A DNA stretch of 64,000 bases, taken from contig JABWBB010000001.1 in NCBI GenBank assembly GCA_013360675.1, positions 124,001 through 188,000 of the forward strand, read 5' to 3'. A program made the position numbers and the translations under genes. The stretch is from Phycisphaerales bacterium. Lineage in GTDB: Bacteria > Planctomycetota > Phycisphaerae > Phycisphaerales > UBA1924. Shown here piece by piece: positions 1 through 64,000 of the stretch; within the stretch, counting starts at the first letter, position 1, and each line of letters opens with the position of its first letter. The notes under the pieces were generated by a model. The model was given only the letters and a program-made list of their open reading frames with translations, was not told the DNA's origin and made no database searches.

Positions 1-210
1 GCCGAACTTGACGCCCATGGTCTTGGCGAGGAAGACGGCTTCCTGGCGGTTGCCGCCGGGTCGCATGCGTGTGCCCCCGCCGGCGGCCCCGCCGCGCAGC
101 GAATCGATGGCGAGCCAGCCGCGCGCGGGGGTCTGGTCGTCGTGCCACTCGACGACGATCGCGGGGGGGCGGGCGTAGAAGCGTTGATACTTGTCAAAGC
201 CGGTGGACAT
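1..210 (-). CDS. Glu/Leu/Phe/Val dehydrogenase family protein, N-terminal part (cut by window edge)
   Basis: Reading the minus strand from the ATG at 208-210 gives 70 codons that stay open to the window edge. The peptide contains GWLAIDSLRGGAAGGGTRMR followed by a Lys in FLAKTMGVKF, which resembles the substrate-binding N-terminal domain of the ELFV dehydrogenases (glutamate, leucine or phenylalanine dehydrogenases). These enzymes oxidatively deaminate amino acids with NAD(P). The Gly-rich loop and the following Lys-rich segment are the recognisable parts. The NAD-binding domain lies outside the window, so substrate specificity cannot be judged. It is the last gene seen in a minus-strand run. 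Confidence 0.7.
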   Translation of the reverse strand, partial: MSTGFDKYQRFYARPPAIVVEWHDDQTPARGWLAIDSLRGGAAGGGTRMRPGGNRQEAVFLAKTMGVKFG

Positions 211-247
211 GGGGGGCTCGCGTCGAGTGAGTGGGCGGTGCGGGAAT

Positions 248-277
248 GAAACGCCCGGCCGCGTAGGCGACCGGGCG
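248..277 (-). terminator. Probable terminator after the small basic protein gene
   Basis: On the minus strand a 7-bp GC stem (CGCCCGG at 271-277 with CCGGGCG at 252-258) is followed by TTTCATT. It lies just downstream of the small basic protein gene. The T-run is short, so this is a moderate candidate. Confidence 0.5.
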
Positions 278-307
278 CGGTGTATCACGGCACAGCGGAG
301 GGTTCGA

Positions 308-469
308 TCAGCCCTTGGGGACGAGCGTCTTGGGGATGCCCAGCGCCTTGTCCTTGGTGGGGTCAAACTTCTTGTCGGCGATCATCTTGGAGATGCGCTC
401 GGCGCGGGTCATGACGGAACGCTTGCCGGCGTGCTTGGCGGCGACTTTAAGAGAACGATCGAGGCTCAT
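308..469 (-). CDS. Small basic protein, planctomycete/verrucomicrobial type
   Basis: A 53-residue Lys/Arg-rich protein starting MSLDRSLKVAAKHAGKRSVM and ending in GIPKTLVPKG. It resembles the short basic proteins described in Chlamydiae, Verrucomicrobia and Planctomycetes, whose N-terminus (SLKxxxxxxxKRSVLxRxER) matches here as SLKVAAKHAGKRSVMTRAER. Function is unknown in that family; a nucleic-acid or ribosome-associated role is only guessed from charge. I chose the ATG at 467-469 because the longer reading frame upstream does not resemble the family and because AGAAGGG lies just before this ATG. A terminator-like hairpin follows. Confidence 0.8.
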   Translation of the reverse strand: MSLDRSLKVAAKHAGKRSVMTRAERISKMIADKKFDPTKDKALGIPKTLVPKG

Positions 470-510
470 CGCGAATCCCTTCTGGCCCGTGGGTGTGCAC
501 ACCCGCGGGG

Positions 511-1302
511 CTAGTTGAACTTTTCCCAGCCACCCCTGGAGATGTCCAGGGTTCCCTTGCGCTCGCGTCGCCACTGGTTGGCCAGGGAGGCGATCTTGCG
601 GACGAGTTCGTCGCGCTCCTGCTGGGACCTGGCCCAGTTGGTGCCGACGAACCCGGGAAGGACAAAGACCCTTCCGAGGGCGGGCTGATTGTTCGCCGAC
701 GAACGCTCGGGATCAACCCGGACAAAGAATGCCTGAATGCCGTTCTCGCCCAGGAAGGCGACCAGGCGCTCGGCCTCGGGGAGGTGGGTGTTGCCCAGGG
801 CGAGGTAGTTCAGCCCGGCCTGGCGCAGGTCGCCCCCCACGGGGGCCTTGGGGATGGCGGCGGATCCGCCCGGTCCGCCCTGGGGCTTGGCCGGGTTGGT
901 GGGGGTCGTGGAGGGTTGGCCCTTGGCATCGAGCCCCTCGGCGGGGGGCAGGTTAAGACGGAGGTAAGGCTCGAGTTCGCGCTGGGTGTCCTGCTTGCCC
1001 CATTGGAACGCCGCGATCCAGGTGATGACCACCGCGCCGATGACCAGGAACCCGGAGATGAACAACAGGTTGAGCGGGACGGCGATGGTGTGTCCGCCCA
1101 GCAGCACGCTGTACCAGCGTTCGGCGGGCTGGAGCGACTGGGTCGATGATGGAGCGGGCTTGAGCTCAACCCGAAGGACGGGCTTCTCGGCGCGGGGTGT
1201 GTGGGCGGCGTGGGGGGCGGACTCGACGGTGGGCGAGCGATCGCCGGCGCGGTTGCCGCGCAGGAGATCGAAGAGCGGGGTCGTGTGTCGGCCGCCGGGC
1301 AT
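511..1302 (-). CDS. Single-pass membrane protein of unknown function, possibly SPOR-like
   Basis: A 263-residue protein starting MPGGRHTTPLFDLLRGNRAG. The PLFDLLR opening is followed by a Pro/Ala-rich cytoplasmic stretch, one hydrophobic helix (LNLLFISGFLVIGAVVITWI, about residues 85-105), a low-complexity Pro/Gly linker and a C-terminal domain of about 110 residues with LNYLALGNT and FLGENGIQAFFVRVD. This arrangement (short cytosolic N-terminus, one TM, linker, small compact domain) recalls SPOR proteins that bind septal peptidoglycan, but no decisive motif is seen. It is divergent from nuoI with only 49 bp between the starts. There is no Shine-Dalgarno; a -10-like TACGAT lies 8 bp before the ATG. 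Confidence 0.65.
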   Translation of the reverse strand: MPGGRHTTPLFDLLRGNRAGDRSPTVESAPHAAHTPRAEKPVLRVELKPAPSSTQSLQPAERWYSVLLGGHTIAVPLNLLFISGFLVIGAVVITWIAAFQWGKQDTQRELEPYLRLNLPPAEGLDAKGQPSTTPTNPAKPQGGPGGSAAIPKAPVGGDLRQAGLNYLALGNTHLPEAERLVAFLGENGIQAFFVRVDPERSSANNQPALGRVFVLPGFVGTNWARSQQERDELVRKIASLANQWRRERKGTLDISRGGWEKFN

Positions 1303-1310
1303 GAGGTGGA

Positions 1311-1316
1311 ATCGTA
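1311..1316 (-). promoter_or_regulatory. -10-like hexamer 8 bp before ATG (possible leaderless transcript)
   Basis: On the minus strand TACGAT is followed by 8 bases and then the ATG at 1300-1302. No Shine-Dalgarno is present and no clear -35 box is seen. Spacing would place the RNA start at or near the ATG. Confidence 0.4.
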
Positions 1317-1336
1317 TCGGGGTTGTCGAGGCCGCG

Positions 1337-1342
1337 TATACT
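1337..1342 (+). promoter_or_regulatory. -10-like hexamer 9 bp before nuoI ATG (possible leaderless transcript)
   Basis: TATACT (5 of 6 to TATAAT) is followed by 9 bases and the nuoI ATG at 1352. There is no purine-rich ribosome binding site between them and no good -35 box. It overlaps the promoter space of the divergent gene. Confidence 0.45.
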
Positions 1343-1351
1343 GGGCCCGAT

Positions 1352-1912
1352 ATGGCGATTCGCGAACAGGACGTGCTGTGGATCCGCCCCGCGCCGATGA
1401 CGCGCCTGGAGGCGGTGTACATCCCCGAGGTGATCAAGGGCTTCGGCACGACGCTGCGCCACTTTTTCACGAGCTTTGGGCAGAGCAAGTTCAGCCCGGT
1501 GAAGACCACCCGGGTGATGCAGTACCCCGAGGTTCGACGCGAGGATCTCCCCGTCGAAGAGGGGGGGATGGAGAAGTCGAACTTCCGCGGGATGCACCGG
1601 CTCAACCGCGACGAGAAGGGGCGGGTCAAGTGCGTCGCGTGCATGATGTGCCCGACGATCTGCCCGGCGCGGTGCATCCACATCACCGCGGGCGAATCGC
1701 CCTGGGATGACCGCGAGAAATACCCCGTCAAGTTCGAGATCGACGAGCTGCGCTGCATCTACTGCGGCATGTGCGAAGAAGCCTGCCCGGTCGACGCGAT
1801 CGAACTGACGCCCGTGTACGACGTCGTGGGGCTGTCGCGCCAGGAGATGGTCTTCGACAAGGAGAAACTCCTGAAGATGTACGACCTGACGATCGAGAAG
1901 AAGCCCATGTAG
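1352..1912 (+). CDS. nuoI: NADH-quinone oxidoreductase subunit I-like 2[4Fe-4S] ferredoxin
   Basis: A 186-residue protein with two intact 4Fe-4S motifs, CVACMMCPTICP (Cys 94, 97, 100, 104) and CIYCGMCEEACP (Cys 135, 138, 141, 145). The N-terminal segment GFGTTLRHFF and the central region before the first cluster (PEVRREDLPVEE) match NuoI, the subunit of respiratory complex I that holds clusters N6a and N6b and passes electrons towards N2. Length fits the family (about 160-190). No other nuo genes are in the window, so it is either a detached complex I gene or serves another membrane oxidoreductase. The start is the only ATG in a suitable place; no Shine-Dalgarno is present. Confidence 0.85.
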   Translation: MAIREQDVLWIRPAPMTRLEAVYIPEVIKGFGTTLRHFFTSFGQSKFSPVKTTRVMQYPEVRREDLPVEEGGMEKSNFRGMHRLNRDEKGRVKCVACMMCPTICPARCIHITAGESPWDDREKYPVKFEIDELRCIYCGMCEEACPVDAIELTPVYDVVGLSRQEMVFDKEKLLKMYDLTIEKKPM

Positions 1913-1976
1913 CGTCGCGCTCCCCACCCACGGCGGTGGGGGGGAAGCCGGTGATCGCCGCCCAAGGGTGGTGATC

Positions 1977-2004
1977 TTGACCTCGCCGAAGGCGGGGCTA
2001 CGAT
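1977..2004 (+). promoter_or_regulatory. Sigma-70-type promoter for the rplKAJ operon
   Basis: TTGACC at 1977-1982, a 16-bp spacer, and TACGAT at 1999-2004. This predicts an RNA start near 2011 and a leader of about 125 nt before rplK. A perfect 7-bp hairpin (1922-1928 with 1935-1941) lies upstream, just after nuoI, without a T-run. Confidence 0.5.
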
Positions 2005-2137
2005 CGGGGCTCGATCCCGAAGGGCGGTTGCTCTTTGGGCACAACTTGCACCGTGTGAACTACCGAGCCCGCCGCCCTGAAGGCCTTGGGGCGGCTCACT
2101 GGGGATAGTCCCGGGGGCCGGTGGGAGGTTAGGAACG

Positions 2138-2566
2138 ATGGCCAAGAAAGAAGTTGCACAGGTTTTCAAGCTGATGGCGCCCGGCGGGACGGCAACTCCC
2201 GCTCCGCCCCTGGGTCCGGTTCTGGGCTCGAAGGGCGTCAACCCCGGTCAGTTCATCCAGAAGTTCAACGCGGCGACGGCCCAGCTCAAGGGCAAGGTCG
2301 TGGGCTGCGTGGTGACGGTCTACACCGACCGGAGTTTCGACTTCGAGGTGAAGAGCTCGCCCGCGAGCGTCTTGATCCGCGAGGCGGCCAAGATCGACAA
2401 GGGCTCGGGCGTCCCGAACAAGACCAAGGTCGGGAAGATCACCAAGGACCAGGTGAAGAAGATCGCCCAGGAAAAGTTGCCCGATCTCAATGCCCACAGC
2501 ATTGAGGCGGCGATGCGGATTATCGAGGGGACTGCCCGGAACATGGGCGTGACGGTGGAAGGGTAA
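2138..2566 (+). CDS. rplK: 50S ribosomal protein L11
   Basis: 142 residues. The N-terminal domain shows the L11 signatures ([22 protein letters not shown]-type Pro-rich stretch; [12 protein letters not shown]) and the C-terminal RNA-binding domain has [21 protein letters not shown]11 binds the GTPase-associated centre of 23S rRNA and is the site of RelA stringent sensing. It is the first gene of the L11-L1-L10 cluster, preceded by GGGAGG 11 bp before the ATG, and 15 bp separates it from rplA. Length is normal. Confidence 0.97.
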
Positions 2567-2581
2567 GAGGAGCACCACGCC

Positions 2582-3286
2582 ATGTCGCAACGAATCACCA
2601 AACGAGCCAAGGCGAACGCCGCCCTGAAGTCCGCGACTCCGGTCGAGGCCAAGGAAGCGGTGGCGACCCTGAAGAAGTTCAAGGCGCCCAAGTTTGATCA
2701 GACCGTGAACATCTGCATGCACCTGGGCGTTGACCCGGCGCAGGCGGACCAGAACCTGCGCGGGGCGATCAGCCTGCCGCGCGGCATCGGAAAGGCCAAG
2801 CGCGTCGTGGCCTTCTGCCAGAGCGACGTGGCCCCCAAGGCCATGGAGGCTGGCGCGATCAAGGCGGGGGGCGAAGAGCTCGTCGCCGAGATCGAGAAGG
2901 GCTGGATGGACTTTGACGTCGCGGTGGCCAGCCCGGACATGATGCGCGTCGTGTCGAAGCTGGGCAAGGTGCTCGGGCCCAAGGGCCTGATGCCAAGCCC
3001 CAAGGCGGGCACGGTGACGACGAACATTCCGCAGGCGGTGAAGGAATACGCCGCGGGCAAGGTCGAGTATCGCACGGACAAGGGCGGGAACGTCCACGCG
3101 GTGATCGGGAAGATGAGCTTCGCCGAGGACGCGCTGGAGGAGAACCTGTCGTACTTCGTGTCGGCGATCGAGAAGGCCAAGCCCTCGACGGTGAAGGGCA
3201 TCTACATCAAGAAGGTGACCGTCAGCGGCGCGATGACGCCGGGCGTTCAGGTGAAGTATGTCGCGAAGGACGCGGTGGCCGAGTGA
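2582..3286 (+). CDS. rplA: 50S ribosomal protein L1
   Basis: 234 residues, the normal length. It has the VEAKEAVATLKKF opening, the conserved LGKVLGPKGLMPSPKAGTV segment of the rRNA-binding face and the GNVHAVIGK region. L1 forms the mobile stalk beside the E site and in many bacteria represses its own L11-L1 operon by binding the mRNA leader; no leader motif could be confirmed here by eye. AGGAG lies just before the ATG. The C-terminus ends VAKDAVAE without unusual extension. Confidence 0.97.
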   Translation: MSQRITKRAKANAALKSATPVEAKEAVATLKKFKAPKFDQTVNICMHLGVDPAQADQNLRGAISLPRGIGKAKRVVAFCQSDVAPKAMEAGAIKAGGEELVAEIEKGWMDFDVAVASPDMMRVVSKLGKVLGPKGLMPSPKAGTVTTNIPQAVKEYAAGKVEYRTDKGGNVHAVIGKMSFAEDALEENLSYFVSAIEKAKPSTVKGIYIKKVTVSGAMTPGVQVKYVAKDAVAE

Positions 3287-3334
3287 TCGCGTAGGCCGCG
3301 GGGGGCGACCCCTCGCGGCGTGGAGGCATGAGCC

Positions 3335-3883
3335 ATGTCGAAGTCAGTCAAGGACATGATCAAGCGGGACTACCGCACGAAGTTCGCGGGCGAGGGGGGC
3401 CCCTCCGAGGCGCTGGTCATCAGCATCCGGGGCGTGAAGGGCACGGACACCACGCGTCTTCGCATGGGCCTGGCCAAGAAGAACATCAAGATCACGGTCG
3501 TGCGCAACAGCCTGGCCAAGGGCGTGATGGAGGGGTCGCCCCTGGCGCCCCTGGCCGACATGCTCGAGGGGTCGTCGGCGCTGGCCTACGGCGGGGAGAG
3601 CGTGGTCGAGGTCGCCCGCGAGATCGTGGCGAACCTGACCAAGACCCCGGGGCTGGAGCTGAAGGGGGCGATCCTCGACGGGCAGGTCTTCAAGGGCAAG
3701 GCCGGCGTGACGGAGCTGTCGAAGTTCCCCACCAAGGACGAGGCCATCGGGCAGGTCGTCACGCTGGTGGTCAGCCCGGCCCGCAAGTTGGTGGGCGCGA
3801 TTCAGGGCCCCGGCTCGATGCTGGCGGGGATCCTCAAGGCGATCGAGGGGAAGTTGGAGAAGGGCGAAGCGATCGCGAAGTAG
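3335..3883 (+). CDS. rplJ: 50S ribosomal protein L10
   Basis: 182 residues. The N-terminal rRNA-binding part (KSVKDMIKRDYRTKFA; ITVVRNSLAKGVMEG; LAYGG) fits L10, followed by the C-terminal helix that carries L7/L12 dimers (about residues 140-180). The ATG at 3335 is preceded by GGAGGCATGAGCC; an out-of-frame ATG at 3328 gives only a Gly/Arg-rich false reading. Unusually, L10 is not followed directly by rplL: a lipoprotein-like gene of 528 bp intervenes. Confidence 0.95.
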   Translation: MSKSVKDMIKRDYRTKFAGEGGPSEALVISIRGVKGTDTTRLRMGLAKKNIKITVVRNSLAKGVMEGSPLAPLADMLEGSSALAYGGESVVEVAREIVANLTKTPGLELKGAILDGQVFKGKAGVTELSKFPTKDEAIGQVVTLVVSPARKLVGAIQGPGSMLAGILKAIEGKLEKGEAIAK

Positions 3884-3921
3884 GCAAACTAAGAGTTACT
3901 CGAGAACTCGAACGCCCCTGA

Positions 3922-3959
3922 CGTACCAAAGCGTTTAATCGCAGAATTGCTTTAGTACG
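3922..3959. repeat. Imperfect inverted repeat after rplJ
   Basis: Two 11-base arms, CGTACCAAAGC (3922-3932) and GCTTTAGTACG (3949-3959), are complementary except for one position, with a 16-base AT-rich loop. A run of G rather than T follows on the plus strand. It sits between rplJ and the inserted lipoprotein gene and may be an attenuator, processing site or a remnant insertion end. Confidence 0.5.
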
Positions 3960-4020
3960 GGGGGGGTAGTCCGATAGGCGAGACGGGCATGGTGCCCATT
4001 CCTTTCATAGGAGTTTCGCC

Positions 4021-4548
4021 ATGGTGAACCGTTCTCGTGGGTTGATTGCCGCGTCTTGTATCCTTATGGGCCTTGGCTGTTCGACCGAGCACAAGGCGAG
4101 CCCGGGTGCAGTTCAGGATGATTGCGTACGGGAAGTGCGAACCATCGCAGAACTTGACTCGGGGCCCAGGGACCTTGGCGTCATTCGCTGGCGTTGCTCG
4201 ACGGAGACCTTGCTCAAAGAGGTCCCCATGTCGCGCTTCTCGATCGATGAGGAAGGGCGGCTGCTCTCGTTCTACCCGGCATTCCCGCCCGCTCAAGGGG
4301 TTGAAGAACCGCCTGCGGACGTACCGCTGCGGTTTGTATGTTTTAATGAAGATGGGCGATTGGCGGGATGGGAGGCGTTTGAGTCGGGCTTGGTTCCCGC
4401 GTGTTCGCTGAAAGTGACGGGGGATCCTCCTGTGTATTCATGCACCAACAACTCGTGTCAATCGCCGAGTTCGTGTGTTGTTGTGTTTGAGTATAACGAA
4501 CAAGGGACGTTAAAGCGAATCTACTGCAACTGCGAATCAACGCCCTGA
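4021..4548 (+). CDS. Cys-rich lipoprotein-like hypothetical protein, inserted between rplJ and rplL
   Basis: 175 residues. The N-terminus MVNRSRGLIAASCILMGLGC looks like a signal peptide ending in a lipobox-like Gly-Leu-Gly-Cys (Cys20), although -3 is Gly rather than the usual Leu, so lipidation is uncertain. The mature part has about ten further Cys, with a dense C-terminal group (SCTNNSCQSPSSC and YCNC), which suggests disulphides outside the cytoplasm. I do not recognise the family. The start follows AGGAG (TAGGAGTTTCGCC ATG). Base composition is visibly less GC-rich than the ribosomal genes around it. An inverted repeat lies upstream and a new promoter for rplL lies just downstream, consistent with insertion into the rplJ-rplL junction. 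Confidence 0.75.
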   Translation: MVNRSRGLIAASCILMGLGCSTEHKASPGAVQDDCVREVRTIAELDSGPRDLGVIRWRCSTETLLKEVPMSRFSIDEEGRLLSFYPAFPPAQGVEEPPADVPLRFVCFNEDGRLAGWEAFESGLVPACSLKVTGDPPVYSCTNNSCQSPSSCVVVFEYNEQGTLKRIYCNCESTP

Positions 4549-4573
4549 CCCCGGAAGCAAGGGATTGGTCAAG

Positions 4574-4602
4574 TTGTCTTTCGCGTGCAGCAGGGGAATA
4601 AT
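4574..4602 (+). promoter_or_regulatory. Sigma-70-type promoter for rplL
   Basis: TTGTCT at 4574-4579, exactly 17 bp, AATAAT at 4597-4602. It lies between the lipoprotein-like gene and rplL and predicts a leader of about 90 nt containing a short ACCGG/CCGGT hairpin. It would give rplL its own supply of transcript. Confidence 0.5.
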
Positions 4603-4700
4603 CCCGTCCTCCATTGGTCCGCCCGCGGCGGATTAAAGCACCGGGTGTGCCGGTCCCTCTGGGGTTGTGGACGCGAAGCAGCGTCGAAAGGAAACGGGCG

Positions 4701-5096
4701 ATGTCCGATACGACCTTTGACTCGAAGATCAAGGATTTGGGCGACAAACTGGCCGGGCTCACCCTGAAGGATGCGGTGGACCTTGGCAAGTACATGAAGG
4801 AGACGTACGGCATCGAGGCCGCTTCGGGCGGCGCGGTGATGATGGCGGCGGCTCCGGCGGGCGGAGCGGCCAAGGCGGAGGAGAAGACGAGCTTCGACGT
4901 CATCCTCAAGGCCGCGGGCGACAAGAAGATCCAGGTCATCAAGGTGGTCCGCGAGATCACCGGCCTTGGTCTGGCCGAGGCGAAGGCCTTCGTCGATGCT
5001 CCCGGCAAGCCGGTGAAGCAGGGCCTGAGCAAGGAAGAAGCCGACAAGATGAAGAAGTCGCTGGAAGAGCAGGGCGCGACGGTCGAGTTGGCCTAA
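4701..5096 (+). CDS. rplL: 50S ribosomal protein L7/L12
   Basis: 131 residues. The N-terminal dimerisation domain (LTLKDAVDLGKYMKETYGIEA), the Ala/Gly/Pro-rich hinge (AAAPAGGAAKAEE) and the C-terminal factor-binding domain (KIQVIKVVREITGLGLAEAKAFVDAPGKPVK) are all present. L7/L12 recruits translation GTPases to the stalk. The ATG at 4701 is chosen because GAAAGGA stands 8-14 bp before it and because the family starts close to this point; a longer frame from 4614 is not conserved. It has its own promoter and is followed by a terminator-like hairpin before rpoB. Confidence 0.96.
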   Translation: MSDTTFDSKIKDLGDKLAGLTLKDAVDLGKYMKETYGIEAASGGAVMMAAAPAGGAAKAEEKTSFDVILKAAGDKKIQVIKVVREITGLGLAEAKAFVDAPGKPVKQGLSKEEADKMKKSLEEQGATVELA

Positions 5097-5129
5097 CTCT
5101 TTCTGTGATAGCAAGTTAGAAGTGGGCGA

Positions 5130-5160
5130 GGGCCCGCTCCATGCCGGGGCGGGCCCTTTC
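5130..5160 (+). terminator. Terminator or attenuator between rplL and rpoB
   Basis: GGGCCCGC (5130-5137) pairs with GCGGGCCC (5149-5156), followed by TTTC. The T-run is short, so partial read-through from the ribosomal genes into rpoB is plausible, as in the classical rplL-rpoB attenuator. Confidence 0.6.
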
Positions 5161-5185
5161 ACCACGGCTGCGGTATAACCCCTGG

Positions 5186-5214
5186 TTGCGTGCGCGGTGG
5201 CACGGGGCTATACT
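5186..5214 (+). promoter_or_regulatory. Sigma-70-type promoter for rpoBC
   Basis: TTGCGT at 5186-5191, exactly 17 bp, TATACT at 5209-5214. The predicted RNA start near 5221 lies inside the longest open frame (from 5197), which argues that rpoB begins further downstream, near 5356. Confidence 0.55.
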
Positions 5215-5355
5215 TCTGGGTTCAGGATGTGGCGTCGGTTCCGGGGCGAGCGGGCTGAGGAACGACCGAGCCAAAACAGAATTGATGCGACCGGGTTTGC
5301 CTTTGCAGATGCGTCTGACAAACCGCGGGTCGTTGCACCCATCGTGAGGATGCCG

Positions 5356-9183
<3,828 letters not shown>

Positions 9184-9220
9184 GCGAGAGAACGCCCCCC
9201 GGGGGCGGTGCGGATGAGGG

Positions 9221-9252
9221 CGCCAGGACGCCGCCCGTGGGCGGTTCTGGCG
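9221..9252 (+). repeat. Hairpin in the rpoB-rpoC gap
   Basis: CGCCAG (9221-9226) pairs with CTGGCG (9247-9252), and inside it CCGCCC (9231-9236) pairs with GGGCGG (9239-9244). A second GC palindrome lies at 9193-9207. No T-run follows, so an RNA processing or stability element is more likely than a terminator. Confidence 0.45.
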
Positions 9253-9318
9253 GGGGAATGAACGAGCGAGCAATCGGCGGAGCGGCATCTCCGCGTCAAA
9301 CCATCGGAGCGGGCACAC

Positions 9319-13722
<4,404 letters not shown>

Positions 13723-13782
13723 TTGTCCGTCGGCCCCCGCGGGGAGGTGAATCCCCGCGGGTTGTCCACGCCGGGGGCGCCC

Positions 13783-15261
13783 ATGGATCCGCTGCTCGAC
13801 GCGCTTGCTCGCTGGAAGCCCTTCACCGCGTTGGTGGTGGGGGATTTCATGCTCGATCAGCTGGTCTTTGGCGATGCCGAGCGACTCGCCGCCGATGCCC
13901 CCGTGCCCATCCTGCACGTGCGTCGCACGGAAGATCGTCCCGGCGGGGCGGCGAATGTCTGCCTCGATCTCGAGGCGATCAAAGGTCGCGTGCATGCCTT
14001 GGGCGTGGTGGGGGCCGATGCCGCGGGTGCGGCGCTGCGTGCCGGCCTTGCCGCGCGTGGAGTTGAATCCGCCGGGCTGGTCGTGGACGCCACGCGTCCA
14101 ACGACGGTCAAGCAGAACCTGATCGGTCTGGCGCAGACGCGCCACCCGCAGAAGATGTTCCGCGTCGATTACGAATCGCGGGCGCCCATCGCCTCGGAGG
14201 GCGAGCTGCTCGCGGCGTTCGAGCGTGCGCTCGCCAGCGCCGATGTGGTCTGCATCGAAGACTACGACAAAGGCGTCTGTACGCCGGCGGTCTGTCGCCG
14301 GGTGATCGAAGCCGCCCGCAACAAGGGCACTCCGGTGCTGGTGGACCCCGCGCGCGGCGTGGACTACACCAAGTATCGCGGCGCAACGGCAATCACCCCC
14401 AACCGCACCGAGGCCGAGTTGGCCGCCGGGCTGTCTACGCACGCCGACGGCGGGCTCGAGCCCAACGCGGCGGTGGCGCGTCGCATGCTCGAGATGTGCG
14501 AACTCGAGGCGGTGGTGCTGACGCTCGATCGCCACGGCGCGCTGCTGCTCGAACGCGGGGGCGAGGCCATCGCCGTGCCGACGATCGCGCGCCAGGTCTA
14601 CGACGTGACGGGCGCGGGCGACATGTTCCTGGCCGGCCTGGCCGGGGCACGGGCCAATGCCTTGGCCTGGGTGGAGGCGGTCCGCTTTGCCAACGCCGCG
14701 GCGGGGCTCGAGGTCGAGATCTTCGGCGTCGAGCCCATCCCGTTGGATCGGATTCACCACGCGGTGCTCGAGCAGGCCGGGCAGGCGCAAGGGAAGGTCG
14801 TTTCGCGCGAACAAGCCGTGGCTCGCGTGCGGGCGCTGCGATCGATGGGGCGGCGCATCGTCTTCACCAACGGCTGCTTTGACGTGCTGCACACGGGGCA
14901 CGTCACGCTGCTGGAAAAAGCCGCGGCGATGGGCGACGTGCTGGTGGTGGCCATCAACGACGACGCCTCGGTCCGGCGGCTCAAGGGCCCGACGCGACCC
15001 GTGAACAACCAGGACGACCGAGCCCGGGTGCTGGCGGCGATGAACGCCGTGGGCCTGGTGGTGCACTTTGCCGAGGACACCCCGACCCAGATCCTGGGCG
15101 AACTCCGCCCCGATGTGCTGGTGAAGGGGGCTGATTATTCCAAGGACAAGGTGGTGGGTGCGGACCTGGTCGAATCGTGGGGCGGACGGGTCGAACTGGT
15201 GGACCTGATCGAAGGGAAGAGCACCACCAAGACGATCGAGCGCCTGCGCACGCCTTCCTAA
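13783..15261 (+). CDS. hldE: Bifunctional heptose 7-phosphate kinase / heptose 1-phosphate adenylyltransferase
   Basis: About 492 residues. The N-terminal PfkB-type kinase half contains DRPGGAANV, ITPNRTEAE and the catalytic DVTGAGDMFLAG. The C-terminal nucleotidyltransferase half starts near residue 355 with FTNGCFDVLHTGHV and has LVKGADYSKD and a final KSTTKTIERL. Both activities act in making ADP-heptose for the inner core of lipopolysaccharide. The ATG at 13783 fits the family best but has no Shine-Dalgarno; GGAGG at 13742-13746 would instead suit an in-frame TTG at 13762. The gene follows rpoC with only 60 bp, so it is probably co-transcribed with the polymerase genes, an unusual linkage. 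Confidence 0.92.
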   Translation: MDPLLDALARWKPFTALVVGDFMLDQLVFGDAERLAADAPVPILHVRRTEDRPGGAANVCLDLEAIKGRVHALGVVGADAAGAALRAGLAARGVESAGLVVDATRPTTVKQNLIGLAQTRHPQKMFRVDYESRAPIASEGELLAAFERALASADVVCIEDYDKGVCTPAVCRRVIEAARNKGTPVLVDPARGVDYTKYRGATAITPNRTEAELAAGLSTHADGGLEPNAAVARRMLEMCELEAVVLTLDRHGALLLERGGEAIAVPTIARQVYDVTGAGDMFLAGLAGARANALAWVEAVRFANAAAGLEVEIFGVEPIPLDRIHHAVLEQAGQAQGKVVSREQAVARVRALRSMGRRIVFTNGCFDVLHTGHVTLLEKAAAMGDVLVVAINDDASVRRLKGPTRPVNNQDDRARVLAAMNAVGLVVHFAEDTPTQILGELRPDVLVKGADYSKDKVVGADLVESWGGRVELVDLIEGKSTTKTIERLRTPS

Positions 15262-15296
15262 CGCGTGGGGCGTTGCGAGCCGATGAATGGCACGCC

Positions 15297-15734
15297 GTGA
15301 TCCACGTTGCGATCATCGCCCCGGACTACCTCAACGCCATTCTGGCGGGGCGCAAGGTCGTTGAATCACGCCTCACGCTGACCCGGCGCGAGCCATTCGG
15401 CCAAATCACGGCGGGCGATCGGTTGTATTTCAAGGCCTCGGGGGGCGCCTTCGGCGCAACGGCCATGGCCGCCCGTGTGGATTCGCACGAGGAGATGACC
15501 CCGGCCAATATGCGGGCGCTCCGGCGCACGCTGGGGCGGTTTATCCTGGGCACGGATGCATATTGGCGGGCCAAACTGATGGCACGTTACGCCACGCTGA
15601 TCTGGCTCGAGCGTGTCGAGCCCATCGTGATCGGGCCCGACTACCGCGCGCACCCGTCGTGGGCGTCGGGGCGGGCGTGGTACACACTCCCCGAGAACTG
15701 GTGCGTCTACCACGCCGCACGCAGGGCGGCGTAG
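15297..15734 (+). CDS. ASCH domain protein
   Basis: About 145 residues from a GTG at 15297. The opening HVAIIAPDYLNAILAGRKVV followed by ESRLT resembles the ASCH fold, where a hydrophobic strand leads to a GxKxxExR motif (here GRKVVESR). The rest has AGDRLYFKASGG and a C-terminal WCVYHA. ASCH proteins are small RNA-binding or RNA-processing proteins related to PUA domains; some cleave or modify nucleosides. The start is uncertain: no Shine-Dalgarno is visible and an in-frame TTG at 15273 is possible. It ends 6 bp from the convergent oxidoreductase gene. Confidence 0.7.
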   Translation: MIHVAIIAPDYLNAILAGRKVVESRLTLTRREPFGQITAGDRLYFKASGGAFGATAMAARVDSHEEMTPANMRALRRTLGRFILGTDAYWRAKLMARYATLIWLERVEPIVIGPDYRAHPSWASGRAWYTLPENWCVYHAARRAA

Positions 15735-15740
15735 GCGCGG

Positions 15741-16781
15741 CTACCAGCGCACCACGATCTTGCCGAACTGCTCCGCGGCTTCGAGGCGCCCGTAGGCCTT
15801 GACCGCGTCCTTGGCGTCGAAGATGTGATCGACGACGGGGCGGATCTTGCCGGCGCGGAAGAGGGCGGCGACCTCCTTGAACTCGTCGTTGCTCCCCATG
15901 GTCGAGCCCAGCACGCGGAGCTGGTTCCAAAACACGCGGGCGAGATCGGTGGTGGCGTCGGGCCCGCTGGTGCACCCGGGCGTGACGTAGGCTCCTCCCC
16001 GCGCAAGGCTCTTCATGCAGTTGAGGTGGGTGGCCTTGCCGGCGGAATCGACCGCCATGTCCACACCGCGCTTCTTCGTCCAGGCCCGCACGTCGCGCGA
16101 CCAGTCCTGGCCGGTATCGACCACGCCAAAGTCCGCACCGAGTGATTTGGCCTTGTCGATCTTCCATTGGTGGCGGCTGGTGACGCCCACGCTGCAGGCG
16201 AAGTGCTTGGCGATGGCCAGGGCGGCCGTCGCCACGCCCCCGCCGATCCCGGTGATGAGCACGCTCTGGCCCGGGCGCAACTGTCCCTTGGTGATCATCA
16301 TGGAATACGCGGTGAGGGCGCACAGCCCAACGGCGGCGGCGTCGATGGGGTCGGCCTCGCCCACGTCGGCCAGGTTCGCCGCGGGCACGCAAAAACGCTC
16401 GGCGAGCATGCCGTGGTGGTGCTCGCCGATGAGTTCAAAGTTGGGCGCGAGGGTCGAGCCGGGCGGGTCGTCGGGGCTGATGCGTTCGGGCTGGCGGATC
16501 GCGGCGTTGACGATGACCCGCCGCCCGACCCAGGCTTTGTCGACGCCCTCGCCGACGGCTTCAACCTCGGCGCAGGCGTCGCAGCCGCTGACGCGCGGGT
16601 AGTCGAGGGTGAGGCCCGGCACGCCGCGCCCGACCCACAGGTCCATCTGGTTGAACGCCGTCGCGAGCGTGCGCAGCGTGCACCAGCCCGGGGCGGGGGC
16701 CTTGGGCTCGGGCCAGTCGGTGACGAAGGCGATGTTGGGGGCGACGGGATTACCCTGCTTGCGGATGATGACTGCGCGCAT
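15741..16781 (-). CDS. Zinc-type alcohol dehydrogenase / quinone oxidoreductase family protein (MDR)
   Basis: 346 residues. The N-terminal GroES-like domain has YPRVSGCDACAEVEAVGEGV, and the Rossmann domain has the nucleotide motif SVLITGIGGGVATAALAIA, VTSRHQWKIDKAKSLGAD and VDMAVDSAGK. This is the medium-chain dehydrogenase/reductase pattern, NAD(P)-dependent. The substrate is unknown. The structural-zinc Cys cluster is absent, as in the quinone-reductase branch. The ATG at 16779-16781 starts directly at MRAVIIRKQG, the usual beginning. It is convergent with the ASCH gene and lies downstream of the rplS terminator, so it needs its own promoter. Confidence 0.88.
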   Translation of the reverse strand: MRAVIIRKQGNPVAPNIAFVTDWPEPKAPAPGWCTLRTLATAFNQMDLWVGRGVPGLTLDYPRVSGCDACAEVEAVGEGVDKAWVGRRVIVNAAIRQPERISPDDPPGSTLAPNFELIGEHHHGMLAERFCVPAANLADVGEADPIDAAAVGLCALTAYSMMITKGQLRPGQSVLITGIGGGVATAALAIAKHFACSVGVTSRHQWKIDKAKSLGADFGVVDTGQDWSRDVRAWTKKRGVDMAVDSAGKATHLNCMKSLARGGAYVTPGCTSGPDATTDLARVFWNQLRVLGSTMGSNDEFKEVAALFRAGKIRPVVDHIFDAKDAVKAYGRLEAAEQFGKIVVRW

Positions 16782-16809
16782 GCCCGAAGGGTACCCGCGC
16801 GAGGCGTGC

Positions 16810-16846
16810 AAAAAAAAAGAAGGGCCCGGGAATGACCCCGAGCCCC
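16810..16846 (-). terminator. Rho-independent terminator after rplS
   Basis: On the minus strand GGGCTCGGG pairs with CCCGGGCCC (one G-U pair) around a GTCATT loop and is followed by TTCTTTTTTTT. This is a textbook intrinsic terminator for the trmD-rplS transcript. Confidence 0.9.
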
Positions 16847-16870
16847 GGAGACCCATCGTTGGGAAAAGGC

Positions 16871-17263
16871 TTAGCCCTGGCGGACGGGCAGGCCCGCGAC
16901 GTGCTTGAGGCCGCGGCGGCGATCGCGCAGGCGGCGCGACTTGCCGGTGCGCTCGCGGATGTAGTAGAGCTTCGCGCGACGCGCATCGGCCCGGCGCACG
17001 ACCTCGAACTTGGCGATCAACGGCGAGTTGATCGGCCAGATGCGCTCGACGCCGATGTCATCGACGACCTTGCGGACGACGAGAATCTCGTTGATGCCGC
17101 GCCCCTTGCGAGAGATCACCACACCCTGGAAGACCTGGATGCGCTCTTTCTCGCCCTCGACGATGCGGTTGTGCACGTTGATCGTGTCGCCCACGTCAAA
17201 GAGAGGGATGTCCTTCTTGATCGTCTCGGCGTTGAGTGATTCAATGATTTGCTGCTGGCCCAT
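16871..17263 (-). CDS. rplS: 50S ribosomal protein L19
   Basis: 130 residues. Family motifs: IPLFDVGDTINVHNRIVEG, RIQVFQGVVISRKGRGI and the C-terminal AKLYYIRERTGKSRR. L19 lies at the 30S-50S interface. Length is slightly above the usual 115-120 because of a basic C-terminal tail (LRDRRRGLKHVAGLPVRQG). The gene follows trmD by 63 bp and is closed by a strong terminator. Confidence 0.96.
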   Translation of the reverse strand: MGQQQIIESLNAETIKKDIPLFDVGDTINVHNRIVEGEKERIQVFQGVVISRKGRGINEILVVRKVVDDIGVERIWPINSPLIAKFEVVRRADARRAKLYYIRERTGKSRRLRDRRRGLKHVAGLPVRQG

Positions 17264-17326
17264 ACGTCACCTGTTCGGGTATCCCGCCTTGACCGGCGGG
17301 GTCGAGACATTAGGCCGCCATGGGGC

Positions 17327-18124
17327 TTAGGGCAATGCCTCGCCGTCCGACACTGGCGATTCCACGCCCGGGTTTGGATGAGACGAGGGGGCGGCGGTGG
17401 GCCAAGGAGCGAGCAGGTCGGGGCGGCGGGCCTGGGTCCGTGCCAGGCGTTGTTCCAGCCGCCATCGGGCGATCCGGGCATGGTCGCCGCTGAGGAGGAT
17501 CTCGGGCACGCTTGCCCCCTCCCAATCCCTGGGGCGGGTGTAGTGGGGGCAGTCGAGCAGGGGGCGGGGGTCCTGGGGGGTGGTGCTGAAACTGTCGGCC
17601 AGCGAGGACTCCTCGTCACCCAGGGCCCCGGGGATCAGGCGGACCAGGGCGTCGATCAGGACCATGGCGGCGAGTTCGCCCCCCGAGAGCACATAGTCCC
17701 CGATGCTGATTTCCAGGGGTGCCAGGCGTTCGATCACGCGCTCGTCCACCCCCTCGTAATGCCCGGCGATCAGGAGCAGCCGGGGGCGGGTGGCGAGGTC
17801 TTCGACCAGTCGCTGGGTCAGCGGCACGCCCTGGGGCGTGAGGAGGATGCGCGTGCAGGGGCGGGGGGGGGAAACGGTGTCGGCGGCCTCGGCGTGGGCG
17901 ACGGCGTCCCACAGGGGCTGGCACATCATGACCATGCCCGGGCCGCCGCCAAAGGGGCGGTCGTCGGTCTTCTGGTGCTTGTTGGCGGCGAAGTCTCGGA
18001 TGTTGGTAGCGACGATCTCGACCAGCCCCGCGCGGGCCGCCCGCCCGGGGATGCTGACACCCAGCGCCGCGGGGGGCTGTATGGCGAACATCTCGGGGAA
18101 GGTGGTGAGGATGTCGATGCGCAT
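17327..18124 (-). CDS. trmD: tRNA (guanine-N1)-methyltransferase
   Basis: 265 residues. The start [13 protein letters not shown] is typical. The SAM-binding trefoil-knot region is present as [17 protein letters not shown] and [14 protein letters not shown], and the loop [11 protein letters not shown]-type motif is [12 protein letters not shown]. The enzyme methylates N1 of G37 in tRNAs with G36, preventing frameshifts. The C-terminus is extended by a Pro/Ser-rich tail (about residues 240-265). In many bacteria rimM lies between rpsP and trmD; here it is absent, and a terminator separates rpsP from trmD. Confidence 0.95.
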
Positions 18125-18156
18125 GGGAGCGGAGGAAGGGTAGAGGGGTGAGGGTC

Positions 18157-18194
18157 AAAAAAAGAACGGGGCAAGCCGCTGGGCCTGCCCCGTT
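18157..18194 (-). terminator. Rho-independent terminator after rpsP
   Basis: On the minus strand AACGGGGCAgGCC pairs with GGCtTGCCCCGTT around CAGC and is followed by CTTTTTTTG. It separates rpsP from trmD, so trmD-rplS needs either read-through or its own start. Confidence 0.9.
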
Positions 18195-18216
18195 GAATCT
18201 GCGTCCGTTCTGCGGA

Positions 18217-18561
18217 TTACTTCTTCTTTTCGTCGGCGGGCGCCGCGGCGGCGGCCTCGGCCTTCTTCTTCACGTGCTCGCGGTTCCAGGCGCGATCCTT
18301 CTCCCAATCGCCCTTTTCGATGAGGGCGCGGTTGGCGAGGAAGTCGCGGACGGTCTCGCTGGGCTGTGCGCCGACCGAGATCCAGTACTTGATCCGCTCT
18401 TCATTGAGCACGATCTGCTTGGAGGGGTCCGACGCCAGCGGGTCATAGAGACCCAGCTGCTCGACCACCGAGCCATTGCGGCGGGTGCGCTGGTCCATCG
18501 CGGCAATGCGATAGAAGGGGCGATTCCGACGGCCGAGACGCTGCATCCTGATGCGAAGCAC
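18217..18561 (-). CDS. rpsP: 30S ribosomal protein S16
   Basis: 114 residues from a GTG. The N-terminal domain (LRIRMQRLGRRNRPFYRIAA) and GLYDPLAS match S16, an assembly protein of the 30S body. The C-terminus is extended by a charged, Ala-rich tail (HVKKKAEAAAAAPADEKKK) not found in the 80-90 residue forms. The GTG at 18559-18561 is chosen because GGAGG stands 8 bp before it. A long leader (over 150 nt) with a GCAAGGG/CCCTTGC stem precedes it. Confidence 0.93.
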   Translation of the reverse strand: MLRIRMQRLGRRNRPFYRIAAMDQRTRRNGSVVEQLGLYDPLASDPSKQIVLNEERIKYWISVGAQPSETVRDFLANRALIEKGDWEKDRAWNREHVKKKAEAAAAAPADEKKK

Positions 18562-18953
18562 TACGTAAGCCTCCAAAGCGCCGGTCTTCCAACCAGCAAG
18601 GGCGTAAGGATAGGCACGACCCTTGCCCGTGGCTACGAAACGGGCGGGCTTCCCACGGCCGAGGCGACATCCCGCGCTTCGCCCGCAAGGGATCTCATTT
18701 CGGGATACCTCTTTCAGGCCTCCATGCCAGCCAGCCCAGGGAACGCAGAAGGCAAGGCGTTTAATTATGGTTTTGTACGGTCTGAGTGTATGTCCGACTG
18801 TCAGACTCGAATGGCGTAGCACCGGTACAGAAACCGTTGCTTCACCGGGGCTTGGGCTCTATGCTGGCGGGAGAGAGACAAGCGGCCTGCCCTCGTGGCG
18901 CGGGCCGAGCGATGGGGGTCCAAGCCCATCGAAATCATGGCAGGAGAGTGTAC
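18562..18953. other. Divergent intergenic region between rpsP and a surface-protein gene
   Basis: 392 bp without a supported gene. On the minus side it holds the rpsP leader with a 7-bp GCAAGGG/CCCTTGC hairpin and GGAGG at the rpsP end. On the plus side it holds the promoter at 18837-18865 and GGAGAG just before the ATG at 18954. Open frames here have no coding character that I can support. Confidence 0.6.
18837..18865 (+). promoter_or_regulatory. Sigma-70-type promoter for the PEP-CTERM-like protein
   Basis: TTGCTT at 18837-18842, exactly 17 bp, TATGCT at 18860-18865. The leader would be about 80 nt and ends with GGAGAG 5 bp before the ATG. Confidence 0.55.
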
Positions 18954-19847
18954 ATGCGTCTTTTCATTTCCAGCGTTGCGGCGTTGACGATCGCCGCGGG
19001 GGCCAATGCTCAGGTGCTCGACGGCCAACTCGACGCGGTGTATGGCGCTCCCTTGAGCGTGCAGAACACGCAGACGGAGTTTGGCAACTCGAACTTGGGC
19101 GTGGCCAACTGGGCCAACGGGTCCGAGTTGAACGCGGTCTACTGCCGCTCCGACGCCAACAACCTGTACCTGATGTTCACGGGCAACCTCGAGTCCAACT
19201 GGAACAAGTTCGAGTTGTTCCTCGATACGCGCAGCGGCGGGCAGAACCAGCTGCGCGGCGACAACCCCAACGTCGATTTCAACGGGCTCAACCGCATGGG
19301 TAACGACGGTTCGGGCAACGGGCTGCGCTTTGACGCGGGCTTCGAGGCCGATTACTTCATCACCGTCACCGGCGGCGATGTGGGCGGCGGGAACTGGAAC
19401 TTCTTCGCCAACTACGCCGAGATCCTCACCGGCGGCGGAGGCTCGGGCCAGTTCCTGGGCGGCGCTGGTACCGGCGGCACGATCGTCGGCGGCAACGGGA
19501 TTTCGATCGCGCTCAACAACAGCAACACCGCGGGCGTGGGCGGCGGCAACGGGCTCGACAACGGGCTCAACGGCGCGCCGATCTTCGGCATTGAGATGTG
19601 CATTCCCCTCGCCGCCATCGGCAACCCGAGCATCGCGGGTATGAAGGGCGTGGCGTTCATCAACGGCGGCGGGCACGACTACATGTCGAACCAGGTGCTC
19701 GGTGGCCTTGGCGGCATGGGCAACCTCGCCGAGCCGCGGAACGTGAACTTCGCGAACATCGCCGGGGACCAGTTCTTCCGGATCCCCTCGCCGGGCTCGC
19801 TGGCCCTGCTCGGGCTGGGCGCGCTGGTGGCGCGTCGGCGTCGCTGA
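18954..19847 (+). CDS. Secreted protein with PEP-CTERM-like C-terminal sorting tail
   Basis: 297 residues. A Sec signal peptide (MRLFISSVAALTIAAGANAQ, cleavage after residue 19) is followed by a Gly/Asn-rich domain with GSELNAVYCRSDANNLYLMF, GQNQLRGDNPNVDFNGLNRM and LNNSNTAGVGGG. The C-terminus, SPGSLALLGLGALVARRRR, is a PEP-CTERM-like tail: a short Pro motif, a hydrophobic helix and terminal Arg residues. Such tails are thought to be cut by an exosortase. The same domain recurs, repeated and rearranged, in the protein encoded at 20658-22772. GGAGAG precedes the ATG by 5 bp, and a strong terminator follows the stop. Function is unknown. Confidence 0.85.
   Translation: MRLFISSVAALTIAAGANAQVLDGQLDAVYGAPLSVQNTQTEFGNSNLGVANWANGSELNAVYCRSDANNLYLMFTGNLESNWNKFELFLDTRSGGQNQLRGDNPNVDFNGLNRMGNDGSGNGLRFDAGFEADYFITVTGGDVGGGNWNFFANYAEILTGGGGSGQFLGGAGTGGTIVGGNGISIALNNSNTAGVGGGNGLDNGLNGAPIFGIEMCIPLAAIGNPSIAGMKGVAFINGGGHDYMSNQVLGGLGGMGNLAEPRNVNFANIAGDQFFRIPSPGSLALLGLGALVARRRR
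19257..19300 (+). repeat. 44-bp perfect inverted repeat, copy 1
   Basis: This segment inside the PEP-CTERM-like gene is identical, base for base, to the reverse complement of 22018-22061 in the neighbouring gene. It encodes the shared GDNPNVDFNGLNRMG segment. It could support inversion of the 2.7 kb between the copies. Confidence 0.9.
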
Positions 19848-19877
19848 GTCGTCAAGAAGTCGAACCTGATCTGCACG

Positions 19878-19904
19878 AACCCGGGCGAACAGCCCGGGTT
19901 TTTT
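19878..19904 (+). terminator. Rho-independent terminator after the PEP-CTERM-like gene
   Basis: ACCCGGGC (19879-19886) pairs with GCCCGGGT (19892-19899) around GAACA and runs into TTTTTT. Canonical form. Confidence 0.92.
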
Positions 19905-19935
19905 CATGCACCCTCGAGCAGGCTGTGCGGTTTCA

Positions 19936-20328
19936 TCAATCCATTTTGGTGATGAAGTGGTTGAGGCCTTCATTGACCAGAATAAGAGAGAGCCATGCGC
20001 ACGCCGCCGGTGTTGACCAGAGCCAGAGCGAGGAGTCTTGGTTCATCGTGGCGCGGGTGAGCAAAGGAATGAGCAGCAGCGCAAGCAGGGGCAACGCGAT
20101 CGGGAACCAGAAGAGAAGCGGGGGGAGAGGACGCAGGCGCAACGCGCGGCGTCGATCCGGATTGAATGCGGGCAGAGAGATGGCTCGGAAGATGCAGATA
20201 TAGGACAGGGCGGCGATTACTCCTCCGGCGAAAAAACGTTCCAGACTCGCGGATGGCCCGTGCCCAGAGACGACCCAGGAGGCGGACGCCGCGGGCATGA
20301 GGAAGAGGATGAGTTCAAAGACGTTCAT
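19936..20328 (-). CDS. Small integral membrane protein of unknown function
   Basis: 130 residues from the ATG at 20326-20328. Three or four hydrophobic segments are visible: MNVFELILFLMPAASASWVV, FFAGGVIAALSYICIFRAI, LLFWFPIALPLLALLLIPLL and ACAWLSLILVNEGL. No known family motif is recognised. A GGAGCG lies 12 bp before the ATG. The gene is convergent with the PEP-CTERM-like gene, whose terminator lies 31 bp away. It might be a neutral orphan; no functional link can be argued. Confidence 0.6.
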   Translation of the reverse strand: MNVFELILFLMPAASASWVVSGHGPSASLERFFAGGVIAALSYICIFRAISLPAFNPDRRRALRLRPLPPLLFWFPIALPLLALLLIPLLTRATMNQDSSLWLWSTPAACAWLSLILVNEGLNHFITKMD

Positions 20329-20492
20329 CGGTGGGTAATCGCTCCACTTGAAACGGTAGAAGAGTGGAGGGGCGGAGGCTGTCGTGTGGTGTGCTGACCA
20401 CGTTTGCGTGCAGCAGTTCTGCACATGCAGGACGCCTGTGCCATCCTGACCAAAGAGAGAAGTGGCCAGAATCGATGGTATCAGGCTTCAAT

Positions 20493-20569
20493 ATTGCCTC
20501 TTGCCTCTTACCTCTTGCGTCTTGCCTATAGCCTCATAGCCCATTGCCCATTGCCCATTGCCCATTGCC
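20493..20569. repeat. Degenerate 7-bp tandem repeat, 11 units
   Basis: Eleven consecutive heptamers can be read without a gap: ATTGCCT, CTTGCCT, CTTACCT, CTTGCGT, CTTGCCT, ATAGCCT, CATAGCC and then four identical CATTGCC. The units drift from CTTGCCT to CATTGCC along the array. The reverse complement of the last unit, GGCAATG, recurs at 27558-27585. Heptanucleotide arrays of this type are known from cyanobacteria. Confidence 0.85.
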
Positions 20570-20580
20570 ATCATTAAAGC

Positions 20581-20609
20581 AAAACCCCCGGACCAAGGGG
20601 TCCGGGGGC
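20581..20609 (-). terminator. Rho-independent terminator after the dockerin-tailed protein gene
   Basis: On the minus strand CCCCCGGACC pairs with GGTCCGGGGG around CCTT, followed by TTTTGCTTT. It lies 48 bp after the stop codon at 20658. Confidence 0.9.
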
Positions 20610-20657
20610 TGGGTGAAGTCTGTTGAGATGGAGCCGGGTCTGGCGACCCGCGACGGC

Positions 20658-22772
20658 TTAGCAGCCGCCGTTGTTCCAGAGTTCGAAGAACATGGCGACG
20701 TCGGCGTCGTCGGGCGTGCCGCCCGAGCCGTTGGCATCGGAGCATTCATCGCCGCTGTTCCAGGCATCGAAGAAGGCGGCGACGTCGGCGTCGTCGGGCG
20801 TGCCGCCCGAGCCGTTGTAGTCGGCGATGCAGCCGCCACTGCTCCAGGGGCAGGCGGGCCCGCCGCTGGTGGGGATGATGACGAACTGGGTGAGGGGGTC
20901 GGTGGTGAAGTCGATGAGTGTGGGCTCGCCGAGGCTGGGGGCGTAGGGGTCAACGCCGGGGCTGGTGAGCCCGCCGATGACCTGGTTGGAGACGAAGCTG
21001 TGGCCCTGGGCGTTGATGAAACCGGCGAGCTTGATGGGGCTGGTGCCGTCCCAGCCGAGTTCGGAGAGGCGCACGCGGATCTCGATGCCGGTCTGGACGT
21101 TGGCGGCGTCGGCGACGTTGGTGGAGGGGACGCCCTCGACGCCGGCGACGTTGTTGTTGTCGATCGAGACGTGGATCAGGTCGGGGATGAGGGTGTTGGG
21201 GTCGTTGCCGGTGGCGCGGGGGCCGGCGTCGGTGTTGATGGGGTTGGCGGAGGTGAAGTCCTGAATGGTGGCGAAGGTGCCCGGGAAGTCGATGGGGTTG
21301 TTCGAGGCCTTGGCCCCGCCGTCGAAGGCGGAGTAATCCATGACAAAGCCGGAGATCTCGAAGCGCCCGTCGGTGCGGAGGATGCAGGCGTTGGCGTAGT
21401 TGTCGACGGGGAATGCGCCGTTGGTGATGGAGAGGAAGTAGTCGGCGGTAAAGCCCTCGTCGAACTTGAGGCCGTTGCCCGCGCCTTCGGTGCCGTTGCC
21501 GCCGGCACCCATGCGGTTGAGCCCGTCGAACTCGACGTCGGGGTTCTCGTTGAGGCTGGCGTAGCCGAGGAGTTGGTTCTGGCCCTCGCTGGCGTTGACG
21601 TCGAAGAAGAGGTCGAGTTTCTGGAAGTTGGTTTCGAGGTTGCCCGTGATGAGAATGTAGAGGGAGTCGTTGGCGGTATCGGCATGGGCGTAGACGGCGT
21701 CGATCTCCGAGCCGCGTGACACGTCGGGGTGGGGGGTCGAAAGGCCCACGGGTGCGCCGGGCACGCCGGCGGTGTTGCTGTTGAGGATGAAGGCGCGGAT
21801 GTCGGGAGCGCCGGCCTGAAGGGTGAGCGTGCCTCCGATGGGATAGGGTTCGGCCGCGGTGCCGACGTACGTACCGAAGCCCGCGCCACCGGTGAGCAGT
21901 TCGGAGTAGTTGACGAACATGGCGTGGTTGCTGCCGGTCCAGCCGTTGGTGATGGCGATCCAGTAATCGGGGCTGAATGCGGCGTCGAACTTCAGGCCGT
22001 TGCCCGACCCGCTGTCGCCCATGCGGTTGAGCCCGTTGAAATCGACGTTGGGGTTGTCGCCACGGAGCTGGTTCTGGCCCTGGGCCGGGAGTGAATCGAA
22101 GAAAAGGGAGAGTTTGTTGTAGTTGGTTTCGAGGTTGCCGGCGACGAGGAGGTAGAGGATGTCGTCGGTGGTGTCGGCGGGGGTGTTGTTGTCGTGGACG
22201 ACGGCAAAGACCTGGTCGATCTCGCTGCCGTTGGCGCTGACGGCGTTGCCGGAGTTGGCGTTGCCAAAGCCGGTGTAGTTGCCCTGGATGAACTTAGCGG
22301 CGCCGTAGGAGGACTCGTACGCGCCGTCGATGACGGGGGCGGGGCCGGTGATGCGGGCGAGCTGCAGATCGATGAACTGATTGCCGGGGAAGGCTGGGGC
22401 GCTGAAGTCGACGTTGCGCGGGTCGGCGAGGTTGGGGTTGTTGGTGGGGAGGACGCCGGTGATCTGGTTGGAGAAGTAGTCGTATGAGCCGCTGGAGATG
22501 ACGCCGAAGAGGGCGACGTTGGAAATCGTCGGATTGCCCAGGGCCGAGAGGGGGATGGCGAACTCGAGGCCGGTGAAGACGGCCTGGGGGTTGCCGGCGG
22601 CGCCGATAAGACCAGCCGTGTTGTCGCCGAACGAGGTGGGCTGGTTCTGGACAAAGAGAGGAGTGGTGTAGAAGGCCTCATCGCCGACGCGGGTGCCGTT
22701 GACCGTGGGTTGGGCGATGGCGTGTCCGGCGAAGGCCACGAGGGCGGCCGCTGAAACTGGGAACATCTTCAT
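20658..22772 (-). CDS. Large secreted mosaic protein with dockerin-like Gly-Cys C-terminus
   Basis: 704 residues from the ATG at 22770-22772, preceded by CGGAG. A Sec signal (MKMFPVSAAALVAFAGHAIA) is followed by three rearranged copies of the domain found once in the protein at 18954. Copy 1 has the beginning (PLFVQNQPTSFGDN) joined directly to the end (FAIPLSALGNP), so the middle is missing. Copies 2 and 3 have the core (GSEIDQVFAV, GDNPNVDFNGLNRMG; GSEIDAVYAH, NPDVEFDGLNRMG), and only copy 3 keeps the tail (GFINAQGHSFVSNQVIGGL). The last 58 residues are two dockerin-like loops, DYNGSGGTPDDADVAAFF and DANGSGGTPDDADVAMFF, ending in GGC. Cell-surface location is inferred; the ligand is unknown. 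Confidence 0.85.
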   Translation of the reverse strand: MKMFPVSAAALVAFAGHAIAQPTVNGTRVGDEAFYTTPLFVQNQPTSFGDNTAGLIGAAGNPQAVFTGLEFAIPLSALGNPTISNVALFGVISSGSYDYFSNQITGVLPTNNPNLADPRNVDFSAPAFPGNQFIDLQLARITGPAPVIDGAYESSYGAAKFIQGNYTGFGNANSGNAVSANGSEIDQVFAVVHDNNTPADTTDDILYLLVAGNLETNYNKLSLFFDSLPAQGQNQLRGDNPNVDFNGLNRMGDSGSGNGLKFDAAFSPDYWIAITNGWTGSNHAMFVNYSELLTGGAGFGTYVGTAAEPYPIGGTLTLQAGAPDIRAFILNSNTAGVPGAPVGLSTPHPDVSRGSEIDAVYAHADTANDSLYILITGNLETNFQKLDLFFDVNASEGQNQLLGYASLNENPDVEFDGLNRMGAGGNGTEGAGNGLKFDEGFTADYFLSITNGAFPVDNYANACILRTDGRFEISGFVMDYSAFDGGAKASNNPIDFPGTFATIQDFTSANPINTDAGPRATGNDPNTLIPDLIHVSIDNNNVAGVEGVPSTNVADAANVQTGIEIRVRLSELGWDGTSPIKLAGFINAQGHSFVSNQVIGGLTSPGVDPYAPSLGEPTLIDFTTDPLTQFVIIPTSGGPACPWSSGGCIADYNGSGGTPDDADVAAFFDAWNSGDECSDANGSGGTPDDADVAMFFELWNNGGC
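22018..22061 (-). repeat. 44-bp perfect inverted repeat, copy 2
   Basis: Reverse complement of 19257-19300 with no mismatch. It lies in the second domain copy of the mosaic protein and encodes the same GDNPNVDFNGLNRMG segment. Confidence 0.9.
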
Positions 22773-23103
22773 GGAACATGGCTCCGATATGGGCGTAGGG
22801 CTGGTCGAGACACCCCACGCAACACCCACGCGGTCAGGCGGGGTGGACCTCTTCTCACTGCCTCCGAAGGCCATAGACGACGGCCACGGATCGACCATGG
22901 CATTCTACGGGAGGATCCCCGCCACGGGAAGAAAAATAGAGGGGAAGGGAGCGGTCTGGCTCGGTGCGCAAGTTGTGATTCGGTCTTTGTTTAGACAAAC
23001 TCGGTCGGCTCTGTATCAGCCCGAGTGTGGTCGGTCGGGTATGCTTCCAGATTGGGACCAAGGGCCGGTCTGCCCAGGGTGAACCTTTGGCTGGTAGTGA
23101 CTT
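22773..23103. other. Divergent intergenic region before the prepilin-like gene
   Basis: 331 bp without a supported gene. On the minus side CGGAG precedes the mosaic protein start. On the plus side a TATGCT (23040-23045) could be a -10 box for the prepilin-like gene, but no convincing -35 box was found. A short TTTGT/ACAAA palindrome lies near 22987-23000. Confidence 0.5.
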
Positions 23104-24024
<921 letters not shown>

Positions 24025-24105
24025 TTTGGGTGGGGTGCGGTGCGGGTTTTCGGACCGCGCAGGGCCAGTGAGTCTTGCGCTGCGTCTCAAAGGTGCGGGT
24101 TGTTC

Positions 24106-24134
24106 TTGGCGGGGCCGGACGGGCTCGCTAAGGT
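24106..24134 (+). promoter_or_regulatory. Weak promoter candidate for the amylase gene
   Basis: TTGGCG at 24106-24111, 17 bp, TAAGGT at 24129-24134. Spacing is ideal but the -10 box matches only the TAnnnT positions. Confidence 0.3.
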
Positions 24135-24178
24135 GGGTCATTGGCCCTCGCCGGGCCGATGCGAGCGGGAGAGACGGC

Positions 24179-27067
24179 ATGAAACGTGATGCGTGGATGC
24201 GGCGTGCGACGGCGCTGGTGCTGGCGGCTGGGCTGGCCGGTATGTGCACGAACGCCAGTGGTCAGGGCTGGGAAGAGAACCCGCCCGTCATGATGCAATG
24301 GTTTGAGGTGCGCTGGGCGGACATGGAGCGGCGTATGCCGGACTGGTTCGCCGCCGGGTATGGGTCGGTGTGGCTGCCGCCCGTGTCGCGCGGGTATTTG
24401 AACCCGACCGATCTTGACCAGAACTCGAAATCGGCGGGGTATGACGTCTTTGATCGGTTCCATCTGGGCAAGCCCGGCGCGGAGACGGCGTATGGCACCG
24501 AGGCTTCGTTCGACGCGGTGGTGGAAGAGTTCCACCGAGCCAACGGGCTGGTGCACATTGACATCGTGCTGAATCACAACGCCGCCCGTCAGACCGGGAC
24601 GACGTTCATGCTCAATGGCGGGTACCCGGGGTTCTGGATGGCCCCGCCCAGCCCGATGCGCAACAAGTTGCCCACCGATGACTGGGGCGATTTCCACGCG
24701 GGGGTCTCGGGCGGGTATTACCAATCGGAGGACCCGCAAGGGGCGCGGTATTGCCTGCTTCGTGGCGACCTGGTCGCGCTGATCGACATCGATCATGCGC
24801 GCAGCAACCTGTTCATCCGCCAGCCGGTGAGCGCGGGGAATCCGCAGAACATCCCGGCGGGGACGTACTTCAATCGGCCCGACGCGTCCAACGCGCGGTT
24901 TTATACGGATCAGGCGCTGGGCACGACGGTGGTGAACAACCCGGGGATGTGGTACGCGGGCCCGCTCAACACGGGGATCTTCGCGCCGCCCTGCGATGTC
25001 GCCGCCCGCAACGAGCCGCCCACGCCCATCACGCTGGGGCGGTTCAACGAGGTTGACCCGATGGCGGGCGACCCGGTGCCCGAGACCGCGACGGGCTATC
25101 TGCTGCGCTGGGTGCAGTGGATGCTCGACGTGAAGAAGGTCGACGGCCTGCGTGTTGACGCGATCAAGCACATGCCCTCGTGGTTCTACGACACCTACTA
25201 CGACGCGGTGGTCTTTGAGCGTCGACGCACACCCGACGGACGGATGGTCACACCCTTCTCGTTTGGCGAGTGCGTCGAGGGGAATGACTTCACCTTCGAT
25301 CGGTACATCCGCAAGCCCAATGGGCGCACGACGGGGCGGAACACGGCGGGCGACGCATTCGGCAACCGCGACGCGCTCGACCTGGGCGGGGCCGGCGCGC
25401 TGCGCGACCTCATCTCGAACCAGTCGTGGGCCAGTTGGGGCAATGCGCAAGGGGCGCACCTGGACAATACCGACGACGGGTTCAACAACGGCTCGATCGG
25501 CGTCAATCACATCTTCAGCCACGACAATGGCTCGGCGGGGAATGGCGGGTCCGCACCACCGAACCCGTCGCTGCGCGATCAGGGTTGGTTTGCACATGCG
25601 TACCTGGTGATGCGCACGGGGCAGGCGAAGTTGTATCACAACGGGCGGGGTGTGAACCGGTCCAGCGGATTCTGGCCGCGCCAGGGCTTGCCGCTCGCGT
25701 TGGGGCACGACCCGGTGACGAATGCGGCGAACCCGGTGATCACGGACCTGGTGCGGCTGTCGAACTGGCTGGGTCGCGGGGAGTACACGCCGCGCTGGAC
25801 GGATGACTTCGTGCACATCTTCGAGCGTCGCACACCGATGGGCGGCGGGGCGTACTCGGGGAACGTGCTGGTGGGGTGCAACCGCAGTTACGCGGGGCTG
25901 GGGATCACCAGTTACGACCAGCGCACGTTCAACACGAGTTTCCCGGCGGGGACCCGGCTGATCGAGATGACGGGCAACGCCGCCCGTGCGGATGTCGACC
26001 CGTCGGCGCAGATCCCCGAGGTGATCGTGGTGGGGGCCGGCGGCAGCGTGACGATCCGCGTGCCCCGCAATCAGAACCTCGGCGGGACGGATCACCACCG
26101 CGGTTTTGTGATCTACGCCCCGGCGATTCCTGACGGCACGCTGAGCTTCACCAACGTGGCGACATCGCTGGCGCCCGACCCGGCGAGCGGGCCCAACGCC
26201 AAGCCGCCCTTCGCACGCCGCCAGAGCACGATCCCTGTGATCCGCGCGGACAGTTTCGAGATTCAACTGACGACGGTGAATGGAGACCCCGGGGCGGGGA
26301 GCAACACCAACGCCGATGACAACGCCCTCTTCCGCATCGACGCGGGGTTCGAGGATTGGAACAACAACGCGGGCGTGGACATCCCGCACACCAATGCGGT
26401 GGTGCCGGGGTATGAGAACTTCGTGACGCAGCGGTCGCCGCTGGCGGGGACATCGAACACCAACGGCGTGTATCGCCAGGTGATCGACGCGACGCGGTTG
26501 TCGGAGGGGATGCATTACATCAGCGTGGCGGCGTTCCGGGCCCGCGGCCCGGGCGAGGCGCCGTTGTTCAGGGAGTTCCGCCAGGCGATCTACATCGATC
26601 GTGCGCTGCCGCAGGCCTCGCTGGTGGGGCCGCTGTCGCTGCCGTTGGTCACGTCGGAGCGGTTCACGGCACGGGCCGCGGATCGGACGGTGCAGAAGGT
26701 GCACATGGTGCTGAACCCGCCCTCGGTGGGGAATCCCTTGACGCTGGCGAGTGATTCGAATCTGGCGACGCAGACGGATCGCCTGGAATGGCAGCGGACA
26801 CTCAACGGGCTTGTGCAGGGGACGAACACGGTGCTGGTGATCGCCCTTGAAGAGGGCGGGCGCGGGGCGTATGAGTTGGCGATCGTGCAGGTCGGGTGCG
26901 TGGCGGACTTCAACAACAGCGGGGGCGTGCCCGATGACGCCGACGTCGCCGCGTTCTTTGCGGCGTGGAACGAGGGGCAACCCATCGCGGATATCAACCA
27001 GAGCGGGGGCGTTCCCGACGACGCGGACGTGGTGATGTTCTTTGAACTGTGGAACGCGGGGTGCTGA
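24179..27067 (+). CDS. Secreted GH13 alpha-amylase with dockerin-like Gly-Cys tail
   Basis: 962 residues from the ATG at 24179 (GGGAG upstream). A Sec signal (ALVLAAGLAGMCTNASG) precedes a GH13 catalytic domain with all four conserved regions: DIVLNHN (128-134), GLRVDAIKH with the nucleophile Asp327, GECVEG with the acid/base Glu364 and FSHDN with Asp449. It should hydrolyse alpha-1,4-glucans such as starch or glycogen. Residues of roughly 600-900 form further domains (a beta-rich amylase C-domain and an Ig-like or carbohydrate-associated part) that I cannot name. The last 58 residues, with DFNNSGGVPDDADVAAFF and DINQSGGVPDDADVVMFF and ending AGC, match the tail of the protein at 20658. Probable cell-surface or secreted polymer degradation. 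Confidence 0.92.
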   Translation: MKRDAWMRRATALVLAAGLAGMCTNASGQGWEENPPVMMQWFEVRWADMERRMPDWFAAGYGSVWLPPVSRGYLNPTDLDQNSKSAGYDVFDRFHLGKPGAETAYGTEASFDAVVEEFHRANGLVHIDIVLNHNAARQTGTTFMLNGGYPGFWMAPPSPMRNKLPTDDWGDFHAGVSGGYYQSEDPQGARYCLLRGDLVALIDIDHARSNLFIRQPVSAGNPQNIPAGTYFNRPDASNARFYTDQALGTTVVNNPGMWYAGPLNTGIFAPPCDVAARNEPPTPITLGRFNEVDPMAGDPVPETATGYLLRWVQWMLDVKKVDGLRVDAIKHMPSWFYDTYYDAVVFERRRTPDGRMVTPFSFGECVEGNDFTFDRYIRKPNGRTTGRNTAGDAFGNRDALDLGGAGALRDLISNQSWASWGNAQGAHLDNTDDGFNNGSIGVNHIFSHDNGSAGNGGSAPPNPSLRDQGWFAHAYLVMRTGQAKLYHNGRGVNRSSGFWPRQGLPLALGHDPVTNAANPVITDLVRLSNWLGRGEYTPRWTDDFVHIFERRTPMGGGAYSGNVLVGCNRSYAGLGITSYDQRTFNTSFPAGTRLIEMTGNAARADVDPSAQIPEVIVVGAGGSVTIRVPRNQNLGGTDHHRGFVIYAPAIPDGTLSFTNVATSLAPDPASGPNAKPPFARRQSTIPVIRADSFEIQLTTVNGDPGAGSNTNADDNALFRIDAGFEDWNNNAGVDIPHTNAVVPGYENFVTQRSPLAGTSNTNGVYRQVIDATRLSEGMHYISVAAFRARGPGEAPLFREFRQAIYIDRALPQASLVGPLSLPLVTSERFTARAADRTVQKVHMVLNPPSVGNPLTLASDSNLATQTDRLEWQRTLNGLVQGTNTVLVIALEEGGRGAYELAIVQVGCVADFNNSGGVPDDADVAAFFAAWNEGQPIADINQSGGVPDDADVVMFFELWNAGC

Positions 27068-27082
27068 GCGCCGCCCGGGCGG

Positions 27083-27535
27083 CTACGCCGACTCACGGTC
27101 GGTGGGGGCACGCAGGTTGATGATCTTCTTGCACGAGCCGGGTTGAGCCTCGACGAGCATGTCGGCGAGCGAAGCCTCGCGGAACTCACGCTCGACATGG
27201 GCCAGGGCGCGGTCGATCCGTTCGTGCAGGGCGCACAGGCGGACGTGCGCGGGGTTTCCCGCGGGGCACTCGCGGATACGGACGATCGGGTCAACGGCGT
27301 TGATGATGTCGAGCAGGGTGATCTGCGCGGGCTCGCGGGCAAGGATGAACCCCCCGCGCGGGCCGCGCTGCGACGTGACATGCCCGGCGACGACGAGATC
27401 GCGCATGACCTTGCTGAGGTAACCCGCCGGGACGTTGGTTCCCGCGGCGATGCGTTCGGCGCTCAGCGCCGGCTCCCCGCGCGAGGCGAGGTAGATCATC
27501 GCACGCAGGGCGTACTCCACGGTCTGCGAGAGCAT
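27083..27535 (-). CDS. Rrf2 family transcriptional regulator
   Basis: 150 residues. The N-terminus MLSQTVEYALRAMIYLAS, the winged-helix ERIAAGTNVPAGYLSKVMRD and GPRGGFILAREP are typical Rrf2. Cys90 and Cys101 (ECPAGNPAHVRLC) and Cys135 could bind an iron-sulfur cluster as in NsrR and IscR, though the spacing differs from both. It reads in the same direction as the nos genes and lies just after nosL, so a role in N2O/NO or redox control is an inference from position. The ATG at 27533-27535 is chosen as the family start, with AAGGAC upstream. It is convergent with the amylase gene. Confidence 0.88.
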   Translation of the reverse strand: MLSQTVEYALRAMIYLASRGEPALSAERIAAGTNVPAGYLSKVMRDLVVAGHVTSQRGPRGGFILAREPAQITLLDIINAVDPIVRIRECPAGNPAHVRLCALHERIDRALAHVEREFREASLADMLVEAQPGSCKKIINLRAPTDRESA

Positions 27536-27557
27536 GCGGGCGTCCTTGAAGAAAGAG

Positions 27558-27585
27558 GGCAATAGGCAATGGGCAATAGGAAGAG
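27558..27585. repeat. Heptad repeat GGCAATA/G and purine tract
   Basis: GGCAATA GGCAATG GGCAATA GGAAGAG in phase, followed by a purine-rich run of about 50 bases with almost no pyrimidines on the plus strand. It is the reverse-complement family of the CATTGCC array at 20493-20569. It lies between the Rrf2 gene and nosL. Confidence 0.75.
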
Positions 27586-27628
27586 GAAGAGGTGAGGGAG
27601 AGGAAGTGGGAGAGAAAAGGAGCGGGGG

Positions 27629-28183
27629 TTAGCGTGGAGGCGCGGGGTTCGGGGGTGTGGAATCGGATGGGGTGGGGTCGGGCTTGCCGTAGCGAGCCCA
27701 CATCCACTCGCGGCGTGCCCTGACGAGCGAGGCGAAATCGTGGAGCGTTCCCGTGTGAGCGCCGGCGAGCGTTTGGGCGGCTTCTTTGTGCGTGAACGAA
27801 GCGATGCCCGAGCCCATGGGCGTGCGGAGTTGCTCGTGGTCGGCGAGAACGAAGACCGCCGCGTTAGCCTCGACCCAGGCCCGCGTGTCGTGGTCGTGCA
27901 CGTAGCGTTCGAGCACGCGGATGCTCTGGCCCTTCTCGTGCTCATAATCGAGCAGGCAGCCCACATCGTCGAAGAAGACGTAGAGGCGGTCGTCGTCCTG
28001 CTCGATGAGCGATGCGGCGGAGTAGCGGTCCTCGGCGACGAGCATGCCGCATTCGATGCACTCGTCGCGTCCGATGCGCAGTTCGGGCGGGCCCGAGAGG
28101 GGCGTGCGTGAGCAGGCGTGCAGGAACGAGGCGGCGCACGCGCTGGCGAGCGCCACGAGCAGCGGGGTGAGGAACCATTTCAT
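27629..28183 (-). CDS. nosL: NosL, copper chaperone lipoprotein for nitrous-oxide reductase
   Basis: 184 residues. The signal ends in FLHAC (Cys24), a plausible lipobox. The metal motif is DECIECGMLV (Cys42, Cys45, Met47), the NosL/MerB-like copper site, followed by YVFFDDVGCLLDYE. NosL delivers Cu(I) to apo-NosZ outside the cytoplasm. The C-terminal 30 residues are Pro/Ser-rich and extra. The ATG overlaps the nosY stop by ATGA, so it is translationally coupled to nosY. Confidence 0.92.
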   Translation of the reverse strand: MKWFLTPLLVALASACAASFLHACSRTPLSGPPELRIGRDECIECGMLVAEDRYSAASLIEQDDDRLYVFFDDVGCLLDYEHEKGQSIRVLERYVHDHDTRAWVEANAAVFVLADHEQLRTPMGSGIASFTHKEAAQTLAGAHTGTLHDFASLVRARREWMWARYGKPDPTPSDSTPPNPAPPR

Positions 28184-29064
28184 ACGGGGGCCCTTCGCGC
28201 GAAGATGAGCGATGCGGCGATCAGGGGGAGAACGATCCAGGCGAGCAGGGACGCGCCGAAGATCGCGTGGAGCCAGGCGCCGAACTCTTCGGTGGCGTAG
28301 AGGCCCGCGGGACCCAGCACGTCGAGCGATGCGTCGGCCGCGTGGAGCGACCACATCTTGAAGACCTGCAGCGGGTTGAACAGGCAGGCCGCGAAGAGCT
28401 CCTCGATGCGAAGTTTCATCGCGATGGCGCCGGCCATCAGGGCAAGGTCCGTGGCGAAGACGAGCACGAGCCAGAGGAAGACGCCCGTGCCCACGGCGAC
28501 CGACGCCTTGCGCGCCAGGACCGAGACGAGCATCCCCAGGCTGAGCATGCCCATGGCCAGGGCCAGCGAGAGCCCGCCCAGCCAGATGAGGCTGGCCGGG
28601 CGGGTGGCGTCGCCCTTCCAGGCCATGATCGCGGCACAGGCGCCAAGGCCCAGCGCGATGCACGCGATGAGCGCCCCCGAGAGGCCCAGGTACTTGCCCA
28701 GGAGCACTTCGGTGCGCGTGACGGGCTGGGCGAGGAGATAAGTGAGCATGCCACGCTCGCGGTCGCCCGCGATCGAGCCCGCGCCCGCGGTCAGGCCCAT
28801 GAGCGGGACGACGAGCAGCACGAGGTTGACCAGTCCGGCGGTGGTGCGCCCAAAGCCTGACAGGCCCATCCCGCCCCCGGCGGCGGCCGTGACGTAGGAG
28901 AGGCTCAGTCCCAATACCGCGAAGGCCAGGGTGTAGAGGATGAACCAACGGCTGCGAACGGCCTCACGCAGTTCTCGCTGCGCGATGGCCAGCGTGTTGG
29001 CCACCAAGCCCGGCGGCGGGCATGCGGCAAGCCGGATCGGGGCGTGCGCGGGGAAGGTGGTCAT
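28180..29064 (-). CDS. nosY: NosY, ABC transporter permease of the nos cluster
   Basis: 294 residues with six predicted membrane helices, including LVNLVLLVVPLMGLTAGAGS, LIWLGGLSLALAMGMLSLGM and AIFGASLLAWIVLPLIAASL. The motif IAGDRERGMLTYLLAQPVTR in the first loop is typical of ABC-2 permeases of the NosY type. With NosF and NosD it makes the transporter thought to supply sulfur or copper-site components for maturation of NosZ. It overlaps nosF by ATGA at 29061-29064 and nosL by ATGA at 28180-28183. Confidence 0.93.
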   Translation of the reverse strand: MTTFPAHAPIRLAACPPPGLVANTLAIAQRELREAVRSRWFILYTLAFAVLGLSLSYVTAAAGGGMGLSGFGRTTAGLVNLVLLVVPLMGLTAGAGSIAGDRERGMLTYLLAQPVTRTEVLLGKYLGLSGALIACIALGLGACAAIMAWKGDATRPASLIWLGGLSLALAMGMLSLGMLVSVLARKASVAVGTGVFLWLVLVFATDLALMAGAIAMKLRIEELFAACLFNPLQVFKMWSLHAADASLDVLGPAGLYATEEFGAWLHAIFGASLLAWIVLPLIAASLIFARRAPV

Positions 29065-29960
29065 GGCGTGTGCTCCGCGGCGTGCGAATCGGTGTGTGAA
29101 TCGGTGTGCGCAAGGAGTTCAAAGTCTTCGACCGCGATGCGGCCTTCGGAGAGGATGCGGAACGGCGCAGCCTTCTGCGCGGTGGGCACCGCGACGATCA
29201 GCCCGATGCCGTTGCGCTGCGGATCGAACCCGCCCTCGCGGAGCAGGCGGGCGGCCTGCTCGCGTGCGCCCGAGGCGATGCGCAGATGCAGCGTGGCCTG
29301 CAGGCCAAGGTGGGGGATGAATTCGCGGGCGGGGATCTCGGCGGTGACCTTGCCCTTGTCGAGCGTGATGACGCGCTGGGCCAGGGCAGTGACCTCTTCG
29401 ATGCGGTGCGAGGCGAAGAGGAGCGAACGCCCGCCGCGGGCCAGGCCCGAGAGGAGCGAGACGAACTCTTCGCGGCCGCAGGCGTCGAGGCTGGCGGTGA
29501 CCTCATCGAGAACGAGCACGGGAGGATCGCCCAGGAGTGCGATGGCCAGGGCGAGGCGTTGCTTCATGCCGCCCGAGAGTTCGCGGATGCGTTTGTGCTC
29601 GTGCCCGGTGAGGCCCACGCGTCCGAGGATGTCGGGCGTGTACACGCTACGCACGCCCTTGAGGCGTGCGAAGAGGGCGACGGCCTCGGCGACGCCCAGG
29701 TCGTCGTAGAAGCCCAGTTCCTGGGGGACGTAGCCGATGCGGGCGCGGGCGAGTTTGCCCTGCCGCGCCACGTCGAAATCGTCCACCCGGATCTGGCCCT
29801 GGAAGCGGAAGAGCCCCAGCACACAGCGGATGAGCGTGGTCTTGCCCGCGCCGTTGGTGCCCCAGAGGGCGACGGCGTCGCCGGGCTCGATGTCCAGCGA
29901 GACGTCGTTGACGGCAGCGGTGCGACCGAATCGCTTGGTTACGTGGCGGATCGAGATCAC
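29061..29960 (-). CDS. nosF: NosF, ABC transporter ATP-binding protein of the nos cluster
   Basis: 299 residues. Walker A is GTNGAGKTT (34-42), the signature is LSGGMKQRLALA, Walker B is PVLVLDEVTASLD and the switch His lies in FASHRIEEV. The Q-loop reads YVPQELGFYDD. It powers the NosDFY system. Overlap with nosD (29957-29960) and nosY (29061-29064) is by ATGA in both cases. Confidence 0.94.
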   Translation of the reverse strand: MISIRHVTKRFGRTAAVNDVSLDIEPGDAVALWGTNGAGKTTLIRCVLGLFRFQGQIRVDDFDVARQGKLARARIGYVPQELGFYDDLGVAEAVALFARLKGVRSVYTPDILGRVGLTGHEHKRIRELSGGMKQRLALAIALLGDPPVLVLDEVTASLDACGREEFVSLLSGLARGGRSLLFASHRIEEVTALAQRVITLDKGKVTAEIPAREFIPHLGLQATLHLRIASGAREQAARLLREGGFDPQRNGIGLIVAVPTAQKAAPFRILSEGRIAVEDFELLAHTDSHTDSHAAEHTP

Positions 29961-31393
29961 GCGTCACCTCCAGTTGCGCTCGTGCGGCGGCGGCGCTCCA
30001 CCGGGCGGGAGAGGAGCGCGAGGCCCAGCCCCCCGCCGACCATCGCCAGGGCGGTCAGGGTCATGCCCACGCGATCGGCCTGCTGCGCGGGGCGTCCTGA
30101 CTCGATGGCTATGGGTCGCATCAGCGGCACTTCGTCGATGAACTTGGGCTCGGGACGGACGGCGGGGACGGCCCGTCCGACGAACTCGATGGCCTGCTCG
30201 ACGGGGCTGAAGAGCAGGATGCGCAGTTTGGGGTGGCGGTCAACCAAGCTCTCGAAGAGGGTGTAGGACTCGTGGACGAAGTCGCCCACGCCGTCCTGGT
30301 TCTGGTCGTAACCGAGATAGTCGGACCAGTAGTTGCCGGTCTCTTCGTGCCAGAACTCGTTGCCCTTGAGCGAGCCGCGCCCGAGGATGCTGACCTGCTC
30401 GACGTTGTCGATGAAGTTGTTGAGGGTGAAGCGGTTGCCCCGGACGGCGGGCAGGAATGTGAGGCCCACATCATTGAACGCGATGGTGTTCCTGGTGAAG
30501 ACGCCCGGGACCTGCGTGGAGAAGGGGGAGCCGTCAAGGTACACGCCCGCGCGGTTGGCGACCATGAGGTTGTTCTCGATGGTGAAGCGGTCGGCTTCCT
30601 TGAGGCCAAGGCCGTACCCGCTGGGCCCGCGATTGCGGATCATGCGGTTCTGGCGGATGGTGATCCCGCGCGAGTACATGATGTAGATGCCCACGCTGTT
30701 GTGGGCGACCTCGTTGTCCTCGAGCGTGACGTCGTCGCTGTACATGAGGTGGAACCCGTAGCGGCAGCGGATCGCGGTGTTCCCGCGGACCGTGATGCCC
30801 TGCGAATACCAGAGGACGGCGTCACGCCCGTCGTGGATGTGGTTGTTCTCGATGAGGGCCCGGTCGGAGCGCCACAGGCGGACCCCGTCGCCGCGCCGGG
30901 CGATGTCGAGGTCTTTGCCCCCGATGCGATTGCCGCGGACGATGCTGTCGTGGGCGTCGCGCAGGTCGATGCCGAAGAGGATGTCTTCGAGCGTGTTGTT
31001 CTCGATGAGGGCCCGCGGGGCGATCGCGCGAACGCCCGCGTTCTCCTTGTCGAGATCGATGCCCGTGTTGCGGATGACAAAGCCCGAGACGGTGACGTCG
31101 GGGGCGGCAATCTCGATGATGTCGCCCGACCCGTCGCCGTCGATGATCGCGCCGGGCTCGGCGACGAGCGAGAGGGGCGTCTCGATGCGGATGTGCTCGC
31201 GGTAGATGCCCGCGGGGACGCGGATGACGTCGCCCGGCCTGGCGGTACGCACGCGGATGCCGATCAGCCCGGTGTTGATGTTCGACGCAACGCGCGGGGT
31301 TGTCGGCGCGGGCGGGGCCATCGCGTGGGGGTCCTGCGCCGCGGCATGGGCGGCGAGCAGGATCGTGAACAGGATGGCGTGGAGGGTGCGCAT
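29957..31393 (-). CDS. nosD: NosD, periplasmic copper-site maturation protein with beta-helix
   Basis: 478 residues. A Sec signal (HAILFTILLAAHAAA) leads into a right-handed parallel beta-helix of PbH1 repeats: VSGFVIRNTGIDL, ALIENNTLEDILFGI, SIVRGNRIGG, ALIENNHIHDGRDAVL and others spaced by about 22-24 residues. This is the NosD fold. The C-terminus has one hydrophobic helix (ALAMVGGGLGLALLSR) that should anchor it, followed by a basic tail. It binds the NosFY transporter. The gene starts 34 bp after the membrane protein gene at 31428, and overlaps nosF by 4 bp. Confidence 0.93.
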   Translation of the reverse strand: MRTLHAILFTILLAAHAAAQDPHAMAPPAPTTPRVASNINTGLIGIRVRTARPGDVIRVPAGIYREHIRIETPLSLVAEPGAIIDGDGSGDIIEIAAPDVTVSGFVIRNTGIDLDKENAGVRAIAPRALIENNTLEDILFGIDLRDAHDSIVRGNRIGGKDLDIARRGDGVRLWRSDRALIENNHIHDGRDAVLWYSQGITVRGNTAIRCRYGFHLMYSDDVTLEDNEVAHNSVGIYIMYSRGITIRQNRMIRNRGPSGYGLGLKEADRFTIENNLMVANRAGVYLDGSPFSTQVPGVFTRNTIAFNDVGLTFLPAVRGNRFTLNNFIDNVEQVSILGRGSLKGNEFWHEETGNYWSDYLGYDQNQDGVGDFVHESYTLFESLVDRHPKLRILLFSPVEQAIEFVGRAVPAVRPEPKFIDEVPLMRPIAIESGRPAQQADRVGMTLTALAMVGGGLGLALLSRPVERRRRTSATGGDA

Positions 31394-31427
31394 GATGGGT
31401 GCTGCATGATCGGGGGTTGAGCGAAGG

Positions 31428-32090
31428 TCAGGCGACGCGGGAGCGTCTCGCGTCGAAGAGCGGCTTGTACGCCCGACGATGGAAGTAGAAGGCGATGAGG
31501 GTGACCCCCGCGGCGGCGAAGGCCATATAGAGCCCCAGGCCCATGTCGGAATAGGTGCGGAACTGCCCGATGCCCCCCTCGCCCAGGATCGTGGGCGTGA
31601 AGGGCTTGACCGAGGCCGAGAGGGGCGCAGAGGGGTCGAGGTTCTGCCCGAACTCGGTCATCCAGTACTTCAGGTCGACCAGGAACCCGACCGGGAAGAC
31701 GATGGTGGGGATCGCCAACAGCACGGCCCATCGGCTGTGAACGAACATCGCCCCCTCGACCAGCAGGAACATGGCGAGCACAGCCCAGACGGCGATGGTC
31801 TTTTCATAGTGGGCCGCTTCGTGGAGCGGACGCATTCCGATGTAGTGGTTGAGCCCGTCGATCTCCTTCACGTCGCCCGTGAGGGTGTTGACATAGGCCG
31901 TCAGGAAGAGCCCCTTGGGGTACTGGGGGGCTTCGAGTTCCATGTGCCAGTAGGGGAGGAAGATCGAGGCGATCAGCAGGATGCGTGCGATCGAGAGGAG
32001 GATCGTCGGCATGGCGTAGCGCGCACGATGGGCGTTCAGTTCTTCCACCGGGACGCGCGGCCCAAAGAAACTGTGGAGCAGTCCGGACAT
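31428..32090 (-). CDS. Nos-cluster integral membrane protein with LEAPQYP motif
   Basis: 220 residues, about four membrane helices (ILLSIARILLIASIFLPYW; TIAVWAVLAMFLLVEGAMFV; AVLLAIPTIVFPVGFLVDL; MGLGLYMAFAAAGVTLIAFY). It carries MELEAPQYPKGL and LNHYIGMRPLHEA, two motifs I recall from membrane proteins next to nosZ in Bacteroidetes and other clade II nos clusters, so it is likely functionally tied to N2O reduction. It might correspond to NosB of other clusters, but this is unproven. GGAGG stands 8 bp before the ATG at 32088-32090. It is between nosZ and nosD in the operon. Confidence 0.8.
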   Translation of the reverse strand: MSGLLHSFFGPRVPVEELNAHRARYAMPTILLSIARILLIASIFLPYWHMELEAPQYPKGLFLTAYVNTLTGDVKEIDGLNHYIGMRPLHEAAHYEKTIAVWAVLAMFLLVEGAMFVHSRWAVLLAIPTIVFPVGFLVDLKYWMTEFGQNLDPSAPLSASVKPFTPTILGEGGIGQFRTYSDMGLGLYMAFAAAGVTLIAFYFHRRAYKPLFDARRSRVA

Positions 32091-32140
32091 GGGTTGTACC
32101 TCCAGTGCCGCGCCCGTTGGCGGTCGCGGCCGTTGAAAGC

Positions 32141-32166
32141 CCCCGGCACGCTTTCGCGCGCCGGGG
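32141..32166 (-). repeat. GAAA-tetraloop hairpin between nosZ and the next gene
   Basis: On the minus strand CCCCGGC-G-CGC pairs with GCG-T-GCCGGGG around GAAA: an 11-bp stem with one G-U pair and a stable tetraloop, followed by GCTTTCAA. Its weak T-run suggests an mRNA stabilising or partial termination element after nosZ. Confidence 0.55.
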
Positions 32167-32173
32167 ACAGTTG

Positions 32174-34261
32174 TTACTTGTCCGTGTCGGTCGCCTGCGC
32201 GGTCTTGGCGCGGGGCTTGATGTGGATGTAGCCCATCATCTCGAGGTGGAGCGCCGAGCAGAACTCGGTGCAGTAGAAGGGGTAGGTGCCGGGCTTGTCG
32301 GCGGTGAACTTGAACTCCGCGAACTCGCCGGGCTCGAGGCTCAGGTTGATGTTGTACCCGCCGATGCAGAACCCGTGGGTCGCGTCCTGCGTGGTCTCGA
32401 CGGCGGTGATGCGCCAGGTCACCTCGTCACCCTCTTCGAGGTAGACGTGCTCGGGGTTGAAGTGGCTGCGGATCGCGGTCATGTTGATGAGGACCTTGCT
32501 TCCCTCGCGGATCACGCCCTCGTGGCCCTTGCGTGGAGCGTTGAGGTCCACCGCCTGCGTATGCGGGTTCCACCCGATCTCGGGGTAGACCAACCAGGGC
32601 TTGAGCTTGTCGGCCTTGATCATCACCGCGTAGTGCGGCTCGCCCACGCCGATCGGCATGTCGTAGATCACCGGCATGGTCGTGCCCGGGCTGGCGATGT
32701 CCAGCAACTGGAAGTTCTGCGGGAGCAGCGGGCCCGTCGGGAAGAAGCGATCCACCGACCACTTCGACATCGAGATCAGGTACTTGCCGTCGGGGCTCGC
32801 GGTATCGCCCTCGGCGGCGACCAGATGCCCGATGTTGTACTGCACCGGGGTCTTCTGGACCAACTTCCACGGGCCCTCGGCGGGCTTGGCGGTCGTTTCG
32901 CCGCCCAGCGTCCACCGGGCGACCGCTGAATCCAGGAAGAGCGAGGTGTAGGCGTAGCCCTTGTCGTCGAACTGGGTGTGCAGCGGCCCAAGGCCCAGTT
33001 CGAGCTGGACTTCCTTCACCGCGTCAAAGTCGAGCACCGGGATGCCGAAGGGATCGCTCCCGCTGTAGGTCTTGTTGGCGATCGCGGCGCGGATCTTGGC
33101 GGTGCTGAAGACGGTGACGTGCGGATCGAGTTTCCCGCTGACGACCACGTACTTGCCGTCGGGAGTGATATCCACGCCGTGCGGGCTCTTGGGCTCGGGG
33201 GTCAGGTGCAAGATGCCCTCGGCCACGCAGGTCTTGATCGAGAGGACCGGGAAGCCGTTGATCTTCTCGGCCTTGCCGGCCTTGAAGGCGGCCTCGGCCT
33301 TCTTCCAGTCGACGATGTGCATGTAGTCCATGTCGCGCTTGCTGGCGCCGGCCTCGAAGGGTGGGTTGCCCTTCTCGACGCCGCCCGTGGCCATCTCGGC
33401 GTTGAAGGAGTTCTGGAAGATCAGCCCGTCGCTGGAAAACTTGCCCGCGTCGGAGAGGTCCTGGAAGTAGGGGGGGAACTCGATCGCGAACGAGGCGTCG
33501 ACATCCACGCGGCCTTTGGCGCGGTCGAACTTCCACAGGGTCATCATCCCGCGGTAACTCTTCTCGTACTCCTCGGGCGGGGCATAGCCGTAGCCCAGCA
33601 CCGTGGCGTACTGCCCGCCCTCGATGATGTACTCGGTGTTGGGGGTGACGAAGGCGCACCCGTGGTCGCTGACGGTCAGCGGGTTCTTGACGATCTGCTT
33701 GGTCTCGAAGTCGCGCAGGTCGATGACGGCCAGGCGTGCGTTGGCCTTGTCGCCGATGAAGAGGAACTGCCCGTCATACTCGGCGTTGGTCTCGCTGAGG
33801 GCCGGGTGATGGGTGTCGCCCCAACTCACTTCCTTCCCATTGACCATGAGCATCTGGCGCACATGGTCATGCTCACCCCCGTAGCCGTAGCCCTGCCAGG
33901 GCTCGGGCGTGAAGACGGCGATGGTGCGCAGCAGGCGCATCGAGGGGACGCCGATCACGAAGATCTGGCCCGCGTGCCCGCCCGAGGCGAAGGTGATGTA
34001 CTCGTCGTGCTTCCCGCTGGGCAGGAAGGTCTTGGCCGCCGCGATCAGGTCGTCCACGTTGAGCTGACGCTCGTTGGCGATCTTGGTCAGATCGGCCACC
34101 TGCGTCGGGGACAACTCGATGGGCTTGGCTTCCTGCGTTGTTCGCCGCCGGCGCGATTCCTGCGCCGAGGCTTCCGGCACACACTCGCCCAAGGCGAGCC
34201 CGGCGAGCAGCACCGCGAGCAGTGTTCGTGCCATACTTGGATGTTTCCACGTGGTATTCAT
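32174..34261 (-). CDS. nosZ: Nitrous-oxide reductase, Sec-exported (clade II type)
   Basis: 695 residues from the ATG at 34259-34261. The signal (MARTLLAVLLAGLALGECVPEASA) has no twin Arg, which is the hallmark of clade II NosZ exported unfolded by Sec. CuZ His ligands appear within YGGEHDHVRQ, DTHHPAL, SDHGCAF, SPHGVDI and VGEPHYA. The CuA motif CTEFCSALHLEM (Cys664, Cys668, His672, Met675) is intact. The enzyme reduces N2O to N2 in the periplasm. It follows the dihaem cytochrome gene by 68 bp and heads the NosD/F/Y/L genes. No NosR is present, again as in clade II clusters. Confidence 0.96.
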   Translation of the reverse strand: MNTTWKHPSMARTLLAVLLAGLALGECVPEASAQESRRRRTTQEAKPIELSPTQVADLTKIANERQLNVDDLIAAAKTFLPSGKHDEYITFASGGHAGQIFVIGVPSMRLLRTIAVFTPEPWQGYGYGGEHDHVRQMLMVNGKEVSWGDTHHPALSETNAEYDGQFLFIGDKANARLAVIDLRDFETKQIVKNPLTVSDHGCAFVTPNTEYIIEGGQYATVLGYGYAPPEEYEKSYRGMMTLWKFDRAKGRVDVDASFAIEFPPYFQDLSDAGKFSSDGLIFQNSFNAEMATGGVEKGNPPFEAGASKRDMDYMHIVDWKKAEAAFKAGKAEKINGFPVLSIKTCVAEGILHLTPEPKSPHGVDITPDGKYVVVSGKLDPHVTVFSTAKIRAAIANKTYSGSDPFGIPVLDFDAVKEVQLELGLGPLHTQFDDKGYAYTSLFLDSAVARWTLGGETTAKPAEGPWKLVQKTPVQYNIGHLVAAEGDTASPDGKYLISMSKWSVDRFFPTGPLLPQNFQLLDIASPGTTMPVIYDMPIGVGEPHYAVMIKADKLKPWLVYPEIGWNPHTQAVDLNAPRKGHEGVIREGSKVLINMTAIRSHFNPEHVYLEEGDEVTWRITAVETTQDATHGFCIGGYNINLSLEPGEFAEFKFTADKPGTYPFYCTEFCSALHLEMMGYIHIKPRAKTAQATDTDK

Positions 34262-34329
34262 GGTCCGTTCCCATGATGTCGGTCCTTCGGCGACGCGCAC
34301 ACGGCGGCGTCGACGGACGCGTTGTGCGC

Positions 34330-35241
34330 TTACTTGCTCGACGCTCGTAGCGATCGCAGATACTCGATCACGTCGAGGATGTCGTCGTCCTTCAGGGCCG
34401 GGTTACCGCCCTTGGCTGGCATTCCCACGCCGGTCGTGTTGGCCGGATCGCCCGGATCACGCCCGCGCTTGATGAACGCCAGCATGTCGTCATCGTTGAG
34501 CGACTTGCAGAACTCGTTGTCGATCAGATCCTTGCCGTTGCCCTTCACGCCCCGGGCATCCTTCCCGTGGCACGCGCTGCACGAGCCCGCATAAATCACC
34601 GCGCCGTGCGCGATGTACGCGGCCAGTTCCTCGTCGCCACCCGCCGCGGCAAGGGCATTGGCCTTGTCCGCCTCGCTCGGGCCCGCCGCCACGAACGCGG
34701 GCAGATCGGGCATGCGCCGCGGGTCTTGCAGCCCGCGCACATACGCCACTAGGTCCGCCATGTCCGAATCGCTCAACGCGTCATTGCCGCCCTTGGGGGG
34801 CATCGGCACGGGATTGCCCTGCGGGCGTCCCGCGGCGATCAACTTCAGGAGTGCGGCGTCGCTCATCGACGCCACCGCCGGGCTCGTGGTCAGATCCTTG
34901 CCAAGCCCCGGCACGCCCGTGCCCTGCTCGCCGTGACATGCCTTGCATGTGCCCACGAAGAGATCGCGCCCGTGCAGGGCCTGGTCAAAGTCGAGTTCGG
35001 CCAGCGCGGGGGCGGCCATCAGGTTCTGGTGCGCCTCGATCAGACGACGTGTCGCCTCCTGCTTCGACGAGGCCGAGGCCTTCATCAGGTACCCACCCAT
35101 CGCGATCGAAGCACCCGAAAAGAGCACGGCCAGCAGCATCGCACGGGCCGTCTGCGGGAGTTGGCTTGTGCTCGGCGGACGCCAGTGCGCGGTGTTGCTC
35201 GTTCCGGTGTGGGGCGACTTATGCAGTTGATACGAGCCCAT
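34330..35241 (-). CDS. Membrane-anchored dihaem cytochrome c, probable NosZ donor
   Basis: 303 residues. Haem motifs are CKACH (99-103) and CSACH (221-225); distal Met candidates are Met147 (PMPPKGGN) and Met274 (GMPAKGGN), so two similar class I cytochrome domains are fused. One helix near residues 34-53 (AMLLAVLFSGASIAMGGYLM) should anchor the protein, preceded by a hydrophilic N-terminus. The start at 35241 (MGSYQLHKSP) is preferred over 35268 because GGAGG stands 7 bp before it. It is the first gene of the nos operon, so electron transfer to NosZ is likely. Confidence 0.92.
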   Translation of the reverse strand: MGSYQLHKSPHTGTSNTAHWRPPSTSQLPQTARAMLLAVLFSGASIAMGGYLMKASASSKQEATRRLIEAHQNLMAAPALAELDFDQALHGRDLFVGTCKACHGEQGTGVPGLGKDLTTSPAVASMSDAALLKLIAAGRPQGNPVPMPPKGGNDALSDSDMADLVAYVRGLQDPRRMPDLPAFVAAGPSEADKANALAAAGGDEELAAYIAHGAVIYAGSCSACHGKDARGVKGNGKDLIDNEFCKSLNDDDMLAFIKRGRDPGDPANTTGVGMPAKGGNPALKDDDILDVIEYLRSLRASSK

Positions 35242-35285
35242 CGATGATCCTCCGAACGAACCCGCCATAAGCGGATAAGCAGATC

Positions 35286-35313
35286 ATCATATCGGCTAAA
35301 TGGGCGCGGGCAA
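35286..35313 (-). promoter_or_regulatory. Sigma-70-type promoter for the nos operon
   Basis: On the minus strand TTGCCC (35308-35313), 16 bp, TATGAT (35286-35291). The leader would be short, about 35 nt, ending in GGAGG. No FNR/NnrR-type TTGAT-N4-ATCAA palindrome was found near it. Confidence 0.55.
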
Positions 35314-35490
35314 TCGAATGCTGGACAAGATTGACCAGATTTCATTCAGATTTTTTGTGCGTTATCTGTTCGGTACATGGCGGCCATTGGAAGTCCGCAG
35401 GGGCTTCGCTGGTGCAGCATGGGTAGAGAATCCCTCCATGAATCCCGGCTGGGGATATCCTGAGGGAACCTCGTTAGAAGGAGGGGGAAG

Positions 35491-35564
35491 TGGGCGCGAC
35501 AGGGCTCGAACCTGTGACCTCGGCTATGTGACAGCCGCGCTCTAGCCAACTGAGCTACGCGCCC
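35491..35564 (-). tRNA. tRNA-Val (anticodon CAC)
   Basis: 74 nt on the minus strand with a full cloverleaf: acceptor GGGCGCG/CGCGCCC, D stem GCTC/GAGC, anticodon stem CGGCT/AGCCG with loop GTCACAT, T stem ACAGG/CCTGT with loop TTCGAGC, and discriminator A. The anticodon in the 7-nt loop is CAC (Val). CCA is not encoded. It reads in the same direction as the secretion operon and ends 116 bp from it. Confidence 0.92.
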
Positions 35565-35630
35565 ATTCACGACCCGATGGGGGACCACCGGGGCCGGCTT
35601 CTCGACGCGCGAGGCGACGAGGGCGGCATG

Positions 35631-35659
35631 AGGATACGGCGCATCTTGGCCGTTGTCAC
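35631..35659 (-). promoter_or_regulatory. Candidate promoter for tRNA-Val
   Basis: On the minus strand GTGACA (35654-35659), exactly 17 bp, TATCCT (35631-35636). RNA would start about 60 nt before the tRNA. Confidence 0.45.
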
Positions 35660-35680
35660 GCCCGTGGGTCAAGTCGGCCC

Positions 35681-36196
35681 TTAGCGGGTACGGCGCGTAT
35701 AGGTCAGGGTCGCGGTGGCGCCGCTGGTGTGTGAGATCAACACTTTGGAATCGGCGGGGTTGATCGACTCGACCGACCAGCCGTCGCCCAGTTCATCACC
35801 CTCATGGCGAATCTTGGAGTTGATGACGGCGACGGTGTTGCCGCGGGCATTCATGATCGCCGAGACGGTCAGATCGGGCGGGCGAATGGCGTTGACCTGA
35901 GCCACGGGTTCTGATTCGTCAACGTGAAACTCGGGCTCGGCGAGGGATGGACCAGCAACGGCCAGCATGGGAGAGCCCGCGAACGGCTGGCTCATCTCGG
36001 CATTGACAAGGGCCAACAATGCCTGATCGTGTGCGGGCTTGGCTTTGATCGCTCGAGGCTCACTCTCGGGCACTGTCGCGGCCTTGGCTTTGGCCGGGCC
36101 ACGCACAGGCAGCAGTAAACCAAAGGCCAGGACGGCGACGACGGGCAGTGCCGCGATCCCGAGGTTCGTCAGGAAGTTTCGTGTACGCGTGTTCAT
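35681..36196 (-). CDS. GspB/GspC/PilP-like secretion accessory protein
   Basis: 171 residues. A basic N-terminus and one helix (NLGIAALPVVAVLAFGLLLP) are followed by a linker and a small domain with PPDLTVSAIMNARGNTVAVI, then IRHEGDELGDGWSVESINPA and KVLISH. This beta-barrel pattern is that of GspB, GspC-HR and PilP proteins, which link the inner-membrane platform to the secretin. Last gene of the operon; its start overlaps the GspM-like stop by ATGA (36193-36196). Exact orthology cannot be decided by eye. Confidence 0.7.
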   Translation of the reverse strand: MNTRTRNFLTNLGIAALPVVAVLAFGLLLPVRGPAKAKAATVPESEPRAIKAKPAHDQALLALVNAEMSQPFAGSPMLAVAGPSLAEPEFHVDESEPVAQVNAIRPPDLTVSAIMNARGNTVAVINSKIRHEGDELGDGWSVESINPADSKVLISHTSGATATLTYTRRTR

Positions 36197-36834
36197 GAGC
36201 GGGACTTCCTGGGTTGAGCGGGCGCCGCGTTGGTGGGGCGATCGGGTACGTCGAGGCGGATGTGCGTCGTATCCACGGCAGCGGAGAGCAGAGGCTGGCC
36301 CGAGGCATTGCGACGATTGAGCGGCGCCAGACGGAACGATGCCACCTTCGACGCGCCCAGTGTGCTGGAGCACTCGGCCAGGAAGGCGGCGATTTCTTCG
36401 TAGGTGCCGGAGAGTTCGAGGGAGTAGGCCAGGAGCTCGCCCGGGGACCGCGTATTGCGTGCTGTTGGGAGAGGAGCGACGCCGCGGGGCTCGACGCGTT
36501 CGAGGCGGACCCCCGTGCGACGGGCGAGCGCACGGAACGATTCATAAAGAACGCCCGCGTCTCCGCTCGCGGCGGTGTACTCGCTGAGCGACTTGGCCGT
36601 GGCGGTCAGCTCACTCTCAAAGGCATCCAGATTGGGTTCGTCGGCGATCGAGGCCTGATGGATCGCCAGACGGCGCGTGCTATCGCCCAGCAGGCTGCGC
36701 GATTGAGCCAGCGCGTCCTCGAGGGGACGGATGGCGATGTACCAGGCGGCGCAGGCGATCCCCGCGACGATCGCAGCGCGGAGCAGGTAGTCGCGTTGCA
36801 GGTCCTTGGGCGCGGCGGCGGTGGGGGGGGTCAT
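36193..36834 (-). CDS. GspM/PilO-like inner-membrane platform protein
   Basis: 213 residues. One N-terminal helix (LLRAAIVAGIACAAWYIAI), a coiled-coil-like stretch (about 38-85) and a periplasmic ferredoxin-like domain with SLELSGTYEEIAAFLAE, the segment most typical of PilO/GspM. It probably dimerises with the periplasmic half of the GspL-like protein encoded next to it. Both ends overlap their neighbours by ATGA. Confidence 0.75.
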   Translation of the reverse strand: MTPPTAAAPKDLQRDYLLRAAIVAGIACAAWYIAIRPLEDALAQSRSLLGDSTRRLAIHQASIADEPNLDAFESELTATAKSLSEYTAASGDAGVLYESFRALARRTGVRLERVEPRGVAPLPTARNTRSPGELLAYSLELSGTYEEIAAFLAECSSTLGASKVASFRLAPLNRRNASGQPLLSAAVDTTHIRLDVPDRPTNAAPAQPRKSRS

Positions 36835-38495
36835 CGGGGGGCTCCGTTCAAGGTGGCCAGGGGAGCGGGGTTCGACCCACGCAGCCGCACCGTGATCACA
36901 AAGTGGCGCACGTCCTGATCGTTTTCGATCACGCTGCGGCTCGATGAAAGCGTGGCTTGTGTAAAGAGTGGATGCTTGCCGGCCCGCTCGAGGAAGGCCG
37001 ACAAGATGTCGTCGGCTCGGGTTGTGGCGGAGGGCGTGGCGACTCCGCGGAATGTCAGGGTGGGTGCGGAGGCGGAATCCGCGCCGCAGGCGCCCAGCAC
37101 CTCGCTGAGTCGTATTTCGGGGCCGGTCAGGCGGGCGAGCGCATGGAGATTGGCCTGCCAGGGCGGGCACGAGCCCAATGTCGATGAGAGCGCCTTTTCC
37201 GACATTTCGAGCTGATCCGCGAATGCGTACAGGCTCTCACGGCGCAGGGTGTGAGTGTCGATCTGGGAAACCGCCGGAGCGAGATTGGCCGCTTGCTGAT
37301 CTGTGTTGCGACGCTGAGCCACATAGAACGCGCCGTGTGCGGCGAGCGTGATCCCCGCTGCCACCGCGCCGACTCGCAAAGCCCGGGACAGGTTTGATCG
37401 TTCCTGTCGGATCCGAATGACGGCCGGGATCAGTCCGACCCGCGTCTCAAGGAGAGGCGTGCATGCGCCCACGACCGCAAGATCTGCATCGGCGGGGCGT
37501 GCCAGGGTCGGCGCCGCGTACGTTTCGACAGGGATGTCGAGCTGCGCGGTCAGGGTGTTCGTGAGATTGGGGATCGACGCGCCCGTACCCGCCAGGAACA
37601 GCACGGGTCGTGTCAGTGACGTGTCGGCCAGTCCGAACCGCAGTGTCTGACGCGCCTCAACCACGAAGCGCTGCAGCACCGACTGCATCATGGGCAGGAC
37701 CTGCTCGGCCCGAAGGCCCAGCGCCGGATCGACGAGTTGCCCGCGTGAGGGGACGCCGATGGTGAACAGCAGTGACGTCGCCCCGGAGAGCGTGATCGAG
37801 CCGGAGGATTCGCGGGCCGCGGCGGCGGCGATCGCCTCGGCCAGGCGCAGATAGCCCACGTCGAAGCAGCGGGCAAGTTCGATGCCCTGGGCCCCGCGTG
37901 CGGCAAGAGATGTCGAGTGATCGGACATGAACATCACGCCCGTGCCGTCCGTGTTGCCGAGACGTGATGCGGCGTCCATGGCGGCCACCAGGCACGCGGC
38001 CCGCGCAGGGAGGCATCGCTCCAACTTCAAGCCGTTGCGTTCGATCAGCGTGGCGATGAGAGCCAGCACATGGTCCTGCTCGGCGATGGCCAGCACGTGC
38101 GTTCGTGCGGGCGAGCCGTTCGAGCCGGGTTCGACCCGCAAGGGGTGCAACGTCGACACCCAGTCCGGCCCCGTGCAGGAACGCATGTCACTCAGCGCCA
38201 GGGTGGCGGCGGCCATGGCCGCACGTCCCGTGGTCGGTACGGTAAAGACTTCCGCGACCGCGCTGGCCGATTCGTAGACCACCGTGACGGAGTGCCCGCC
38301 GCGCAGCTTGAGTGCGGCGAGCACGGCGCGCAGCGGTTCTCCCAGCGGGGCCAGGTCCTGCTCCCACGTCGCGTCCCAAGCCGACGGATCGAGATCGACC
38401 CTCTCGAGGCGTACCACGCCGCCCGAGGAATCAATCACCGAGCCCCGCAATGAACTGGGCGCCAGGGTAATAACAGCATGGGCTGATCTGGGCAC
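36831..38495 (-). CDS. GspL-like (PilM-PilN type) platform protein
   Basis: 554 residues from a GTG with GGAGG 5 bp upstream. The N-terminal about 370 residues look like the actin-like ATPase fold of PilM/GspL (VITLAPSSLRGSVID; RCFDVGYLRLAEAIAAAA; PVLFLAGTGASIPNLTNTL). One membrane helix (ALRVGAVAAGITLAAHGAFY) follows, then a coiled coil and a periplasmic PilN-like domain. In type IV pili these are two proteins (PilM and PilN); the fused form is the GspL layout of type II secretion. Overlaps the GspM-like gene by 4 bp and lies 82 bp after the GspK-like gene. Confidence 0.78.
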   Translation of the reverse strand: MPRSAHAVITLAPSSLRGSVIDSSGGVVRLERVDLDPSAWDATWEQDLAPLGEPLRAVLAALKLRGGHSVTVVYESASAVAEVFTVPTTGRAAMAAATLALSDMRSCTGPDWVSTLHPLRVEPGSNGSPARTHVLAIAEQDHVLALIATLIERNGLKLERCLPARAACLVAAMDAASRLGNTDGTGVMFMSDHSTSLAARGAQGIELARCFDVGYLRLAEAIAAAAARESSGSITLSGATSLLFTIGVPSRGQLVDPALGLRAEQVLPMMQSVLQRFVVEARQTLRFGLADTSLTRPVLFLAGTGASIPNLTNTLTAQLDIPVETYAAPTLARPADADLAVVGACTPLLETRVGLIPAVIRIRQERSNLSRALRVGAVAAGITLAAHGAFYVAQRRNTDQQAANLAPAVSQIDTHTLRRESLYAFADQLEMSEKALSSTLGSCPPWQANLHALARLTGPEIRLSEVLGACGADSASAPTLTFRGVATPSATTRADDILSAFLERAGKHPLFTQATLSSSRSVIENDQDVRHFVITVRLRGSNPAPLATLNGAPR

Positions 38496-38577
38496 GGCGT
38501 CCTCCGCGTCACCCTGGAAGGGTGATCATCGGGCATCATCGGCCAGTCATGCTGCCTACTTTCGACGCCTCGTGGAA

Positions 38578-38940
38578 TCAGTCGTCGGCGAGGGTCAGTC
38601 TCAGCCGGCGGGACGCCGCGTCGCTGCGTCCCTCGATCACCGCCTGCCCCGTTCCGGTGGCGGGAGGCAGGCTCACGAAGGTGAAGGATGACGAAGGCAG
38701 GTTCACGATCGTGCCCGGCGAGGGCAACGCGAGGTTCTCGGTCCTGAGCTTGGCAATGGCCAACCCGCCCGATTCTGCGGCATAGAACGCACGGAGCGTC
38801 TGGGCACGCATGGCACCCAGTTCCGCCTCGTCCGCCGACGCCGCCACCGATCCCATCACCGCCAGATTGATGAGTGCCAGGGCGATGATGAGTGCGGCGA
38901 TGCTCGCCGCCCGGCGCGTCTGGAGTGTGCGTGCGCTCAT
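38578..38940 (-). CDS. PilX/GspK-like minor pilin-type protein
   Basis: 120 residues. The N-terminus QTRRAASIAALIIALALINLAV is a basic leader with a long hydrophobic helix, but unlike the other pseudopilins it has no Glu at +5. It includes FYAAESGGLAIAKLRTENL, a pattern of PilX and short GspK proteins. It probably caps or primes the pseudopilus. Stop and start signals overlap the GspJ-like gene by ATGA (38937-38940). Confidence 0.65.
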   Translation of the reverse strand: MSARTLQTRRAASIAALIIALALINLAVMGSVAASADEAELGAMRAQTLRAFYAAESGGLAIAKLRTENLALPSPGTIVNLPSSSFTFVSLPPATGTGQAVIEGRSDAASRRLRLTLADD

Positions 38941-39452
38941 GGCTGGCCGATCCTGACTCGGGCAAACGCCGCGGCGTTAAGTTGCATTCCGCCTACATCC
39001 AGACGGATATCAAAGCGATGCGTGGATGCGGGGGTGGCTTGGGTTGAGGTCGTCCCGTCTTTGGCGAGATAGCCCAGCGTGAAGGAGCGGACATCCTCGC
39101 ACAGCGCCGCTCGCGTGCCGGTGGTGTCATACAGGTAGAGCGTCGTGCCGGTCAGTTCGATCCCCCGCCCGTCGGTGAAGCGCACCCCGGTGGGGGTGGC
39201 GCTGCTGATGGCCAGCGTGCCCCGCGTGGCCCCCTCGGGAGATTCTCGCAGCAGGCGGATCGTGCGATCCATGGCAAAGGCCGCGTGTTCGGCGCTGCGT
39301 CGCGTTTGCGTCGCGTCGGCCAGGCTATCGCCCGCGACAAAGAGCATGGGGAGCGTCGTCGCGCCGATGATCGAAAGAACCACGATCGAGGCCAGCGTCT
39401 CGACCAGCGTCATGGCGCGGCGCGAGGGGTTGTTCGTGATGGGCCGCGTCAT
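38937..39452 (-). CDS. GspJ-like minor pseudopilin
   Basis: 171 residues. The prepilin signal is RRAMTLVETLASIVVLSII with Glu at +5 and Ala, not Gly, before the cleavage site. The rest has QTRRSAEHAAFAMDRTIRLL and a small C-terminal domain (SFTLGYLAKDG). Position in the operon (after H- and I-like genes) supports GspJ. Overlaps neighbours at both ends by 4 bp. Confidence 0.75.
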   Translation of the reverse strand: MTRPITNNPSRRAMTLVETLASIVVLSIIGATTLPMLFVAGDSLADATQTRRSAEHAAFAMDRTIRLLRESPEGATRGTLAISSATPTGVRFTDGRGIELTGTTLYLYDTTGTRAALCEDVRSFTLGYLAKDGTTSTQATPASTHRFDIRLDVGGMQLNAAAFARVRIGQP

Positions 39453-39928
39453 GGAGCCGCCACCATCGCCGAGACGGGCATGGTGATGGGCGCCCCATCG
39501 GCTCTTGGAATCGTGATCGTCACCGTGACGCGGCGGAAAAGGTCCGCGCCCGTTCCCGTCACCACCCCGCGATAGTCGGTCGGTGCACCGATCGTCACCT
39601 GATAGGACAACCCCATCGATTGGTACATTCCTGTCGCGCTCGACAGACGCGCACGCAAACCCGTGCCTGGGGTGTCGAGGTAAGTCGCGGGCGATGCCAG
39701 TGCGGCGTACCCCAAGCCGGCGGCGTCGGAGTTGACGTCGGCGATGATGTGTTCGAGCACCAGCGTCGCCAGCGTGGTCGCCCGCAGGGTGCTGACCGCG
39801 TCGGCTCGTCGGCTGACGGCCGAGTCGAACCAAAGCAACGTGGGGGGGATCGCGATGGCGATGACCACCACCACGATCACCGCCTCGATCAGCGTAAAGC
39901 CGCGACGGATGACGCGGGGTGCATTCAT
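39449..39928 (-). CDS. GspI-like minor pseudopilin
   Basis: 159 residues. Signal [20 protein letters not shown] with Gly before the cleavage site and Glu at +5. The helix is followed by SRRADAVSTLRATTLATLVL and a small domain with VTVTITIPRADGAPI. It is the only one of the four GspG/H/I/J-like proteins in this operon with a standard Gly. ATGA overlaps on both sides. Confidence 0.75.
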   Translation of the reverse strand: MNAPRVIRRGFTLIEAVIVVVVIAIAIPPTLLWFDSAVSRRADAVSTLRATTLATLVLEHIIADVNSDAAGLGYAALASPATYLDTPGTGLRARLSSATGMYQSMGLSYQVTIGAPTDYRGVVTGTGADLFRRVTVTITIPRADGAPITMPVSAMVAAP

Positions 39929-40452
39929 CGCGAGATCCTCCCGCTGATGCGCGTTACGTCGATGCGATAGCCGTCGGTCAGGCGGATCGACGCATCCTGC
40001 GTGAACCCGCCCAGACGCGTGCCGTTGCCGGCGCGAAGCTCGGGTGTGCCGTCGTGTCCGAACCAGAGGGTGCTCGATCCGGTGAAGCCGTCGCCGCCGG
40101 TTACCCCGACAATCGCGGCACCCGGAAACTGCACGCCCAGGATCAATGCCTCTTCCGGCGTGCCCAGTGGCGAGGTGAAGCGCTCGGGCGTACCGCCCCC
40201 GCGCGGGATGATGTACCGCTGGAAGGTGCCATTCGACGGATCCACGCGCAGGCCCACGCTTTGACCAAGAGACATGGCGGCGGACCGGGTGTTGAGGACC
40301 TGGCGTTCGACTTCGGCGGCGGCCGCGGCGCGCCGGGCGTCATCGAGCGTGCGGAATGCCGGCAGAGCCGCGATGGCCAGGATGCCCGTGATCGCCACGA
40401 CGACTGCGAGTTCGATCAGCGAGAATGCGTGGCGGTGGTGGTGCGTGCGCAT
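39925..40452 (-). CDS. GspH-like pseudopilin
   Basis: 175 residues. Signal HRHAFSLIELAVVVAITGI with Ala before the cleavage site and Glu at +5. The C-terminal part (about residues 90-170) has GVQFPGAAIVGVTGGDGF and a beta-rich fold pattern as in GspH/FimT. It starts 10 bp after the GspG-like stop. Confidence 0.75.
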   Translation of the reverse strand: MRTHHHRHAFSLIELAVVVAITGILAIAALPAFRTLDDARRAAAAAEVERQVLNTRSAAMSLGQSVGLRVDPSNGTFQRYIIPRGGGTPERFTSPLGTPEEALILGVQFPGAAIVGVTGGDGFTGSSTLWFGHDGTPELRAGNGTRLGGFTQDASIRLTDGYRIDVTRISGRISR

Positions 40453-40462
40453 CGCAGCGTGC

Positions 40463-40939
40463 TCACAGTTCGTTGGCCGTCTTTGTGCCGCCCGATGAAT
40501 CCACGACGTTGGTGGGCTCGTCGGCATTGATGTAGAAGATCGCCTCGGGCGGAGATGCGGCGTTGTCCACGTAGTAGTTCCAGCCGAACTTGTCGGCATT
40601 CAGCACCTGGCGGGCCAGAGCCTGGGCCTTCGAGACGCCCTGCACGGTGGTCTGCTGGGTGTACGGGTTCTTGGGAAACTCGGCCTGGAGCACCAGCCCC
40701 TGGGTCGTGAGCTGGGTGATGGTGGGGTATGCCGGTGTCCCGGCGATGACGTTCTTGGCGCGATACCCGGCGATCGCCGATCGAACGCCCGCAAGGTCGC
40801 CCTGAACGGCGGCGCTGCGCGCGTCATCGGTGACGCCCGAGAAGCGTGGGAGGACGATGGCGGCCAGGATCCCGATGATCACCAGGACCACCATGAGTTC
40901 GATGAAACTGAAGGCGCGTCCGAATCGCGGAGTTCTCAT
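40463..40939 (-). CDS. gspG: GspG-like major pseudopilin
   Basis: 158 residues. Signal GRAFSFIELMVVLVIIGILA, Glu at +5, Ala before the cleavage site, then LPRFSGVTDDARSAAVQGDL, close to GspG's LPNLMGxxxKAxxQxAxxD pattern. The C-terminus has the aromatic WNYYVDN segment and KNPYTQQ. As the most pilin-like subunit it should form the pseudopilus shaft. GAGGATGGG precedes the ATG at 40937-40939. An 84-bp gap separates it from gspF. Confidence 0.85.
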   Translation of the reverse strand: MRTPRFGRAFSFIELMVVLVIIGILAAIVLPRFSGVTDDARSAAVQGDLAGVRSAIAGYRAKNVIAGTPAYPTITQLTTQGLVLQAEFPKNPYTQQTTVQGVSKAQALARQVLNADKFGWNYYVDNAASPPEAIFYINADEPTNVVDSSGGTKTANEL

Positions 40940-41023
40940 CCCATCCTCATCGGCCCCTGGCCGGGTTTGACTCAGTCTCACGGGCGCGCGGCTGGCGGGG
41001 GTGCGCGGTCTATGACGATTGGA

Positions 41024-42229
41024 TCAACGTTGCAGGCGCACCATCTGCCACATCGGGAGCAGCACCGACAGGGCCACGACCAGCACGATGACCGCGAGGA
41101 AGACCGTCAGCAGCGGCTCAAGCACCGAGTTGAAGTTCGCCGTCAGATGCGAGGATTCTCGCTCGTAATGACGGGCGACCACGTTGCAGGTGCCGGCCAT
41201 TTCCTTGGAGTCCTTCCCGGCCTGGAGCATGCGCCGGGCAAAGCTGGGCAGGTAGGGGGTTTCGCCCAGCGCGGTGCGGAGATCCTCGCCACGCCGCAGC
41301 GCGTCCGAAATCTCGTTGCACTGCTGAATGAAGACGGGACGGCCGGTGGATTTCCCCGCGATCTGGATCGATTCGATGAGATCGAGGCCGGCATCAAGCG
41401 AGATGGAGATGATCCGGGCAAAACGGGCCGCGGTCACCGCGATGATCAGACGCCCGACATAGGGGATACGGATCAGGAACAACTCGAGCCATTGGCGTCC
41501 CGACGGCGTCTTCCAGGCGAAGGCGATCGAGGCGATCGCCGCGGCAAGCACGCCGGCGTAGATCCACCAGTAGTTGGCCATTGATGCGCCCAGCGCCTGC
41601 ACGAATCTTGTGATGGCGGGAAGCTTGACACCCTGTGAGGCAAAGGTCGCGCCGAACTTGGGCACGACCCAGCCCAGGATGATGGCCAGCGCGCCCGCCA
41701 CCACGCAGAGCACGATCACGGGGTAGCTCAGCGCGCGGCGCAGTTGACGGCGGGTCTCGATCTGGCGTTCGAGCAGCTCGGCCAGGTGTCCCATCACGCC
41801 GGTGAGGTTGCCCGACTTCTCGGCCGCGCGCACCGTTTCGATGTAGACGTCGCCAAAGACATCCGTGTGCTTGCTCAGGGCCTGTGTGAAGGGCTCGCCC
41901 GCCTCGATCTGTGCCGCGAGGTCGCGCACCAGGGCGGTCACCGCGGGCTTGTCGCCGTGCTCGGCGATCGAGGCCAGGCCGCGCACGAGCGGAATCCTCG
42001 CCTCAACGAGCACGTTGAGTTCGCGGGTCAGGTCGGCCACGTCGGCGCTGGAGACGCGCTGCCCGCTGAAGAGCGGCTTGCGCTCCTTCACCGGGCTGAA
42101 CTTTGTGGGCGTAAGCCCGGCCGCCGCCAGTCGTCGGTAGGCGTCCTGTTCGTCGGTCGCGCGGATGATGCCCGACGCGATCTTGCCGCTGGATTCAAGG
42201 GCTCGGTATCGGAACGCGCTAAGGCTCAT
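41024..42229 (-). CDS. gspF: GspF/PilC inner-membrane platform protein
   Basis: 401 residues. Two repeated GspF domains are visible: FRYRALESSGKIASGII and LTRELNVLVEARIPLVRGL for the first, and ARFARIISISLDAGLDLIES for the second. Three membrane segments (VIVLCVVAGALAIILGWVV; YWWIYAGVLAAAIASIAFAW; LLTVFLAVIVLVVALSVLL) fit the family. It is the rotor-like protein on which GspE acts. ATGA overlap with gspE at 42226-42229. Confidence 0.94.
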   Translation of the reverse strand: MSLSAFRYRALESSGKIASGIIRATDEQDAYRRLAAAGLTPTKFSPVKERKPLFSGQRVSSADVADLTRELNVLVEARIPLVRGLASIAEHGDKPAVTALVRDLAAQIEAGEPFTQALSKHTDVFGDVYIETVRAAEKSGNLTGVMGHLAELLERQIETRRQLRRALSYPVIVLCVVAGALAIILGWVVPKFGATFASQGVKLPAITRFVQALGASMANYWWIYAGVLAAAIASIAFAWKTPSGRQWLELFLIRIPYVGRLIIAVTAARFARIISISLDAGLDLIESIQIAGKSTGRPVFIQQCNEISDALRRGEDLRTALGETPYLPSFARRMLQAGKDSKEMAGTCNVVARHYERESSHLTANFNSVLEPLLTVFLAVIVLVVALSVLLPMWQMVRLQR

Positions 42230-43908
42230 GCCGCGATCCTTTCGGGTTGAGCCTCGGTGTCGTCGATCCCCGCTCGGAGCGAGGCGACCTCGTCCAGACT
42301 GGTCAGGCCTTGGGCGGCCTTGCGCAGTCCATCCTCCCACAGCGAAGTCATGCCATCGAGGCGTGCAGCCTCGGCGATTCGGACGGCGGGCGCGTCCTGC
42401 TCGATCAATTCGCGGACGCGCTGAGTCGCCTGGAGCATCTCGAACGCGCCCAGGCGTCCCTTGTAGCCCGTGTTCATGCAGCGTGGGCACCCGCCGGGCT
42501 GACGGAACGATGATTGTGAAAGGAGGGGAGATTCGCCCAGAGCCAGGTGGATCGCCGCCGGCTCCTCGGGCTTGCTGCACTCCGGGCACAGGCGTCGCAC
42601 CAGGCGCTGGGCGATGACCGCCAGCAGCGCGCTGTTGATGGCGAAGTTGGGCAGGGCAAAGTCGCGCAGTCGCGCCACGGCGCCGACCGCGTCGTTGGTG
42701 TGCAACGTCGAGAACACCAGGTGCCCCGTGAGCGCCGACTGCACCGCGATCTTCGCCGTCTCCTGGTCGCGGATCTCGCCCACGAGCACCACGTCCGGGT
42801 CCTGACGCAGGATCGAACGCAGCGCCGACGCGAACGTCAGCCCCACCTCGGCATTGACCTGGATCTGCCGCACCAGCGGCAGGCGGATCTCGACCGGGTC
42901 TTCGATCGTCATGATGTTCCGCGACGGATCGTTCAGGTGCGCGATCGCCGTGTAGAGCGTGGTCGTCTTGCCCGAACCCGTGGGGCCGGTGACCAGGAAC
43001 ATGCCGTGGGGCTTCTCGATCAACTCGCCAAAGGCGCGAGACATGGCCTCGGGCATGCCAAGGTCCTTGATCTCGCCGATGCGCGCCGCTGAACGCAAGA
43101 GACGCATCACGACGTTCTCGCCGTGGATCGTCGGCACGAGGCTCAGGCGTACGTCCACCGATTCGTTCTTGTGCTGGAAGCGGAACTTGCCATCCTGGGG
43201 CTTGCGCGTCTGCGTCAGGTCGAGCTTGGCGAGCACCTTGAGGCGCTGCACGATGCCCGCATGAGCCGAGCGTGGCGGGCCCTGCTGGCCCTGAAGCACA
43301 CCGTCGACGCGGTATCGCAGACGCAGGTCCTGCTCGTCGGGGTTGATATGGATATCCGAGGCGCCCGCCTCCGCCGCGCCCGACATGATCTGATTCACCG
43401 CCGCCACGATCGGTTCGTCGCCGGTGGTGAGCCCTTCCTCATCCAGGTCATGCGCCTGCTCGCCCTCGGGGCGGGCCAGGCTGTAGGCGCGTCCGATCAG
43501 CGCTCGGATGTGCTCGGGCTCGGCCAGCACGGGGTCGATCTCGGCCTTGATGAGCTGGCGGAGCTGGTCGACCGCCTGCAGGTTGAGCGGGTCGAGCATC
43601 GCGACGGTCGCGACGCCGCCGACGATGAAGAGCGGGAAGGCGCACAGTCGCTCGGCCGCGGCGCGGGCCAGCGCCCTCGTGTTGCGGAAGTCGATCTCAT
43701 AATTGGACAGATCGACGTAGGGATACTCGCAGATCTTCGCCCGGGCGATCGCGAGCCGGCGGCTCGTCACGATGTTCAGCGAGACCAGCGCGTCGAGGAC
43801 ATCGCACCCCGCGCCGACCGCGTGCTCCGTGGCGCGACGAACGTCGGCCTCGCGCACCTGCCCCTCAGCCAATAATGTTCGTACGACAAAGTGTCGGGTA
43901 TCGTGCAC
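42226..43908 (-). CDS. gspE: GspE/PilB-type assembly ATPase
   Basis: 560 residues from a GTG (43906-43908), which follows AAGGGG with 6-7 bp spacing; the alternative ATG at 43957-43959 overlaps the PilZ gene. The N-terminal MshEN-like domain (about 1-140) is followed by the ATPase core: Walker A GPTGSGKTTT, Asp box TIEDPVEI, Walker B DPDVVLVGEIRD and the His box TLHTNDAVGA. A zinc tetracysteine is present (CPEC and CPRC). It drives pseudopilus or pilus assembly. Co-operonic with the PilZ gene before it. Confidence 0.94.
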   Translation of the reverse strand: MHDTRHFVVRTLLAEGQVREADVRRATEHAVGAGCDVLDALVSLNIVTSRRLAIARAKICEYPYVDLSNYEIDFRNTRALARAAAERLCAFPLFIVGGVATVAMLDPLNLQAVDQLRQLIKAEIDPVLAEPEHIRALIGRAYSLARPEGEQAHDLDEEGLTTGDEPIVAAVNQIMSGAAEAGASDIHINPDEQDLRLRYRVDGVLQGQQGPPRSAHAGIVQRLKVLAKLDLTQTRKPQDGKFRFQHKNESVDVRLSLVPTIHGENVVMRLLRSAARIGEIKDLGMPEAMSRAFGELIEKPHGMFLVTGPTGSGKTTTLYTAIAHLNDPSRNIMTIEDPVEIRLPLVRQIQVNAEVGLTFASALRSILRQDPDVVLVGEIRDQETAKIAVQSALTGHLVFSTLHTNDAVGAVARLRDFALPNFAINSALLAVIAQRLVRRLCPECSKPEEPAAIHLALGESPLLSQSSFRQPGGCPRCMNTGYKGRLGAFEMLQATQRVRELIEQDAPAVRIAEAARLDGMTSLWEDGLRKAAQGLTSLDEVASLRAGIDDTEAQPERIAA

Positions 43909-43924
43909 GGGAAGCCCCTTTGGT

Positions 43925-44344
43925 TCAGTCCGCGCCCGACGTGGGGGACGCATCGGCAAACATCGCCAGGATCGATTCCACGCGCGACCGCACCTCCGGC
44001 GTCAGCTCGCCCACCGAGGCGCCGATCAGGTACGCGGGACGACGATCCGTCATGCACACACGCTGAATAACTCCGGGCAGTTCCACCAACGCGGGCGACT
44101 CGGGATCGGGCCCGAACACCTGGACACGAACGTGCGTCTTGCGTGGCAGGAACACCAGGCTGACCATGCCCACGCCGCCGGTCGAGAAGTCCACGATGTC
44201 CACATCCACCCACCCGTCCTTCGCGCCCGACGCTCCGGCCAGGCTGACGGACTTGGCGTGATCGGGGGCGATCGATACTCGACCGCGGATCGCCACATCA
44301 TGGCGGGCATTGCGCCGAACGATCAGCGGCGGTTGTTGGTCCAC
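43925..44344 (-). CDS. PilZ domain protein, probable c-di-GMP receptor
   Basis: 139 residues from a GTG with AGGAG 8-9 bp before it. The c-di-GMP motif is complete: RxxxR as RRNAR (10-14) and D/NxSxxG as DFSTGG (52-57). The rest of the barrel (VDVDIVD, ARVxV-like VRVQVFGPD, PGVIQRVC) fits PilZ. It is the first gene of the secretion operon, so c-di-GMP may tune assembly or activity of the apparatus. There is no other domain. Confidence 0.85.
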   Translation of the reverse strand: MDQQPPLIVRRNARHDVAIRGRVSIAPDHAKSVSLAGASGAKDGWVDVDIVDFSTGGVGMVSLVFLPRKTHVRVQVFGPDPESPALVELPGVIQRVCMTDRRPAYLIGASVGELTPEVRSRVESILAMFADASPTSGAD

Positions 44345-44707
44345 GGGTCTGCTCCTGCGCGGGTTTCCCCCCAGTGCTGGGGTTCGTCGCACAGACTTCG
44401 GCCCGATCCTTTACAGCCTTGAGGGGCAGTCACCAGAACAAATGCCAAACTGGCGAGATGCCGTTGCTCAGCGACCAGGAGCGTGCATCGACCCGCATGC
44501 GGCGTGGGCCTACCATGGACCGCCGAGCGGCAGGGTCTGGCCGCCGGCGCTGATTCCCCCGCGTCTGTGCCGGGAGAACGGTGAAACACGATTGTCGTGG
44601 CCAAACCTTGGCCACCACGAAGCGCCCTTGGGCGGGTGACACGACGTCGACCCCGACGTCTTGGTCAGACCCTTACTCCGCCGGTGTCGCTGAAGGAAGA
44701 GGTTGTC
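44345..44707. other. Divergent intergenic region between the PilZ operon and rpsB
   Basis: 363 bp without a supported gene. It contains the inverted repeat of the rpsB leader (44597-44615) and a strong ribosome binding site before rpsB. I found no confident promoter for either direction by eye. An open frame on the minus strand through this region has no recognisable content. Confidence 0.5.
44597..44615 (+). repeat. Perfect hairpin in the rpsB leader
   Basis: GTGGCCAA (44597-44604) pairs with TTGGCCAC (44608-44615) around ACC. It lies about 100 nt before rpsB, where autoregulatory S2 leaders are known in other phyla. Confidence 0.55.
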
Positions 44708-45538
44708 ATGTCGAACACCATCGTGCAGGATCTGATCGAAGCGGGCATCCATTTCGGCCAGCGTTCGAGCGGCTGGAACCCGAAGATGGGGCCGTACATC
44801 TACGGCAAGCGCAACGGGATCCACATCATCGACATCAAGGAGACCATCAAAGGCCTCCTGCTCGCCAAGAAGTTCATCAGCAAGGTCGTCAGCGAGGGCA
44901 AGGACGTCTGCTTCGTCGGCACCAAGCGCCAGGCCAAGAGCGTCCTGACCACCCGCGTCCCCGACGTCAAGATGCACATGGTCACCGAGCGTTGGCTTGG
45001 CGGCACGCTCACCAACTTCCGCACCATCCGCGCCCGCCTGCGCCGCCTCGAGGAACTCGAGGCCATCGAACAGACCGACAACTTCGCCAGCTACTCGAAG
45101 AAGATGGAGAGCCAGCTCCGGCGCGAGAAGGCCAAGATGCTCCGCAACCTCGACGGCATCCGTCGCATGGAGAAGCTCCCCGGCGTGATCGTCGTCATCG
45201 ACGTCCGCCACGAGGGTACCTCGCTCAAGGAAGCCCGCAAGCTGGGCATTCCCACCATCGCCCTCATCGATACCGACGGCGACCCCGACCTCGTCGACAT
45301 CCCGATCCCCGGCAACGACGACTCGATGCGCTCCATCGACGTCATCGTCCGCGAACTCTGCCTCGCCTGCACCGACGGCCGCCAGGCCCGCGAGCAGGTC
45401 CAGCAGATCGCCCCGCCCGCGGGTGCCGAGCCGGCCGAGGGCGGCGCTCGCCGCAGCCGTCGCACCCAGTTCCGCGCCGATGCCCCCGGCGAGGGCGAGA
45501 GCGCGCCCGACGCGGAAGCGACCCCCGCCAAGGCCTAG
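44708..45538 (+). CDS. rpsB: 30S ribosomal protein S2
   Basis: 276 residues. Start MSNTIVQDLIEAGIHFGQRS with WNPKMGPYIYGKRNGIHIID, LGGTLTNFRTI and GVIVVIDVRHEGTSLKEAR are all S2 hallmarks. The C-terminus has an extra acidic/Ala tail of about 50 residues (from about 225). S2 binds late to the 30S subunit. GGAAGAGG stands 5 bp before the ATG at 44708. It forms the common rpsB-tsf pair. Confidence 0.96.
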   Translation: MSNTIVQDLIEAGIHFGQRSSGWNPKMGPYIYGKRNGIHIIDIKETIKGLLLAKKFISKVVSEGKDVCFVGTKRQAKSVLTTRVPDVKMHMVTERWLGGTLTNFRTIRARLRRLEELEAIEQTDNFASYSKKMESQLRREKAKMLRNLDGIRRMEKLPGVIVVIDVRHEGTSLKEARKLGIPTIALIDTDGDPDLVDIPIPGNDDSMRSIDVIVRELCLACTDGRQAREQVQQIAPPAGAEPAEGGARRSRRTQFRADAPGEGESAPDAEATPAKA

Positions 45539-45623
45539 TGCAGTGCCCCGCTGACCCGGGGCCGTTTCGAACGATTCAACGCAGATTGCAAGTCGCCCCC
45601 ACGGCGACGACGGAGAGTGTGTC

Positions 45624-46436
45624 ATGGAACTCAATGCCAAGGACGTGATGGAACTCCGCAACGAGACAGGGCTCCCGATGATGGCCTGCAAGGCCGCCCT
45701 GATCGAGGCCGCGGGCGACAAGGAAAAGGCCAAGGACATCCTGCGCAAGCAGCTCAAGGGCAAGATGGAGTCCAAGACCGACCGCGCCGCGGGCGAGGGG
45801 CGCATCGCCATCGCACGCACCGCCGAGGCCGCGGCGATCGTTGAACTCCGCACCGAGACCGACTTCACCGCCAAGAACGAGAACTTCATCAAGGCCGCCG
45901 ACAAGTGCGCCAAGGCCGCCATCGGCGCCAGCAGCGGCGCCGTTCCCGCCAATGACGCGATCAAGGCCATCATGGACGAAGTCCGCATCTCCACCGGCGA
46001 GAACGCCAGCTACGCCCGCGGGCACAAGCTCACCCAGGACCCCGGCTCGGGGGCGTTCGGCCACTATGTCCACCACGACGGCAAGACGGGCGTGCTCGTC
46101 CAGGCCGAGGGCTCGATCAGCGACGAGACCCTCCGCCAGATCTGCATGCACATCGCCGCGGCGCACCCGCGCCCCGTCGCCGTCACCGCCAACGACATCC
46201 CCGCCAACATCGTCGAGAAGGAACGCCGCTTCCGCATCGACCAGGCGATGGAGAGCGGCAAGCCCAAGGAAATCGCCGAGAAGATGGTCGAGGGCGGGCT
46301 CCGCAAGTTCTTCGAGGAAGTGGCCCTCATGGAGCAGCCCTTCGTCATGGACCCCACCAAGACCATCAAGTCCATCGTCGGCGATAAAGCACGCGTCATC
46401 GCCTTCCTGCGCTGGCAGGTCGGCGAGCAGGCCTGA
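45624..46436 (+). CDS. tsf: Translation elongation factor Ts
   Basis: 270 residues. The N-terminal UBA-like domain (VMELRNETGLPMMACKAALI) and the TDFTAKNENFI motif (the TDFV region that inserts into EF-Tu) are present, followed by the dimer domain (HIAAAHPRPVAV) and FVMDPTKTIKSIV. EF-Ts recycles EF-Tu-GDP. It follows rpsB by 85 bp and has GAGTGTGTC before the start. Length is normal. Confidence 0.96.
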   Translation: MELNAKDVMELRNETGLPMMACKAALIEAAGDKEKAKDILRKQLKGKMESKTDRAAGEGRIAIARTAEAAAIVELRTETDFTAKNENFIKAADKCAKAAIGASSGAVPANDAIKAIMDEVRISTGENASYARGHKLTQDPGSGAFGHYVHHDGKTGVLVQAEGSISDETLRQICMHIAAAHPRPVAVTANDIPANIVEKERRFRIDQAMESGKPKEIAEKMVEGGLRKFFEEVALMEQPFVMDPTKTIKSIVGDKARVIAFLRWQVGEQA

Positions 46437-46451
46437 TTCACGAGATAACCC

Positions 46452-47660
46452 ATGACCATCCGGCGCAGGCCCGAAGCGTTCGTCGTCGATGAACGCCTCG
46501 GGCCCGCGTTCTTTGGCGAACTCGCCACCGAACGCACCGACGCGGCCACGCACGCAGCATTCCGTCTCACCAAGACCTCCCTCACCACGCCTGAGGCCGC
46601 CACCCGCCTGGCCAAGGCCCTCAAGATCAAGGCGGGCCTGGTCGCCCGCGCCGGCCTGAAGGACAAGCACGCGCTGACCACGCAGCACGTCACCGCGCCG
46701 CTCGCCCCCGACGCGCCGACACCCGACGCCGAACTCAGCGGCCCGGGGTGGAAAGCCGTGTTCCTTGGCTGGTCTCCGCGTCCCGTTGAAGCCGCCGATA
46801 TCGAGGCCAACGCCTTCGCCATCGAGGTGACGGCTCTCACCCGCGACGAGATCAAGGAGATGGACCGCCGCGCCTGGCTGTTGTTGGCGGGCTCGTCGCT
46901 GGCGATTGCAAACTACTTCGGCGATCAGCGTTTCGGGTCGGCGCGCCACGGCGAGGGCTTCGCCGGCGCACGCCTGGTGCGGGGTGATTACGAGGGGGCC
47001 TTGAAACTGCTCGTGGGTGCGCCCGCCCGCAAGGACACGGGCTCACGGCGCACGCTCACGCGTGCGTGCGCGTCGTCGTGGGGAGAGTGGAAGAAGATCG
47101 TGCGAGAGACCCCCGCGTGCGCCGAGCGGGCCTCGATTGAAGTGCTCGCCGCGGGCGGTTCGTTCCGCGATGCCTTCGCCGCCCTGCCACACCTCGTGCA
47201 GTCGCTCTGCGTCGAGGCCTACCAGTCGTGGCTGTGGAACGCGATCGTGCGCGAGATGATCGCGGGCATCGAGCCGGGCTCGACGCTGCGCACCGACGAT
47301 GACTTTGGCGAGATGCTGTTCCCCGCGAGTGAGGCCGTGCCCACGCAGTGGCGGGATCTTGAGATCCCGCTCCCATCGCCCGAAACCAAGCCTCAGGGCC
47401 TTTGGGGCAAGGCGGCGACGATCGTGATGAAGCGCGAGGGGATCTGGTTCGACACGCTGAAACTGCCGGGCCTTCGTCGCCCGACCTTCGCCGATTCGCA
47501 GCGCCGCATGTTCGCGCTGGCGGCGGACTTCACGATGAGCCCCCCAGCACGCGACGAAGAGGCTCCGCCCAAGTCGCCCAAGGCCTGGAAGCGATGGGTG
47601 ACGTTCTCTCTGCCGCGCGGGGCGTTTGCGACGACCGTGCTGCGGGCGCTGGGGCAGTAA
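46452..47660 (+). CDS. truD: tRNA pseudouridine(13) synthase TruD
   Basis: 402 residues. Start TIRRRPEAFVVDERL, the catalytic GLKDKHALTTQHV (Asp71), and ANYFGDQRFGSARHGEG are TruD signatures. The enzyme makes pseudouridine 13 in tRNA-Glu. An inserted domain (about residues 215-340) with PSSE-like elements is the TRUD domain. It follows tsf by 15 bp and is likely in the same transcript, an unusual linkage. It is convergent with the glycosyltransferase gene, 3 bp away. Confidence 0.9.
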   Translation: MTIRRRPEAFVVDERLGPAFFGELATERTDAATHAAFRLTKTSLTTPEAATRLAKALKIKAGLVARAGLKDKHALTTQHVTAPLAPDAPTPDAELSGPGWKAVFLGWSPRPVEAADIEANAFAIEVTALTRDEIKEMDRRAWLLLAGSSLAIANYFGDQRFGSARHGEGFAGARLVRGDYEGALKLLVGAPARKDTGSRRTLTRACASSWGEWKKIVRETPACAERASIEVLAAGGSFRDAFAALPHLVQSLCVEAYQSWLWNAIVREMIAGIEPGSTLRTDDDFGEMLFPASEAVPTQWRDLEIPLPSPETKPQGLWGKAATIVMKREGIWFDTLKLPGLRRPTFADSQRRMFALAADFTMSPPARDEEAPPKSPKAWKRWVTFSLPRGAFATTVLRALGQ

Positions 47661-47663
47661 GTC

Positions 47664-48581
47664 TTAGAGCTTCTCCACCGCCGCCGCATCAGCCTTGATC
47701 GGCGCGATGTAGTCCCACCCCTTGGGGCGGGTCAGCGTGCGCAGGCGGTCGAAGTTCCAGTCCTGCGTCCCGGCATACTTCTCCGGCAGCGTCGGGTCCC
47801 ACTTCTGGCGGAACATCAGGTACGCGTCCTGCACCGTCGCCATGCGCTTGGCGTGCTGCTGCTCCATGGTGGCCTTGGATTGCGCGGCTTCGGCCTTGAC
47901 GTACCCCTGCCCGCGGTGTTCGAGCCAGGCCCCGCTGGCGCACACCAGCTTGAACCCCGCGCGCTGGGCCCGCAAGCCGTAGTCGATGTCGCCAAAGTAC
48001 GCGTAGTACCGCGTGTCGCCCACGCCGATGGCATCGATGAGCGCCCGCCGCACCAGCACGGCGTCGCCCGAGAGCAGCGCATCTTCCTCGTGAAGCAGGC
48101 CCACCGTCTGGGCCATGTACGCCGAGAAGTTCACGATGTCGTCGCTGCTCCGCAGCGGGAAGGGGGGGATGAACTGGTGCTCGGGGTGGCTGTCGACGAT
48201 CTGGGCGGTGCCGCGGATGATGCCAAAGGTGCGGTCGAGCGCCGCCACGCCCAGCAGTGTGCGCATCCAGTGGGGGGTCACCACCATGTCGTTGGAGATG
48301 AAAAAGACGTTTTCGCCCTGGGCGAAACTCAGGGCGTGGGCCAGGATGCGCGAGTAGTGCTGGCGCTGTCTGAAGCGGTAGATCGCGGTGGGGCGGCCTG
48401 ACTGCTGGCGAAACGCCCGGAACAGGTCGTTGATCCCGTCGGCGGGCTCGGAGTTGTCATCGAGCAGAACGAAATCGGCGATCGAATCGAGCCCGAGTTG
48501 ACGCACCGACCCCAGGGTCGAGGCCAGGCACTCGGCGGTCATGTCGCGCTGCGAACGGGCGGGGATCACGAAGGTGAGCAT
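47664..48581 (-). CDS. Glycosyltransferase family 2 protein
   Basis: 305 residues. The N-terminal MLTFVIPARSQRDMTAECLA and DFVLLDDNSEP is the GT-A nucleotide-binding start; NVFFISNDMVVTPHWMRTLL contains the D-x-D-like site (SND), and YFGDIDYGLRAQRAGFKLV is the acceptor-side motif. Donor and acceptor are unknown. There is no membrane helix. No Shine-Dalgarno precedes the ATG; a -10-like TAGAAT lies 9 bp before it. Confidence 0.85.
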   Translation of the reverse strand: MLTFVIPARSQRDMTAECLASTLGSVRQLGLDSIADFVLLDDNSEPADGINDLFRAFRQQSGRPTAIYRFRQRQHYSRILAHALSFAQGENVFFISNDMVVTPHWMRTLLGVAALDRTFGIIRGTAQIVDSHPEHQFIPPFPLRSSDDIVNFSAYMAQTVGLLHEEDALLSGDAVLVRRALIDAIGVGDTRYYAYFGDIDYGLRAQRAGFKLVCASGAWLEHRGQGYVKAEAAQSKATMEQQHAKRMATVQDAYLMFRQKWDPTLPEKYAGTQDWNFDRLRTLTRPKGWDYIAPIKADAAAVEKL

Positions 48582-48590
48582 GGGGAGGCG

Positions 48591-48596
48591 ATTCTA
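48591..48596 (-). promoter_or_regulatory. -10-like hexamer 9 bp before the glycosyltransferase ATG (possible leaderless transcript)
   Basis: On the minus strand TAGAAT (5 of 6 to TATAAT) is followed by 9 bases and the ATG at 48579-48581. No ribosome binding site intervenes. Confidence 0.45.
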
Positions 48597-48656
48597 CCGG
48601 ACCCGCCGCTCGTGCCCCAGGCAGCGGGGAGCGGCCATGTCCATCGCCCCGCGGAC

Positions 48657-48685
48657 CTGACTTCCCCCGGCCCGGGCGCTAGACT
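48657..48685 (+). promoter_or_regulatory. Candidate promoter for efp
   Basis: CTGACT (48657-48662), exactly 17 bp, TAGACT (48680-48685). The leader is about 30 nt and carries AGAAGGCG before the ATG, unlike the neighbouring leaderless-type starts. Confidence 0.4.
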
Positions 48686-48723
48686 TGGCCCCTCACCACT
48701 CGACCCGAAAGAAGGCGAATTCC

Positions 48724-49278
48724 ATGAAAGCCAACGACCTGCGCAAGGGCCTGGGCGTCAAGATCGACGGGAAACTCTACTACCTGACGGCGGTCGAACA
48801 CCGCACGCCCGGCAACCTCCGCGCGTTCGTACAGGTGACCGCCAAAGAGGTCCTGTCGGGGCGACAGCTCGAGCGCCGTCTGAGTTCCTCGGACGAACTC
48901 GAAGTGGTCGACCTCGACAACCGCGCCGCCGAGTTCCTCTACGCCGACATGGACGGCGGGACCTTCATGGACCAGGAAACCTACGACCAGGTCCACATCA
49001 GCAAGGCGATGCTGGGCGACGCGCTGCTCTATCTGCGTCCCAACAGCACCGTCACGATCCTGATGAACGACGGGAACCCGATCTCGGTCGAACTCCCCGC
49101 CGCCGTCGAGCTGACGGTCAAGGACTGCCCCCCGGAAGTGAAGGGGGCGACCGTGACCAACCAGACCAAGGACGCGGAGATGGAGACGGGTCTGGTGGTG
49201 AAGGTGCCCGCCTTCATCAAGCCGGGCGAGTCGCTCAAGGTCTCGACCGCCGACGGGTCGTACCTCTCCCGCGCCTGA
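48724..49278 (+). CDS. efp: Elongation factor P, non-lysine loop
   Basis: 184 residues. Three beta-barrel domains: KOW-like N-terminus (MKANDLRKGLGVKIDGKLYY), the middle domain (YADMDGGTFMDQETYDQVHI) and the C-terminal domain (TGLVVKVPAFIKPGESLKVS). EF-P relieves ribosome stalling at poly-proline. The loop that carries the modified residue reads EHRTPGNLRAFVQV; where E. coli has Lys34 (PGKGQAF) and Pseudomonas Arg32, the aligned residue here is Asn31, followed by Arg33. GAAGG stands about 10 bp before the ATG. Confidence 0.92.
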   Translation: MKANDLRKGLGVKIDGKLYYLTAVEHRTPGNLRAFVQVTAKEVLSGRQLERRLSSSDELEVVDLDNRAAEFLYADMDGGTFMDQETYDQVHISKAMLGDALLYLRPNSTVTILMNDGNPISVELPAAVELTVKDCPPEVKGATVTNQTKDAEMETGLVVKVPAFIKPGESLKVSTADGSYLSRA

Positions 49279-49343
49279 GTTGGGTTTGTGCGAACCATGC
49301 ATTGTGTGAACCTGCCGGGCTGAACGTGCCGGGCCGGGCGCGG

Positions 49344-49349
49344 TAGGCT
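49344..49349 (+). promoter_or_regulatory. -10-like hexamer 9 bp before aroK ATG (possible leaderless transcript)
   Basis: TAGGCT (4 of 6 to TATAAT) is followed by 9 bases and the ATG at 49359. No Shine-Dalgarno is present. Confidence 0.4.
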
Positions 49350-49358
49350 TGGCGTCGC

Positions 49359-49904
49359 ATGGCCCTGTCCAGACATCTTCTGCTGATGGGCTTGCGCGGG
49401 AGCGGCAAGACCTCGCTGGCCCCACGCATCGCCGCGGCGGTGCGCGCGCCCTGGGTCGATCTCGACACCCGCACCCGCGAGGCGTTGCACAGCGAATCCA
49501 TTATCAAGGCCTGGCAGGTTCATGGCGAGGCGGGGTTCCGCGCCGCCGAAGCCGCCGCCCTGGCCCGGGTGCTGACGGAATCTCCCTCGGTGATCGCGTT
49601 GGGTGGGGGGACACCCACGGCACCGGGGGCGGTGGAGTTACTCCGCTCGGCGACGACCGCCGGCAGCACGCTGATCTACCTGCGGGTTTCCCCTGAGAGC
49701 CTGGCGAGACGTCTGGTCGCCCAGGGTGGTTCCGACCGCCCCAGCCTGACGGGACGCGGCGTGGTGGAGGAGATCGCGGAGGTCTTTGCCGCCCGAGATC
49801 CGCTGTATTCGTCCCTGGCGACGGGGGTGGTGGAGGCAGGGGAGTTCGACGAGGCTGGGATGGTGGCGCGGGTCCTGGTCCTGGTTCAGGGACTGGTCTG
49901 CTGA
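49359..49904 (+). CDS. aroK: Shikimate kinase
   Basis: 181 residues. Walker A is GLRGSGKTS (11-19), the shikimate-binding DLDTRTRE follows, then EAGFRAAEAAALARVL and ALGGGTPTA (the GGG shikimate motif). The lid region has RPSLTGR. The enzyme phosphorylates shikimate with ATP in aromatic amino-acid synthesis. No other aro genes are nearby. The start is the first ATG and lacks a Shine-Dalgarno, fitting the leaderless pattern seen elsewhere here. Confidence 0.9.
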   Translation: MALSRHLLLMGLRGSGKTSLAPRIAAAVRAPWVDLDTRTREALHSESIIKAWQVHGEAGFRAAEAAALARVLTESPSVIALGGGTPTAPGAVELLRSATTAGSTLIYLRVSPESLARRLVAQGGSDRPSLTGRGVVEEIAEVFAARDPLYSSLATGVVEAGEFDEAGMVARVLVLVQGLVC

Positions 49905-50021
49905 AGCGGGATCAAGGGATAGACCCCAACTTCCCGATAACGGTTTGGCGCCCATGGGCGTGGGAGCGATCCGTCCGTCGTGTGGGCGGGGGTCGTGATC
50001 CTTGTGGCTCGAGACAACACC

Positions 50022-52532
50022 GTGTCCGATTTCGACGAATCCAACCCCACGCAGGTCTCCGAGGGTGCGCCCGAGGCGGCTCCGGCTGCACCCGCGGTTC
50101 CCGCCGCTCCGCCCACGTGGCGCGAGGTGTGGCAGGTGCCGGTGCTGGTGGTCTCCGCGATCGCCTTGGCGGCGGGGTTGTTCATGGTGGTGTCGACGGC
50201 CCCCAAGCCTGATTACACGGGGGACCTGGCGTCGGCGACGTCGCAGGTCGAGGCCGGGCAGTACGGGGATGCGCTGCAGACGCTGAACACGAAGGTGATG
50301 CCGCTGGTGAATGCGCGGGTGCTCAGCCCCGAGCAGGAGCGCAAGTTCTTTCTGCTTCGCGCGCGTGCGCTGGCGATGGGGCAGCGGGAAATGGGGCTTG
50401 ACCGCCCGGAGAACAACACGTCGATCCTGGCCGAGTATGCCGAGGCCGAGAAGCGCCACGCGGTGCTGGACGAGCGCGACCAGTACTACCTGGCGATGGC
50501 GCATACGTCGCTGGGCGAAATGGACAAGGCGATCATCCGTGCCGATCGGCTGTCGGACCAGGAACGCGGACGCCGGGTCGAGGTCTTTCAGCGGATCATC
50601 GACCTGTGCCTGGGGCCGGGGCCGCGCAACGAGGTGCTCGCTCTCGAACTGCTGACACGTCTGACGGCGGACCCGATGGGGAGCGAGGGCGAGCGGCTGT
50701 GGGCGCTGGCCCGCCAGATCCGATTGCTGGTGGCGCAGGGTTACGCGGGCGAGGCGATCGACAAGGGTGTGCGGGCGATCGTCCGTATGCGAAGCCCCGA
50801 TCCGACGGATCTGGGCGGGGCCTATATCGAACTCGGGGCGGCCTACCTCGCGGTGGATGATGCCGCCAGCGCCCGGGAAAAACTCGAACTGGCGACCACG
50901 CTGCTCGGGCCCGAGAGCGAGCCCATGGCCAGGGTGCACCTGATGATGGGGCGGATCGAGCACCGGGCCGGGCGGCTCGAGGCGGCCCGCGACCGGTACA
51001 TCGCGGTGGTCCAGACATTTTCGTTCAGCGAAGATCTGCCCGCGGCGATTCTCGGCCTGGCCGAGGTGCAGGCGCAGCGCGCCAACATCGAGGGTGGCAC
51101 GCAGGACGAAGCGATCGATCATTACACCACGCTGGTGCACATGCTGACTACCGGCGCACGCCATGCCGAGGTCACCCAGGCCCGTCTGGGCGACAGTCTG
51201 CAGGGGCGTTTCAACGAGCAGTTTGCGCAAGGGAATCATCGCACGGCGTTGTCCTACGCCGCTCTGGGGGAGAAACTCTTCGGGATCGACAACGCCCCGC
51301 CGGAGCTGGTGCGCTCGCTGGGGCAGGCGCACCGGAAAATCGCCGAGGAGCTGCTGGCGGCGGCGGGGCCGAGCGCGGTCTCGCTGGCAGAGCTCGACCC
51401 CGCGACTCAGCGCGAAGCACGGGCGCACCTGATCCGCGCGGGCGAATATTCGCGGCAGTTCTCGCAGCGGATGGTCGAGCACGACCGGACCGCCGAGGCG
51501 GACGCGCTCTGGCAGGCGGCCGACGACTTCGACCGGGCGGGCGATCTTGACGCGTCGGTCCTCTCCTTCCGCCAGTTCACGTCGGATTTCCCCGGTGATA
51601 AGCGCGGGGCGATGGCCCGCATGCGGCTGGCCCAGGCGTTTCACGCGCGCGGCGACATCGAACTGGCCGCCAAGGAATACCGCCAGATCATCGAGGACCG
51701 CGACTCCAGTTCGGGGCCGACGGGCGTGATGGCCGATGCGGCGTACGTTCCGCTGGCCAAGTGCCTTTTGAGCGACGCGGATCCCTCCAACGACGCCGAA
51801 GGTGAGCGGTATCTGCAGACGGTGCTGGGGGGCGGGGCGGGCACGAGCCAGACGAGCGCGTACCGGGCGGCCCTGCTCGAGCAGGGTGAGCACGCCTACC
51901 GGACGGGTCGTTACGAGCAGGCCATCACAGCGTTTGAGGAGTTCGTGCAACGGGCCTCGTCGGGCGCACCCGCCCAGGGCGAGACCGGGCTCCACGAGGT
52001 GTACTACCGGTTGGGCGAGGCGTACCGGCGTTCGGCGGGGTCGATCGCCACGACGCTCGAAGCCGCACTTCCTGACGAAGAGGCGCGTCGGCTCGACCTG
52101 GCTCGGCGCGAACGGCTGGCCAAGGCGATGGAGTTGTACGAGCAGGCCCGCGTGCGGCTGGACGATCATCGCGGACGCACCGCGCTCCAGGATCTCTACC
52201 TGCGCAACGCCCACTTCTACATGGCTGACTGCGCCTTTGACCTGAAGGAGTATGCGACCGCGATCCGCCTGTATGATGCAGCGAAGGATCGCTACAGCCG
52301 CGACCCGGCCTCGCTGGTCGCGATGGTGCAGATCGTCAGCGCGTTGCTGGCGCAGGGCGAGGCGGATAAAGCACGAACGGCCAACACCCGGGCGGTGCGG
52401 TTCTTCGAGTCGCTCCCCGCCAGCGCGTGGGATGATCCAACGCTTCCGATGACCCGCAAGGATTGGGAGCGATGGCTGCGTTCGCAGGAGACACTGGGGA
52501 CGTTCGCCGGGGCGAATACCCGATCGGAATAG
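50022..52532 (+). CDS. Large membrane-anchored TPR-repeat protein of unknown function
   Basis: About 836 residues from a GTG at 50022 (in-frame GTGs at 49995 and 50004 are also possible; no clear Shine-Dalgarno decides). A Pro/Ala-rich N-terminus and one helix (VWQVPVLVVSAIALAAGLFM) are followed by helical repeats over the whole length, for example DYTGDLASATSQVEAGQYGD, QYYLAMAHTSLGEMDKAIIR, YRTGRYEQAITAFEEFVQ and VYYRLGEAYRRSA. These are TPR-like and suggest a scaffold in the envelope. It lies between aroK and the flagellar cluster, with the FlgN-like gene 46 bp downstream, so a motility link is possible but unproven. Confidence 0.7.
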   Translation: MSDFDESNPTQVSEGAPEAAPAAPAVPAAPPTWREVWQVPVLVVSAIALAAGLFMVVSTAPKPDYTGDLASATSQVEAGQYGDALQTLNTKVMPLVNARVLSPEQERKFFLLRARALAMGQREMGLDRPENNTSILAEYAEAEKRHAVLDERDQYYLAMAHTSLGEMDKAIIRADRLSDQERGRRVEVFQRIIDLCLGPGPRNEVLALELLTRLTADPMGSEGERLWALARQIRLLVAQGYAGEAIDKGVRAIVRMRSPDPTDLGGAYIELGAAYLAVDDAASAREKLELATTLLGPESEPMARVHLMMGRIEHRAGRLEAARDRYIAVVQTFSFSEDLPAAILGLAEVQAQRANIEGGTQDEAIDHYTTLVHMLTTGARHAEVTQARLGDSLQGRFNEQFAQGNHRTALSYAALGEKLFGIDNAPPELVRSLGQAHRKIAEELLAAAGPSAVSLAELDPATQREARAHLIRAGEYSRQFSQRMVEHDRTAEADALWQAADDFDRAGDLDASVLSFRQFTSDFPGDKRGAMARMRLAQAFHARGDIELAAKEYRQIIEDRDSSSGPTGVMADAAYVPLAKCLLSDADPSNDAEGERYLQTVLGGGAGTSQTSAYRAALLEQGEHAYRTGRYEQAITAFEEFVQRASSGAPAQGETGLHEVYYRLGEAYRRSAGSIATTLEAALPDEEARRLDLARRERLAKAMELYEQARVRLDDHRGRTALQDLYLRNAHFYMADCAFDLKEYATAIRLYDAAKDRYSRDPASLVAMVQIVSALLAQGEADKARTANTRAVRFFESLPASAWDDPTLPMTRKDWERWLRSQETLGTFAGANTRSE

Positions 52533-52578
52533 TTGATGGGCCGTGCGTGGACGCAGGACGCGTCCCTCGGAGGTCAGG

Positions 52579-53040
52579 ATGACCAAGGACAACTCGCCAC
52601 ATCCGGGGACAGACTGCGAGGCAAGGCTGAGAGCATTGCTCGGCGTGGCCGCCCAGCAGTTGGCCAGGATCGAAGAAATCGCGAGCGGGCTTGACGCCCT
52701 GATCGACCAGGATGCGCCCGAGACGCTGCTCGCCGCCCTGGATGACCGTCAGGCCATCATCAACGACTTGCTCGCCCAGGCACCCGCGCTGGAGGAGGCG
52801 ATCGACGCGTGGAAGGCCCAGCCGCATCCGCGTGATGCGATGCTCGATGACCAACTTCGTTCGCTCGCAAGAGCTTTCGAGGCCGTGGCAAGCAGCGACG
52901 CACCGGCCCTGCGCCGATGCGAGGTGGCCCGAGATGCGGCGTTGTCGGAGTTGACGGGGCTTGCGCGCGCTGTGGTGGCAACCAAGGCCTATGGAGCCGA
53001 GCCGCCGCAAGGACCCAGATTCCAGGACATGGAGGGCTGA
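52579..53040 (+). CDS. FlgN-like flagellar export chaperone
   Basis: 153 residues, almost wholly helical: LRALLGVAAQQLARIEEIAS, ALDDRQAIINDLLAQAPALE, and LRSLARAFEAV. The pattern of two long helices with L-x3-L heptads, and the place before the two-component pair and flgB, fits FlgN, which escorts hook-filament junction proteins FlgK and FlgL. Sequence identity with FlgN is weak, so this is a positional and structural call. GGAGGTCAGG precedes the ATG at 52579, the only strong ribosome site in the region. Kinase gene starts 4 bp after. Confidence 0.6.
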   Translation: MTKDNSPHPGTDCEARLRALLGVAAQQLARIEEIASGLDALIDQDAPETLLAALDDRQAIINDLLAQAPALEEAIDAWKAQPHPRDAMLDDQLRSLARAFEAVASSDAPALRRCEVARDAALSELTGLARAVVATKAYGAEPPQGPRFQDMEG

Positions 53041-53044
53041 ACCG

Positions 53045-53965
53045 GTGAGTCTTCCCATGGATGCGCACGCCTCGATGACCCCCGCGGACCTGGCCGATCT
53101 TCTGTCGGCGTTCAATGACGTCACGGGCAAGCTCGGGCGCACGCACGACGAGCTCAAGGCCGAGGTTGCGCGACTCAACCGCGAGTTGAGCGAGGCCAAC
53201 TCGCAGCTGGCGCGGTCGCAGCGTCTGGCCGCCCTGGGCGAGATGGCCGCGGGCATCGCCCACGAGATCCGCAATCCGCTGGGCTCGATCCGGTTGTACG
53301 CGCGGATGCTCGAGGATGACCTGGCGGGCCGTGACAAGGAGCGTGGGCTCGCCACGCGGATCCAGGGGGCGGCGGGTGAACTCGAGCGCATTGTGCGCGA
53401 TGTGCTGGCCTTCGCCCGCGAGGTGCGGCTGGACCTTCGCGCGTGCGATGTCTCCGAGGTCATTGAACGAGCGGTCGAGGCCTGTCGTCACGACGGTGTC
53501 CCGGGGTGGCAGAGCGTCGGGGTGGTGCGTGCCGAGGGGGGCGGAGATGGGCTGCTCGTGCGTGGCGACAGCGCGTTGCTCGCGCAGGCGCTGGCCAACG
53601 TGCTGCGCAATGCGTACGAGGCGATGGCCGAGACCCCGCGGGCGACGCCGCATCGGATCGAGATTAGCGCATTCGATCGACGCGACGCCCAGGGAGCGTG
53701 GGTCGTTATCAGCGTGAAGGACACGGGGCCGGGGATCGGCAAGGACGTCGTCAGCCGGATGTTCAACCCGTTCTTTACCACGCGGGCGAGCGGGACGGGT
53801 CTGGGGCTGGCCATCGTGCACCGGATCGTGGAATCACACGCGGGACGCGTGGTTGTACGCAACAACAGCGAGCGGGGACAAGAGCCCGGTGCGACGGTCG
53901 AGATCGTCGTGCCGGCGTGGGGCGAGAACGTGAATGACCGGCCAGCGCCGGCGGAGGATTCGTGA
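53045..53965 (+). CDS. Soluble two-component sensor histidine kinase of the flagellar cluster
   Basis: 306 residues from a GTG with GGAGG 8 bp upstream. A short coiled coil (about 15-55) leads into the His-phosphotransfer helix GEMAAGIAHEIRNPLGSIRL, then the ATPase boxes LANVLRNAYEAMAE (N), VKDTGPGIGKD (G1), FNPFFTTRASGTGLGLAIVH (F and G2). No membrane helix and no PAS domain are seen, so it is cytosolic and resembles FlrB/FleS-type kinases. It overlaps the response-regulator gene by one base (TGATG), a strong sign of coupling. Confidence 0.9.
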   Translation: MSLPMDAHASMTPADLADLLSAFNDVTGKLGRTHDELKAEVARLNRELSEANSQLARSQRLAALGEMAAGIAHEIRNPLGSIRLYARMLEDDLAGRDKERGLATRIQGAAGELERIVRDVLAFAREVRLDLRACDVSEVIERAVEACRHDGVPGWQSVGVVRAEGGGDGLLVRGDSALLAQALANVLRNAYEAMAETPRATPHRIEISAFDRRDAQGAWVVISVKDTGPGIGKDVVSRMFNPFFTTRASGTGLGLAIVHRIVESHAGRVVVRNNSERGQEPGATVEIVVPAWGENVNDRPAPAEDS

Positions 53966-55389
53966 TGCGAAGCGTGCTCATCGTGGACGACAAGGAAATG
54001 ATGCGGGACAGCGTGCTCAAGACGCTCGAACGGGCGGGGTTCGATGCCGCCACCGCGGCCGACGCCAACGCCGCGCTGGAGATGATCGCGCGCAAACGCC
54101 CCGACGCCATCGTCACCGACATGCGGATGCCGGGCATGACGGGCATCGAACTGCTCGAACGCGTCCGCACGATCGACGACGATCTGCCCGTCGTGCTGAT
54201 GACGGCCTTTGGTACGATCGAGACGGCGGTCAAGGCGATGAAGCTGGGCGCGTTTGATTACCTCACCAAGCCCTTCGAGGGGGATGAACTGGTGATCGCC
54301 GTCAAGCGAGCCGTGGAGCACCGGCGGCTGGTGCGTGAGAATGCGCTGTTGCGCTGCCAGGGCGAGGCGCCCGCGTCGAACGGGGCGGTCAGCGCCGAGC
54401 GGCGCGGTCTCGATCGGCTGATCGGCACGTCGCCAGCGATGGAGCAACTCCGGGCCGAGATCCTGGCGCTGGCCTCCTCGCAGGGAACGGTGCTGGTGAC
54501 GGGCGAGAGCGGCGTGGGCAAGGAGGTCGTGGCACGGGCGCTGCACGAGGCCGGGACCCGGGCCCACGGGCCGTTCCTGGCGGTGAACTGTGCGGCCCTG
54601 TCGCCCGCGCTGCTCGAGAGCGAACTGTTCGGGCACGAGCGGGGGTCTTTCACCGGGGCCGAACGCTTGCGCAAGGGGCGGTTCGAACTGGCCGACGCGG
54701 GCACGCTGCTGCTGGATGAGATCAGCGAGATCGACCCGGCCATCCAGGCCAAGCTGCTGCGTGTGCTGCAGGAACGCGGCTTCGAGCGGGTGGGCTCGAG
54801 CCTGACCATCGGGGTGGATGTACGCGTGGTCGCGACGAGCAACCGCGACCTGCCCGTGTGCGTGGGCGAAGGCAAGTTCCGCCAGGATCTGTACTACCGC
54901 CTGAACGTGCTGCCCCTGCGGGTGCCCTCGCTGCGACAGCGCCGCGAGGACGTGCCCGCATTGGCGAGCCACTTTGTCGAGGCGGTATGCGCCCGCGAAG
55001 GCCGCCCCTGCACCCCCATCGAGCCCGATGCGATGGGCCTGCTGGCGGCGTACGACTGGCCCGGCAACGTGCGCGAACTGCAGAACATCTGCGAGCGTGC
55101 GGTGGTGCTCAGCGCGGCTCGTTCGACCACGATCACCCGATCGCTCGTCGAGCCGTGGCTGGGGGGACGCGTGACCTTGCCGCCGCAGGAGGTTGAGGCC
55201 AAGCCGGCGGCGGGGGGGGCGACGCCTCGCACGCTCGAAGAGATCGAACGCGAGACGATCATCGAGACGCTGGTGCGATTGGGCGGGCATCGCCAGAAGA
55301 CGGCCCAGTTGCTGGGAATCGGCGTGAGGACCCTGGGGCTCAAGCTCAAGAAGTGGAAGGACGAGGAGCTCGTTCCCCAGTCGCTCTAG
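53965..55389 (+). CDS. Sigma-54-dependent response regulator (FlrC/FleR-like)
   Basis: 474 residues from the ATG at 53965 (GGAGG 7 bp before it). The receiver domain has the acidic pocket DD (8-9), phospho-acceptor Asp52 (VTDMRMPGMTG) and Lys in LTKPF. The AAA+ domain has Walker A GESGVGKE, the sigma-54 contact GSFTGA (usual GAFTGA), and Walker B LLLDEI. The C-terminal Fis-type helix-turn-helix reads HRQKTAQLLGIGVRTLGLKL. It should activate RpoN promoters, most likely of the flagellar operon that starts next to it. Confidence 0.93.
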   Translation: MRSVLIVDDKEMMRDSVLKTLERAGFDAATAADANAALEMIARKRPDAIVTDMRMPGMTGIELLERVRTIDDDLPVVLMTAFGTIETAVKAMKLGAFDYLTKPFEGDELVIAVKRAVEHRRLVRENALLRCQGEAPASNGAVSAERRGLDRLIGTSPAMEQLRAEILALASSQGTVLVTGESGVGKEVVARALHEAGTRAHGPFLAVNCAALSPALLESELFGHERGSFTGAERLRKGRFELADAGTLLLDEISEIDPAIQAKLLRVLQERGFERVGSSLTIGVDVRVVATSNRDLPVCVGEGKFRQDLYYRLNVLPLRVPSLRQRREDVPALASHFVEAVCAREGRPCTPIEPDAMGLLAAYDWPGNVRELQNICERAVVLSAARSTTITRSLVEPWLGGRVTLPPQEVEAKPAAGGATPRTLEEIERETIIETLVRLGGHRQKTAQLLGIGVRTLGLKLKKWKDEELVPQSL

Positions 55390-55396
55390 CGGCGAC

Positions 55397-55412
55397 TGGC
55401 GCGGGGATTGCG
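55397..55412 (+). promoter_or_regulatory. Sigma-54 (-24/-12) promoter-like site before flgB
   Basis: TGGCGCG-GGGA-TTGCG fits the TGGCRCG-N4-TTGCW consensus at all positions but the last. GG (55398-55399) and GC (55410-55411) have the required spacing. The RNA start would be near 55423, which is after the Shine-Dalgarno used by the GTG at 55426 and would favour the ATG at 55441 as the flgB start from this promoter. Confidence 0.55.
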
Positions 55413-55425
55413 TAAGGAGCCCTTG

Positions 55426-55863
55426 GTGTTCATCAGTGACATGGCCAACTCCGGTTCGCGCCCCGTGCTCGAGCAGATGTTGCGCTTTGCCGGCGAGCGG
55501 CAGCGCATCCTCGCGCACAACATCGCCAACATGTCGACGCCGGAGTTCCAGGCCGCCGACGTCTCGGTGCGTGGTTTCCAGGACCAACTGGCAGCGGCGG
55601 TCGATGCGCGACGGGCCCAGACCGGGGGAGCCCACGGCGATCTTGTCCTCAAGGACACCTCCGAGGTGCGACAGGTGGGGGACTCGCTCGAAATCACGCC
55701 CCAGACTTCGAACGGGGAAGTGCAGTTTCAGGATCGCAACAACCGCGACTACGTTCGGCTGATGCAGGACCTGGCCGAGAACAACCTCGTCTTTCGCACC
55801 GCGGCCGATCTGCTCCGGTGGCACCAGGGAATGATCCGGGCCGCGATCACGCAGCGCCCGTAG
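55426..55863 (+). CDS. flgB: Flagellar basal-body rod protein FlgB
   Basis: 145 residues from the GTG at 55426 (AAGGAG 6 bp before it); the ATG at 55441 is the alternative. The conserved rod motif is NIANMSTPEFQAADVSVRGF, and the C-terminal helix NLVFRTAADLLRWHQGMIRA fits the family. FlgB forms the proximal rod with FlgC, FlgF and FliE. First gene of the flgB-flgC-fliE-fliF-fliG-fliH-fliI-fliJ run, with a sigma-54-like site overlapping its start. Confidence 0.93.
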   Translation: MFISDMANSGSRPVLEQMLRFAGERQRILAHNIANMSTPEFQAADVSVRGFQDQLAAAVDARRAQTGGAHGDLVLKDTSEVRQVGDSLEITPQTSNGEVQFQDRNNRDYVRLMQDLAENNLVFRTAADLLRWHQGMIRAAITQRP

Positions 55864-55877
55864 TGTGAGGAGGCCGG

Positions 55878-56297
55878 ATGTACGGTTCGCTCGATATCTC
55901 GACCAGCGGCATGATCGCCAGCCGCACGTGGCTGACAGCGATCTCGGCCAATCTGGCCAATCGCAACTCGATCAATGAGGACGGAACGCCATACCGGGCG
56001 CGGCTGGTGCAGTTCGCCTCCGGGAACCCCGATGCCCTTTCTCCCGCGGGGCGCGAGGGGGGTGTGCACGTTTCTTCGATCATTGAGAGTGACGCCCCCT
56101 TCAATATGCGGTTCGACCCGGGCGACCCCCGGGCGATCAAGTCGGGGCCGAACACGGGGTACGTGCTCGAATCAAACGTGAATCCGGTGATCGAGCAGAT
56201 CAACGCGGTGCAGGCGTCGCGGGCGTATGAGGCGAATCTTGCCGCGGCGGAGGCGACCAAGACCATGTTCGCGCAAGCTCTGCGCCTGATCGCGTAA
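55878..56297 (+). CDS. flgC: Flagellar basal-body rod protein FlgC
   Basis: 139 residues. LDISTSGMIASRTWLTAISA with ANLANRNSI is the N-terminal rod helix, and the C-terminus (NVNPVIEQINAVQASRAYEA, then EATKTMFAQALRLI) is typical. It is a rod subunit exported by the flagellar type III system. GAGGCCGG precedes the ATG. It is slightly shorter than usual in the middle. Confidence 0.93.
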   Translation: MYGSLDISTSGMIASRTWLTAISANLANRNSINEDGTPYRARLVQFASGNPDALSPAGREGGVHVSSIIESDAPFNMRFDPGDPRAIKSGPNTGYVLESNVNPVIEQINAVQASRAYEANLAAAEATKTMFAQALRLIA

Positions 56298-56390
56298 TCT
56301 GTGCGCGGATGAGGCCCGGCGGCACGGGCCGGCGGGGCGGGGGACATGCGGTACGCGGATTGCGATGCGGTTGCCTGCAGGAGTTGAACG

Positions 56391-56717
56391 ATGGCGGACC
56401 CACTCGGATTCATCGGCGGCAGCGGGGGGCTTGGCGGCGCGGGATTCCCCCGCCCGGATACCCCATCCCACGGCGCCGCCCCGCGCGACGCCAGCGGCCA
56501 GACCTTCAAAGACTCGCTGATGTCCAACCTGGACGAGGCCAACCGCCTCCAGCAAGAGGCCGACCGGGCGGTCGAAGACCTGCAGACGGGTCGACGCAAT
56601 GACGTCGAGGGCGTGATCCTGGCGACACAGAAGGCCGACGACGCGTTCCGCATGTTGCAGGCGCTGCGCAACAAGATGATGGAAGCCTACGAAGAGATCA
56701 AGCAGATGCGCACGTAG
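56391..56717 (+). CDS. fliE: Flagellar hook-basal body protein FliE
   Basis: 108 residues. A Gly/Pro-rich N-terminus (FIGGSGGLGGAGFPRPD) is followed by the conserved helices QTFKDSLMSNLDEANRLQQE and NDVEGVILATQKADDAFRML and the ending ALRNKMMEAYEEIKQMR. FliE joins the MS ring to the rod and is exported first. The gene lies 93 bp after flgC and 148 bp before fliF. Confidence 0.93.
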   Translation: MADPLGFIGGSGGLGGAGFPRPDTPSHGAAPRDASGQTFKDSLMSNLDEANRLQQEADRAVEDLQTGRRNDVEGVILATQKADDAFRMLQALRNKMMEAYEEIKQMRT

Positions 56718-56865
56718 CGTGGTTCTCGGACCTTCTTCGCGCGGCTTTCAAGTACGAGACGACAACGGGCCGACAGAGAGTCCGCACTGGGTCACGCGCG
56801 TCTGCGCGCCCCGGATGTGACGTGGGCATGGATGCCAGCGTCGCGCGGCGGGCACGGAGGCCTCG

Positions 56866-58593
56866 ATGGATCAACTGCGCAAGATCCTCACGTCCATCGG
56901 CACCAACCTGGGGAAACTCAGTTTCGAGCGTAAGCTGCTCGTCGGCGCGGTCGCGGTCATCCTCGTGATGGTTCTGTTCATGGTGGCGCAGAAGGCTTCG
57001 GTCCCCGCCGCGTCGGAACTGCTCCCGGGCGTCGCCCCGGCGGATCAGCAGCGGGCGGCGGCGGCCCTCGACGGGCTGGGCATCGGCTACACCCTGAAGA
57101 GCGGTCGTGTCTATGTGCAGCCGGCCGACGGCCCCCGTGCCCGTGCAGCCCTGGCCGAGGCCGGGCAGCTCCCCGGCGACAAGAACCTGCTCTTCGAGAA
57201 CTTGATTGCCTCGCAGCGCTGGACCAACTCGCGGCAGCTCAACGAGCAGAACTATCTGATCGCGCTGCAGAATGAGTTGGCGCGCACCATCTCGGAGTTC
57301 AAGGGTGTGCGGGGCTCGCGGGTGCTGCTGGACATCCCCGAACGCCAGGGGATCGCCGAGCGAGTGCGCTTGCCCAGCGCGTCGGTGAGCGTGATGACCG
57401 ACGACGGGCGGGCGATCACGCAGTCGATGGCCGACGCGATCGCGGCGTTCGTCGGCGGAAGCCGTGCCGGGCTCAGCGCCGACCAGATCCGCATCGTGGA
57501 TTCGACCGGGCGGCAATGGCGGGCGACGACCGATGAGAACGCGCTGCCGACCACCTATCTCGACCACGCGGCCCGCGTCGAGGAGACCACCCGACGCAAA
57601 GTGTCGGACCTGCTGGGCTATATCCGCGGGGTGGTGGTGGCGGTGACGGCCCAGGTCGACGTCACGCGTTCGACCGCGCAGATCGAGACCAACCTGCCCG
57701 AGAAGCAGGGGACCGTCTCGGTGATGAAGAGCCGCACCGAGACGGTCAAGGCCGTCAGCGAGAGCCAGCCCGGTGCGGGGGCGCCCGGGGTCGAAGCAAA
57801 CCAGACGGCGGACATCACGCGAGGGCCCGCGGGGGCGGGGAACCGTCAAGACACCAGCGAAACCCGCGAGGAGTTTCAGGTGTCCGTCGGCACCAAGCGA
57901 GAGACGATCGTGGACCCCAAGGGGCATCCGACGGTGGTCGCCGTAAGTGTGGGCGTCCCGCGTTCGTTCGTCGCCGGCCTGATGAAGGCGGGTCAGGCGG
58001 CGGATGCCGCGGCGACCGAGCCTGCCGAGCAGGATGTACGGGCCCGGTTTGACCAGGATGTCAAGCCGGCGATCATCGCGACGCTGCTGCCGCATGTGCG
58101 GGCCATGACGGCGCAGGCGAACTCCGGGGTGTCGGCCGAAGAGTTGACGAAGATGCTGCAGGACTCGATCAGCGTGGCCATGATCCCCGCCGATGTGCCC
58201 GCGTTCGAGGGCACGCAGACGGCCGGTTTGCTGGGCTCGCTGGGGGGCGGGGGCGACGGTGTGCTCGGCCTGCCCGGAAATCTGGTTGAAACCGGCCTGT
58301 TGGCCCTGCTGGGCGTGGTGGCCCTCACGATGATGCTGATGATGGTGAAGAAGGCGGGCAAGAAGACGGAAATGCCAACGGCGGAGGAACTCGTCGGCCT
58401 GCCGCCTGCACTTGAAACGGCAACCGACCTGATCGGCGAGGCGGATGAGGGAGAGACGGCGATGGCGGGCATCGAGGTCGACGAGGGCCAGATGCAGAAC
58501 CAGAAGATTCTGGAGCAGGTTGGAGAGATGGTGACCAAGGACCCCGGGTCGGCGGCGCGTCTGCTGAACCGGTGGATCGAGATCGAGCAGTAG
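56866..58593 (+). CDS. fliF: Flagellar MS-ring protein FliF
   Basis: 575 residues. Two membrane helices flank the periplasmic ring domain: VGAVAVILVMVLFMVAQ (about 25-42) and GLLALLGVVALTMMLMMVK (about 473-491). Between them are the ring-building motifs GLGIGYTLKSG, NYLIALQNELARTISEFKGV and SASVSVMTDDGRAITQ. The C-terminal cytoplasmic tail (QKILEQVGEMVTKDPGSAAR LLNRW) binds FliG. Its stop is followed by fliG after 9 bp. Confidence 0.95.
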   Translation: MDQLRKILTSIGTNLGKLSFERKLLVGAVAVILVMVLFMVAQKASVPAASELLPGVAPADQQRAAAALDGLGIGYTLKSGRVYVQPADGPRARAALAEAGQLPGDKNLLFENLIASQRWTNSRQLNEQNYLIALQNELARTISEFKGVRGSRVLLDIPERQGIAERVRLPSASVSVMTDDGRAITQSMADAIAAFVGGSRAGLSADQIRIVDSTGRQWRATTDENALPTTYLDHAARVEETTRRKVSDLLGYIRGVVVAVTAQVDVTRSTAQIETNLPEKQGTVSVMKSRTETVKAVSESQPGAGAPGVEANQTADITRGPAGAGNRQDTSETREEFQVSVGTKRETIVDPKGHPTVVAVSVGVPRSFVAGLMKAGQAADAAATEPAEQDVRARFDQDVKPAIIATLLPHVRAMTAQANSGVSAEELTKMLQDSISVAMIPADVPAFEGTQTAGLLGSLGGGGDGVLGLPGNLVETGLLALLGVVALTMMLMMVKKAGKKTEMPTAEELVGLPPALETATDLIGEADEGETAMAGIEVDEGQMQNQKILEQVGEMVTKDPGSAARLLNRWIEIEQ

Positions 58594-58602
58594 GTGCCGC
58601 AG

Positions 58603-59640
58603 ATGCCACGAAAGCCCAATCAGCCACTGCCGTCGGTTGCTTCGGAACTCGAAGGGGTGACCAAGGCGGCCATCCTGCTGCTGGCGGTGGGAACGGAAGG
58701 CGCCGCGACGATCCTCAAGCAGCTCACCCCGCAGGGTGTTGAGGAGGTCACGCGCGAACTGGCGGCGTTGGGGCGTGTGCCCGCGGCCCTGCAGGCTCAG
58801 GTGGTGGAAGAGTTCTACAACGTCTCGCTGGCCTCGCAGTACGCCAACGAGGGCAACCTGGATTACGCCAAGTCGATCCTGACGGGGTCACTCGACGCCA
58901 AGTCCGCCGAGCGGATGCTGGGGCAGATCCAGACGCAGGTGCAGAAGACCCCCTTCAGCTTCCTCCAGAGGGCCGAGAGCGAGAACCTGCTGACGTTCAT
59001 CCAGGACGAACACCCGCAGACGATCGCGCTGATCGTCTGCCACCTGCAGCACCACAAAGCGGCCGAAGTGCTGTCGAGGCTGCCGCTGCAGAAGCAGATC
59101 GAGGTCATCAAGCGTGTGGCGAACATGGAGCAGACCAATCCCGAGGTGATCCGCGAGGTCGAGCGCGGGCTCGAGAGCCGTCTGAGCAGCCTGCTGATGC
59201 AGAGCATGGAGAAGGCGGGCGGCGTGCCGACGGTGTCGGAGATCCTGAACCTGACGGATCGTTCGACGGAAAAGTCGATCCTCGAGGGGCTCGAGGCGGA
59301 GGACCCGGACCTGGTCGAGCAGATCCGTCGATTGATGTTCGTCTTCGAGGACATCAAGCAGGTGAACGACAAGGGCATCCAGGCCGTGCTCAAGGAAGTG
59401 GACAACCACGAACTGGCCCTGGCGCTCAAGACGGCTTCGGAAGAGCTCAAGACCAAGATCTTCGGGAACATGTCCGAGCGTGCGGCATCGATGGTCAAGG
59501 AAGACATCCAGTACATGGGCCCGGTCAAGATCACCGACGTGGAAGCCGCCCAGCAGCGGATCGTCGACATCGTGCGCCGACTCGAGGAGGCCGGCGACGT
59601 GGTCATCCAGGGTCGCGGTGACAGCGAGCAACTCGTCTAG
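58603..59640 (+). CDS. fliG: Flagellar motor switch protein FliG
   Basis: 345 residues from the ATG at 58603 (a GTG at 58594 is possible; neither has a strong Shine-Dalgarno). KAAILLLAVGTEGAATILKQ is the N-terminal FliF-binding domain, EHPQTIALIVCHLQHHKAAE the EHPQ motif of the middle domain, and RRLMFVFEDIKQVNDKGIQ the C-terminal torque helix with its charged residues. FliG couples the stator to the rotor and to FliM. No fliM or fliN is in the window. Confidence 0.94.
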   Translation: MPRKPNQPLPSVASELEGVTKAAILLLAVGTEGAATILKQLTPQGVEEVTRELAALGRVPAALQAQVVEEFYNVSLASQYANEGNLDYAKSILTGSLDAKSAERMLGQIQTQVQKTPFSFLQRAESENLLTFIQDEHPQTIALIVCHLQHHKAAEVLSRLPLQKQIEVIKRVANMEQTNPEVIREVERGLESRLSSLLMQSMEKAGGVPTVSEILNLTDRSTEKSILEGLEAEDPDLVEQIRRLMFVFEDIKQVNDKGIQAVLKEVDNHELALALKTASEELKTKIFGNMSERAASMVKEDIQYMGPVKITDVEAAQQRIVDIVRRLEEAGDVVIQGRGDSEQLV

Positions 59641-59654
59641 CGGGAGGGGCGCCG

Positions 59655-60362
59655 TTGGGACTCATCCGCCAGGCCGAATCCTCCACGCTCGTGCGCGATG
59701 CCATCGTGCTCGACCTTGGCGATCTGCAGCGACAGGCCGAGCAGATCAAGGACCGCACGCAGCAGGAAGCGGCGAAGATCATCAGTGATGCGCGAGTCGA
59801 GCGGGAGCGGCTGATCGCCGAGGCGCGTCAGGTGGGGTTGACGCTCGGTCACGCCCAAGGGCTTGAGGCCGGGCTGGCCGAGGGCAGGACCCAGGGCATC
59901 GCGCAGGCCGCGGCCGAGCGACGCAAGGAACTCGATGTGCTGATCACGGGCTGGACGAAGGCGCTCGACGAATTCGTGCAAGAGCGAGAGAGTGTTCTGG
60001 CCGAGGCGCGGCGAGAGGTGCTGACGCTGGCCTGCGCGATGGCTGAACGGATCGTGCGACGGGTCATCTCGGTCGATCCCGCCGCCGTCGCGGTTCAGAT
60101 CGAAAAAGTGCTGGCGCTGGTGGCTCGTCCGACGCGACTTGTGCTGCGGGTCAACCCGCGTGACGAAGCGGCGGCCCGCGATGCGATGCCCGCACTGATG
60201 GCCAGGTTCCCATTCGCCGAGCACGCGGAGGTGTGTGTGGATGAAGCACTCCTTCCCGGGTCCTGCCGCGCGACGACGGCTGGCGGTGGTGAAATCGACG
60301 CGTCCATCCGCACCCAACTCGATCGGCTGGCCGAGGCGATCGTGCCCAGGGCGGGCGCATGA
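59655..60362 (+). CDS. fliH: Flagellar assembly protein FliH
   Basis: 235 residues from a TTG at 59655, supported by GGGAGGGG 5 bp before it. The N-terminal half is a charged coiled coil (DLQRQAEQIKDRTQQEAAKI) with GxxxG-like Ala/Gly repeats (AQGLEAGLAEGRTQGIAQA), and the C-terminal half has LACAMAERIVRRVISVDP and EVCVDEAL, as in FliH/V-type ATPase stator proteins. It binds and inhibits FliI. It overlaps fliI by ATGA (60359-60362). Confidence 0.85.
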   Translation: MGLIRQAESSTLVRDAIVLDLGDLQRQAEQIKDRTQQEAAKIISDARVERERLIAEARQVGLTLGHAQGLEAGLAEGRTQGIAQAAAERRKELDVLITGWTKALDEFVQERESVLAEARREVLTLACAMAERIVRRVISVDPAAVAVQIEKVLALVARPTRLVLRVNPRDEAAARDAMPALMARFPFAEHAEVCVDEALLPGSCRATTAGGGEIDASIRTQLDRLAEAIVPRAGA

Positions 60363-61717
60363 TCGCGGCTGCGACAGAGTCGATCCGGCGCGTACAGCCC
60401 GTCAAGGTGACGGGCATGGTGTCGTCCATGAAGGGCATGGCGCTGATGGTGGACGACCTCCCGCTGCCCGCGGGCTCGCTGGTTCGCATCGGGCGCGGCG
60501 ACGGCGAGGGGACCGTGCCCGGCGAAGTCGTGGCATTCACGCGGGAACAGAGCGTGGTGATGCTGTTGGGGCAGTCGCTGGGGATCCGGACGGGCGACCC
60601 GGTGGTGGGGGTGCAGAACGCACAATCCGCGCCCGTGGGCGAACGCTTGCTGGGGCGCGTGGTGGACGGCTTGGCACGGCCGATCGACGACCTGGGCGAG
60701 GTGCACGCCACCATGCCGAGGGCCATCAGCCCCGAACCCATCAGCGCGATGCGTCGCGTGCGGATCACTCGCCCCTTGGCGACGGGCGTGCGTTCGATCG
60801 ACCTGATGTGCACGCTGGGGCGCGGGCAGCGCATGGGGATCTTCGCCGGCCCGGGCGTGGGCAAGAGCACGCTGCTGGGCACCATGGCCCGGCGTACCAA
60901 CGCCGACGTGAGTGTGATCGCGTTGATCGGTGAGCGCGGGCGTGAAGTCAAGGATTTCATCGCGCACGCGCTGGGGCCCGAGGGCCTGGCCCGCTCGGTG
61001 GTGATCGTCGCGACCGGAGATGAATCGCCGCTGATGCGCATCAGGGCGGCGAAACTGGCCTGCACGGTCGCCGAGGAGTTCCGCGAGCGGGGCAAGGATG
61101 TCCTGCTGATGATGGACTCGATCACCCGCTTCGCCCACGCGCAGCGTCAGATCGGCCTGTCGGTGGGCGAGCCACCCGCGACCAAGGGATATACGCCCAG
61201 CGTCTTCGCGCAGCTCGCGCTGCTGCTCGAGCGGGCGGGCACGCTCGAGCCGCTCCCGGGGCGAAAGCCGGGCTCGATCACCGGGATCTACACGATCCTC
61301 GTCGAGGGCGACGACTTGACCGAGCCCGTGTCGGACGCCGCACGCGGCATTCTCGACGGGCATGTGATTCTCTCGCGACGCCTGGCGCAGCGGGCGCACT
61401 ACCCGGCGGTGGATGTGCTCGATTCGGTCAGCCGCGTGGCCGACGACGTGACCGACGCCGAACACGCAGGAGCAAGGCGGATGATCTCTCGCCTGCTGGC
61501 GTCGTACCGCGACGTAGAAGACCTGGTGCAGATCGGCGCGTACGCGAAGGGATCCAGCCCCGAGTCGGACGTGGCGATCGACTTTAACACGCGAATCAAT
61601 GAGCTACTGCGACAGGCTCCGGGCGAGGCCGAGCCTTTCGATAAGGCCCGGGCCAGGCTGGTCAAGCTCGCCAAGGACGCCGAGGCCGCCCTTGCCCGCC
61701 ACGGACGAACCAAGTAG
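60359..61717 (+). CDS. fliI: Flagellum-specific ATPase FliI
   Basis: 452 residues. Walker A is FAGPGVGKSTLL, Walker B is DVLLMMDSIT, and the type III ATPase signatures FAHAQRQIGLSVGEPP and SITGIYTILVEGDD are present; the C-terminal part has DGHVILSRRLAQRAHYPAVD. The enzyme energises entry of substrates into the flagellar export gate. Length is normal (440-460). Confidence 0.96.
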   Translation: MIAAATESIRRVQPVKVTGMVSSMKGMALMVDDLPLPAGSLVRIGRGDGEGTVPGEVVAFTREQSVVMLLGQSLGIRTGDPVVGVQNAQSAPVGERLLGRVVDGLARPIDDLGEVHATMPRAISPEPISAMRRVRITRPLATGVRSIDLMCTLGRGQRMGIFAGPGVGKSTLLGTMARRTNADVSVIALIGERGREVKDFIAHALGPEGLARSVVIVATGDESPLMRIRAAKLACTVAEEFRERGKDVLLMMDSITRFAHAQRQIGLSVGEPPATKGYTPSVFAQLALLLERAGTLEPLPGRKPGSITGIYTILVEGDDLTEPVSDAARGILDGHVILSRRLAQRAHYPAVDVLDSVSRVADDVTDAEHAGARRMISRLLASYRDVEDLVQIGAYAKGSSPESDVAIDFNTRINELLRQAPGEAEPFDKARARLVKLAKDAEAALARHGRTK

Positions 61718-61731
61718 GAGCATGAGAAACG

Positions 61732-62199
61732 ATGCCGCGGTTTGTCTTTGAACTCGAAGCCGTTCTCAAACAACGCCTCGCCGAGGAGCGTCAGCGCCAG
61801 CGTGCCTTGGCGGCGATCGAGCGTGAGCGAGTCGCTCTCGAGGATGCGCTGCGCGAGTGTCAGGGGCAGATCCGCATGGAGAAGGACCAGTTGAGGGCGG
61901 CGCTGGGCGCCTCGGGCCCGGGCACACCCGTCGATCTGCGGGGCGTGCGCATGCAGGCAGGAGCATCGCTGACACTGGCGGCCCGGGCGCAGCAACTCGT
62001 CCTCAAGATTGCGGGAACGATGCGTCGTGTGGATGCCGCCCGGGCGGCGCTGCTCATGGCCACCACGCGGCGCAAGGCGGTCGAGACGCTGCGCGAGCGG
62101 CGGCTGGCCGCATGGAAAGAGGCGATGCGTCGACGCGAAGATGCCGCGCTGGATGAAATCGCGGTGATGCGAGGCCTGCGCACGGAGGACCTGTCATGA
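61732..62199 (+). CDS. fliJ: Flagellar export protein FliJ
   Basis: 155 residues, an antiparallel coiled coil throughout. FVFELEAVLKQRLAEERQRQ and ERRLAAWKEAMRRREDAALD frame it, as in FliJ, which inserts into the FliI ring like a rotor shaft. Sequence identity is always low in this family, so position between fliI and a MotE-like gene carries weight. Overlaps the next gene by ATGA (62196-62199). Confidence 0.85.
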   Translation: MPRFVFELEAVLKQRLAEERQRQRALAAIERERVALEDALRECQGQIRMEKDQLRAALGASGPGTPVDLRGVRMQAGASLTLAARAQQLVLKIAGTMRRVDAARAALLMATTRRKAVETLRERRLAAWKEAMRRREDAALDEIAVMRGLRTEDLS

Positions 62200-62978
62200 A
62201 AACACTCTTCAATGCGCTGGCCGTGATCGCCATCGCGAACCTGCTGGCGGTGGGCGGCTTCATCGGCTGGCTCAAGACCACCGACCGGCTGGACCTGGAG
62301 CGTGCCCGCAAAGTGCGGGAGATGTTCACGCCCACCCTGACGGCCGAGAAGAAGGCCGCCGAGATAGAGGCCAAACGAATCGAGGACGAGAAGAAGAAGG
62401 CCGAGGCGGAGGCGAAGGCGGCCAGGCCACCATTGACGGCTCAGGAACGACTCGCCGCGCGCGTCGAAGCGACCGAGCTGGATCTCCAGCGTGCCGAGCG
62501 GCTTCGCCGCGAGGTGGAAGATCTGCAGCGACGCCTGGTGGACGGCGAGACCAAACTCGCCGCCGAGCGGGCGGCATTCGAGGCTGAGCGTCAGGCCTTC
62601 AGCGCCGCAACACAGCGCCAGCGGGATCTGGCCCGCGATGAACAGTTTCAAAAGACGCTGGGCGTCATCGCCGGGCTCAAGCCCACCGATGCCGTCAAGG
62701 TGCTGTTGGCGACGATGTCCTCGCCCGGGGCAGCGCCGGCTTTGCCAGTGCTGGGAGGACCCGCGGGGGTGACGGGGGATGCAACGCAAGGGATCGCTGC
62801 GCAAGAGACGCGCGATCTCGAACTCGCCGTGGAATACCTCAACGCGATGGATGATCGCCCGCGTTCGAAGATCATCACCGAGATCATCAAGGCCGATGAG
62901 GTGTTGGCAGCGGAGTTGCTGGAACGACTTCGCCTGCGCGGGCAGCTGGCCCGCGAGGCGAAGGACCCTTCCCGATGA
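62196..62978 (+). CDS. MotE-like membrane-anchored coiled-coil protein
   Basis: 260 residues. One N-terminal helix (LFNALAVIAIANLLAVGGFI), a Lys/Glu/Ala-rich coiled coil (about 50-160), and a compact C-terminal domain with LGVIAGLKPTDAVKVLLATM and LELAVEYLNAMDDRPRSKI that resembles the MgtE-N-like domain found in MotE/FlbB. In alphaproteobacteria MotE guides MotC to the motor. Its position between fliJ and fliK supports a motor role. It overlaps fliJ by 4 bp and fliK by 4 bp. Confidence 0.7.
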   Translation: MKTLFNALAVIAIANLLAVGGFIGWLKTTDRLDLERARKVREMFTPTLTAEKKAAEIEAKRIEDEKKKAEAEAKAARPPLTAQERLAARVEATELDLQRAERLRREVEDLQRRLVDGETKLAAERAAFEAERQAFSAATQRQRDLARDEQFQKTLGVIAGLKPTDAVKVLLATMSSPGAAPALPVLGGPAGVTGDATQGIAAQETRDLELAVEYLNAMDDRPRSKIITEIIKADEVLAAELLERLRLRGQLAREAKDPSR

Positions 62979-64000
62979 ACACAGGGGCAACCCCCACACC
63001 GTCTCCCTTTTCGAAACTTCATGCCGAGCCCAAACACGAAGAACGCCGCGCGGACACGGAGTTCGGGCTCACGCTCTCGCTCGCCACTATCCAGGCCCAG
63101 CAACCGACACCGATGACCGCTGCCGCACGAGAGGCTTCGCCAGGGATCAACGCGAAGCCGCCCGCCTCCAAGCCTCGAACCGAACTCGAGCAGCGGGCCA
63201 CGGTGGATGTTTCAAAGCTGGCCGCCGCCGAGCTTCGCGGCGAAGGGAGCCCATCCACGCCAGCACAGGAATCGACCACGCCGAGTGCAGAGCCGTCAGG
63301 CCGCACGCGCGAACGAGCGTCGGCACACGCTCCATCCCGTGCTGCGGACGCATCCAAGCACGATGTTGCCACAGAGAAGAAGACAGATGCGGGGCTCGCG
63401 GCGACACCCGTAACTTCGACGGACACCTCGCGAGCGGTTCATGGTGTGAATGCACAGGCCAATACCCCCGTCGCCGCCGCGAGTATGGCGAAGCCCGCAA
63501 CCCCTGCGGCGCGGATGATCGAAGGCCTTGCGGCCACAGGCGCCAGCACCGCCTCGCGCGCCGGCCCGGGCGGGTCGTCGGTGACACTCCGGGGCGTTGG
63601 CACGCCTCCCGACGCCAAGCAGGTCGGAGCACGTGTCAGTGCGAAAAAAGCGCAGCCGCCGCTCCCTCAGCGCACCGATCGACAGATTCATGCGCAGGCC
63701 GTGCGCGGGATCGCGGCGGCGGTGAAGCATGGAGGCGGCAGCATCACACTACGGGTCGAACCCGAGCACCTGGGCGCGTTGCGCGTCCGGGTTGAGGTCA
63801 AGGGCCACAAAGTTTCTGCCTTGGTGGAAGCCGGCACAGAACCGGCACGCCGCTTGCTGGAGGAGGGGCGAGAGAGCCTTCGTGCCGCGCTGGAAGCGCG
63901 GGGACTGAATGTCGAGCGCGTGGAAGTGCGCTTGAACGAACGCCTTTCGGACGGCGTCACGGACGACGCCGACTCGAAGGGCAAGGACGGCGGGGGCGGC
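62975..64000 (+). CDS. fliK: Flagellar hook-length control protein FliK, C-terminus cut by window edge
   Basis: 342 codons, open to the last base, with ATG at 62975 overlapping the previous stop (ATGA). The first 250 residues are low-complexity and rich in Ala, Thr, Pro and Ser, as expected for the exported ruler part. The conserved C-terminal domain then begins at about residue 257: GSITLRVEPEHLGALRVRVE, followed by VSALVEAGTEPARRLLEE and LRAALEARGLNVERVEV. This is the FliK/Flg_hook domain that switches export specificity. Only the extreme C-terminus is missing. Confidence 0.88.
   Translation, partial: MNTGATPTPSPFSKLHAEPKHEERRADTEFGLTLSLATIQAQQPTPMTAAAREASPGINAKPPASKPRTELEQRATVDVSKLAAAELRGEGSPSTPAQESTTPSAEPSGRTRERASAHAPSRAADASKHDVATEKKTDAGLAATPVTSTDTSRAVHGVNAQANTPVAAASMAKPATPAARMIEGLAATGASTASRAGPGGSSVTLRGVGTPPDAKQVGARVSAKKAQPPLPQRTDRQIHAQAVRGIAAAVKHGGGSITLRVEPEHLGALRVRVEVKGHKVSALVEAGTEPARRLLEEGRESLRAALEARGLNVERVEVRLNERLSDGVTDDADSKGKDGGGG

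Follow-up and report, generated by a model that had tools for sequence, protein, structure and literature searches.

Introduction

The closest structural counterpart of the protein domain analysed here is the starch-binding module CBM74 of the Ruminococcus bromii protein Sas6 (PDB 7uww, 7uwu and 7uwv), which is the best structural match of the single form of the domain. Both are associated with GH13 alpha-amylases, but the domain shows no sequence-profile match to CBM74. The CBM9-like beta-sandwiches (PDB 1i82 and 7nwn, and the glucodextranase domain 1ug9) display the same general sandwich (Z 8.1-8.7), whereas the present family lacks a Pfam CBM9_1 match as well as hhalign support against one CBM9 sequence. 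At the level of protein sorting, the GC-type dockerin domain-anchored proteins (NF041540) carry tails that resemble those of the protein described below and of a neighbouring amylase, although the former scores below the curated cut-off of that model.

The arrangement of the domains also has a described background. A survey of 48,551 domain-insertion events reports nested patterns that reach six levels in RNA polymerase (PMC13114784). The interruption of one domain by another, as found in that survey, is hence well known; what differs here is that the insert would derive from the same family as its host and be circularly permuted, a combination that is not described in the accessible part of that source.

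The protein in question is encoded in a stretch of 64,000 nucleotides (hereafter the window) from a Phycisphaerales bacterium (assembly GCA_013360675.1, contig JABWBB010000001.1, positions 124,001 to 188,000). A preliminary description of the window, made from the letters alone, had read the gene as a mosaic of three partial copies of the domain of a neighbouring protein, joined by recombination between repeats and indicative of an actively reshaped surface protein family. Our analysis points to an old and stable design with two complete domains of one family, one of them probably nested in the other.

Results

The mosaic protein adds up to two whole domains

The mosaic protein (P0001, 704 residues) is encoded on the minus strand at 20658-22772, with the reading frame at 20661-22772, the stop at 20658 and a GGAG motif read in the sequence 11 nt 5' of the ATG. 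It has a signal peptide, as judged from the sequence, the putatively nested domains and a dockerin_GC-like tail, and from the signal peptide and the sorting-like tail it looks exported. Just beyond its stop, at 20545-20612, lies a G+C-rich inverted repeat that runs into T-rich sequence when read on the minus strand; it is likely an intrinsic terminator and is adjoined by short CCCATTG tandem repeats. The neighbouring homologue (P0002, 297 residues, plus strand, 18954-19847, with its residues encoded at 18954-19844) contains a single domain and ends in a PEP-CTERM-like tail.

A domain profile of 256 positions was built from 11 single-domain homologues (Planctomycetota and Armatimonadota MAGs and genomes). 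In the following, A denotes the beginning of the domain, C its core and B its end, such that an ordinary single-domain protein reads A-C-B. Five stretches of P0001 align to the profile, namely h7-34, h173-254, h1-179, h32-140 and h162-254, and they resolve into the order A1-B1-A2-C2-C3-B3, all on the minus strand. A1 (22617-22712, residues 21-52) covers h7-34 and ends in FGDN; B1 (22356-22595, residues 60-139) covers h173-254; A2 (22245-22334, residues 147-176) and C2 (21756-22244, residues 177-339) jointly cover h1-179; C3 (21360-21725, residues 350-471) covers h32-140; and B3 (20883-21185, residues 530-630) covers h162-254. A lineage-specific stretch of low pLDDT (21186-21359, residues 472-529) separates C3 from B3. 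In single-domain relatives from another family of the order (f3; loci L043, L048, L049 and L037), an extra 90-130 residues lie between C and B, at about the same place as this variable stretch.

When compared with P0002 over 500 shuffles, the pieces scored z 8.3 (A1 to A), 19.8 (B1), 34 (A2C2 to C), 28 (C3) and 14 (B3), while all mismatched pairs stayed near 0. As such, much of the preliminary description holds: pieces of the neighbour's domain do occur in the 704-residue protein, the first part does fuse the domain's beginning to its end, the second does run from NSNTAGV straight into another core, the normal tail is found in the final part alone, and the domain fits no named model of Pfam or NCBIfam. 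The sum drawn from these pieces does not hold, as A, C and B pieces each occur twice and the protein is better read, from its sequence, as two complete, interleaved domains than as three partial copies.

The arrangement is conserved rather than reshaped

Among 163 genomes of the host's family, 129 encode a relative, near full-length in about 110, and of 400 genomes sampled from the whole order only members of this Phycisphaerales family showed the full-length form. The collection compared holds one genome per species. We read about 120 mosaic proteins (loci L023-L025, L041, L042 and L056-L175) and retained 104 distinct two-domain orthologues for statistics. An alignment that included core-plus-tail fragments was discarded because it misaligned. 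Every complete two-domain orthologue that was read, including 104/104 of the retained set, shows the order A-B-A-C-C-B. In none of the 104 were the protein's own C2 and C3 closer to each other than to the nearest orthologue, the mean identity between own C2 and C3 being 37.6%, compared with 71.6% and 77.3% to the nearest-orthologue C2 and C3, respectively. A tree in which the C3 cores all form one clade was not rejected (p-AU 0.88).

Since the order is the same in all 104 orthologues and no within-protein homogenisation is seen, the proposal of an actively reshaped family fails, and the mosaic arrangement is an old, retained and stable design rather than a shuffled gene. The joints do fall at matching points, at constant domain coordinates and in predicted loops, but the boundary loops are alike only to chance level: they score 19.6, and randomly paired windows 17.7 (sd 4.8), without a significant difference, so that recombination at matching boundary motifs lacks support. 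An actively recombining repeat protein was rejected, given the absent homogenisation and the constant order of the two-domain forms; five longer forms carry one extra domain.

These longer relatives (L164, L165, L166, L172 and L173) read A-B-[A-C-B]-A-C-C-B, with the extra whole domain located exactly at the B1/A2 join and the pieces again balanced (3A, 3B and 3C). Separately, a 1636-residue protein (L162:1285-6192, minus strand) has an ordinary A-C-B at its front and an A-B-A-C-C-B unit, presumably nested, about 600 residues further on.

Co-divergence pairs distant pieces

The six pieces were aligned separately, and their pairwise distance matrices were compared over 100 proteins (half-sample sd about 0.06). 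The partial correlations sort the pieces into {A1, C3, B3} and {B1, A2, C2}. A1 correlates with C3 (0.28) and B3 (0.24), which lie 300 to 500 residues away, rather than with its chain neighbour B1 (0.09), and shows 0.01 with A2 and -0.12 with C2. B1 in turn correlates with C2 (0.40) and A2 (0.28), compared with 0.11 for B3, and C3 with B3 (0.41). Adjacency in the chain does not explain this pairing, because A1-B1 and C2-C3 are adjacent and yet only weakly correlated. Of the four possible assignments of A and B pieces to cores, the nested one (A1+C3+B3 / A2+C2+B1) was best in 1000/1000 half-samples with raw as well as partial correlations, and it was still best after thinning to 49 dissimilar proteins. 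Tandem A-C-B-A-C-B proteins were sought as a positive control, and the about six full-length ones found were too few for this purpose.

A short strand at the core/end boundary changes its place

The order B1-A2-C2 is a rotation of the A-C-B of single domains with the natural ends joined, as defines a circular permutation. At the boundary between core and end lies a short strand ending in ILNSNTAGV (S strand; 21756-21794), and in the predicted single domain of P0002 the break points of the joints fall into coil that flanks a short strand. In 95 of the 104 orthologues, including P0001, the S strand is found in linker 2, following C2, and in the other nine in linker 1, preceding B1; no protein (0/104) has it in both or in neither. 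In this count L145 and L174, which were missed by the pattern, were assigned by eye. The position of the S strand switched about four times on the tree, which is to be expected if it represents a strand of the inner domain that could come either first or last. The rotation and the extra domain at the B1/A2 join speak for a circular permutation, and the co-divergence points, if indirectly, to B1, A2 and C2 as one unit.

The linkers also differ in their cysteines. Both linkers have one in 35 proteins, neither in 67, and linker 2 alone in two, which come from sister genomes. The association gives a Fisher p of 1e-20 if phylogeny is disregarded, although it reflects just 3-4 changes on the tree and is not significant in that light. 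Paired cysteines of this kind are suggestive, as nesting would be expected to bring the two linkers alongside each other.

Structure models resemble CBM74

The AlphaFold2 model of P0002 (pLDDT 78, pTM 0.83) predicts that one repeat forms a CBM74-like sandwich. Its top VIA-align match was the CBM74 of Sas6 (Z 12.3 over 220 residues, rmsd 5.4, 18% identity), clearly ahead of CBM9 and the glucodextranase domain (8.7), against an immunoglobulin background of about 7. The model of P0001, made from an alignment of a few homologues, is poor (pLDDT 56, pTM 0.48). Its best VIA match was again CBM74 (7uwv; Z 10.3, 216 residues), with a model range of 1..616, and both models align to nearly the same stretch of CBM74. 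Going by the end points, which are what the alignment reports, the matching unit starts in A1 and ends in B3 and would fit an outer domain composed of A1, C3 and B3. Immunoglobulin chains, which made up the other matches of the P0001 model (Z 5.6-6.5), were taken to reflect the common sandwich arrangement.

Foldseek alone returned no significant match for either model. At the sequence level, a profile of 13 homologues found no CBM74 chain among the PDB sequences at E up to 10, and Pfam CBM9_1 gave no match, either to the 13 members compared with it (E up to 10) or in the host genome (E 1e-10); the lack of support from hhalign against CBM9 is uninformative, as the CBM9 side was a single sequence. 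Without a sequence-level link to either family the domain is assigned to neither, and on the basis of the models it is best described as CBM74/CBM9-like in fold, a shared fold not showing membership.

The tail and the neighbourhood suggest a role at the surface

The tail of P0001 (20667-20831, residues 648-702) matches dockerin_GC (NF041540) at E 8.7e-5 with 22.8 bits, under the curated cut-off of 29, while that of the nearby amylase scores above it. Tails of this type, about 60 residues long, are encoded at some 54 places in the 2.9 Mb genome, two of these, apart from P0001 itself, being 91-96% identical to that of P0001, and from this distribution they look like a tag used across the genome for sorting or anchoring.

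The GH13 alpha-amylase, whose tail is of this type too (24002-27067, plus strand), starts about 1.2 kb from the mosaic gene, and the two are linked across the family: they lie within 15 kb of each other in 39 of the 44 genomes that have both on one contig and far apart in five, a count that leaves out 57 genomes with the two genes on different contigs. In one relative (locus L178), another GH13 enzyme, one of GH31, and an ABC transporter of the sugar type along with its binding protein are encoded in the interval between them. In the window, this interval contains a gene whose prepilin-type product matches DUF1559 weakly (23104-24024), and L177 and L178 also have a similar gene close to the mosaic one. 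Taken together, the CBM74/CBM9-like fold and the neighbourhood of alpha-amylase, GH31 and sugar-transporter genes suggest, at roughly even odds, that P0001 could hold alpha-glucan at the cell surface near these enzymes.

Discussion

From our point of view, P0001 is most probably an exported surface protein with two complete beta-sandwich domains of the same family, one nested in the other, a reading to which we assign a probability of about 0.8, and its likeliest job would be to hold alpha-glucan. We infer the nesting in three dimensions indirectly, from the co-divergence of the pieces, the independent sign of the exclusive placement of the S strand, the extra domain of the longer relatives and the VIA range. 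To our knowledge, no CBM74 nested in itself has been reported.

In the proposed architecture, the outer domain would consist of A1, C3 and B3, and the inner domain of B1, A2 and C2, circularly permuted and placed in the loop of the outer domain that follows A1. The natural ends of the inner domain would be fused, the end of B1 to the start of A2, such that its last piece comes first in the chain, and its new ends would be placed in the loop next to the S strand. Both crossings of the chain, from A1 to B1 and from C2 to C3, would then run in parallel and couple both domains rigidly, and in some lineages the one cysteine per crossing is probably bonded to its counterpart as a disulfide. The longer relatives would accommodate one extra whole A-C-B between B1 and A2. 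The arrangement presumably had one origin, or few, at an early stage of the family and was retained thereafter. The simplest route to it would be through a tandem array, by unequal exchange with the loss of one C and one B-A, or through a B-A-C segment inserted into the loop that follows A.

Two other accounts would do without nesting. The pieces and joints are indeed as the preliminary description had them, and DNA repeats between the two cores of P0001 (77-81% identity) also speak for three partial copies generated by ongoing recombination in a fast-changing surface protein. Against this stand the common order of the orthologues, the absence of homogenisation, the two-domain stoichiometry and the chance-level likeness of the boundary loops, so that this account is largely refuted and we consider it very improbable. 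One could further imagine three self-sufficient small folds in series, with A1-B1 as a shortened sandwich, A2-C2 as a truncated one and C3-B3 as another, as the order in the sequence would allow and as the weak P0001 model is by itself unable to exclude. Yet A1 co-diverges with C3/B3 and not with B1, and B1 with C2/A2; the S strand is exclusive to one linker, the VIA range spans 1..616, and each piece retains conserved core motifs. We therefore hold this arrangement to be unlikely, if a little less so than recombination.

A different doubt concerns the ligand, since the domains could be nested as proposed and bind another polysaccharide, or serve a structural role at the surface. CBM9-like folds are binders of varied sugars, and single-domain members also occur in lineages outside the amylase-linkage survey. 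The amylase linkage, found in 39 of the 44 genomes in which both genes share a contig, and the alpha-glucan type of the locus speak against it, and we would give this variant a serious, somewhat less than even chance. Returning to the nested architecture, its broadest formulation, in which a permuted domain was inserted into its own paralogue, became fixed throughout the family, has a break point that later slid over one strand in some lineages and can be expanded to a third domain, and in which the family represents an unnamed alpha-glucan-binding one and a rare natural series, appears to us evenly balanced between right and wrong.

Self-nesting combined with circular permutation makes for a hard annotation case, as profile tools yield scattered fragments in which a reader sees a mosaic. 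The hundred or so orthologues of this family, the shift of their permutation point and the expanded form offer natural test material for the origin, folding and retention of such topologies. If the link to alpha-glucan is true, these proteins would constitute a new surface starch-binding component of the polysaccharide loci of Planctomycetota, and if the self-insertion reading is true, the family would trace the emergence and evolution of self-nested domains in a natural series.
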